DNA of 34,045 nt, from contig JAIQGC010000025.1 in the NCBI GenBank assembly GCA_020072805.1, positions 1-34,045 on the forward strand. The letters are read 5' to 3'. Source of the DNA: Terriglobia bacterium. Lineage in GTDB: Bacteria; Acidobacteriota; Terriglobia; Acidiferrales; UBA7541. The translations under genes and the position numbers were made by a program. The notes beneath the pieces are model-generated. The model had not been told where the DNA came from. It saw only the letters and a program-made list of their open reading frames with translations, and did no database searches. Positions 1 to 34,045 of this stretch are shown piece by piece; positions within the stretch are counted from its first letter, which is position 1; each line of letters begins with the position of its first letter.

Positions 1-1
1 A

Positions 2-697
2 CTGTTTCACACGGACGCTGTCCAGGCTGTTGGGAAGATTCCGGTGGACGTGCAGAAGGACAATATCGACCTGCTGGCCATTTCCGCGCACAAACTGTAC
101 GGGCCCAAAGGAGTGGGGGCGCTCTACGTGCGGCGGCGCAACCCGCGGGTGCAGCTCTCGGCCATCATTGACGGCGGCGGGCACGAGCGGGGAATGCGCT
201 CGGGAACGCTGAACGTGCCGGGAATCGTGGGGCTGGGCAAGGCCTGCGAGATCTGCAAGAACGAAATGGCGCAAGAGAGCGAGCGGATGCTGAAGCTGCG
301 CGAGCGGCTGCTGAGCGGGCTGATGAGCAAGCTGGACGTGCTCTACATCAACGGCTCGATGGAGCACCGCCTGCCCAACAATTTGAACATCAGCTTCGCC
401 TACGTGGAAGGCGAATCGCTGCTGATGGGAATTAACGACGTGGCGGTCTCGAGCGGTTCGGCGTGCACTTCGGCGACGCTGGAGCCCAGCTACGTGCTCA
501 AGGCCCTGGGCGTGGGAGACGATCTGGCGCACACGTCGATCCGTTTCGGGCTGGGCCGGTTTAACACGGAAGAAGAGATCGATTACGTCACCAACCGTCT
601 GGTGGAAGTGGTTTCCAAGCTGCGGGATCTTTCCCCGCTCTACGAGATGGCCAAGGACGGGATCGACATCAGCAAGGTGAAATGGCAAACGGCATGA
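2..697 (+). CDS. iscS: Cysteine desulfurase IscS (5' end outside window)
   Basis: PLP-dependent enzyme that takes sulfur from L-cysteine and passes it as a persulfide to the scaffold IscU. The reading frame is open from base 2, so the N-terminal part lies upstream. Visible family signatures are [15 protein letters not shown] (PLP-contacting Asp/Gln), [10 protein letters not shown] with the Schiff-base lysine, [12 protein letters not shown], and the mobile catalytic loop [14 protein letters not shown] with the active-site cysteine. The C-terminus is complete and ends in VKWQTA. It is the first visible gene of an isc cluster. Family assignment is secure from motifs and context (iscU and iscA follow). 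Confidence 0.96.
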
Positions 698-738
698 TTC
701 CGCAGGACGAAGTGGAAAAGGAAAGAAAAGGAAAGACT

Positions 739-1041
739 ATGGCACAGGATGGAACAATTCGAATTCAGCGCTCACTGGGTGGCAGCGCCACCCCGTTTCA
801 GGTGAGCTTTTCGCCGTACGATACCGAAGCAGAAACCGGCGGCGTGCGGCGTTTTCGCGAGCTGCAGGAGGTTCGTGATTTTCTGCGGATTCTGGGGATC
901 GGAGCGGAGTTCATCCGCGAGGCGCTGCGGCAACTGGCCGCGGGCCGCTCGGCTTCGCTTTCGGACGTGCGGCTGACGGACGCAATGGTGAAGCGCGCGG
1001 GCTTTCTGGAGACAGGCGACCTGGCAAGGAGCGTAAGCTAA
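739..1041 (+). CDS. Small unknown protein between iscS and iscU
   Basis: I do not recognise a named family. The predicted protein is 100 residues, starting MAQDGTIRIQRSLGG, with a central helical stretch (RRFRELQEVRDFLRILGIG) and no cysteine, histidine or tryptophan. It therefore cannot carry a cluster through Cys/His ligands and is not an IscR-type regulator or a scaffold. ATG 739 is chosen because AAAGGAAAG sits just upstream; an in-frame ATG at 682 would overlap the end of iscS. The stop codon overlaps the iscU start (TAATG), so translation of the two is probably coupled. Position between the sulfur donor and the scaffold suggests an accessory role in Fe-S assembly, which is inference only. 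Confidence 0.8.
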   Translation: MAQDGTIRIQRSLGGSATPFQVSFSPYDTEAETGGVRRFRELQEVRDFLRILGIGAEFIREALRQLAAGRSASLSDVRLTDAMVKRAGFLETGDLARSVS

Positions 1042-1457
1042 TGGCATACAGCGAAAAGGTTGTGGACCATTTCAATAACCCGCGCAACGTGGGGAGCATG
1101 CCCAAGGAAGACCCCAACGTGGGCACGGGCCTGGTGGGCGCGCCGGAATGCGGCGACGTCATGAAGCTGCAGATGAAGATCAACCCGGAGACGCAGGTGA
1201 TCGAAGAGGCCAAGTTCAAGACCTTCGGGTGCGGCTCGGCGATCGCCAGTTCATCGCTGGCGACGGAGTGGGTGAAGGGCAAGACGGTGGAAGAAGCCCT
1301 GGCGATCAAGAACACGGAGATCGTCAAGGAGCTGGCGCTGCCGCCGGTGAAGATTCACTGCTCGGTGCTGGCCGAAGACGCCATCAAATCGGCGATCAAC
1401 GACTGGAAGAAAAAGAAGGGCATCGAAGTGCGCCCCGAGGATATGCCGTCGCACTAA
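1041..1457 (+). CDS. iscU: Iron-sulfur cluster scaffold IscU
   Basis: Scaffold on which nascent 2Fe-2S clusters are built from IscS sulfur before chaperone-assisted transfer. The 138-residue protein has the three conserved cysteines (Cys37 in APECGDV, Cys64 in FGCGSA, Cys107 in HCSVLAEDA), Asp39 and His106. The LPPVK peptide at residues 100-104 is the established HscA recognition motif, which fits the hscA gene downstream. Length is normal for a prokaryotic IscU. The start ATG overlaps the preceding stop. The C-terminal extension (KKKKGIEVRPEDMPSH) is slightly long and charged. Confidence 0.97.
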   Translation: MAYSEKVVDHFNNPRNVGSMPKEDPNVGTGLVGAPECGDVMKLQMKINPETQVIEEAKFKTFGCGSAIASSSLATEWVKGKTVEEALAIKNTEIVKELALPPVKIHCSVLAEDAIKSAINDWKKKKGIEVRPEDMPSH

Positions 1458-1474
1458 GAGGCGGGGAGACGGGC

Positions 1475-1855
1475 ATGGAAACAAACGTCGAGAAGAATAC
1501 AGGTACGGCCGCGCCGAACGCCGCGGTGATTCACCTGACCGAGCGGGCCGCGGAACGGATTCGCGCGTTGCTGGCTAAGGAAGGCGTGGCGGCGGAGACG
1601 GGCGGTTTGCGCGTGGGCGTGCAGGGCGGCGGGTGCTCGGGGCTTTCCTACGCGATGAAGCTGGATACCCAGGCGCGCGACCGCGACAAGGTCTTCGAGG
1701 AGCATGGCGCGCGGATCTTCGTGGATCCCAAGAGCCTGCTGTATCTGGGCGGGACCACGCTGGAATACGAAGTGACGGTGATGAAGCAGGGATTCGTGTT
1801 CCAGAATCCCAACGCGGCGCGCAGTTGCGGCTGCGGCAGTTCGTTCACGGCCTAG
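1475..1855 (+). CDS. iscA: A-type Fe-S carrier protein IscA
   Basis: A-type carrier that receives or delivers Fe-S clusters (HesB/IscA family). The protein is 126 residues, with the three conserved cysteines at Cys54 (GGGCSGLSY), Cys118 and Cys120 (SCGCGSSF). A 15-20 residue polar N-terminal extension precedes the family start (IHLTERAAERI). ATG 1475 follows GGGGAGACGGGC, a usable ribosome-binding site, 17 bases after the iscU stop. An in-frame upstream extension lies over iscU and is rejected. An intrinsic-terminator-like hairpin about 90 bases downstream suggests iscS-orf-iscU-iscA is one transcription unit. Confidence 0.94.
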   Translation: METNVEKNTGTAAPNAAVIHLTERAAERIRALLAKEGVAAETGGLRVGVQGGGCSGLSYAMKLDTQARDRDKVFEEHGARIFVDPKSLLYLGGTTLEYEVTVMKQGFVFQNPNAARSCGCGSSFTA

Positions 1856-1947
1856 GCGCGGCAGATTTTTTCGCATTCATGCGGAGAAAAAGTTTCCGCG
1901 TGGGCTGGATGGAGCAGCGGGGCTTGCGCCGGACACTTGCGTTTGAC

Positions 1948-1990
1948 ACGTGGCTGGCAGCCGCACCCGCCAGCCGCGTTTTTTTATTTT
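1948..1990 (+). terminator. Rho-independent terminator or attenuator between iscA and hscB
   Basis: GGCTGGC (1952-1958) pairs perfectly with GCCAGCC (1969-1975). Outward pairs A1948-T1979, C1949-G1978, G1950-C1977 and a T1951-G1976 wobble extend the stem to 11 bp around a 10-base loop. The run TTTTTTTATTTT (1979-1990) follows directly. It lies after iscA and abuts the first plausible hscB start codon. It could end the iscSUA transcript or work as an attenuator that tunes hscBA-fdx expression. No clear separate hscB promoter was found. Confidence 0.75.
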
Positions 1991-2728
1991 ATGAATGAGG
2001 ATACGGGCGCGTTTCCCTGCGCCGTGAAAATTCAGATGGCCGAGCCGCACATTTCGAACAATCCACCGCTGGTCTGCTGGAGCTGCCACGAGCGCAGCCT
2101 GGGGACGCATTTTTGTTCGAGCTGCGGGAAGCTGGTGCAGCTGGCTCCCAATATCGATTACTTCGCGATGTTAGAAATGCCCCGGAAGCTGTGGGTGGAG
2201 GCGGATGCGCTCGAGCGCAAATTTCTGCAACTGAGCTGGAAGCTGCATCCGGACAAGTACGCCAGCGCCACCGAGCAGGAGCGCGAGCTTTCGCTGCGGC
2301 ACAGTTCGGAGTTGAATGACGCCTATCGTACGTTGCGCGACCCCATTGCCCGCGTCGAGTATTTGCTCTCGCTCGAAGGGATGCGCAAAGAGGGGGAGAC
2401 GAAGCAGCAGGCTCCCGCCGAACTGCTGGAAGAGGTTTTCGAATTGAATGAGTCGCTGGACGAACTGCGCGAGGCGCGGGCGGCGGGCGGGGATCTGGCC
2501 GGGCTGAAGGCGCGGCTGCAAGACGCGGAAAAAAGTTTTCAGGGCAAGCTGGGCGCTGTGGACGCGGCGCTGCAATCCGGCGCGCGGGAATGGGATGCGG
2601 CGCTGGATGCACCGGGCGGCGCGCCGGACGTGCGGAAGAAATTGCTGGAGCGGATGAACGAGTTGCTGAACCGGCGCGCGTATTTGCGCAATCTCACGCT
2701 GAACGTGGCCAAGGAGCTGGCGGCGTGA
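1991..2728 (+). CDS. hscB: Co-chaperone HscB with N-terminal zinc ribbon
   Basis: J-domain co-chaperone that brings IscU to HscA and stimulates its ATPase. The J-domain signature HPDK ([11 protein letters not shown]) is followed by the helix containing [19 protein letters not shown] and a C-terminal helical domain for IscU binding. Ahead of the J-domain is CWSC-9 residues-CSSC, a probable zinc ribbon like that of eukaryotic HSC20 and unlike E. coli HscB. The start is uncertain: ATG 1991 (245 residues) directly follows the terminator T-run, ATG 2036 (230 residues) is an alternative, and neither has a clear ribosome-binding site. A TTG at 1937 would lie upstream of the hairpin stem. Confidence 0.92.
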
Positions 2729-2756
2729 GGCGCGGCGGGGCACGGGCTTAGGAATC

Positions 2757-4595
<1,839 letters not shown>

Positions 4596-4625
4596 AGGCG
4601 GAAGTGCAGGGAGCGAGGAAGAATC

Positions 4626-5036
4626 ATGGGCGGAAGCAATCCATATATTGACGAAGTCAAATACAAGACGGCGACGAAGAAATACAAGGTGACGTTCTTG
4701 CCGAGCGGGAAGACCTTCGAGGTGGACCCGGAAAAATTTCCCTACGGCCACAACGGACTGCCGGGAAGCATCCTGGACATCAGCGAAGGTTTCAAGATGG
4801 GGCTGGACCACGCCTGTGGCGGCGTATGCGCCTGCTCGACCTGCCACGTGATGGTGCAGCAGGGCATCGAGACGTGCAACGAGGCGACGGACGCGGAGCT
4901 GGATCAGCTCGACGAAGCGCCGGGGATTACGCCGAAGTCGCGCCTGGGCTGCCAGTGCGTGCCCGACGGGACGACGGACATCGTGGTGGAGATTCCGGAG
5001 TGGAATAAGAATTACGCGAAGGAATTGGATCATTGA
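4626..5036 (+). CDS. fdx: Adrenodoxin-type 2Fe-2S ferredoxin of the isc cluster
   Basis: Electron donor in Fe-S cluster assembly. The protein is 136 residues with the vertebrate-type motif HACGGVCACSTCHV (ligands Cys64, Cys70, Cys73; Cys68 is an additional cysteine) and the fourth ligand in SRLGCQC (Cys109). LDQLDEA and the acidic surface match Isc-type ferredoxins. An N-terminal extension of about 20 lysine-rich residues (YIDEVKYKTATKKYK) is longer than in E. coli Fdx. AGGAAGAATC precedes ATG 4626. The gene lies 30 bases after hscA and is probably co-transcribed with it. Confidence 0.95.
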   Translation: MGGSNPYIDEVKYKTATKKYKVTFLPSGKTFEVDPEKFPYGHNGLPGSILDISEGFKMGLDHACGGVCACSTCHVMVQQGIETCNEATDAELDQLDEAPGITPKSRLGCQCVPDGTTDIVVEIPEWNKNYAKELDH

Positions 5037-5042
5037 GAAAGG

Positions 5043-5063
5043 CAGTTCACAGTTAACAGTTAA
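5043..5063 (+). repeat. Heptanucleotide tandem repeat A, unit CAGTTAA, 3 copies
   Basis: Three head-to-tail 7-base units in the fdx-iscX gap. The first copy differs at one base (CAGTTCA) and the other two are exact. It begins six bases after the fdx stop codon. Confidence 0.75.
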
Positions 5064-5118
5064 GAGCAAACCCTGCAAGCGAGCGTAGCTTTTTGGTGAC
5101 CGACGGGCGCGGGGGTTT

Positions 5119-5153
5119 CACGAGTCACCAGTCACGAATCACGAGTCACGATT
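5119..5153 (+). repeat. Heptanucleotide tandem repeat B, unit CACGAGT, 5 copies
   Basis: Five contiguous 7-base units. Copies 1 and 4 are exact; copies 2, 3 and 5 each differ by one base (CACCAGT, CACGAAT, CACGATT). It ends 19 bases before the iscX start and leads into a short T-run. Confidence 0.85.
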
Positions 5154-5172
5154 TTTTCTTCATGGAGCACGG

Positions 5173-5391
5173 ATGCTGCCGACATTGAATTGGGATGACG
5201 TGGAAGGGCTGGCGATTGCGCTGGCGGACAAATTTCCGGAGATTGATCCGCTGACGGTGCGTTTTACGGATTTACACAAGTGGGTGTGCGAGATGGAGGG
5301 GTTTGTAGGCGACCCCAAGGCGTCGAACGAGGGGAAGCTCGAGGCGGTGCAGATGGCCTGGCATGAGGAGTTTACCGATCGCAAGGGGTAG
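5173..5391 (+). CDS. iscX: Fe-S assembly protein IscX
   Basis: Small acidic protein that binds IscS and modulates Fe-S assembly, proposed as an iron-dependent regulator or iron donor. The 72-residue sequence starts LNWDDVEGLAIALADKFP and has the conserved acidic/aromatic pattern, including RFTDLHKWV and a helical end ending MAWHEEF. ATG 5173 has GGAG seven bases upstream. It is separated from fdx by 136 bases containing two tandem-repeat blocks, so it may be expressed more weakly than, or separately from, the upstream genes. Confidence 0.94.
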   Translation: MLPTLNWDDVEGLAIALADKFPEIDPLTVRFTDLHKWVCEMEGFVGDPKASNEGKLEAVQMAWHEEFTDRKG

Positions 5392-5406
5392 CGGGGCGAG
5401 TGAGGC

Positions 5407-5441
5407 GAAACTGGAAACGCGAAATCCGAAACTCGAAATTC
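5407..5441 (+). repeat. Heptanucleotide tandem repeat C, unit GAAACTC, 5 copies
   Basis: Five contiguous 7-base units just 3' of iscX. Copy 4 matches the consensus, copies 1, 2 and 5 differ by one base, and copy 3 by two. The unit sequence is unrelated to repeats A and B. Confidence 0.85.
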
Positions 5442-5465
5442 GTTCCTTTGGCGCTTTCTGCCGCT

Positions 5466-5494
5466 TTGACCAATGCCTCCGTTTCTCTTATCCT
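5466..5494 (+). promoter_or_regulatory. Sigma-70-type promoter of tRNA-Glu
   Basis: TTGACC at 5466-5471 (-35) and TATCCT at 5489-5494 (-10) are separated by exactly 17 bases. The expected start is near 5501, about 20 bases before the mature tRNA 5' end. Confidence 0.65.
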
Positions 5495-5520
5495 ATGTAG
5501 AGTAGTTCTGCCACACCGAT

Positions 5521-5595
5521 GGCGCTATGGTGCAACGGTTAGCACGCGGCCCTTTCAAGGCTGAAATACGGGTTCGATTCCCGTTAGCGCTACCA
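5521..5595 (+). tRNA. tRNA-Glu, anticodon UUC, encoded CCA
   Basis: A full cloverleaf can be folded: acceptor GGCGCTA/TAGCGCT, D stem GTGC/GCAC, anticodon stem CGGCC/GGCTG with loop CTTTCAA (anticodon TTC at 5554-5556), T stem ACGGG/CCCGT with loop TTCGATT, and an encoded CCA at the 3' end. The four-base variable loop (AAAT) is normal for tRNA-Glu. The terminal acceptor pair is G-U as I align it, which is unusual; the rest of the acceptor stem is perfect. Confidence 0.95.
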
Positions 5596-5943
5596 ATTCT
5601 TTCCGTTCGTTTTCGCCGCTTGCCGGACGGCCTCATCCTTCCAGCGAAAAAGCGTCGCCGGAGCAATCCCGTCTCGCTGATACGCATCCGAGATATTCCC
5701 TTAATCCACTTCAGCGCGGCTTCCCACTTCACCTTCGCCGTCCTCTGCGCCGGCCCCGCATCCCCCGCCGTCTCTTTCGATTTTGGATGTCCCAAAGCAT
5801 ACATAAGCGGCTGGTCCAGCATTGGAGAAATGAACTGCATATCGAAACGAGTTGAAACAGCGTCTGAAGGAACTCGGAGCCCGAAAGAGAGACCGGGAGG
5901 GTGAGGGAAGGAATCCGTAGGAGTGACGGATCGGGAGAGCAAC
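5596..5943. other. Gap between tRNA-Glu and glucan phosphorylase; possible decayed HTH fragment
   Basis: No intact gene is visible. On the minus strand, about 5590-5740, one frame reads WEAALKWIKG and the adjacent frame then reads SDAYQRDGIAPATLFRWK before a stop. Together they resemble the helix-turn-helix of transposase OrfA or related DNA-binding proteins, interrupted by a one-base frameshift. The fragment abuts the tRNA 3' end, a common integration site. This is weak evidence; only a protein search could confirm it. Confidence 0.3.
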
Positions 5944-7692
5944 ATGCTGGAAACGAATCTGTCCAAAGTCGCCTATTTCTCGATGGAGATCGCGCTGGAG
6001 CCGGGGATCCCGACCTACAGCGGAGGTCTGGGCGTTTTGGCCGGAGACAGCCTGCGCTCCGCTGCCGACCTCGGAGTGCCAATGGCCGGCGTAACCCTGG
6101 CGCACCGCAGGGGCTACTTCCGCCAGCGGCTCGATGCGCGGGGCAATCAATTTGAAGAGGACGCTCTCTGGAAGCCGGAAGAATTACTCGAAGGCTCCGA
6201 TGCACGGACTGTAGTGGAGATTGAGGGACGGCAGGTCCATCTCCGGGCCTGGAAATACACGATTCCCGGTGTCTCCGGACACGAGGTTCCGGTTTATCTG
6301 CTCGACGCGGACCTGGCGGAAAACACGCCCTGGGACAGAACGCTTACCGACCGCCTCTATGGCGGCGATGCTCATTACCGATTCTGCCAGGAAGCATTGC
6401 TGGGCATCGGCGGCGTGAGAATGCTGCGCGAACTCGGCTACACGCAACTCGGCAGCTACCACATGAATGAGGGCCATGCCGCCCTGCTCGCTCTGGGTCT
6501 GCTGGAGCAGCGGCTGGGCAAATCGGAGCTGGGCTCGGCGAGCGAAGAGGATCTCGAAGCCATTCGCTCCCAGTGCATCTTCACCACGCACACTCCCGTG
6601 CCCGCGGGCCATGACGAATTTTCGCGCGCGTTGATGCAGCAGGTCTTGGGAGCGCAGAGAATGCGGGTTCTGGAAGTGACGCACTGCTGTCCCGAGGGCA
6701 CGTTGAACATGACCTACCTGGCGCTCAAGTTTTCGCGCTACATCAACGGCGTGGCCATGCATCACGCGGAGATCTCCCAGGAGATGTACCCTCTCTATCC
6801 CATCCGCGCCATTACCAATGGAGTTCATGCGGTCACCTGGACGGCGCCGGCATTCCGCGAACTCTACGACCGGCACATCCCCGAGTGGCGGCAGGACAAT
6901 TTGTACCTCCGCTACGTCCGCGGAATCTCTCTGGACGAAATCCACCAGGCACATGCTTCAGCTAAACGCGCCTTGCTGCAAGAGATCCAGAGCAAGACGC
7001 ACGTCGAGATGGAGGAGAAGGTCTTCACCATCGGTTTTGCCCGCCGCGCGGCCATTTACAAGCGCCCGGAACTGTTGCTCGCCAATGGAGAGCATTTGCG
7101 GCGGATGGCCAAGGAGTATGGCCCATTGCAGATCGTCTTCGGCGGGAAGGCCCATCCCCAGGATGCCAGCAGCAAGGAAATGATCCGGCGCGTGATTGAG
7201 ACGGCGGGATATCTGAAAGACGCCCTCCGCTTCGTCTACGTTCAGGACTACGACATGCGCTGGGCGCAGCTCATCACTAGCGGCGTGGACCTCTGGCTGA
7301 ACACGCCGCGAAAGCCGCAGGAAGCTTCCGGCACCAGCGGCATGAAAGCCGCCTTGAACGGCGTGCCCAGCTTGAGCGTGCTGGACGGTTGGTGGATCGA
7401 GGGACATGCGGAAGGAGCCACGGGATGGGCGATCGGCACGGACAATAATGATGTCTCCGAAGATTCTTCCGCGGAAGCCGCCTCGCTCTATGACAAACTC
7501 GAGCAGACCATCCTGCCGACGTTCTACGGGCGTCCTTCCCACTATACGGATATCATGCGCTCCACCATTGCGCTGAACGGTTCCTTCTTCAACACTCAGC
7601 GCATGATTTCCCAGTACGTGGCGAACGCTTATTTCCCGGATAAGAAACAAAGCGCGCACCGGATGGCCTCCGCGGACGAGAAGGCAAGCTAG
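5944..7692 (+). CDS. glgP: Alpha-glucan phosphorylase (GT35), short form
   Basis: Phosphorolytic removal of glucose 1-phosphate from glycogen or maltodextrin ends. The predicted protein is 582 residues, much shorter than the E. coli enzyme (about 800). It begins almost directly with [11 protein letters not shown] and lacks the N-terminal DUF3417-like region found in many family members. Signatures are [48 protein letters not shown], and the PLP-lysine region [17 protein letters not shown] 5944 has GGGAG at a good distance; a GTG at 5923 would add seven residues. It stands alone with no other glycogen gene nearby. Confidence 0.9.
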
Positions 7693-7776
7693 GAGACGCC
7701 GGAGGCGAGTGACTGGTTCGTCCAATTTCGGAGCGCTCGTGGTACCGTCGGAAAGGCACAAGGAAGGCGGACGAAA

Positions 7777-8124
7777 ATGAGTTCACCGAATGCACCGGGC
7801 AAGGGCGAGATGCCCGCGGCGGAAGCGGTATCGCTGGCGGAATTGGTGGGGTATCAGGAGGGAGCGGTGGTCAGCCGGACGCTGCTGAAGCGCGGCACGG
7901 GAACCGTCACGCTGTTTGCGTTCGACGAGGGGCAGGGGCTGAGCGAGCATACCACCCCGTTCGACGCGCTGGCGCATGTGCTGGAGGGCCAAGCGGAAAT
8001 CGTGATTTCCGGCAAGCCGCTGACGGCCCGGGCCGGCGAGGCGGTGCTCATGCCGGCCAATCAGCCGCACGCGCTGAAGGCGCTTGCGCGGTTCAAGATG
8101 CTGCTGACCATGATTCGCTCGTAG
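7777..8124 (+). CDS. Single-domain cupin protein
   Basis: The 115-residue protein is a small beta-barrel cupin. The first motif region is HTTPFDALAHVLEGQAEIVISG and the second PANQPHAL. Histidines in both motifs could bind a metal, but the first motif is not the full canonical set. The N-terminal 30 residues are polar. AAGGAAGG precedes ATG 7777. No substrate can be inferred; relatives include sensors, isomerases and small oxygenase-like proteins. It follows glgP by 84 bases and may be read through from it. Confidence 0.85.
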   Translation: MSSPNAPGKGEMPAAEAVSLAELVGYQEGAVVSRTLLKRGTGTVTLFAFDEGQGLSEHTTPFDALAHVLEGQAEIVISGKPLTARAGEAVLMPANQPHALKALARFKMLLTMIRS

Positions 8125-8209
8125 CGCGATGAAGAAGTTGACCTGGAAGACCTCGAATCATCCCTGACCTACTTTTCCATTTTTGGAGGCTGTGCTACAC
8201 GCCTGGGCC

Positions 8210-9094
8210 TTAGCGTTCGCTTTGCGGTGGATTTTTTGGCATGGCCATGACCGCGACGGCTTGGAAGAGCGGCGCGGCGAGGCGCGCGTCGCCGTGCGTT
8301 TGCACGGAGGCGCGGGCTTCCGCGGGAAAACTGTTGGTGAAGAGACGCCAGGCGAGGTTCTGAGGAATCGTGACTTCGGTAGTGGCGGGCGCAGCGGGCG
8401 CGGTCTTGGTGAGGCGCCACGCGCCGGTGTGGCGGAGGAGGAACCAGACGCCGCCGGCTTCGCCGCTGACGGTAATTTTCACGGCGGCGGCTTCGGGCGC
8501 GTCGGTCTGCGCGTAGGTGCGCGGGAGGGCGCGCAGGAAAGTGTCCAGGACGGGGTGGTAGAGTTCGCGGGTCATGATCTCCGTGGTAGCGGGAGTACCT
8601 GGCTGCGCGACGGCCAGGCGGATCTGTTGCTGGTGATGCCAGCGCTCGGTGTATTCGCGGGCGATGTCGAACCAGTTGAGCGATTCGGATTCGCCGGCCC
8701 AGGCGACAGGGAAGGGAGCTTTGGCGAAGGGGTCGAGCGCGGCGAAGAAGTTGCCAACTTCGACGCTGGTGATTTCCATCCAGTCGGTGAGCGCGCGGGG
8801 GCTGATGCGGCGCGCGGCGCGCACCCAGTCGGCGTTGAGGCGGTCGAGGAAGCGCACCAGGCCGTCGTAGCTATCGGCATTCTCGGGCGTTTCACCGAAA
8901 AATCCGTCGCGGCACATCGAGAGACGGCGCAGGTTGGTGTCCAGCAGGTGCGCGGCAATGTCCTTGACGCTCCAGCCGGGGCAGAGGGTCGGGCGCAGCC
9001 AGTCTTCGGGGGAGACCGAGCGCAGGAGCTTGATGAGGTGCGTTTCGATCCGTGGATAGAGGTGCGCGACGAGAGTGAGTTCCGGTTGTGACAC
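8210..9094 (-). CDS. MDMPI/DinB-like family protein (TIGR03083-type)
   Basis: The 294-residue protein shows the maleylpyruvate-isomerase N-terminal signature CPGWSVKDIAAHLLDTNLRRL near residues 30-50, and a later WHHQQQIR helix with candidate metal histidines. This is the DinB-like four-helix fold found in thiol-dependent and uncharacterised enzymes. The C-terminal third (VKITVSGEAGG and on) resembles an SCP2-like domain. GTG 9094 is chosen because GGAGG lies 10 bases upstream; further extension would run antisense to the next gene. Mycothiol is an actinobacterial thiol, so the substrate here is unknown. Divergent from the TfoX-like gene. Confidence 0.85.
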   Translation of the reverse strand: MSQPELTLVAHLYPRIETHLIKLLRSVSPEDWLRPTLCPGWSVKDIAAHLLDTNLRRLSMCRDGFFGETPENADSYDGLVRFLDRLNADWVRAARRISPRALTDWMEITSVEVGNFFAALDPFAKAPFPVAWAGESESLNWFDIAREYTERWHHQQQIRLAVAQPGTPATTEIMTRELYHPVLDTFLRALPRTYAQTDAPEAAAVKITVSGEAGGVWFLLRHTGAWRLTKTAPAAPATTEVTIPQNLAWRLFTNSFPAEARASVQTHGDARLAAPLFQAVAVMAMPKNPPQSER

Positions 9095-9214
9095 TTCTTC
9101 GGTTCCTCCGTGCGCCGCCCTGCTTGTCTGCAAGCCGGGGAGGCGGACGCAGACAGTCTTGTCTCGCACGGCGGCGAGTGTCAACATGGTATTTGCGCGA
9201 AGGGGGAGAAGTCC

Positions 9215-9637
9215 ATGCCCGCTATCGACTGGAGCCTGCGGCCGCTCGAGGATGAACTGGGCGAAGTGCTGCGCGCGGAGTTGCTGACCTGGCCGGGCGT
9301 GACGGCCAAGCCGATGATGGGTACGCTGGCGTTCTGGCACGGCAGAAACATGCTGGGCTGTTACATAAATCGCGATCTTTCCAAGAGCAAGCCGGAATGG
9401 ATGAATGCGCCGGGTGCGCCGACGTTTGTGTGCGTGCGGCTGCGCCAGCAGGACGCCCGGCGGGCGCTGCGGCGGGAGTGCGTGGACGAGGCAAGCTTCG
9501 GGTTTCGCTCGTGGGTCGAGGTGCCGCTGATTTCGCGGCGGCATTTGGAAGAGGCGGTGCGCTGGCTGGGCGTGGCCTACGAGCATCCCGCCCCAAAGCC
9601 GAAAAAGAGAGCGGCGCGGGGGAAGGCGAAGAAATGA
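9215..9637 (+). CDS. TfoX-like N-terminal domain protein
   Basis: The 140-residue protein has a conserved-looking core KPMMGTLAFWHGRNMLGCYI that resembles the TfoX/Sxy N-terminal domain (MFGG...f...g..fa), followed by helices and a very basic tail (KPKKRAARGKAKK) that could contact nucleic acid. The match is by eye and moderate. ATG 9215 has AGGGGGAGAAG upstream. An upstream in-frame start at 9110 would overlap the divergent gene's control region and is rejected. No function is assigned beyond family resemblance. Confidence 0.75.
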   Translation: MPAIDWSLRPLEDELGEVLRAELLTWPGVTAKPMMGTLAFWHGRNMLGCYINRDLSKSKPEWMNAPGAPTFVCVRLRQQDARRALRRECVDEASFGFRSWVEVPLISRRHLEEAVRWLGVAYEHPAPKPKKRAARGKAKK

Positions 9638-9683
9638 TTTTGCGGCCGAACAGCATGAAACGCGGATCGGAGAGCGAGCGCCT

Positions 9684-10298
9684 GTGAATTCACGCGGCAA
9701 GAAAAAGCACAAGAGCGGCGAGCCGGCACTCTCGCAGCGGTTCATCGATGCGCTGGGCTACGCCGCGCGCATTCACGCGCGGCAGAAGCGCAAGGGCAAG
9801 GAGCATCCCTACGTGGGGCATCTGCTGGGAGTGGCCTCGCTGGTGATCCAGTATGGCGGCGGCGAGGACACGGTCATCGCGGCGCTGTTGCACGACGCGG
9901 TGGAAGACCAGGGCGGGCTGCCGCGGCTGGGGGAGATCCGCAAGATGTTCGGCCCGCGCGTGGCGCGCATCGTGGAAGGCTGCACGGACACGCATGAAGC
10001 CCCCAAGTTGCCGTGGCGCATGCGCAAGGAGGCTTACATCGAGCGGGTGCGGCACGAATCGGCGGAGGTGCGCCTGGTTTCCGCCGCGGACAAGCTTTCC
10101 AATGTGCGCGAAATTCTGGGCGATCACCGCGTGGGCGGCGATGCGGTCTTCGAGCGCTTCAGCGGAGGGAAGGACGGAACGCTGTGGTATTACCGGGCGC
10201 TGGTAAGCGCATACCGCGAGGCGGAGACCACTGCGCTGGTCGAAGAGCTTGACCGCGTCGTTTCCGCGCTGGAGCGCCGCGCGCGGGGGGCCTCCTGA
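9684..10298 (+). CDS. HD-domain hydrolase of the RelA/SpoT (RSH) hydrolase type
   Basis: The 204-residue protein matches the (p)ppGpp hydrolase domain of RSH proteins without synthetase or regulatory domains, i.e. a MESH1/small-alarmone-hydrolase-like protein. Visible elements are HPYVGHLLGVASLV (first metal His), AALLHDAVED (HD motif and following ED), FGPRVARIVEGCTD, and SAADKLSNVREIL (metal Asp). The likely activity is hydrolysis of ppGpp or a related nucleotide, by family inference. GTG 9684 is preceded by GGAGAG. An extra basic N-terminus (RGKKKHK) is present. Confidence 0.88.
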   Translation: MNSRGKKKHKSGEPALSQRFIDALGYAARIHARQKRKGKEHPYVGHLLGVASLVIQYGGGEDTVIAALLHDAVEDQGGLPRLGEIRKMFGPRVARIVEGCTDTHEAPKLPWRMRKEAYIERVRHESAEVRLVSAADKLSNVREILGDHRVGGDAVFERFSGGKDGTLWYYRALVSAYREAETTALVEELDRVVSALERRARGAS

Positions 10299-10421
10299 CG
10301 CGGCCCTTGTGCCGCTAAGCAAAATTGGTCAAAATATATTGGTCCGCGATCCACTCGCTATGATTAAGCCGCCACAATCCGCGAACTTCACCATGGGATA
10401 TTCGCCCTTGGGCCCTCGGTG

Positions 10422-11495
10422 ATGCACAAACAACCCAACCCAGAAAGAATTCCCGGCACGATCGATCGTCAGCACGATCCTCAGGATGCGTTCCTGTGCG
10501 GCTCGGGCGCTGTGCTGGGCGCGCGGATCGTTGCGTCGGAGGAAGTGGACCGCGAGTTTGGCATGCCGGTGGGGAAGTTGCGCAAGCGCGCGGGGATTGA
10601 ATCGGTGGCGCGAGTGGGAGCGGGCGAGAGTGAAGTGACGCTGGGTGCGCGCGCGGCCCAGGAGGCTTTGCGCGCGGCGGGCTGCGCTGCGGGAGAGGTG
10701 GACTGGGTCATCGCCACGAGCGAGACGCATCATTCCTATCCGTCGCTGGCCGCGCAGCTGCATTCACTGCTGCTGGTGCGGGAGAACTGCGGAGCGCTGG
10801 ATGCCGGAGGGGCGTGCCTCGGCGTGCTCAACGCCTTCGCGGTGGCGCAGGCGTTTCTGGGTTCCGGGCAGGCGCGCAATGTGCTGGTGGTCACCTCCGA
10901 TGTGCACAGCTGCATGCTGATCCCGGGGCGCACGGCCGGAGAGTTCGGCGGACTCTTTGGCGACGGCGCGTGCGCGTTTGTGCTGCGCGCGCAGGCGGCC
11001 GGGGAAAATTGCTGGCGCCTGGGAAGATTTCATTTTGGCTGCGCGGGGCAGTATGCGGGAGCCATCCGCGTGGGGCTGGCGCAGGGCGGGTCGCAGGGAA
11101 ACGCGGCCGGTCATGCGCTGGACGTGCAGTTTGACGGCGAAGCGCTCTCCCGCGCGGCGGTTTCGCGCATGGACAAGGTTTTGCGGGAAGTGGCCCTGCG
11201 CAGCGGGCACGCGCTCGAGGACGCCGAGGGATTCGCCACGCACCAGCCCAATCCGCGCCTCGTGGAGATTCTGGCGCGGCAGTTGGGCGTGGCCGCGGAG
11301 AAGTTTCCCCCGCTTGCGCGCGCCAGCGGCAATCTGGGTTCGAGCACCACGGCGGCGGCGCTGCACGCGATTTTGACGGCGCAGGCCGCGCGGCCCGCGG
11401 CGGAGCGCAAGCCGGTCTTTCTGGCGTCGCTCGGGCCGGGATTGATTTTTGGGGGCGGCTGGATCGAGCCGTGTTCGGGCGCGCCGGGTGGGTGA
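10422..11495 (+). CDS. FabH-like beta-ketoacyl-ACP synthase III family protein
   Basis: Thiolase-fold ketosynthase III. The catalytic triad is visible: Cys in ALDAGGACLGVLNAF, His in FATHQPNPR and Asn in ASGNLGSSTTAAAL. The ATSETHHSYPSLA segment and the C-terminal SLGPGLIFGGGW also fit. It probably condenses an acyl-CoA with a malonyl-ACP or a related nucleophile; because no fab genes are adjacent it may serve a specialised pathway rather than housekeeping fatty acid initiation. Start choice is between GTG 10419 and ATG 10422; neither has a strong ribosome-binding site. Its 3' end overlaps the antisense tail of the sensor gene. Confidence 0.88.
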   Translation: MHKQPNPERIPGTIDRQHDPQDAFLCGSGAVLGARIVASEEVDREFGMPVGKLRKRAGIESVARVGAGESEVTLGARAAQEALRAAGCAAGEVDWVIATSETHHSYPSLAAQLHSLLLVRENCGALDAGGACLGVLNAFAVAQAFLGSGQARNVLVVTSDVHSCMLIPGRTAGEFGGLFGDGACAFVLRAQAAGENCWRLGRFHFGCAGQYAGAIRVGLAQGGSQGNAAGHALDVQFDGEALSRAAVSRMDKVLREVALRSGHALEDAEGFATHQPNPRLVEILARQLGVAAEKFPPLARASGNLGSSTTAAALHAILTAQAARPAAERKPVFLASLGPGLIFGGGWIEPCSGAPGG

Positions 11496-12442
11496 AGCTT
11501 TCGCCGCGGCGGTTCCCGCAACGTCCCAGTAAGGAGTTCCCTGAAGATTTGCTCGATCTGCGGGCGGATATTTTCAGGCACGATGAAACTCATTTGCCGC
11601 CCCAGGGCTTCCGCGCGGGTATAGCCGAAGACCTTCTCCGCGGCCGGATTCCAGTCCGTCACTTCGGAATTCAGATTCCATTCGATGGCGATCAGCGGGG
11701 TCTGTTCGATGTGCAGCCGGAGTCTTTGCTGCGATTCGCGCAGGACATCCAGAAGTTTGCGGTGTTCCTCCAAATGTGCGGCCATGACTCCCATGGGAAC
11801 GGTGATGCTGCGCATGAGCAGATAGGCGGTCAGCCACGCGGCAAGCAGCGCGAAGATAGCCATTTTCAGAAGGAGAGCAATGCCCGAAGCATAGGCCGCG
11901 TTGCTCTCCTCGATGGCCTGTTCCATGTGATCGTTTTCCAGCTGGACGAAGTCATTCCAAGCCTTGAGGTTGACTGTCCGCGCGGGGATCAGTTTCCGGT
12001 TGGCCAACTCCATGGCCCCTTTTCGATCGCCCTGTTCCACGATCTGGCGGTTCTCGATGAATGCCAGGATGTAATCCTGGCGCGTTCGCTCCACAATCGC
12101 CAGAAGTTCCTTCTCCTTACCATCATGCACATTCTGCATGAGGGCGCGTACGGCGTCAGAAATAATCTCCAGATTGGCGTTCTGTTCGCGAATCAGAGGC
12201 TCGATCTCGGATTTGTCCTTGGCAACCAGGATATGCGTGGCCAGGATCATGTTTGCGGCGCTGGCGGCCAGGGATTTTTCGGCCTCCTGCGTCATCTTTA
12301 AGCGGTCGTGCACCAGATTTTGATTCTTCTCCAGCAGGGTCATCCGGCTCAAGCCCAGCCAGGCGATGGCCAGCAGGATGATCAGGACCGCGCCGAAACC
12401 GGCGGCCAAGCGTGCGCCAATTCTGAGCTTCTCAGGAGCCAT
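11111..12442 (-). CDS. Chemoreceptor-like membrane sensor with PAS domain, apparently 3'-truncated
   Basis: The first 220 residues are a membrane sensor: TM1 about 10-30, a helical periplasmic domain (four-helix-bundle MCP type), TM2 about 188-210, then RSITVP at the start of a HAMP-like segment. A PAS domain follows (TPLIAIEWNLNSEVTDWN, FGYTRAEALG) and stops fitting near residue 306 (about base 11525). The remaining open frame to 11111 is antisense to the ketosynthase gene and looks non-coding. No kinase, GGDEF or MCP output domain remains. Residues 1-220 align without gaps to the chemoreceptor at 32189. Probably a decayed or truncated gene; ATG 12442 is supported by that alignment. Confidence 0.75.
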   Translation of the reverse strand: MAPEKLRIGARLAAGFGAVLIILLAIAWLGLSRMTLLEKNQNLVHDRLKMTQEAEKSLAASAANMILATHILVAKDKSEIEPLIREQNANLEIISDAVRALMQNVHDGKEKELLAIVERTRQDYILAFIENRQIVEQGDRKGAMELANRKLIPARTVNLKAWNDFVQLENDHMEQAIEESNAAYASGIALLLKMAIFALLAAWLTAYLLMRSITVPMGVMAAHLEEHRKLLDVLRESQQRLRLHIEQTPLIAIEWNLNSEVTDWNPAAEKVFGYTRAEALGRQMSFIVPENIRPQIEQIFRELLTGTLREPPRRKLHPPGAPEHGSIQPPPKINPGPSDARKTGLRSAAGRAACAVKIACSAAAVVLEPRLPLARASGGNFSAATPNCRARISTRRGLGWCVANPSASSSACPLRRATSRKTLSMRETAARESASPSNCTSSA

Positions 12443-12811
12443 GTCTTCCCAAACTCATTGCTCGCCCACGGGTCGCCTCAAGCGCCTATGACCGGGATAA
12501 AGACCCTAAATTCCATTGCAGCTGGATATCCAGAGAAGCTGAAAACTAAAGCTTGGCACTTATTCTATTGAATATAGCTAAGTCTCTAAAAACAATAATG
12601 TTAAATTCCAACTCGAGGATTGAGCGAATGCACTTCCACTGTCGCCTATTCCCCAATCGCCGTGCGCCTGACTGCAATCTCAAGATTGCAGTCCAAGTGT
12701 TCTCAGTCTGAGACGGCGCTGGGTTAGCCAGCATCGGGCTACGAGTCACGGCCGAAGGGAAAGCGCGTATTCGCGGGCCGGGCAATGGAGGGAACTAGAG
12801 TTGTGCCGGAT
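12443..12811. other. Gap upstream of the sensor gene; AT-rich core
   Basis: About 370 bases without a gene. Positions 12500-12610 are clearly AT-richer than the surroundings and hold the probable promoter region of the minus-strand sensor. CTGGATATCCAG (12522-12533) is a perfect 12-bp palindrome. TAATGTTAAAT (12596-12606) resembles a XerD half-site. No convincing -35/-10 pair was identified. Confidence 0.4.
12670..12693. repeat. Perfect 10-bp inverted repeat with TCAA loop
   Basis: GACTGCAATC (12670-12679) and GATTGCAGTC (12684-12693) are perfect reverse complements separated by TCAA. No T-run follows on either strand, so it is not a standard terminator. It may be an operator or an RNA hairpin in the gap between the methyltransferase and the sensor gene. 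Confidence 0.6.
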
Positions 12812-13672
12812 TCAGACCGCGGCGGTGACGCTGATCAGCGTGGCGGTCAAGGTGATGGTATCGCCCTGCTGGCAGCGGCGCAGCCCTTCGAAGACTTCGC
12901 GCATCACTTCCGGTTTCTTCTCCGCGGGCAGCGCGGCAATCAGTTTCTTGAAAGGGGCGGCGCGCTCGCTGATGGACTCCCAGGCGTCTTCCACCGTGCC
13001 CTTCCAGGGCCAGGGCACCGTGTGTTTGGCGGTGGCCACCTCGCGAAAACCGGCGGCGGTGAAGACGGCGGCGAGTTTGGCCGGATCGGCGAAGCGGAAC
13101 ACGCCGGGAGCGTCCGGCGGGGGCGGCGGCAACTGCACGTGCTTGAGGAACGGCCCGAGGGTGATGGAGAAGAGCGGATTTTCCTCGAGGGGGCCCCAGA
13201 CAAGGAAGGAGACCCGCCCGGCGGGTTTCAACACGCGGCGAATTTCCCTGAGTGCCTTGTGCGGCTCGGGAAAAAACATGATGCCGAAGCGGCAGGTGAC
13301 GCGGTCGAACTCGGCGTCGGCAAAGGGCAGATGCTCGGCGTCGGCCACGCGGAACTCCATCTGTGTCAGGCCCTGCGCCTGGGCGTTTTCGCGCGCCCCT
13401 TCGAGCATTTCGGGAACCAGGTCGGTGGCCACCACGCGGCCGGAGGGGCCCACGGCCCGCGCCAGGCTGAGGGAAGGCTCTCCCGTCCCGCTGGCCAGAT
13501 CCAGCACCTGCATGCCGGGCAGCAGTTGGGCGTTTTTCACCACCAGTTCGGTGGCCGCATGCGACTGCACCAGCGATTTTTGATTCCATTTTTTCCAGAG
13601 CGGCGCCGCTCCGGTCCAATCCTTGCGCACGCTCTCCTTCAGTTCCGCCGGGCTTTTGGGGTCGCTGCTCAT
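12812..13672 (-). CDS. Class I SAM-dependent methyltransferase (UbiE/Methyltransf_11-like)
   Basis: The 286-residue protein has SAM-binding motif I VLDLASGTGEPSLSLA near residue 57, the acidic end of strand 2 (VVATDLVPEMLEGAR), VADAEHLPFADAEFDRV, and the post-motif FGIMFFPEPHKALREIRRVLKPAGRV. This is the UbiE/COQ5-like small-molecule methyltransferase group; the substrate cannot be read from sequence. GGAGGAACAG immediately precedes ATG 13672. The C-terminal 90 residues form an all-helical cap typical of such enzymes. Confidence 0.88.
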   Translation of the reverse strand: MSSDPKSPAELKESVRKDWTGAAPLWKKWNQKSLVQSHAATELVVKNAQLLPGMQVLDLASGTGEPSLSLARAVGPSGRVVATDLVPEMLEGARENAQAQGLTQMEFRVADAEHLPFADAEFDRVTCRFGIMFFPEPHKALREIRRVLKPAGRVSFLVWGPLEENPLFSITLGPFLKHVQLPPPPPDAPGVFRFADPAKLAAVFTAAGFREVATAKHTVPWPWKGTVEDAWESISERAAPFKKLIAALPAEKKPEVMREVFEGLRRCQQGDTITLTATLISVTAAV

Positions 13673-13772
13673 TCTGTTCCTCCGCGCAAAAGAGTATCGC
13701 AGATGGGACGAATTCGCGGGAGGGATTCTGTCTTTGCTGTGGCGGGGGAGAAAATGCGGTGGCTTATCCCGC

Positions 13773-13946
13773 TCAGGGCGCGGAGCGCAGGCGGGTGGTG
13801 AATTCGGTGTCCACTGGCGGGACCACGCAAGAGGCGGCTGCGGGCCAGCCGGCGTCGGTGGAAAGATTGCGGCAGAGCGCGGCGGTCGCGTCGCTCACCG
13901 CGGAGGGGTCCACGGCGCCGGCAAGCGGCTCGGCGTAGATCCTTTA
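13773..13946 (-). pseudogene. Severed C-terminal tail of the matrixin gene (in-frame TAA at 13944-13946)
   Basis: Immediately after the protease stop codon TAA (complement of 13944-13946) the same frame stays open for 56 codons to a TGA at 13773-13775. It reads RIYAEPLAGAVDPSAVS and ends TEFTTRLRSAP. This is the expected continuation of the carboxypeptidase-regulatory-like strand SYRIERLAVGAS. A single base change of a tyrosine codon (TAC or TAT) to TAA would explain the stop. No frameshift is involved. Confidence 0.7.
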
Positions 13947-14990
13947 GCTGGCGCCCACGGCCAGGCGCTCGATGCGGTAGCTGCCGTCGAACTGCGCGGG
14001 GCCGGTGCCGCTGCAACTCCATCCGCCTAGCACGCCGGCGACGACATTGCCGCTTGCGGCGTCGAGCGCCACGACGTGCGCTCCAAAGATTCCGCTGACG
14101 CCGGCGGGGACCGCGGGAAGCGAAAGCGCGTTGGCGGGAAGGATGCGCCCGCTGATGCTTCCGGTGTGCACGGTGTCGGAGGGGTCGGGATAGAGCGCGC
14201 GCAGGCCGGTGCGGTCGTCCTCGGCGAGCGGGGCGTCGGGCGCAAGAGTTGTCGGGCGCTGGCCGGTGAACGTGCCCGGGGCGGGCGCGTAGGGGGCCAT
14301 CATGGCGCGCCAGACGGCGGAATGACTGAAGCCGATGGCATGGCCGAGTTCGTGGGTGAGAAGTGACTCCAGATCGTAAGCCGCGGGATTGGCGGCGAGT
14401 GCCTGCGGCGTGGCGAAAGTCGTGTTGGGATCGCCGGGATTGAAGTAGACGTCGGCGTCGAGGATCTCTCCAATTTCCGTGGCCGCCGGGCCGTTGGTCA
14501 GTTGCGCGCCGAGATGGTCGGCGGTGATCACGCGGGTGAAGGCCAGAATGCCGGGGGTGAATCCGGCGTCGGACTGATTGAAGCAGATGGAGTTCAGTCC
14601 GTCGGCGGCGCAGGCCGTGGACGAAGAGACGCGCGCCAGAGGCGCGAGCGTGCCGGGCAACAGAACCGAACCGGAAACTCCGGTCCAGACGCCCAGCGAC
14701 TGCTGAATGGTTTTTTCGATTTCATTCAGGCGGCCCGCGGCGGTCTGGTCCTGCGTGAGGACGGTCAGCGGGCTCGCGCCGAGGCTGGTGCTCCATTGCA
14801 CGGAAAAACTTCCCGCGGCGGTCAGGCGGTGCGCGGGAACGGGGCAGGCCGAGGTTCCAACCACCGCGGAGGAGAGGCGCAGGTCGGCGACGGTCATGTG
14901 CAAGGTGTAGGCGCTCGCGGTCTGCGCGGAAAAAAGCGCGAGCGCAAACGCCAGGACGGCTGCCACGGTTTTCTTGAAGAATTCACTCAT
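13944..14990 (-). CDS. Secreted matrixin-type zinc metalloprotease
   Basis: The 348-residue protein carries an N-terminal signal peptide (VAAVLAFALALFSAQTASA). The metzincin motif HELGHAIGFSHS (HExxHxxGxxH) near residue 215 is followed by AVWRAMMAP as Met-turn, the hallmark of matrixin/M10-like peptidases. After the catalytic domain (ending DDRTGLRALYP) comes a carboxypeptidase-regulatory-like beta segment (TGSISGRI...). The frame ends at a TAA that seems premature; the catalytic part is intact. It is the last gene of a three-gene export operon, 40 bases after the preceding gene. Cleavage target unknown. Confidence 0.88.
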   Translation of the reverse strand: MSEFFKKTVAAVLAFALALFSAQTASAYTLHMTVADLRLSSAVVGTSACPVPAHRLTAAGSFSVQWSTSLGASPLTVLTQDQTAAGRLNEIEKTIQQSLGVWTGVSGSVLLPGTLAPLARVSSSTACAADGLNSICFNQSDAGFTPGILAFTRVITADHLGAQLTNGPAATEIGEILDADVYFNPGDPNTTFATPQALAANPAAYDLESLLTHELGHAIGFSHSAVWRAMMAPYAPAPGTFTGQRPTTLAPDAPLAEDDRTGLRALYPDPSDTVHTGSISGRILPANALSLPAVPAGVSGIFGAHVVALDAASGNVVAGVLGGWSCSGTGPAQFDGSYRIERLAVGAS

Positions 14991-15030
14991 TTTTCATTTC
15001 TCCTCTTTTTCCGCGCCTGGGGTGGCCGGC

Positions 15031-15594
15031 TCATGGCGCCGCCGCGAGCGCGTGCTGCACGCGCGCCCGGAACTCATCCACCGTCACATTCCGCAGTCCT
15101 TCGGCGCGAAACTCCCTGCGTGCGGGGTCGTAGACCGGCAGCGCCGCGGAGTCCTGCGTCAGCCGTTCGCTTCCGCCGCGCGGGCCGCGCGCGATGCGGA
15201 ACGTTCCCTGGGCCCAGCCGAGAATTTTCCAGGGTTCGCCGGGCTGCGCAATCAGGAAAAGAAAAACCTCTTCGCCAGGCCGGAAGCGCGGGACTCCGTC
15301 CACGTGCGCGGTTATTCCGGCAGCGCTCCCGCCCGGCGTGCGCACAGTGAGGATCGGCGAAAGATTTCCCTTTACCGTTTCCAGCACGGCAAAACGCGAA
15401 TCGGTCCAGATCTGCCCGTTTTCCAGGCGGCTCTCCGCGGAGAGGCAGCGCAGCCGCGCGATGGCCGAGGAGGCGCGCGCAAGCTCGGCGAAGTCTAGCC
15501 GCAGAAACGTGGTGGCATTGGCGGCGATGCCGATCAGCAGCAGGCCGGCGAGAAACAACAGCAGGAGAAAACGGCGGCGTTGCGCGTAGCTCAT
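15031..15594 (-). CDS. Exported protein of unknown function, matrixin-operon partner
   Basis: The 187-residue protein begins MSYAQRRRFLLLLFLAGLL, a signal peptide or signal anchor ending near NATTF. The body has alternating strands with recognisable text such as ESRLENGQIWTDSRFAVLE, VKGNLSPILTVRTPGG and RFRPGEEVFLFL. This pattern (threat of transcriptional name aside, no enzyme motif is visible) recurs next to secreted matrixins in my recollection of related genomes, which is knowledge rather than something shown here. ATG 15594 lies one base after the stop of the upstream Ig-like gene, so translation is probably coupled. Confidence 0.82.
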   Translation of the reverse strand: MSYAQRRRFLLLLFLAGLLLIGIAANATTFLRLDFAELARASSAIARLRCLSAESRLENGQIWTDSRFAVLETVKGNLSPILTVRTPGGSAAGITAHVDGVPRFRPGEEVFLFLIAQPGEPWKILGWAQGTFRIARGPRGGSERLTQDSAALPVYDPARREFRAEGLRNVTVDEFRARVQHALAAAP

Positions 15595-15595
15595 C

Positions 15596-17923
15596 CTAGC
15601 GGACCTCCAGCGCGCCCGAAGCGGCGGTTTTGTCGAGATTGGTGTTCTGAATAAAAATCGTGCGCGGGCCGGGCGCGGCGCTGACGGGAATTTGCAGTGT
15701 GAGGTGAATAATGCCCAGTCCGGCGGACTGTTTTCCCGCGACGGTGACGTCGTCCGCGCCGGCCGGTCCCGTGACGGAGTAGGCCATGCTGGTGTCCAGG
15801 CCGCTCCAGGAGAACAGGCAGATTTCCAGTGCGGCGCTGCCGCCGGCGGGGCGCACGGCGGTGAGGGCGTTGCCACCCAGCGTGCAGGTGTTAGTGGCCA
15901 CGGAGAAAAGGCCCAGCGCGGCGACGTTGAGGTCCAGGCTCGCACCGGAGAGGGAACTCCCCGCGCTGCTGGTTTCGACCACGACGATGTCCTTGCCGCT
16001 GGCGGACGGCGAGGAGGCGGTGAGGGCGATCAGTTCATCGGCACCGGGCGGCGCGAGAACCACGAACGAAGCGGTATTGGAAAGCGAGCCGTCGGGATTC
16101 TGGATCTGCACGGAAAGAGTTCCCGCGACGGCGACGTCGGTGGAATTGACCGGCGCCGTGCACTCCTGAGCCGAGAGACAGGTGGTCAGGCGCGGCGTGC
16201 CGCCGATGAGCAGCGTCGAGCCGGGACCGGGGCTGCTGGCGGCAAAGCCGCTTCCCTCAGCTAGCAGGGTGAATCCGGCCGTGCCACCAGCGTAGACGCT
16301 GCCGGGGAGCAGTCCCAGAATCGCCGGTCCCGTGGAAAAATTGACGGTGGCGGAGCCGGATTGCGAAGTGTCCGCCGAACTGATGGCCCGCACGGTGACC
16401 GAGGCGGGCGAAGGGGCGCTGGGCGGGGCCGTGTAGATTCCGCTCGCGTCAATGGCACCGCAGGCCGCGCCGGTGCAGCCCGCTCCGCTTACCTGCCAGA
16501 CCACGCTCTGGTTGTCCGTGCCCAGGACGGTGGAGAAGAACTGCTGCTGCGCGGCGGGCGCGAGCGTGATTGTCCCGGGAGAGACGCTGACCACCACGTG
16601 GGCGATGACGCTGACCTGCGCCGTGCCGCTGACCGTGGAATCGGCCTGGCTCGCGGCGCGCACAGTAACGGGATTGGCTGCGGGAATCACTGCGGGAGAA
16701 AAATAGTCCACCTGCGCGGCGCTGGTCGCGGAAACCGCCTGGCAGGGGTTCGACCCGGCCGCGCAGATCACTCCTACCGTGCCGTTACCTCCGGCGATGC
16801 CGTTGACGCTCCAGTTGAGCGTCGAGCCGGATGCCAGGCTCGATGTGACGCCGAGCGTGAGCCGCTGGCCGGCCGCCCGGGTGGCCGAAGCGGGCGCGAG
16901 CGCAATCGTCCCGCCGCCGCTGCCGATCGTGATGCTTGCTTGCGCGGCGCGGTTCGTGTCCGCCGTCGGCGTGGCCGTGACGGTGACGGATGCGGGACTG
17001 GGCGTTTTTCCAGGCGCCGTGTAGATGACGGTGCTCACGGTCGCGCCGCCCGCAGCCAGCGACGAACTGGCGTTTCCCATTGTGCCGCAGCCCGCGACGC
17101 TGCAGCCCGCGCCGGAGAGCGTCCAGGAGATCGCGGTGTCGGGATTGGAGTTGGCGGCGGGCTGCAGCGTGGCGCTCAGCGTGGCCGTGGCGCCCGGCGC
17201 GACGCTGGCCGGGGCGGAGAGCGCCAGCGTGAACATGCTGGTGACGGCGATCGCGGCGGAAGCTTTTTTCGATGTGTCGGCGGCGGATTGCACGACAAGC
17301 ATAAAAGTGGCCGGAGAGGGAAACGTGCGCGGGGCGGTGTAGTTTCCAGCAGAGTCCACCGTGCCGCAGGAGGCCGGGCAGGGGGTTCCCGTGAGGCTCC
17401 AGGTCACGGCCGTGTCCGGGTGGCCATTGCTGGTGACCACGGCGTGAAACGCGAGCACCGCGCCCAACTCGATCGAGGCCGCGCCGGGCGTGAGGCTGAG
17501 AGTTACGTCGCTGGCCACGGTGATGGTGGCCTCGGCGTATTTTGTGTTGTCGGCGTGGCTGGTGGCGCGCACGTTGACCGCCGCCGGGGAGGGCAGGAGG
17601 GCGGGCGCGGTGTAGACGCCGTCCGCGCTGATCGTGCCGGTGCTGGACTTTCCTCCGGCGAGGCCGTTGACGCTCCATGTGATTGTGCTGTCGGCCGTGC
17701 CACTGACGGTCGCGGCAAATGTCTGCGTGCTGCCCAGCAACACCGTGGCGCTTCCCGGCGTGAGGTTTACTGTGACGGGAGATGGGGGAGGCGCGGTCGG
17801 CGGGGGCGCTACAGGGCTTGCGCCTCCCCCGCCGCAGCCCAGCGTGCACGCACTCACCGAAAGGAGAACCAGAACGCAGCCGGCGCCGACGGGCTTCGGC
17901 CGCGATGAAAGAGAGGGCGTCAT
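15596..17923 (-). CDS. Surface lipoprotein with five Ig-like repeats and a TIG/IPT-like domain
   Basis: The 775-residue protein starts with a signal peptide containing a lipobox candidate (SVSAC at Cys26, or LGC at Cys30) followed by a Gly/Pro-rich linker. Five tandem Ig-like repeats of about 85-100 residues follow; each ends with a variant of GxYTAPxxxPSPAxVxVxAxSxADxS. Cys pairs occur in several repeats. Next is an IPT/TIG-like domain (GPAILGLLPGSVYAGG) and a beta-rich C-terminal domain. It is the likely cell-surface or adhesive partner of the two downstream exported proteins. ATG 17923 has no clear ribosome-binding site. Confidence 0.85.
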   Translation of the reverse strand: MTPSLSSRPKPVGAGCVLVLLSVSACTLGCGGGGASPVAPPPTAPPPSPVTVNLTPGSATVLLGSTQTFAATVSGTADSTITWSVNGLAGGKSSTGTISADGVYTAPALLPSPAAVNVRATSHADNTKYAEATITVASDVTLSLTPGAASIELGAVLAFHAVVTSNGHPDTAVTWSLTGTPCPASCGTVDSAGNYTAPRTFPSPATFMLVVQSAADTSKKASAAIAVTSMFTLALSAPASVAPGATATLSATLQPAANSNPDTAISWTLSGAGCSVAGCGTMGNASSSLAAGGATVSTVIYTAPGKTPSPASVTVTATPTADTNRAAQASITIGSGGGTIALAPASATRAAGQRLTLGVTSSLASGSTLNWSVNGIAGGNGTVGVICAAGSNPCQAVSATSAAQVDYFSPAVIPAANPVTVRAASQADSTVSGTAQVSVIAHVVVSVSPGTITLAPAAQQQFFSTVLGTDNQSVVWQVSGAGCTGAACGAIDASGIYTAPPSAPSPASVTVRAISSADTSQSGSATVNFSTGPAILGLLPGSVYAGGTAGFTLLAEGSGFAASSPGPGSTLLIGGTPRLTTCLSAQECTAPVNSTDVAVAGTLSVQIQNPDGSLSNTASFVVLAPPGADELIALTASSPSASGKDIVVVETSSAGSSLSGASLDLNVAALGLFSVATNTCTLGGNALTAVRPAGGSAALEICLFSWSGLDTSMAYSVTGPAGADDVTVAGKQSAGLGIIHLTLQIPVSAAPGPRTIFIQNTNLDKTAASGALEVR

Positions 17924-18263
17924 GCGTCAGGACTAATGCAGAAGAATGGCCACAGCTTCATGACGGCAGGTCTCTCGTTGCGCCCGCCGTTCTGCCGGGA
18001 CTGTTTTCACACAGTCAAAGTTATGAACCCGAAGGTTTTGCTGGATTTGGAAGAGTTTCTAAATTTATGTCCGGAAGAATTGTTCCATGTGAAACAGCGC
18101 AGAATTTGAGGGCCGAAAAAGTTTCAAAATGGAACTGAACCGGAATGAATTATTCCCGTTTCGGGAAAGGACAGATTTCCGCCAAGCCTTGATCCGTCAA
18201 CAACTCGTCCTGCAAAATCTTCTATCAATTGACAGAATCCCCGCTGGCGCGAATAATCCGCGC
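17924..18263. other. Divergent control region between Ig-like gene and the 18264 gene
   Basis: About 340 bases. An in-frame extension of the 18264 gene back to ATG 18129 is possible but judged unlikely. TTCCCG-TTT-CGGGAA (18153-18167) is an operator-like inverted repeat. The GC-skew reversal of the window falls here. No RNA gene was recognised. Confidence 0.5.
18229..18257 (+). promoter_or_regulatory. Near-consensus promoter predicting a leaderless mRNA
   Basis: TTGACA (18229-18234) is a perfect -35 box, and AATAAT (18252-18257) matches the -10 box at five of six bases with exactly 17 bases between. The expected transcription start, 6-8 bases after the -10 box, coincides with ATG 18264, which has no ribosome-binding site. 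Confidence 0.65.
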
Positions 18264-18653
18264 ATGCCCCGTCCTGACGCCGCCCGCCGGGTAAAGTCCT
18301 ACTCCTCAGCTACCGGCTATGTTTTCCAATACTATTTTTTTGAAGTGGAGCGCGCCACGCGCGATGAAAAATCCGGCACCGAATACCGCTATATGGTTTC
18401 CGCCGACCGCCAGTTGTCTTTTCCGCTGCGTATTCTGGTCGAGTCCACCGCCGTGGAGACCTGGAACCGGCGGGCGGGCGGCGCGCTCTCCGGCACGGAA
18501 GAGTACGCCATCGCCAAGCTGCGTCTTTTCCAGGCTTTCGATGAGGACGAATCGCTGGCCGCGCCGCCCGCGGGCCGTACGGCGCAGCTCTTTGTGGACG
18601 AAACGAATCTGGGCCCCTTGCTGAAGCAGTTGGATCCGGAACGTTTTATTTAG
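18264..18653 (+). CDS. Unknown 129-residue protein, predicted leaderless
   Basis: No family recognised. The protein starts MPRPDAARRVKSYSSATGYVFQYYFFEVE and continues with an alternating polar/hydrophobic pattern (LSFPLRILVES, IAKLRLFQAF, RTAQLFVDETN), suggesting a small alpha/beta fold. No signal peptide, cysteines or catalytic motif stand out. ATG 18264 is preferred over the in-frame ATG 18129 because a TTGACA-17-AATAAT promoter places the RNA start at this codon. The 3' end overlaps the convergent epimerase gene by 8 bases. Confidence 0.78.
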   Translation: MPRPDAARRVKSYSSATGYVFQYYFFEVERATRDEKSGTEYRYMVSADRQLSFPLRILVESTAVETWNRRAGGALSGTEEYAIAKLRLFQAFDEDESLAAPPAGRTAQLFVDETNLGPLLKQLDPERFI

Positions 18654-19584
18654 GATTGAGCACGGCGGCCAGCGCCGCACCCAGCTCTGCATGGCGGAAG
18701 TGGTAGCCGGCGTCCGCGAGCTTGAGCGGCAGCACACGCTGGCTCGCGAGCAGCAGCGCGTCGGCCATTTCTCCGAGCGCCAGCCTCAGGGCAAAGCCCG
18801 GCGCGGGGAAAATCGCCGGGCGGTGCACGGCACGGGCCAGCGCGCGGGTGAATTCGGCGTTGCGCACCGGCTGCGGGGACACCGCGTTGATGGCGCCGCC
18901 GAGCGGCATGCGGCTGAGGTTGCTCCCCTCCGGGGCTTCTTCCAGCGCGAAACGAAAGATCCCCACCAGATCCTCGAGCGTCACCCAGGACATCCACTGC
19001 CGCCCCGAACCCAGCCGCCCGCCCGCGCCCAGCCGGAAGGGACATAGCATTTTCCCCAGCGCGCCGCCGTTGCGCGCCAGCACGATTCCGATGCGCAGGC
19101 GCACCACGCGGATCCCCAGGACCTCCGCCCGCTGTGCCTCGCCCTCCCACTCACGGCAAATCTCGCCGAGCATGCCAGCGCCCGGCGCGCTCTCCTCGGT
19201 GAGCGTCTCCTCGCCGCGGTCGCCGTAGTAGCCGGTGGCCGAGGCGGAGAGCAGCACGCGCGGCCGTGCGCTCATCTTCGCCAGGGCATTCACCAGCGCG
19301 CGGGTGGTGGCCGTGCGGCTGGTCCGCAGTTCTTCTTTTCGTTGTGGCGTCCAGCGGCCCTCGGCGATGGGCGCTCCCGCCAGGTTGATCACTGCGTCCG
19401 CGCCCACGCCCGCGCCGCCCAGATCGCCCGTGGCGGGATTCCACGGCACGTCGAATCCTTCTCCCGCGCCCGCCGCCTTGCTCCCCGGGCGCACCAGCCG
19501 GCACACCGTATGCCCATCGGCGGCCAGCGAGCCCGCCAGCGCCGTGCCCACCAGACCGCTCGAACCCGTCATCAGAATCTTCAC
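18646..19584 (-). CDS. TIGR01777-family NAD(P)-binding epimerase-like protein
   Basis: Extended short-chain dehydrogenase of the YfcH/SulA-like TIGR01777 family. Visible are the Rossmann motif TGSSGLVGTALAGSLAADGH at the N-terminus, NLAGAPIAEGRWT, SASATGYYGDRGEE (active-site Tyr region), RIGIVLARNGGALGKM, and WVTLEDLVGIFRFALE; the C-terminal DUF1731-like segment follows. Exact substrate unknown. The protein is 312 residues from GTG 19584, preferred because GGGAG lies upstream and VKILMTG is the normal family start; a TTG at 19611 would add nine residues. Divergent from moaD. Confidence 0.9.
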   Translation of the reverse strand: MKILMTGSSGLVGTALAGSLAADGHTVCRLVRPGSKAAGAGEGFDVPWNPATGDLGGAGVGADAVINLAGAPIAEGRWTPQRKEELRTSRTATTRALVNALAKMSARPRVLLSASATGYYGDRGEETLTEESAPGAGMLGEICREWEGEAQRAEVLGIRVVRLRIGIVLARNGGALGKMLCPFRLGAGGRLGSGRQWMSWVTLEDLVGIFRFALEEAPEGSNLSRMPLGGAINAVSPQPVRNAEFTRALARAVHRPAIFPAPGFALRLALGEMADALLLASQRVLPLKLADAGYHFRHAELGAALAAVLNPK

Positions 19585-19682
19585 CGTGGTCTCCCATGGT
19601 CCTCTTCGCAACTTACGGCCCGCCCGCCGCCCAGGTCAAGCGCAAACCCGCGAATCCGAGGTAGAATCTCCAGGAGAACCTT

Positions 19683-19928
19683 ATGCGGGTAAAAGTCCTC
19701 TTCTTCGGCCGTTTGCGCGAGATTGTCGGGTGCGCGGAGGAGTCCGCCGAAATTGCTCCCGGCGCGCGCATCGAGGATCTTTTCGCGCGCTTCCGCGAGC
19801 GCCATCCCGAACTGGCCCCCTTCCGCCCGTCCCTGGTGGCTTCGCGCAATCAGGAGTTCGCCCCCTGGAGCGAACCTCTGGCCGCCGGCGACGAAATCGC
19901 TTTTCTCCCTCCGGTCAGCGGAGGATGA
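19683..19928 (+). CDS. moaD: Molybdopterin synthase small subunit MoaD
   Basis: Ubiquitin-fold sulfur carrier; as a C-terminal thiocarboxylate it gives sulfur to precursor Z within the MPT synthase heterotetramer. The 81-residue protein begins MRVKVLFFGRLREIVG and ends PPVSGG with the essential terminal Gly-Gly. AGGAGAACC precedes ATG 19683. The stop overlaps the next start (ATGA), matching obligate pairing with MoaE. moaA and moaC are not in the window. Confidence 0.95.
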   Translation: MRVKVLFFGRLREIVGCAEESAEIAPGARIEDLFARFRERHPELAPFRPSLVASRNQEFAPWSEPLAAGDEIAFLPPVSGG

Positions 19929-20407
19929 AGCGCATCCCCATGAACAACCCCGCCGAAGACCTCATCCAGATCGTCCGCCAGCCCATCGACCCGCTGGTCC
20001 TGATGAATCACGTGCGCGGGCCCGGCGACGGCGCGGTGGCCAGCTTCGACGGCTGCGTGCGCGACAACTCCGCCGGACGCGCCACGCTCTATCTCGAATA
20101 CGAAGGCTACGAGCCCATGGCCCGGGTCAAGATGCTGGAAATCTGCGCGCAGATCCGTGAGCGTTTCGCCATCCATCGCGTGGCCATTGTGCATCGCCTG
20201 GGACGCCTGGAAATCGGCGAAACCAGCGTGTTTATCGCCATCAGCGCCGCCCACCGCGGCCCGGCCTTCGAAGCCTGCCGCTACGCCATTGACACCCTCA
20301 AGCGCATCGTGCCCATCTGGAAGAAGGAGTTCTTCGCCGACGGCGCCGTCTGGGCCGACGGCGAGATTCCTCCGGCAACCCCGGCGCCCAAGCCGGAGTC
20401 TGATTGA
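19925..20407 (+). CDS. moaE: Molybdopterin synthase catalytic subunit MoaE
   Basis: Catalytic partner of MoaD in forming molybdopterin. Family signatures are FDGCVRDNSAG, LYLEYEGYEPMARVKMLEI, VAIVHRLGRLEIGETSVFIA, SAAHRGPAFEACRYAIDTLK, and VPIWKKEFFADGAVW with the active-site lysines. The protein has 160 residues from ATG 19925, which overlaps the moaD stop by four bases; ATG 19940 (MNNPAED) is an alternative supported by GGAGG at 19920-19924. The Pro/Ala-rich C-terminal tail is variable in the family. Confidence 0.95.
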   Translation: MKRIPMNNPAEDLIQIVRQPIDPLVLMNHVRGPGDGAVASFDGCVRDNSAGRATLYLEYEGYEPMARVKMLEICAQIRERFAIHRVAIVHRLGRLEIGETSVFIAISAAHRGPAFEACRYAIDTLKRIVPIWKKEFFADGAVWADGEIPPATPAPKPESD

Positions 20408-20410
20408 TAG

Positions 20411-21334
20411 ATGAGACTCCCCGGCACGAAGTTCCAGCTCTTCCTCCCCCTGGCGCTGCTGGCGGCCACCGCCTTCTTGCTGCCCACCCTGGCCTCGCAG
20501 GACCGCGCCCGTCTGCGTTCGCAGGTGAATCTGGTCAATGTCCTGGTCAGCGTCACCGACGAGCATCACCGCCCCGTGGCCAATCTGACGCGGGAACAGT
20601 TCGCCCTCGAGGAAGAGGGCCGCGCCCAGAAGATCGAAATCTTCGAGCCGGAAACCCAATTGCCGCTCGATCTGGCGCTGATGATCGACGCCAGCCTGAG
20701 CACCCAGAAGGAGATGGCCGTCGAACGCGAGGCCGCCTCCCGCTTCATCCGCCAGGTGCTGCGCCCCGGCGACGGCCTGAGTCTGTTTGAATTCGACGAG
20801 ACGGTGCGGCAACTGGCCCACTTTAGCGACGACCCCGCGTACTTGCAGGAATCGCTCGGGCGCATCGCCCCCGGCGCGGGCACTTCGCTCTATGACGCCA
20901 TTGTGCTGGGCTCCCGCGCTCTGGAAAACCGCGCGGGCGACCGCCGCCGGGTCATCCTTCTCGTCACCGACGCCGGCGAAACCACCAGCCATTACGACTT
21001 CGACGGCGCGCGCACCGCGGCCCTGCAGGCCGGTGCGCTGCTCTACACCATCGTCGTCCGCCCCTCGCCCGGCGAAAGCGGCCGCAACACCGCCGGCGAA
21101 CACGCCCTCGAAGCCATCACCGACACCACCGGCGGGGCCATCTTTATTCCCGATGCGCTGCAGGAGCTTCCCGCCATCTTCAGCACCATTGACCGCGAAC
21201 TGCGCACCCAGTACCGCCTCGCCTACTATCCCGCGCCGCGCGGCCGCGCCGGCTCCTTCCGCGCCATCGAGGTGAAAGTGCCGGAAAAATATGAAGCGCG
21301 CCATCGCAAGGGATATTTCGCGGGGCCCGATTGA
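20411..21334 (+). CDS. Secreted VWFA-related Acidobacterial domain protein (TIGR03436-type)
   Basis: The 307-residue protein carries a signal peptide or anchor (FLPLALLAATAFLLPTLA), a strand-rich start (VNLVNVLVSVTDEHHRPVANLT, a short receptor-like plug), then a von Willebrand A domain with MIDAS DASLS near residue 94, GTSLYDAIV for the conserved Thr, and VTDAGETT for the second acidic site. This type is characteristic of Acidobacteriota and is the best taxonomic marker here. It starts 3 bases after the moaE stop and is followed at 7 bases by the inositol monophosphatase gene. Ligand unknown. Confidence 0.92.
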   Translation: MRLPGTKFQLFLPLALLAATAFLLPTLASQDRARLRSQVNLVNVLVSVTDEHHRPVANLTREQFALEEEGRAQKIEIFEPETQLPLDLALMIDASLSTQKEMAVEREAASRFIRQVLRPGDGLSLFEFDETVRQLAHFSDDPAYLQESLGRIAPGAGTSLYDAIVLGSRALENRAGDRRRVILLVTDAGETTSHYDFDGARTAALQAGALLYTIVVRPSPGESGRNTAGEHALEAITDTTGGAIFIPDALQELPAIFSTIDRELRTQYRLAYYPAPRGRAGSFRAIEVKVPEKYEARHRKGYFAGPD

Positions 21335-21341
21335 GGAAGCC

Positions 21342-22193
21342 ATGAAGAAATCCAGGGGAAAGCATGCCCCAAAGCGCCGCCAGGGCCGCAAGAAAGAATC
21401 GCCACGCGACTATCTCGAAGCCGCCGTGGAGATCTCCCGCGCCGCAGGGAAAACGCTCCGCCAGGAGTTTGACCGCCCGCCGCAGATCGCCTACAAAACC
21501 GAGTTCGATCTGGTGACCCAGGCCGACCGCCGCTCCGAAAAACTGATCGTTGCGCGCCTGCGCAAATATTTTCCGCTGCACTCGGTGGCCGCCGAGGAAG
21601 GCTCGGGAGGCGATACCGGCTCGCCTTTCCGCTGGCACGTGGACCCGCTCGACGGCACCACCAATTTCGCCCACGGCTATCCCTGCTTCGCCGTCTCCAT
21701 CGCTCTCGCCCAGGACGACGTCCTGCTCGCCGCCGTCGTCTACAACCCCATCTATGACGAACTCTTCGCCGCCGCGCGCGGCGCCGGAGCCACCTTCAAC
21801 GACAGGAAGATGCAGGTCTCTGCGAACGACACGCTGGCCCGCAGCCTGCTCTGCACCGGATTTCCCAACCACAAACGCGATGCCAATCCCAATATCCACT
21901 TCTACTGGGATTTCACCCTGCGCTCGCACGGAGTCCGCCGCGACGGCTCCGCCGCGCTGGACCTGGCCTTCGTCGCCGCCGGGCGCTTTGACGGTTTCTG
22001 GGAGTTTGGCCTGAATCCCTGGGACACCGCCGCGGGCGTGCTCCTGGTGGAAGAAGCCGGCGGGAAAGTGACCGACCTGGAAGGCCGGCCTTATCGGCTG
22101 GGGGGACGCTCCATCCTGGCCAGCAACGGCCGCATCCATTCCGAGATGCAGCAGCTTGCCGCGGAAGTCGCTTTGCAAAAAAACAAGCCCTGA
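21342..22193 (+). CDS. suhB: Inositol monophosphatase family protein
   Basis: Metal-dependent phosphatase of the IMPase/SuhB family. Signatures are AAEEGSG (metal Glu), HVDPLDGTTNFAHGYP (metal Asp, catalytic Thr), and NPWDTAAGVLLVEEAGG (third metal Asp). The 283-residue protein starts at ATG 21342 after GAGGAAGC, seven bases past the VWFA stop, and has a 20-residue lysine/arginine-rich N-terminal extension. Substrate may be inositol phosphate or a related phosphate such as PAP or histidinol-P; SuhB-type naming is tentative. Confidence 0.92.
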   Translation: MKKSRGKHAPKRRQGRKKESPRDYLEAAVEISRAAGKTLRQEFDRPPQIAYKTEFDLVTQADRRSEKLIVARLRKYFPLHSVAAEEGSGGDTGSPFRWHVDPLDGTTNFAHGYPCFAVSIALAQDDVLLAAVVYNPIYDELFAAARGAGATFNDRKMQVSANDTLARSLLCTGFPNHKRDANPNIHFYWDFTLRSHGVRRDGSAALDLAFVAAGRFDGFWEFGLNPWDTAAGVLLVEEAGGKVTDLEGRPYRLGGRSILASNGRIHSEMQQLAAEVALQKNKP

Positions 22194-22217
22194 CTTTTTG
22201 CCGGGAAAGCGCCTGCT

Positions 22218-22574
22218 TCAGGGTTGCTGCGGGCGCATCAGCCCCAGCCCGAACGACCGCCCATTGGGAGTATTGATCATCAGCACGGAATCGTAGGTCT
22301 GCGAAACCATCTCTTCAATCTGCGCATCCCGCGCGTCGCGCCCCTCCAGATACTCGATGCTGGCCCCTTCGAGCGAGATGCAGGCGTCAAAATAGCCCGC
22401 GGGGGGATCGGGGACCTTGCCGGCCCGCACGGAGACCGACTTCGGGGAAACGTCCGCGATCCAGCCGATCACCTGAAACGTGGCATCGCTCGACCCGCAC
22501 CAGCAATGAATCAGGCGCTTCTCGGCATGCCAAGCGGAAAGCAGGTGCAGCGCCTCTTCGGCGGTTGTGATCAT
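22218..22574 (-). CDS. Unknown 118-residue protein
   Basis: No family recognised. The sequence begins MITTAEEALHLLSAWHAEKR with an amphipathic helix, then CWCGSSDATFQVIGWIADV, and beta-strand-like text to the end (MINTPNGRSFGLGLM). The CWC motif is notable. The start is supported by AGGATGAGGCA just before ATG 22574. The gene is convergent with the phosphatase and 40 bases downstream of the MBL gene on the same strand, so it may be its operon partner. Confidence 0.75.
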   Translation of the reverse strand: MITTAEEALHLLSAWHAEKRLIHCWCGSSDATFQVIGWIADVSPKSVSVRAGKVPDPPAGYFDACISLEGASIEYLEGRDARDAQIEEMVSQTYDSVLMINTPNGRSFGLGLMRPQQP

Positions 22575-22615
22575 TGCCTCATCCTGGGTCGCGAAGGATT
22601 TTCCTGCGTTCCGCC

Positions 22616-23740
22616 TCAGTGCTTGCCGCTCTCCAGTTCCTCGTAGAGTTTGGCGATGGCCGGGCCGATGGTGAAGCCCCAGGCATAAATCCCCAGGCTC
22701 TTGAACTTCTCCGGGACCGCATAGCGATGCTCCGCCTCCGCCCGGGGAACCCCGGCCTTGTGCAGCTTCTCGGCCTGCTCGGCCAGGTCGTCGAAGACTT
22801 CGCGGAGATTCCGCACGCCTTCCTGCCCGCAGATGGGCCCGTGGCCCGGCACGAAGAGCGTGTCCTTGTCCCAGGAGGCAAAGGTCTTCAGCGTGGCGCG
22901 CCAGCCGCTCATCGTCGCCTGCGCGTCAAAACAGACCGGATACACGGTGTTGAAAATCAGGTCGCCGGCATAGACCACGTTCTGAGCGGTCACGCGCACG
23001 ATGATGTCCGTGCCGGAATGTCCTGGAAAAGATTCCAGGATGGCTTCCAGGCCGCCCAGGTCCACCTTCAGCGGCAGCGCCGCGGGGTCCAGCGGATGAT
23101 TGGGCATGGAGAGCACGGTCGAGCTGACCAGATCATAAACCGCGTTCATCATTCCCAAGTCGCTCTGCAAGTGCTCGCGCACGGTCTCCGACTGCGCCTC
23201 TTTCGCCTGTTTTTCAACCGGCCCGGTCATCGCTGTCTTGGTGATTCCCTGGATCGGCAGGTAGCTTTCCGCCATGCGGCTGGCGACCTTGGCGTGCGCC
23301 CAGAGGGGAATATCCTTCGCGCCGTAGAAGGCGTTGCCCAGCGAATGATCGAAGTGATAGTGGGTATTGAGCGCCGCCTTGACCGGGACCTGGCTGGCCA
23401 TGCGCAAGGCATCAAATTGAAACGCGGCGCCCGCCGTTGTGACGTAGCCCTCGATCAGCAGCGCGGCGTCCTTGCCGGCCAGGAATCCGCCATTGCACAT
23501 GGTCTGGATGCCCTTGGATTCGTCGGAAATCGTGGCATAGAGCCCCTCGCCGATCTTGCGCACCGAAGCGAAGCCCTTGTCCACCAGCGGGGCCTGCGCG
23601 ATGCGCGCGTCCGCGGCCAGCGCCGCCCGCAGCGGCATCATTCCTGAAAGAGCCACGACCGCTCCGAACGTGCCGCCCTTCGCCAGAAATTCCCGCCGCG
23701 TAACTCCTTTTCCGTTCGGGGCTGCTGTGATGTTCACCAT
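22616..23740 (-). CDS. Tat-exported metallo-beta-lactamase-fold hydrolase
   Basis: The 374-residue protein begins with a twin-arginine signal (TRREFLAKGGTFGAVVALSG), so it is exported folded. The MBL motif HYHFDHSLGN (HxHxDH) is present near residue 145, with later metal residues in FPGHSGTD, YAGDLIFN and FVPGHGP. This resembles the SoxH/quinoprotein-relay-like zinc hydrolases rather than classical beta-lactamases. AGGAG lies six bases before ATG 23740. It is divergent from the nucleoside salvage operon, 175 bases away. Substrate unknown. Confidence 0.88.
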   Translation of the reverse strand: MVNITAAPNGKGVTRREFLAKGGTFGAVVALSGMMPLRAALAADARIAQAPLVDKGFASVRKIGEGLYATISDESKGIQTMCNGGFLAGKDAALLIEGYVTTAGAAFQFDALRMASQVPVKAALNTHYHFDHSLGNAFYGAKDIPLWAHAKVASRMAESYLPIQGITKTAMTGPVEKQAKEAQSETVREHLQSDLGMMNAVYDLVSSTVLSMPNHPLDPAALPLKVDLGGLEAILESFPGHSGTDIIVRVTAQNVVYAGDLIFNTVYPVCFDAQATMSGWRATLKTFASWDKDTLFVPGHGPICGQEGVRNLREVFDDLAEQAEKLHKAGVPRAEAEHRYAVPEKFKSLGIYAWGFTIGPAIAKLYEELESGKH

Positions 23741-23915
23741 GATTTCTCCTTTTAATCCGCTCCGGGAGCGCAGCGGCATTTTAGCATTTAGGGGTGAAAA
23801 GGGAAGGCGCGCCGGAGGGCGGTTTTCCAGCCTAAGAAACCGCCCTTCTTGGCCGATCTCGCGTTGACGCTCGCCCCGCTCAATGCTACTCTCCCCGGAC
23901 GTTGCTCCCATTCCC

Positions 23916-25232
23916 ATGCGCGCCGTCGACCTGATCCGCAAGAAACGCGATTCCGGAGAGCACTCCCGCGAGGAGATTGATTTCCTCATCGCCGGGTACA
24001 CCCGTGGGGACATCCCCGATTACCAGATGTCCGCCTGGCTCATGGCTGCCTGGCTGCGCGGGCTCTCCCGCGCCGAAGCGGCCGCGCTCACCGAGGCCAT
24101 GCTGCATTCCGGCGAAGTAGTGGACTTCTCCGAACTCCCCGCCAAGAAAGTGGACAAGCACTCGACCGGAGGCATCGGCGACAAGACTTCGCTCATCCTG
24201 GCCCCCATCGTGGCCGCCGGCGGCCTCTTCGTTCCCATGATCAGCGGCCGCGGCCTGGGCCACACCGGGGGAACGCTGGATAAGCTCGAATCCATCCCCG
24301 GCTTCAACGTCAATCTCTCGCTCGCCGATTTCCGCCGCGTTCTCAAGGAGTGCGGCATGGCCCTGATCGGCCAGACCCGCGAGATCGCTCCCGCGGATAA
24401 AAAAATCTACGCCCTGCGCGACGTCACCGCCACCGTCGAAAATCTCGGCCTCATCTGCGGCTCGATCATGAGCAAAAAACTGGCCGAGGGAATTGACGCG
24501 CTGGTCCTGGACGTCAAGACCGGTTCGGGCGCCTTCATGAAAAAAGAAGAAGATTCCGAGCGACTCGCCGAACTGATGGTGGATACCGGGCGGCGCATGG
24601 GCAAGCGCGTCGTGGCCCTCATCACCGACATGAACCAGCCGCTGGGCCGCTGGGCCGGCCATTCTGTCGAGGTTTTCGAGTCCATCGAGGTGTTGAATGG
24701 GCGCGGCGCCGCCGACTTGCGCGAGCTGAGCATCGAGCTTTCCGCCTGGATGTTCTTGCTCGGCGAACGCACTCCCACTTTGGACGAAGGCCGCCGCCTG
24801 GCGGAATCGCTGATCGCCAGTGGCAAAGCCCGCGACAAGTTCCGCGACTGCATCCGCCTGCAAGGCGGCGACTCGCGCGTGGTGGATGAACCCGACCGCC
24901 TGCCACAGGCCGCGCTGCGCACGGAGATCAAGAGTCCCGCAGCCGGCTACCTGGTCTCCACGCGCTGTGAGCAGTTCGGCACCGCCCTGGCCATGCTGGG
25001 CGGCGGGCGCGAGAAGAAGGAAGACTCGATCGACCACGCCGTGGCGCTCGAATTTCACAAGCGCATCGGCGACCGCGTAGCCGCCGGCGAGACGCTGGTC
25101 ACCGTCCATTACAACGACGAGAGCCGCCTGGCCGCGGCCCAGGCTCTGCTCGCGGAGTGCTGTGAGATCGGCGCGCAGCCTCCCGGGGAAATTCCCAAGC
25201 TGGTAAAAAAACGGATCGTCGAAAAACCGTAA
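23916..25232 (+). CDS. pdp: Pyrimidine-nucleoside phosphorylase
   Basis: Reversible phosphorolysis of pyrimidine nucleosides to base plus (deoxy)ribose 1-phosphate. Family text: MRAVDLIRKKRDSGEHSREE at the start, DKHSTGGIGDKTSL (phosphate and catalytic region), GRGLGHTGGTLDKLESIPGF, and LDVKTGSGAFMK. Length 438 residues. ATG 23916 aligns with the usual start of Pdp; an in-frame ATG 23883 would lie in the likely promoter (TTGACG 23864-23869, 17 bases, TACTCT 23887-23892) and lacks a ribosome-binding site. Whether it prefers thymidine or uridine is not decidable here; deoA is an alternative name. First gene of a salvage operon. Confidence 0.93.
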   Translation: MRAVDLIRKKRDSGEHSREEIDFLIAGYTRGDIPDYQMSAWLMAAWLRGLSRAEAAALTEAMLHSGEVVDFSELPAKKVDKHSTGGIGDKTSLILAPIVAAGGLFVPMISGRGLGHTGGTLDKLESIPGFNVNLSLADFRRVLKECGMALIGQTREIAPADKKIYALRDVTATVENLGLICGSIMSKKLAEGIDALVLDVKTGSGAFMKKEEDSERLAELMVDTGRRMGKRVVALITDMNQPLGRWAGHSVEVFESIEVLNGRGAADLRELSIELSAWMFLLGERTPTLDEGRRLAESLIASGKARDKFRDCIRLQGGDSRVVDEPDRLPQAALRTEIKSPAAGYLVSTRCEQFGTALAMLGGGREKKEDSIDHAVALEFHKRIGDRVAAGETLVTVHYNDESRLAAAQALLAECCEIGAQPPGEIPKLVKKRIVEKP

Positions 25233-25247
25233 CAAAGGGAGAGCGCG

Positions 25248-26480
25248 ATGGGACGATTTGTAGGTTTGTTGGGCATGGCGGTGATCGTGGGGCTGGCCTG
25301 GCTCTTCTCGACGGACCGCAAGTCCATCCGGCTGAAAACCGTGGCCTGGGGCCTGGGCTTGCAATTTGCCTTCGCGGTCTTCGTGCTCAAGCTCGATTTC
25401 GGGCGCATGCTCTTTGAAAAAGCGGGCAGCGCGGTGAACAAGCTGCTCAGCTTTTCCTACGTGGGCACCGAATTCGTCTTTGGCGAGCTCGGCCGGCGCG
25501 GCTCCTCCGCGGGTTTCATCTTCGCCTTTCAGGTCATGCCCACCATTATTTTCATCGCCGCATTTTTTGCTCTGCTTTACCACATCGGCGTCATGCAGAT
25601 TCTGATTCGCGCCGCGGCCTGGGTCATGGCCCGCGTGATGGGCGCAAGCGGCGCGGAATCGCTCAACGTCGCCGCCAGCATCTTCATGGGCCAGACCGAA
25701 GCCCCGCTGACCATTCGCCCCTTCCTTGAAAAACTCACCAGGTCCGAACTCATGTGCGTGATGACCAGCGGCATGGCTCACGTCTCCGGCGGCATCATGG
25801 CCGCTTACATCAGCTTCGGCGTCGAGCCCAAGCATCTGCTCTCCGCCGTCATCATGACCGCTCCCGGCACGCTGCTCATGTCCAAGATGCTAGTGCCGGA
25901 AACGGAAACGCCGCTCACCTCCGGAAAAGTGCAGATGCCGGAGATGGAAAGAGAACCCAATTTTCTCGGAGCTCTCTCGCGCGGCACCAGCGACGGCCTG
26001 CATCTGGCCATCAACGTCGCCGCCATGCTCATCTCCTTCCTGGCCATGCTGGCCTTCGTCAATTATCTTTTCGGCGGCGCGCACAACTGGCTGGCCGCCC
26101 GCGGCGTGGCCTGGTTTCCCACCAGCCTGCAGCAGATCTTCGGCTGGGTCTTTGCTCCCATCGCCTGGATCATCGGCATCCCCTGGCATGACTGCACCAA
26201 CATCGGCAACCTGCTGGGCATTCGCATGGTGATGAACGAACTGGTGGCCTTCAAGGAGCTCGGCGGCATGCACGCGGCGCTGGACCCGCGCTCCTTCACC
26301 ATCGCCACCTTCGCCCTCTGCGGCTTCGCCAACTTCAGCTCCATCGGCATCCAGATCGGCGGCATCGGCGCTCTCGCTCCCGGCCAGCGCGGCCAGTTGG
26401 CCCGCTTCGGCATCCGCGCCATGCTCGCCGGCACCATGGCCAACCTTCTTTCCGCCGCCATCGTGGGGATGCTGCTGTGA
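25248..26480 (+). CDS. Concentrative nucleoside transporter (CNT/NupC family)
   Basis: Sodium- or proton-driven inner-membrane nucleoside importer. The 410-residue protein is very hydrophobic with about ten membrane segments and the CNT signatures SIFMGQTEAPLTIRPFL, GTLLMSKML, and FALCGFANFSSIGIQIGG. The ribosome-binding site AGGGAGAG precedes ATG 25248. It lies 15 bases after the phosphorylase gene and overlaps the next gene by four bases, so it feeds nucleosides directly to the flanking phosphorylases and deaminase. Confidence 0.94.
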   Translation: MGRFVGLLGMAVIVGLAWLFSTDRKSIRLKTVAWGLGLQFAFAVFVLKLDFGRMLFEKAGSAVNKLLSFSYVGTEFVFGELGRRGSSAGFIFAFQVMPTIIFIAAFFALLYHIGVMQILIRAAAWVMARVMGASGAESLNVAASIFMGQTEAPLTIRPFLEKLTRSELMCVMTSGMAHVSGGIMAAYISFGVEPKHLLSAVIMTAPGTLLMSKMLVPETETPLTSGKVQMPEMEREPNFLGALSRGTSDGLHLAINVAAMLISFLAMLAFVNYLFGGAHNWLAARGVAWFPTSLQQIFGWVFAPIAWIIGIPWHDCTNIGNLLGIRMVMNELVAFKELGGMHAALDPRSFTIATFALCGFANFSSIGIQIGGIGALAPGQRGQLARFGIRAMLAGTMANLLSAAIVGMLL

Positions 26481-27334
26481 GCGCGAAACAATCGCCGCCG
26501 TCGGCCGAATTCCGCCGCGCCGAACGCGCCGCGAAATTCATTCTTTCGAAAACCAAGCTGCGACCGAAAATAGCGCTGGTCCTCGGCTCCGGCCTGGGCG
26601 CCTTTGCCGATGATTTCCAGCGCGCGGTGAAGATTCCTTACGCGAAGATTCCTCATTTCCCACGCTCCACCGCCATCGGCCACGCCGGCCAGTTGGTTCT
26701 CGGCACGGTGGACGGCGTGGCCGTCGCCGGCATGCAGGGCCGCGTACATCTCTACGAGGGCTATTCGCCGCAGGAAGTTATTTTTCCCGTGCGCGTCTTT
26801 GCCCGCATGGGCATTCGCGCCGTCATCCTTACCAACGCCGCCGGCGGCGTGAACACCGGCTACGCCCAGGGCGCTCTGGTGGCCATCAAGGACCATGTCA
26901 ACCTGCAGGGCGTCAATCCGCTCCTCGGCCCCAACGACGAGCGCTTCGGCCCGCGCTTTCCCGACGTTACCCACGCCTATGATCCGGAGTTCCGCCGCTT
27001 CGCCGCCGCCGAAGCGCAGCGCCTGAACATCACCCTCGACGAAGGCGTTTATCTGGCGCTCTCTGGTCCCAACTACGAAACTCCCGCCGAGATTCGCGCC
27101 TTCCGCACGCTGGGCGCAGACCTTGTGGGCATGTCTACCGTCCCGGAAGTTCTCGCCGCGCGCCACTGCGGCATTCGCGTCCTGGGCATCTCCTGCGTCA
27201 CGAATATGGCCGCGGGCATTCTCGATCAGCCCATCAATCACATCGAAGTCCTGGAAACCGGCGAGCGCGTCCGCGGACAATTCACCAGCCTGCTCCGAGC
27301 GCTCATCCCCAAAATCGTGGAGACCGTGAAATGA
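26477..27334 (+). CDS. punA: Purine-nucleoside phosphorylase
   Basis: Phosphorolysis of purine nucleosides (inosine/guanosine type, trimeric PNP family). The 285-residue protein shows LVLGSGLGAFAD, IPHFPRSTAIGHAGQLV (phosphate site), QGRVHLYEGYSPQEV, LTNAAGGVN, GVYLALSGPNYETPAEIR, and MSTVPEV with the catalytic region. GTG 26477 overlaps the transporter stop (GTGA). It overlaps cdd at its end (ATGA). High-confidence family assignment. Confidence 0.95.
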   Translation: MSAKQSPPSAEFRRAERAAKFILSKTKLRPKIALVLGSGLGAFADDFQRAVKIPYAKIPHFPRSTAIGHAGQLVLGTVDGVAVAGMQGRVHLYEGYSPQEVIFPVRVFARMGIRAVILTNAAGGVNTGYAQGALVAIKDHVNLQGVNPLLGPNDERFGPRFPDVTHAYDPEFRRFAAAEAQRLNITLDEGVYLALSGPNYETPAEIRAFRTLGADLVGMSTVPEVLAARHCGIRVLGISCVTNMAAGILDQPINHIEVLETGERVRGQFTSLLRALIPKIVETVK

Positions 27335-27723
27335 GCGAATACGACTCTCTCATTGCCGCTGCCCGCGCCGCCCGCGAAAATGCCCATGCCCCCTACTCCA
27401 ATTTCCGCGTGGGCGCCGCCCTGCGCTCCTCCTCCGGCCGCGTTTTTGGCGGCTGCAACGTGGAAAATTCCACCTACGGCCTCACCGTCTGCGCCGAACG
27501 CGTGGCTATTTTTAAAGCCATCTCCGAAGGCGAACGCGGCTTCGAGGCCATCGCCATCGTCACCGGCGCGGAAAAGCTCACTCCGCCCTGCGGCGCCTGC
27601 CGCCAGCTGATCTGGGAATTCTGCGGAGACGTGCCCGTGGTCATCGCCAACCTCCAGGGCGCGGTCGAAGTGCATCGCATGAGCGCGCTGTTTCCCAAAC
27701 CCTTCGACGCATCCAATCTGTAG
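27331..27723 (+). CDS. cdd: Cytidine deaminase
   Basis: Zinc enzyme converting cytidine or deoxycytidine to uridine or deoxyuridine. The 130-residue protein has NFRVGAALRSSSG, GCNVENSTYGLTVCAERVA (zinc Cys and catalytic Glu in CAE) and PPCGACRQLIWEF (two further zinc Cys). Length fits the tetrameric type. It overlaps the purine phosphorylase gene by four bases and prepares cytidine for the pyrimidine phosphorylase of the same operon. Confidence 0.96.
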   Translation: MSEYDSLIAAARAARENAHAPYSNFRVGAALRSSSGRVFGGCNVENSTYGLTVCAERVAIFKAISEGERGFEAIAIVTGAEKLTPPCGACRQLIWEFCGDVPVVIANLQGAVEVHRMSALFPKPFDASNL

Positions 27724-27763
27724 CCGGGCCGGAACTGCATTCAGTTGTGACGAGAGGGACGCC

Positions 27764-29230
27764 ATGAGCAAATTCATTTCTGCGATTCTTGTTCTGGTAC
27801 TGTTCGCGGCCGCAGCGGGCGCACAGCAACAGGCGCAGCAACTTTTTCCGCTGCCGCCGCAGAAACCCGCCACCCCCGCCCCCGCCTCGCGAAAAGAACG
27901 CGCCGACCTCATCGTCGCCGGTGGAACCATCGTCACCATGGACGCCGGCCGCCGCCTGCTCGAAGACGGCGCGATGGCCGTGCGCGGCGACTCCATCCTG
28001 GCCATCGGCCCGCGCGCCGAGATCGAAGCGAAATATTTTACCGCGCACTGCCTGAACGCCCGCGGCAAACTCATTCTGCCCGGCATGATCAATGCCCACA
28101 CGCACGTCCCCATGGCCCTCCTGCGCGGCCTTAAGGACGACGTCGCGCTCCAGGACTGGCTGACCAACTACATTTTCCCCGCCGAAGCCAAAAACGTGGA
28201 CGAGCAGTTCGTGCGCTGGGGCACCCGCCTGGCCATCATGGAAATGCTCCGCAGCGGCACCACCACCTTTGCCGACATGTACTATTTCGAGGACGCCATC
28301 GCCGAAGAGACCAAGGCCGCCGGCATGCGCGGCGTGCTCGGCGAAACCTTCATCGATTTTCCCGCGCCGGATTTCAAGACTCATGCCGAAACGCTGGCCG
28401 GCGCCGAAGCTTTTCTCAAGCGCTGGCAAGGTGATCCGCTCATTCACGCCGCCGTCGCTCCGCACGCCATCTACACCAACTCGGAACAGTCTCTCCACGA
28501 TGCCGCCGCGCTTGCCCGCAAATATCACGCGCCCATCCTCATCCACGTCGCCGAAACGAAAAAGGAACTCGACGAGAGCCTCGAAAAGAACGGCGCGACA
28601 CCCGTCGCCTATTTCGAACGCATTGGCCTGCTCGGCCCGGACGTTCTCGCCGCGCACTGCATCTGGGTGAATGAAGCCGATCGCAAAATCCTCGCCGCGC
28701 ACGAAGTTGGCTGCTCGCATAATCCCGGCAGCAACATGATGCTGGCCAGCGGCGTCTCTCCCGTGCCGGAAATGCGCGCCGCGGGCGTGCGCGTCGGCCT
28801 GGGCACCGACGGCCCCGCCGGCAGCAATAACGATTTCGACCTCATGGAAGAGATGGACCTCGCCGCCAAGCTGCAGAAAATTTCGAAAATGGACCCCCGC
28901 GCGCTCGGCGCGAAAGCTGCCCTGGAGATGGCCACTATCGAAGGCGCGCGCGCCCTGCACATGGAAAAGGAAATCGGCTCGCTCGAACCCGGCAAGAAAG
29001 CCGATTTCGTCATCCTTGGCCTGGACTCCCCCAACGCCGTTCCGCTCTACGACGTCTACTCCCAGATGGTCTACGCGCTCAAGTCCGGCAACGTCGAAAC
29101 CGTGGTGATTGCCGGTCGCGTCGTCCTGCAATACGGCCGCGTCCTTACCCTCAAGGAGCGCGACGTCATTGCCAAGGCTCGCGAATACGGGGTAAAAGTG
29201 GCCGCGTCCCTGCGGGAAGCAGGGAAGTAG
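27764..29230 (+). CDS. Exported amidohydrolase of the MTA/SAH deaminase type
   Basis: Amidohydrolase-superfamily deaminase resembling 5-methylthioadenosine/S-adenosylhomocysteine deaminases and TrzA/AtzA-like hydrolases. Metal residues: NAHTHVPMALLRG, HVAETKKE, AAHCIWVN, and GTDGPAGSNNDFD. The protein has 488 residues. Unlike typical family members it starts with a signal peptide (FISAILVLVLFAAAAGAQ) and a Pro-rich linker before the enzyme domain (ADLIVAGGTIVTMD). AGAGGG precedes ATG 27764, 40 bases after cdd. Exact substrate is unknown; guanine or adenosine-derivative deamination outside the cytoplasm fits the operon. Confidence 0.88.
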   Translation: MSKFISAILVLVLFAAAAGAQQQAQQLFPLPPQKPATPAPASRKERADLIVAGGTIVTMDAGRRLLEDGAMAVRGDSILAIGPRAEIEAKYFTAHCLNARGKLILPGMINAHTHVPMALLRGLKDDVALQDWLTNYIFPAEAKNVDEQFVRWGTRLAIMEMLRSGTTTFADMYYFEDAIAEETKAAGMRGVLGETFIDFPAPDFKTHAETLAGAEAFLKRWQGDPLIHAAVAPHAIYTNSEQSLHDAAALARKYHAPILIHVAETKKELDESLEKNGATPVAYFERIGLLGPDVLAAHCIWVNEADRKILAAHEVGCSHNPGSNMMLASGVSPVPEMRAAGVRVGLGTDGPAGSNNDFDLMEEMDLAAKLQKISKMDPRALGAKAALEMATIEGARALHMEKEIGSLEPGKKADFVILGLDSPNAVPLYDVYSQMVYALKSGNVETVVIAGRVVLQYGRVLTLKERDVIAKAREYGVKVAASLREAGK

Positions 29231-29287
29231 GGAAGCGCCATTACTTCAATCCGCGGTCTCTTTCTCCGCGGCCCCTTTCCCTTATCG

Positions 29288-29293
29288 TATAAT
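29288..29293 (+). promoter_or_regulatory. Perfect TATAAT -10 box ahead of the M23 peptidase gene
   Basis: TATAAT matches the sigma-70 -10 consensus exactly and lies about 24 bases before ATG 29317. No good -35 box was found 16-18 bases upstream, so the promoter may need an activator. Confidence 0.45.
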
Positions 29294-29316
29294 TACGCGG
29301 GGACTTCAGAGGCCGA

Positions 29317-30360
29317 ATGCGACTCAAAAGTTTTTTTTCGATGGGATCACCGCGCTGGGTCAGGGCCATGGCCGCGTTGCCTGCCGTCGCGCTCGCGCTG
29401 CCCCTTATCGCGCCCCTCGCGCTGGCGCAGGATAACTCCCCCGCCCCCGCTTCTCCCGCGGAGAGCGTTTCCTCCGAAAAGCCAGTTTCGGCGAAGCCCC
29501 GCGGCACTTCCTGTCCCGCGGGCGTGAAGTTGAGTCTTAGCGCCCCGCTGGCCTTGCAAGGAGGCCTCGTGCTCGCGGAAGTCCGCAGCGCCATCGCTCT
29601 GGAAGATGTGAAAGCAACCTGGGGAGGAAGGGAAGCGCCCTTCTGGCTGGAAAATGCTTCCGCCGCACTTCCCGGCGCTGCCGCAAAAGAATCGCCGCAA
29701 ACCTGGCACGCGCTGGCCGGCGTGGATCTGGAAAAGCCCGCTGGCGCCTACCGTTTTACTCTGACCGCGCGTCCGCGCGGCGGCGCGCCGCTGAGCTGCA
29801 GCGTCCTGCTCCGCGTGCGCAACGGCCGCTTCGCCACCGAGCGCTTGACCATCGACAAGAAATTCACCGAGCCCACCGCCGAACAGATCCTGCGCGCCAA
29901 TCAGGAACGCGAGCGCCTGCGCGCCATCTTTGACGTGGTCACCCCCGGGCGCCTGTGGCAGGGCGGCTTCCGCATCCCGCTCGACGGCGTTACCACCGGC
30001 GGAAATTTCGGCCGCCGCCGCATCCTCAACGGCAATCCCGGCTCTCCGCACAGCGGCGTGGATTTCCCGGCCGTCAGCGGAACTCCCGTGCACGCCGCGC
30101 AGCGCGGCCGCGTGGTCCTTGCCGAAGAACTCTTCTTCTCCGGCAACACCGTCGTGCTCGATCACGGCCTGGGTATCTATACGTTTTACGGCCACCTGGA
30201 AAGCATCGCCGTCGATCCCGGCGACCTCGTCGAAGCCGGCGTCGAACTCGGCAAAGTCGGCGCGACGGGCCGCGTCACCGGCCCGCACCTCCACTGGGGT
30301 CTGACCGTCGTGCGCGCCCGCGTGGATGGCCTCGATCTTGTCCGCCTGCTTCCGCGCTAA
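29317..30360 (+). CDS. Exported M23 (LytM-type) metallopeptidase
   Basis: Peptidoglycan endopeptidase or regulator of the M23 family. The 347-residue protein has a signal peptide (AALPAVALALPLIAPLALAQ), a beta-rich middle region, and a C-terminal LytM domain near residues 240-345. Zinc ligands are seen in SGVDFP (HSGVDF, His and Asp) and HLHWG (HxH), with YGHLE between. The catalytic set looks complete, so activity is plausible. GAGG lies five bases before ATG 29317; ATG 29341 is an alternative. The stop overlaps the convergent small gene by four bases (CTAA). Confidence 0.92.
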   Translation: MRLKSFFSMGSPRWVRAMAALPAVALALPLIAPLALAQDNSPAPASPAESVSSEKPVSAKPRGTSCPAGVKLSLSAPLALQGGLVLAEVRSAIALEDVKATWGGREAPFWLENASAALPGAAAKESPQTWHALAGVDLEKPAGAYRFTLTARPRGGAPLSCSVLLRVRNGRFATERLTIDKKFTEPTAEQILRANQERERLRAIFDVVTPGRLWQGGFRIPLDGVTTGGNFGRRRILNGNPGSPHSGVDFPAVSGTPVHAAQRGRVVLAEELFFSGNTVVLDHGLGIYTFYGHLESIAVDPGDLVEAGVELGKVGATGRVTGPHLHWGLTVVRARVDGLDLVRLLPR

Positions 30361-30713
30361 CGTTTCCGCCGCTCCGGCTCCTCTTCCGCCTCTTCCTCTC
30401 CCCGAATCTCCTCCGCCAGTCTTTCCGCCGCATCCGCGTCCGGAGTGTTTTCTACGCCGCTTACCACTTCTGCTTCGTAGTCTTGTCCTTCTTCCACCAG
30501 CTCCACGACGCTTTCCGAATTGGCCGTTTGCACCCCGGACAGACCCTGGATGTCCCCGGACTGCCCCGCCGACCGCGGACCCATTCCCTGGGGCGCCACC
30601 TGGAAAATTTCCGCGGCGGCGCTTTTGCCCAACGCCATTTTCCGCTTGCGCCTCGGTTTTTGGCGCAGCGATTTCTTCTTCGTACTCTTCCGAACCGTCT
30701 TTTTTTTACGCAT
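30357..30713 (-). CDS. Small basic-to-acidic protein of unknown function
   Basis: The 118-residue protein has a strongly basic N-terminus (RKKKTVRKSTKKKSLRQKPR), a central MALGKSAAAEIFQ, then a conserved-looking acidic part (GLSGVQTANSESV, ELVEEGQDYEAEVV, SGVENTPD) and an EEEAEEEPERR tail. Proteins with the SESV...EEGQ...EAEVV pattern recur in Acidobacteriota-like genomes in my recollection, but I know no function. Possible nucleic-acid or charge-scaffold role is speculation. No clear ribosome-binding site. Confidence 0.72.
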   Translation of the reverse strand: MRKKKTVRKSTKKKSLRQKPRRKRKMALGKSAAAEIFQVAPQGMGPRSAGQSGDIQGLSGVQTANSESVVELVEEGQDYEAEVVSGVENTPDADAAERLAEEIRGEEEAEEEPERRKR

Positions 30714-30737
30714 GGTTTTACCCTGCGCCGGCAGGAG

Positions 30738-30810
30738 GGGAAGGCAGCGCCAGCTAAACCGAGTCTAGCACTCTTCGCCGCGGATGGCTCTGCCTATGGG
30801 AAGGCAGCGC
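30738..30810 (+). repeat. 13-bp direct repeat GGGAAGGCAGCGC, two copies 60 bases apart
   Basis: Exact copies at 30738-30750 and 30798-30810, in the promoter region of the small acidic gene and upstream of the chemosensory module. Confidence 0.55.
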
Positions 30811-30964
30811 GACGCAAGCTCGCAATGAACATGAAAGCCGCATCTCAATCTGTCTCAAGGTGAGATGGATACCTGTCTTTTTGCTCAACGTGTGCGACGG
30901 GATGAGTCGTTTACGCTGGCAAGTCTTATTTAAAACAGAACTAACTCATTATGATTCAATGCGT

Positions 30965-31000
30965 TGAAGAAATCTGCGGCGGAAACCGCATGCTTCTTCA
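30965..31000. promoter_or_regulatory. 36-bp interrupted palindrome abutting a sigma-54 promoter
   Basis: Outer arms TGAAGAA (30965-30971) and TTCTTCA (30994-31000), inner arms TGCGG (30975-30979) and CCGCA (30986-30990), all perfectly complementary, with symmetric three-base gaps and a six-base centre (CGGAAA). It ends one base before the -24 element of the sigma-54-like promoter. Probably an activator or repressor binding site; as it lies upstream of the predicted start, an RNA role would need another promoter. Confidence 0.65.
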
Positions 31001-31001
31001 G

Positions 31002-31018
31002 TTGGTATGCGGATTGCA
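31002..31018 (+). promoter_or_regulatory. Sigma-54 (-24/-12) promoter candidate of the receiver gene
   Basis: TTGGTATGCGGATTGCA matches the RpoN consensus TTGGCACG-N4-TTGCA at 11 of 13 fixed bases, with GG and GC separated by the required 10 bases. Predicted start is near 31029, about 125 bases before the receiver gene. Confidence 0.65.
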
Positions 31019-31154
31019 CTCTTCTCCATTGGAAGTGTGGCACCATAATTTGCCCAACTGTTCTTTGTAGCGTACTTATAGCGCATTCATCGCGCATCGC
31101 GGGTCAGAGGTAGCAATTTCGGTGCGCACCATTTCATACGGGAAGGGTCATAGA

Positions 31155-31526
31155 ATGGCTAAAAAGATTTTGCTCGTGGACGATTCCTCGACGGCTCGTC
31201 TAACCAGCCGCATGATTTTCAGCTCCAAGCCCAACTACACGCTGATCAGCGCCTGTGACGGCAGGGAGGGCGTGGACACGGCCACGCGGGAAAAGCCCGA
31301 CCTGATCCTCATGGACGTGGTCATGCCCCGCATGACCGGCATTGAAGCCTGCCGCACTCTCAAGCAGCAGCCGGAAACCAAGCGCATTCCCGTTATTCTG
31401 CTCACCTCCCGCGGCGAAAAGGACATTGCCGACGAAGGCCGCGCCGCCGGCTGCACCGACTTCCTGACCAAGCCCGTGGACGACGAAAAGCTCGTTGCTC
31501 TGCTGAAGAAACACCTCGGCGAGTAA
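31155..31526 (+). CDS. Single-domain response regulator, CheY/PilH-like
   Basis: The 123-residue protein is a stand-alone receiver domain: acidic pair in LLVDDS, phosphoacceptor Asp in LILMDVVMP, Thr/Ser in ILLTSRGEKD, and conserved Lys in LTKPVD. There is no output domain, so it signals by protein contact, as CheY, PilG or PilH do. The VDDSSTARLTSRMI text is close to PilG/PilH-type receivers. ATG 31155 has AAGGG at eight bases; an upstream in-frame GTG at 31122 is disfavoured. It heads a module with a chemoreceptor and cheW and sits behind a sigma-54-like promoter. Confidence 0.92.
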   Translation: MAKKILLVDDSSTARLTSRMIFSSKPNYTLISACDGREGVDTATREKPDLILMDVVMPRMTGIEACRTLKQQPETKRIPVILLTSRGEKDIADEGRAAGCTDFLTKPVDDEKLVALLKKHLGE

Positions 31527-32188
31527 CCGCAAGCCTTCCGTTTCCTCCCGCCCTGGCAAGACTGTACTTCCCTCCCGTGGTAGTAAGTCCTTAATCGAGA
31601 TATCTGCTTCCGATTCTCTGTCTTACGAAATTTTCTCAATTCCTTCGCATTCTGCGACAACGGCATTTCCTTGAGACGAAATTCCGCCGCGATCCTTCCA
31701 AAGAGAAGCGCATGGATCCGCACCGGAATAAATAACCGCCTTTGTTTCCTTTGCTTGCGGAAGAATACCGGCGATTTGTAATTGCACCACCATTACCCGC
31801 CCGATTCGGCACGCGGCTTGCAATCTTTCAGGCCCGTTCGGTTCCATGAACTTTCAAGTGGCTGTGTTTTCTATACTGCGCCGGAGTTGTCGCAGGGCGC
31901 GAGTTGTCGGGTTCTTATTCTGAGTGTGACGAGTGAAAATGGATTCTCCGCTCCACCAACTGCAGTTGGCAACAAAACAAAAAACAAACGAAGAAGAAGA
32001 GATGCGGAATACAGGGTCCGCTATTCGGCAGCATAGCGCCAGTGCGTACTTCATCGCCAGTCAACACCAGGGCCGCGGCCTCTCTCGGCCGCAAAGTTCC
32101 TGCAATATCCCGGGGAAGCAAGTCGTACAAGCAAGTGAACGGTTCGCAAATTACGGATTCGCAATACTAAAAACGGAGGAAAAAGGAA
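31527..32188. other. 660-base gap before the chemoreceptor gene
   Basis: No gene is recognised. It contains a sigma-54-like promoter at 31806-31822, which would give a leader of about 355 bases. Within that leader are a perfect 14-bp palindrome CCAACTGCAGTTGG (31956-31969), a hairpin GCGGCC-6-GGCCGC (32075-32092) and an imperfect direct repeat around 32138-32164 (ACGGTTCGCAA / ACGGATTCGCAA). I compared it with the GEMM c-di-GMP riboswitch core and saw no match. Confidence 0.5.
31806..31822 (+). promoter_or_regulatory. Sigma-54 (-24/-12) promoter candidate of the chemoreceptor gene
   Basis: TCGGCACGCGGCTTGCA matches the RpoN consensus TTGGCACG-N4-TTGCA at 12 of 13 fixed bases, GG-to-GC spacing 10. 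Predicted start near 31833. Confidence 0.68.
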
Positions 32189-33853
32189 ATGTCGCTTAAG
32201 AATCTTAGAATCGGAGCCCGTCTCGCGATTGGCTTCGGCATGGTACTGCTCATCTTAGTGGGTACGGCCTGGCTCGGCATGAGCCGGATGGCCGTGCTCG
32301 ATGAGAATCAGAATGCCGTGCAAGGCCGTTGGAAGAAGGCCGTGAAGGTCGAGGATGCGGTGCGCGCCAGCGCCGCCAACCTGCGGCTGACGATGGAGAT
32401 CCTGCTGGCCAAGGACAAGTCCGAGGTCGAAGCCATGGGGCATGAACAGGATGTCAACCGCCAGACCATTGCCGAGACCATGACCTTCCTCAAGGAGACT
32501 ACCCATACGGATAAGGGCAAGGAACTCCTGGCCACGGTCGATCAGACCCGCGCGGCCTTTGTCGAGTCCTTTACTACGATCCGGGAGATGGTCGCGAAAG
32601 GGGACAAGGAAGGCGCGAACGAATACGCCGCCAAGAAGTTTATCCCCATTCGGACAGCCAACGTGAACGCCTGGACCGCCTACACGAAATATCAGGGCGA
32701 ACAGGTGGACGAAGCCGTCAAGGAGAGCAACGCAGCCTACGAATCGGGCCGTTCGCTCCTTCTCGTGATGGTAGGGGTCGCGCTGTTTGTGGCCTCGCTC
32801 ATCGCTTTCCTCGTTACCCGCAGCATTACCTCGCCGGTCAGTGGCATGGCCACGCACTTGGCGGATCTCGCGGCGGGCGGCGGCGACCTGACCAAGCGGA
32901 TCAACGTGCAGTCCACGGATGAAATCGGTCTGATGGGCAACTACCTCAACACCTTCCTCGAGAAGCTCGAGAAGATTATCATCGAGGTGAAGGGCGGCAC
33001 GGGCTCGATTTCCAGCGCGGCGCAGCAGGTGGCTTCCTCTTCATCGTCTCTCTCTCAGGGCACCAGCGAGCAGGCCGCTTCGGTGGAAGAGACCACCTCG
33101 AGCCTCGAAGAGATGAGCGCTTCGATCAACCAGAACTCCGACAACAGCCGCCAGATGGAAGTGGTTGCTTCCAAGGGCGCGCGCGAAGCGCAGGAAAGCG
33201 GCAAGGCCGTGAAGCAGACGGTCGAAGCCATGAAGTCCATCACCGAAAAGATCAACATCATCGACGAAATCGCCTACCAGACCAACCTGCTGGCGCTTAA
33301 CGCCGCGATTGAAGCGGCGCGCGCCGGCGAACACGGCAAGGGTTTTGCCGTGGTGGCCACCGAAGTCCGCAAACTCGCCGAACGCAGCCAGACCGCGGCC
33401 AAGGAAATCAGCAGCCTGGCTTCGGACAGCGTGAAAGTTGCCGAGCAGTCCGGCAAACTTCTCGACGAACTGGTGCCTTCGATTCAGAAGACGGCCGAGT
33501 TGGTGCAGGAAGTCGCTGCCGCTTCGCGCGAGCAGTCTTCCGGCGTCAACCAGATCAACAAGGCCATGGCCCAGGTGGACCAGGTGACCCAGCGCAACGC
33601 TTCCGCGGCGGAAGAACTCTCCAGCACTGCCGAAGAGCTGGCCTCCCAGTCCGAAGCCCTGCAGCAGCTCATGGGCTTCTTCAAGACCGCCGGCGGGGAC
33701 ACCGGCTTTTCGTTCCTGAATCAGGGTGGAGCAAAGAACGCCACGGCGCAGCACCAGCCACAGCACGCAGCTCACTTCTCCCCGGCAGCCAAGCCCAGCG
33801 GCAAACTCAGCAACCCGTCCGAAGAACACAGCTTCGCGCGGTTCAAGCAGTAG
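32189..33853 (+). CDS. Methyl-accepting chemotaxis protein (chemoreceptor)
   Basis: The 554-residue protein has TM1 about 12-30, a periplasmic helical ligand domain 31-188 (four-helix-bundle type), TM2 about 189-210, HAMP 211-262, and a long cytoplasmic coiled-coil signalling domain. The highly conserved hairpin tip [34 protein letters not shown] is near 355-390 and would bind CheA and CheW. The C-terminus ends in a flexible Gln/His/Pro-rich tail without the E. coli-type NWETF pentapeptide. GGAGG lies nine bases before ATG 32189. It is followed by cheW at 14 bases. Confidence 0.95.
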
Positions 33854-33867
33854 GAAAGGAGGAAACG

Positions 33868-34045
33868 ATGGCTACGGCAACGAAAGAGGCAGTCGAACAA
33901 CAGCAGTACCTGACGTTCCTCCTGGCCGGTGAGGAGTATGCGATTAGCATCCTCCAGGTGAAGGAGATCATCGAGTACGACACGGTGACGACCGTTCCAA
34001 AAACACCGAAGTGGATCCGGGGAGTCATCAACCTGCGCGGCAGCG
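33868..34045 (+). CDS. cheW: Chemotaxis coupling protein CheW (3' end outside window)
   Basis: Adaptor linking chemoreceptors to the CheA kinase. Only the first 59 codons are present, but YLTFLLAGEEYAISILQVKEII, VPKTPKWIRGVINLRG are diagnostic of the CheW beta-barrel. AAAGGAGGAAACG precedes ATG 33868, a strong ribosome-binding site, 14 bases after the chemoreceptor stop, so the two are one transcription unit. Could instead be the CheW-like start of a longer CheV-type protein; the window ends before this can be seen. Confidence 0.92.
   Translation, partial: MATATKEAVEQQQYLTFLLAGEEYAISILQVKEIIEYDTVTTVPKTPKWIRGVINLRGS

Follow-up and report, generated by a model that had tools for sequence, protein, structure and literature searches.

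Heptamer arrays around iscX in a Terriglobia genome are copies of three recurrent families

Cyanobacterial STRR sequences are tandem heptamers that occur as several families per genome, with unit sequences other than those of the three families (A, B and C) described below. REP sequences consist of a single palindromic unit with a conserved tetranucleotide. In the sections of the papers drawn on here, REP and BIME elements are described as dispersed, extragenic and alternating in orientation (PMC2817692), and heptamer arrays are reported outside the cyanobacteria from Xanthomonas, Beggiatoaceae, Bacteroidetes and Geobacter (PMC4692102, PMC4679880, PMC2700814). The GGGANTN heptameric repeats of Xanthomonas are characterized there as G-rich and quadruplex-capable, and three heptanucleotides are given for Calothrix (PMC4692102). 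The TAACTGA direct repeats of marine Beggiatoaceae lie between genes in small sets, each with two to six copies; in the sections cited, most such sets point towards a start codon a short way downstream, related heptamers are rarely repeated, and one set is inverted (PMC4679880). For Geobacter metallireducens, the cited sections report scattered elements, each with four or five heptanucleotides in tandem, including GGGACCG in 49 places and MTYCTGA, with a proposed role as regulatory elements or binding sites (PMC2700814). Heptamers have so far been put down to polymerase slippage or, for those of Xanthomonas, to quadruplexes. A preliminary description of the present locus knew of no described equivalent in its group, and our literature search, of limited coverage, likewise turned up no paper joining heptamers and Acidobacteria.

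Heptamer arrays around iscX and across the genome

The window, by which we mean the whole 34,045-nucleotide stretch of DNA analysed, carries three period-7 arrays around iscX, at 5043-5063, 5119-5153 and 5407-5441. The preliminary description had located all three, and direct reading of the sequence confirms them. Tandem Repeats Finder also assigns period 7 to each. The units are CAGTTCA CAGTTAA CAGTTAA in the first array, CACGAGT CACCAGT CACGAAT CACGAGT CACGATT in the second, and GAAACTG GAAACGC GAAATCC GAAACTC GAAATTC in the third. Our custom score, applied to the window at 10 or above, recovers the first two at period 7 (periods 8 and 10 give 2 and 1 arrays, respectively) and misses the third, which is too decayed. 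The three arrays are local copies of three recurrent heptamer families, which we call A (CACNART), B (CGAAAYY) and C (AACTGNN). The relevant features of the window are as follows.

4626..5036, + strand: probable ISC-type 2Fe-2S ferredoxin gene, upstream of the arrays (best match TIGR02007, 89.5 bits, below the cut-off of 132.1)
5043..5061, - strand: family C array, reading AACTG TT AACTG TG AACTG on the - strand; left-arm type
5062..5118, no strand assigned: spacer from the family C left arm to the family A right arm
5119..5149, + strand: family A array, CAC GAGT CAC CAGT CAC GAAT CAC GAGT CAC; five CACs in fixed register; right-arm type
5173..5391, + strand: iscX, between the arrays (TIGR03412, 93.3 bits, cut-off 40.4)
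5406..5441, + strand: family B array, CGAAACT GGAAACG CGAAATC CGAAACT CGAAATT C; left-arm type
5521..5595, + strand: tRNA-Glu (TTC), downstream

The close pair in the window thus joins family C with family A, and these two arms are not complementary to one another. No right arm was recognised in the window for the family B array at 5406..5441; the relative G009 has one called. A search of the arrays against RNA families returned no known family, the tRNA being the sole match. Positions 1-5391 hold an isc cluster comprising iscS (truncated by the window start), an unnamed short gene, iscU, an iscA-type gene, hscB, hscA, the ferredoxin gene and iscX.

The window corresponds to contig C104 in a 157-contig genome of 4.0 Mb (G000). 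We sampled 1.74 Mb, or 44%, of this genome, mostly as stretches from contigs with prior family A or B matches, so array densities are upper estimates. Genes were called with a custom codon-score script, an unpublished and crude gene finder. At a score of 12 or above, predicted genes contain 5 period-7 arrays and the DNA outside them 31; third-order Markov resampling of the intergenic DNA, repeated 30 times, gave a mean of 0.03 and a maximum of 1. Since the sample amounts to 44% of the genome, its bias is unable to close the gap to 0.03. Other periods are scarce outside genes: none at periods 4 and 5, three at 6, four at 8, one each at 9, 10, 11 and 15, four at 12 and two at 13. Period 14, a harmonic of 7, gives 23, and at periods 6, 9, 12 and 15 most arrays fall within genes. 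The preliminary description staked its case on seven-base arrays being commoner in intergenic DNA than other periods or shuffled sequence, and this holds, with 31 arrays compared to 0-4 at other periods (14 aside) and 0.03 in the resamples.

With up to three mismatches, family A has 127 matches in G000 against 5 for the reversed pattern, an unclean control that matches three-unit heptamer arrays in G036, G123 and G188. The reversed pattern (unit CACTRAN) is itself frequent in these three genomes and marks a further heptamer family in other members of the class or phylum. We also searched 40 relatives, 24 of them of the same genus. Counting G000, the strict three-CAC family A pattern occurs in 19 of these 41 genomes, family B in 13 and family C in 14. 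The strict A pattern is present in 7 of 199 genomes drawn from the phylum. Beyond the phylum, a scan with the exact five-CAC pattern, which favours regular arrays, found at least 112 stretches at no fewer than 80 loci; among the matches listed are Bacteroidota, Verrucomicrobiota, Cyanobacteria, Lysobacteraceae and others. One run, in Planctomycetota FR_29 (L258, from position 501), repeats CAC every seven bases 70 times, with CAGC or CAGT as its first 14 units, and exceeds any run seen in the window's genome. Because each array at iscX is a copy of a dispersed family, the preliminary description was wrong to call the three unrelated and independent, and the genome-wide recurrence of families A, B and C rules out three independent accidents at iscX. 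A common core for all three families, RACTSNN, was drawn post hoc from the families and from mixed arrays such as L114, and is not claimed.

Register, unit order and inverted arms

We defined a family A chain as CAC every seven bases with the linking motif, and found 46 such chains in the 1.74 Mb. Families B and C gave 13 and 11 chains, too few for tests of register and neighbouring units. Over 147 family A units, the N position is G in 92, C in 27, A in 26 and T in 2, and the R position is G in 116, A in 28 and another base in 3. The T is conserved in 135 of the 147, while the CAC and first A are preconditions of the count. Chains with at least four CACs begin and finish at CAC, an additional NART preceding the first CAC in 3 of 38 and following the last in 3 of 38. 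Among the matches listed from other phyla, five-CAC arrays of CACNART have the extra NART before in 40 of 79 and after in 32 of 79. Chains of at least three CACs number 4 with three, 13 with four, 25 with five, 3 with six and 1 with eight. A tolerant count finds 26 with two CACs (19.5 expected by chance), 6 with three, 10 with four, 22 with five and 3 with six, and so peaks at five. Strict CAC(NARTCAC)n counts are flat, at 17 for two CACs (3.4 expected), 14 for three, 12 for four and 14 for five, which means that the peak rests on tolerance of changed units.

Neighbouring units in family A are less alike than chance predicts. Identical neighbours make up 13 of 123 in G000, compared to 25.7 expected from permutation within arrays (0 of 5000 permutations as low) and 24.1 from a position-specific permutation (P 0.0008). 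At a lag of two, 25 of 77 units are identical against 16.1 expected. In the relatives, identical neighbours account for 11 of 119 against 35.4 expected; this figure covers 14 genomes, the other four of the 18 relatives with a match being left out as their matches were unlisted, and relatedness between species is uncorrected in the statistics. CACNART arrays in other phyla are mostly uniform, with identical neighbours in 351 of 548 among the matches listed against 337 by permutation; the like-for-like figure for G000, from the exact five-CAC pattern, is 4 of 52. The register and unit mix of family A are not what simple copying slips would give.

Arrays were called in three genomes at thresholds under which a single resample of intergenic DNA was free of hits, yielding 112 in G000, 26 in G007 and 20 in G009. 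After 2 of these 158 arrays with short flanks were left out, 41 of the remaining 156 had an arm of opposite direction on the loop side and 1 had such an arm on the outer side, both arms of a pair being counted. Arms of the same direction lie on the loop side in 8 cases and on the outer side in 3, and 115 of the 156 arrays are without a recognised partner. Neighbouring pairs no more than 120 bp apart are arranged as left arm then right arm in 22 of 25 cases (10 of 13 in G000, 6 of 6 in G007 and 6 of 6 in G009), a count in which some sites appear twice, once in each of two species, and in which the family B arm convention was fixed after the pairs were seen. The three pairs that do not fit, all in G000, are B-/C+ twice and C-/C- once. 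Inverted pairs made up of a single family, 19 in total, all have the same polarity within that family (5 pairs in A, 10 in B and 4 in C). Elsewhere in the class, C pairs keep the same polarity in G038 (C20) and G039 (C7, C369 and C545); a B pair in G030 (C183) agrees, and one in G039 (C549) has the opposite polarity.

The spacer between inverted arms is usually 15-50 bases long, with 8 to 100 seen, and hairpins are possible in most same-family pairs. Across the 19 same-family pairs, pair-specific complementarity found no support: own arms pair no better than arms exchanged between elements, with energies of -34.8 for own and -39.2 kcal/mol for swapped arms in family A (n=5), -22.3 and -25.2 in family B (n=10), and -26.9 and -23.5 in family C (n=4). 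Base-by-base hairpin pairing is thus not under visible selection. For single arrays, a second hairpin on the loop side was sought and not found, the energies lying near those of shuffled flanks on both sides.

Placement and counterparts in relatives

Predicted genes contain 5 of the 46 family A chains, 6 of the 13 family B chains and 0 of the 11 family C chains. Two of the 41 extragenic family A chains lack a left neighbour and were left out; the remaining 39, with both neighbours known, lie between codirectional genes in 24 cases, convergent genes in 11 and divergent genes in 4. The intergenic bases counted are 52% codirectional, 16% convergent and 32% divergent (58%, 16% and 26% by region). 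Relative to codirectional genes there is no strand bias, with same and opposite orientations in 13 and 11 cases for family A and 4 and 4 for family C. The median distance to the downstream start is 101.5 for A and 118.5 for C, and that to the upstream stop is 54.5 and 56. Upstream of the family A arrays at L012, L039, L065, L082 and L096, a longer common stretch of the type GACGCAAACGGCG...GTGCTTGG can be made out by eye, and these arrays may lie inside a larger dispersed repeat.

We fetched 30 iscX loci, including the window's own, and 8 of them have a period-7 array (score 9 or above) close to the gene. In G007 the order C then A is preserved ahead of iscX, with A one unit shorter than in the window, and an A-type run lies behind the gene where the window has B. 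G009 has 14 perfect B units behind iscX, and its stretch matching 5062..5118 appears by eye to hold a degenerate C-type right arm. At L074 (4136), an A array in G000 with a weak A-type left arm (0.57, slightly below the cut) corresponds to a C pair in G007. One site can therefore carry different families in different relatives. The right arm at L018 (10129) is kept in G009 over 31 bases with three substitutions. The L106 array aligns without gaps over 31 bases to that of the Terriglobia MAG SRVP_21, with seven substitutions, one of which turns the first CAC into CGC in G000; the genes beside this array that are common to SRVP_21 are 68-79% identical. This orthologous array by itself makes class Terriglobia of the Acidobacteriota the likely source of the window. 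For the arrays at L012 (3964) and L045 (3385), no counterpart could be recognised in G009. The region L018 9555-11465 (contig C64 of G000) packs four family A arrays and one B array into 2 kb. Three of these five arrays fall within long predicted genes, and G009 has counterpart arrays in three of the four regions aligned.

G007 and G009 contain perfect CGAAACT runs, from 7 to about 17 units long and often confined to one arm, which show that slippage also acts in the relatives. Two such runs in G009 (C4:78880-78996 and C7:105880-105978) have about 17 and 14 perfect CGAAACT units in one arm only, the opposite arm being short and degenerate.

Explanations and comparison with known systems

We tentatively propose that the arrays could well be dispersed "heptad elements", runs of roughly three to six boxes of seven bases each, with some runs paired as inverted arms round a spacer, mostly intergenic and nearer the preceding stop than the next start, with family A under selection. 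Slippage, as seven-base duplication, would supply new boxes. Selection would then keep family A in a single register and at no more than about five boxes, and neighbouring boxes would be kept unlike one another, so that run length stays stable. The likeliest role would be that of a putative multi-box recognition or hairpin element, independent of orientation and acting, much as REP and BIME elements do, on DNA or at the ends of transcripts, either as a DNA-binding array or as an RNA hairpin. It is the set register, the unlike neighbours and the one-sided inverted partner together that lead us to take family A as held by selection.

The main rival is neutral slippage, in which seven-base duplications arise and decay without function, and heterogeneous runs are the survivors after identical neighbours have slipped away. 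The long perfect runs in G007 and G009, often single-arm, are consistent with it, as are the one-unit difference between the window and G007, the flat strict length counts and the mostly uniform CACNART arrays among the matches listed from other phyla. A survey cited in PMC4679880, moreover, has heptamers as the commonest long simple repeat in the majority of its genomes. Against this, neither a fixed register nor a fixed side for the inverted partner would be expected from free slippage, and decay at random would not by itself bring neighbour identity to less than chance, although survivorship could. Slippage alone is thus insufficient, given the set register, unlike neighbours and one-sided inverted partner, and we consider the neutral account somewhat unlikely. 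The preliminary description had offered slippage or a templating process as the mechanism; slippage-like expansion is real in the relatives but is not the sole cause for family A, with its fixed register and its deficit of identical neighbours. Templated writing, by a reverse transcriptase or similar that adds heptamers at breaks, would yield a fixed register and one polarity per family, and fits the occurrence of different families at the same site in different species. A template would also give identical neighbours, whereas those of family A are less alike than chance, and this process seems highly improbable.

Small mobile or copied repeats of REP, MITE or BIME type, with the arrays as arms of an element spread by a transposase, would account for the dispersal, the inverted arms of fixed polarity, the scarcity between divergent genes and the few flanks that by eye have further sequence in common (L012, L039, L065, L082 and L096). 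Yet most of the 46 flanks are, by eye, without longer common sequence. The REP-associated tyrosine transposase (PF01797) is present in 36 of the 41 genomes, with 3 copies in G000, and its numbers do not track family A: G017 has 10 strict A matches and zero PF01797, and G016 and G018 have 10 and 12 PF01797 and zero family A matches. An origin of this kind is quite unlikely in our estimation. A broader idea, which we regard as rather doubtful, is that layout counts and not letters. Seven-base pitch, box number and inverted arms would then be the working property of one general bacterial class, in which unlike families swap at a site, unlike neighbours hold length, and a putative nucleic-acid-binding partner with a seven-base pitch reads the arrays.

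A deficit of identical neighbours is a mark that can help to tell selection from slippage, and one that is testable across many genomes. A case with the Xanthomonas layout that is not G-rich also suggests that quadruplexes are not the common cause.

Among REP and BIME elements, the likeness to the arrays lies in dispersed extragenic elements in inverted arrangement; the arms here, unlike theirs, are heptamer runs and not one palindrome. Dispersed short heptanucleotide elements are common to this genome and to Geobacter as far as the cited sections describe it, and the unit sequences differ. Family C (AACTGNN) takes in the TAACTGA of marine Beggiatoaceae, and both form short intergenic sets in the sections cited (PMC4679880). 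Unlike the TAACTGA sets, the arrays here are without forward placement upstream of start codons and without strand bias, have many unit variants, and commonly form inverted pairs. The closest published kind is the Xanthomonas GGGANTN repeat, whose main layout features, within the cited sections, are common to the arrays here (PMC4692102). These are a seven-base unit with fixed and free positions, dispersal, a mostly extragenic location here, and close inverted pairs on opposite strands. The differences are that CACNART, CGAAAYY and AACTGNN are without a G tract of three (the rare CACGGGT at L044 has one, and a quadruplex needs four), that three families occur in one genome, and that family A neighbours are unlike beyond chance. 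Given the same main layout, the arrays described here are a variant of the Xanthomonas GGGANTN kind.
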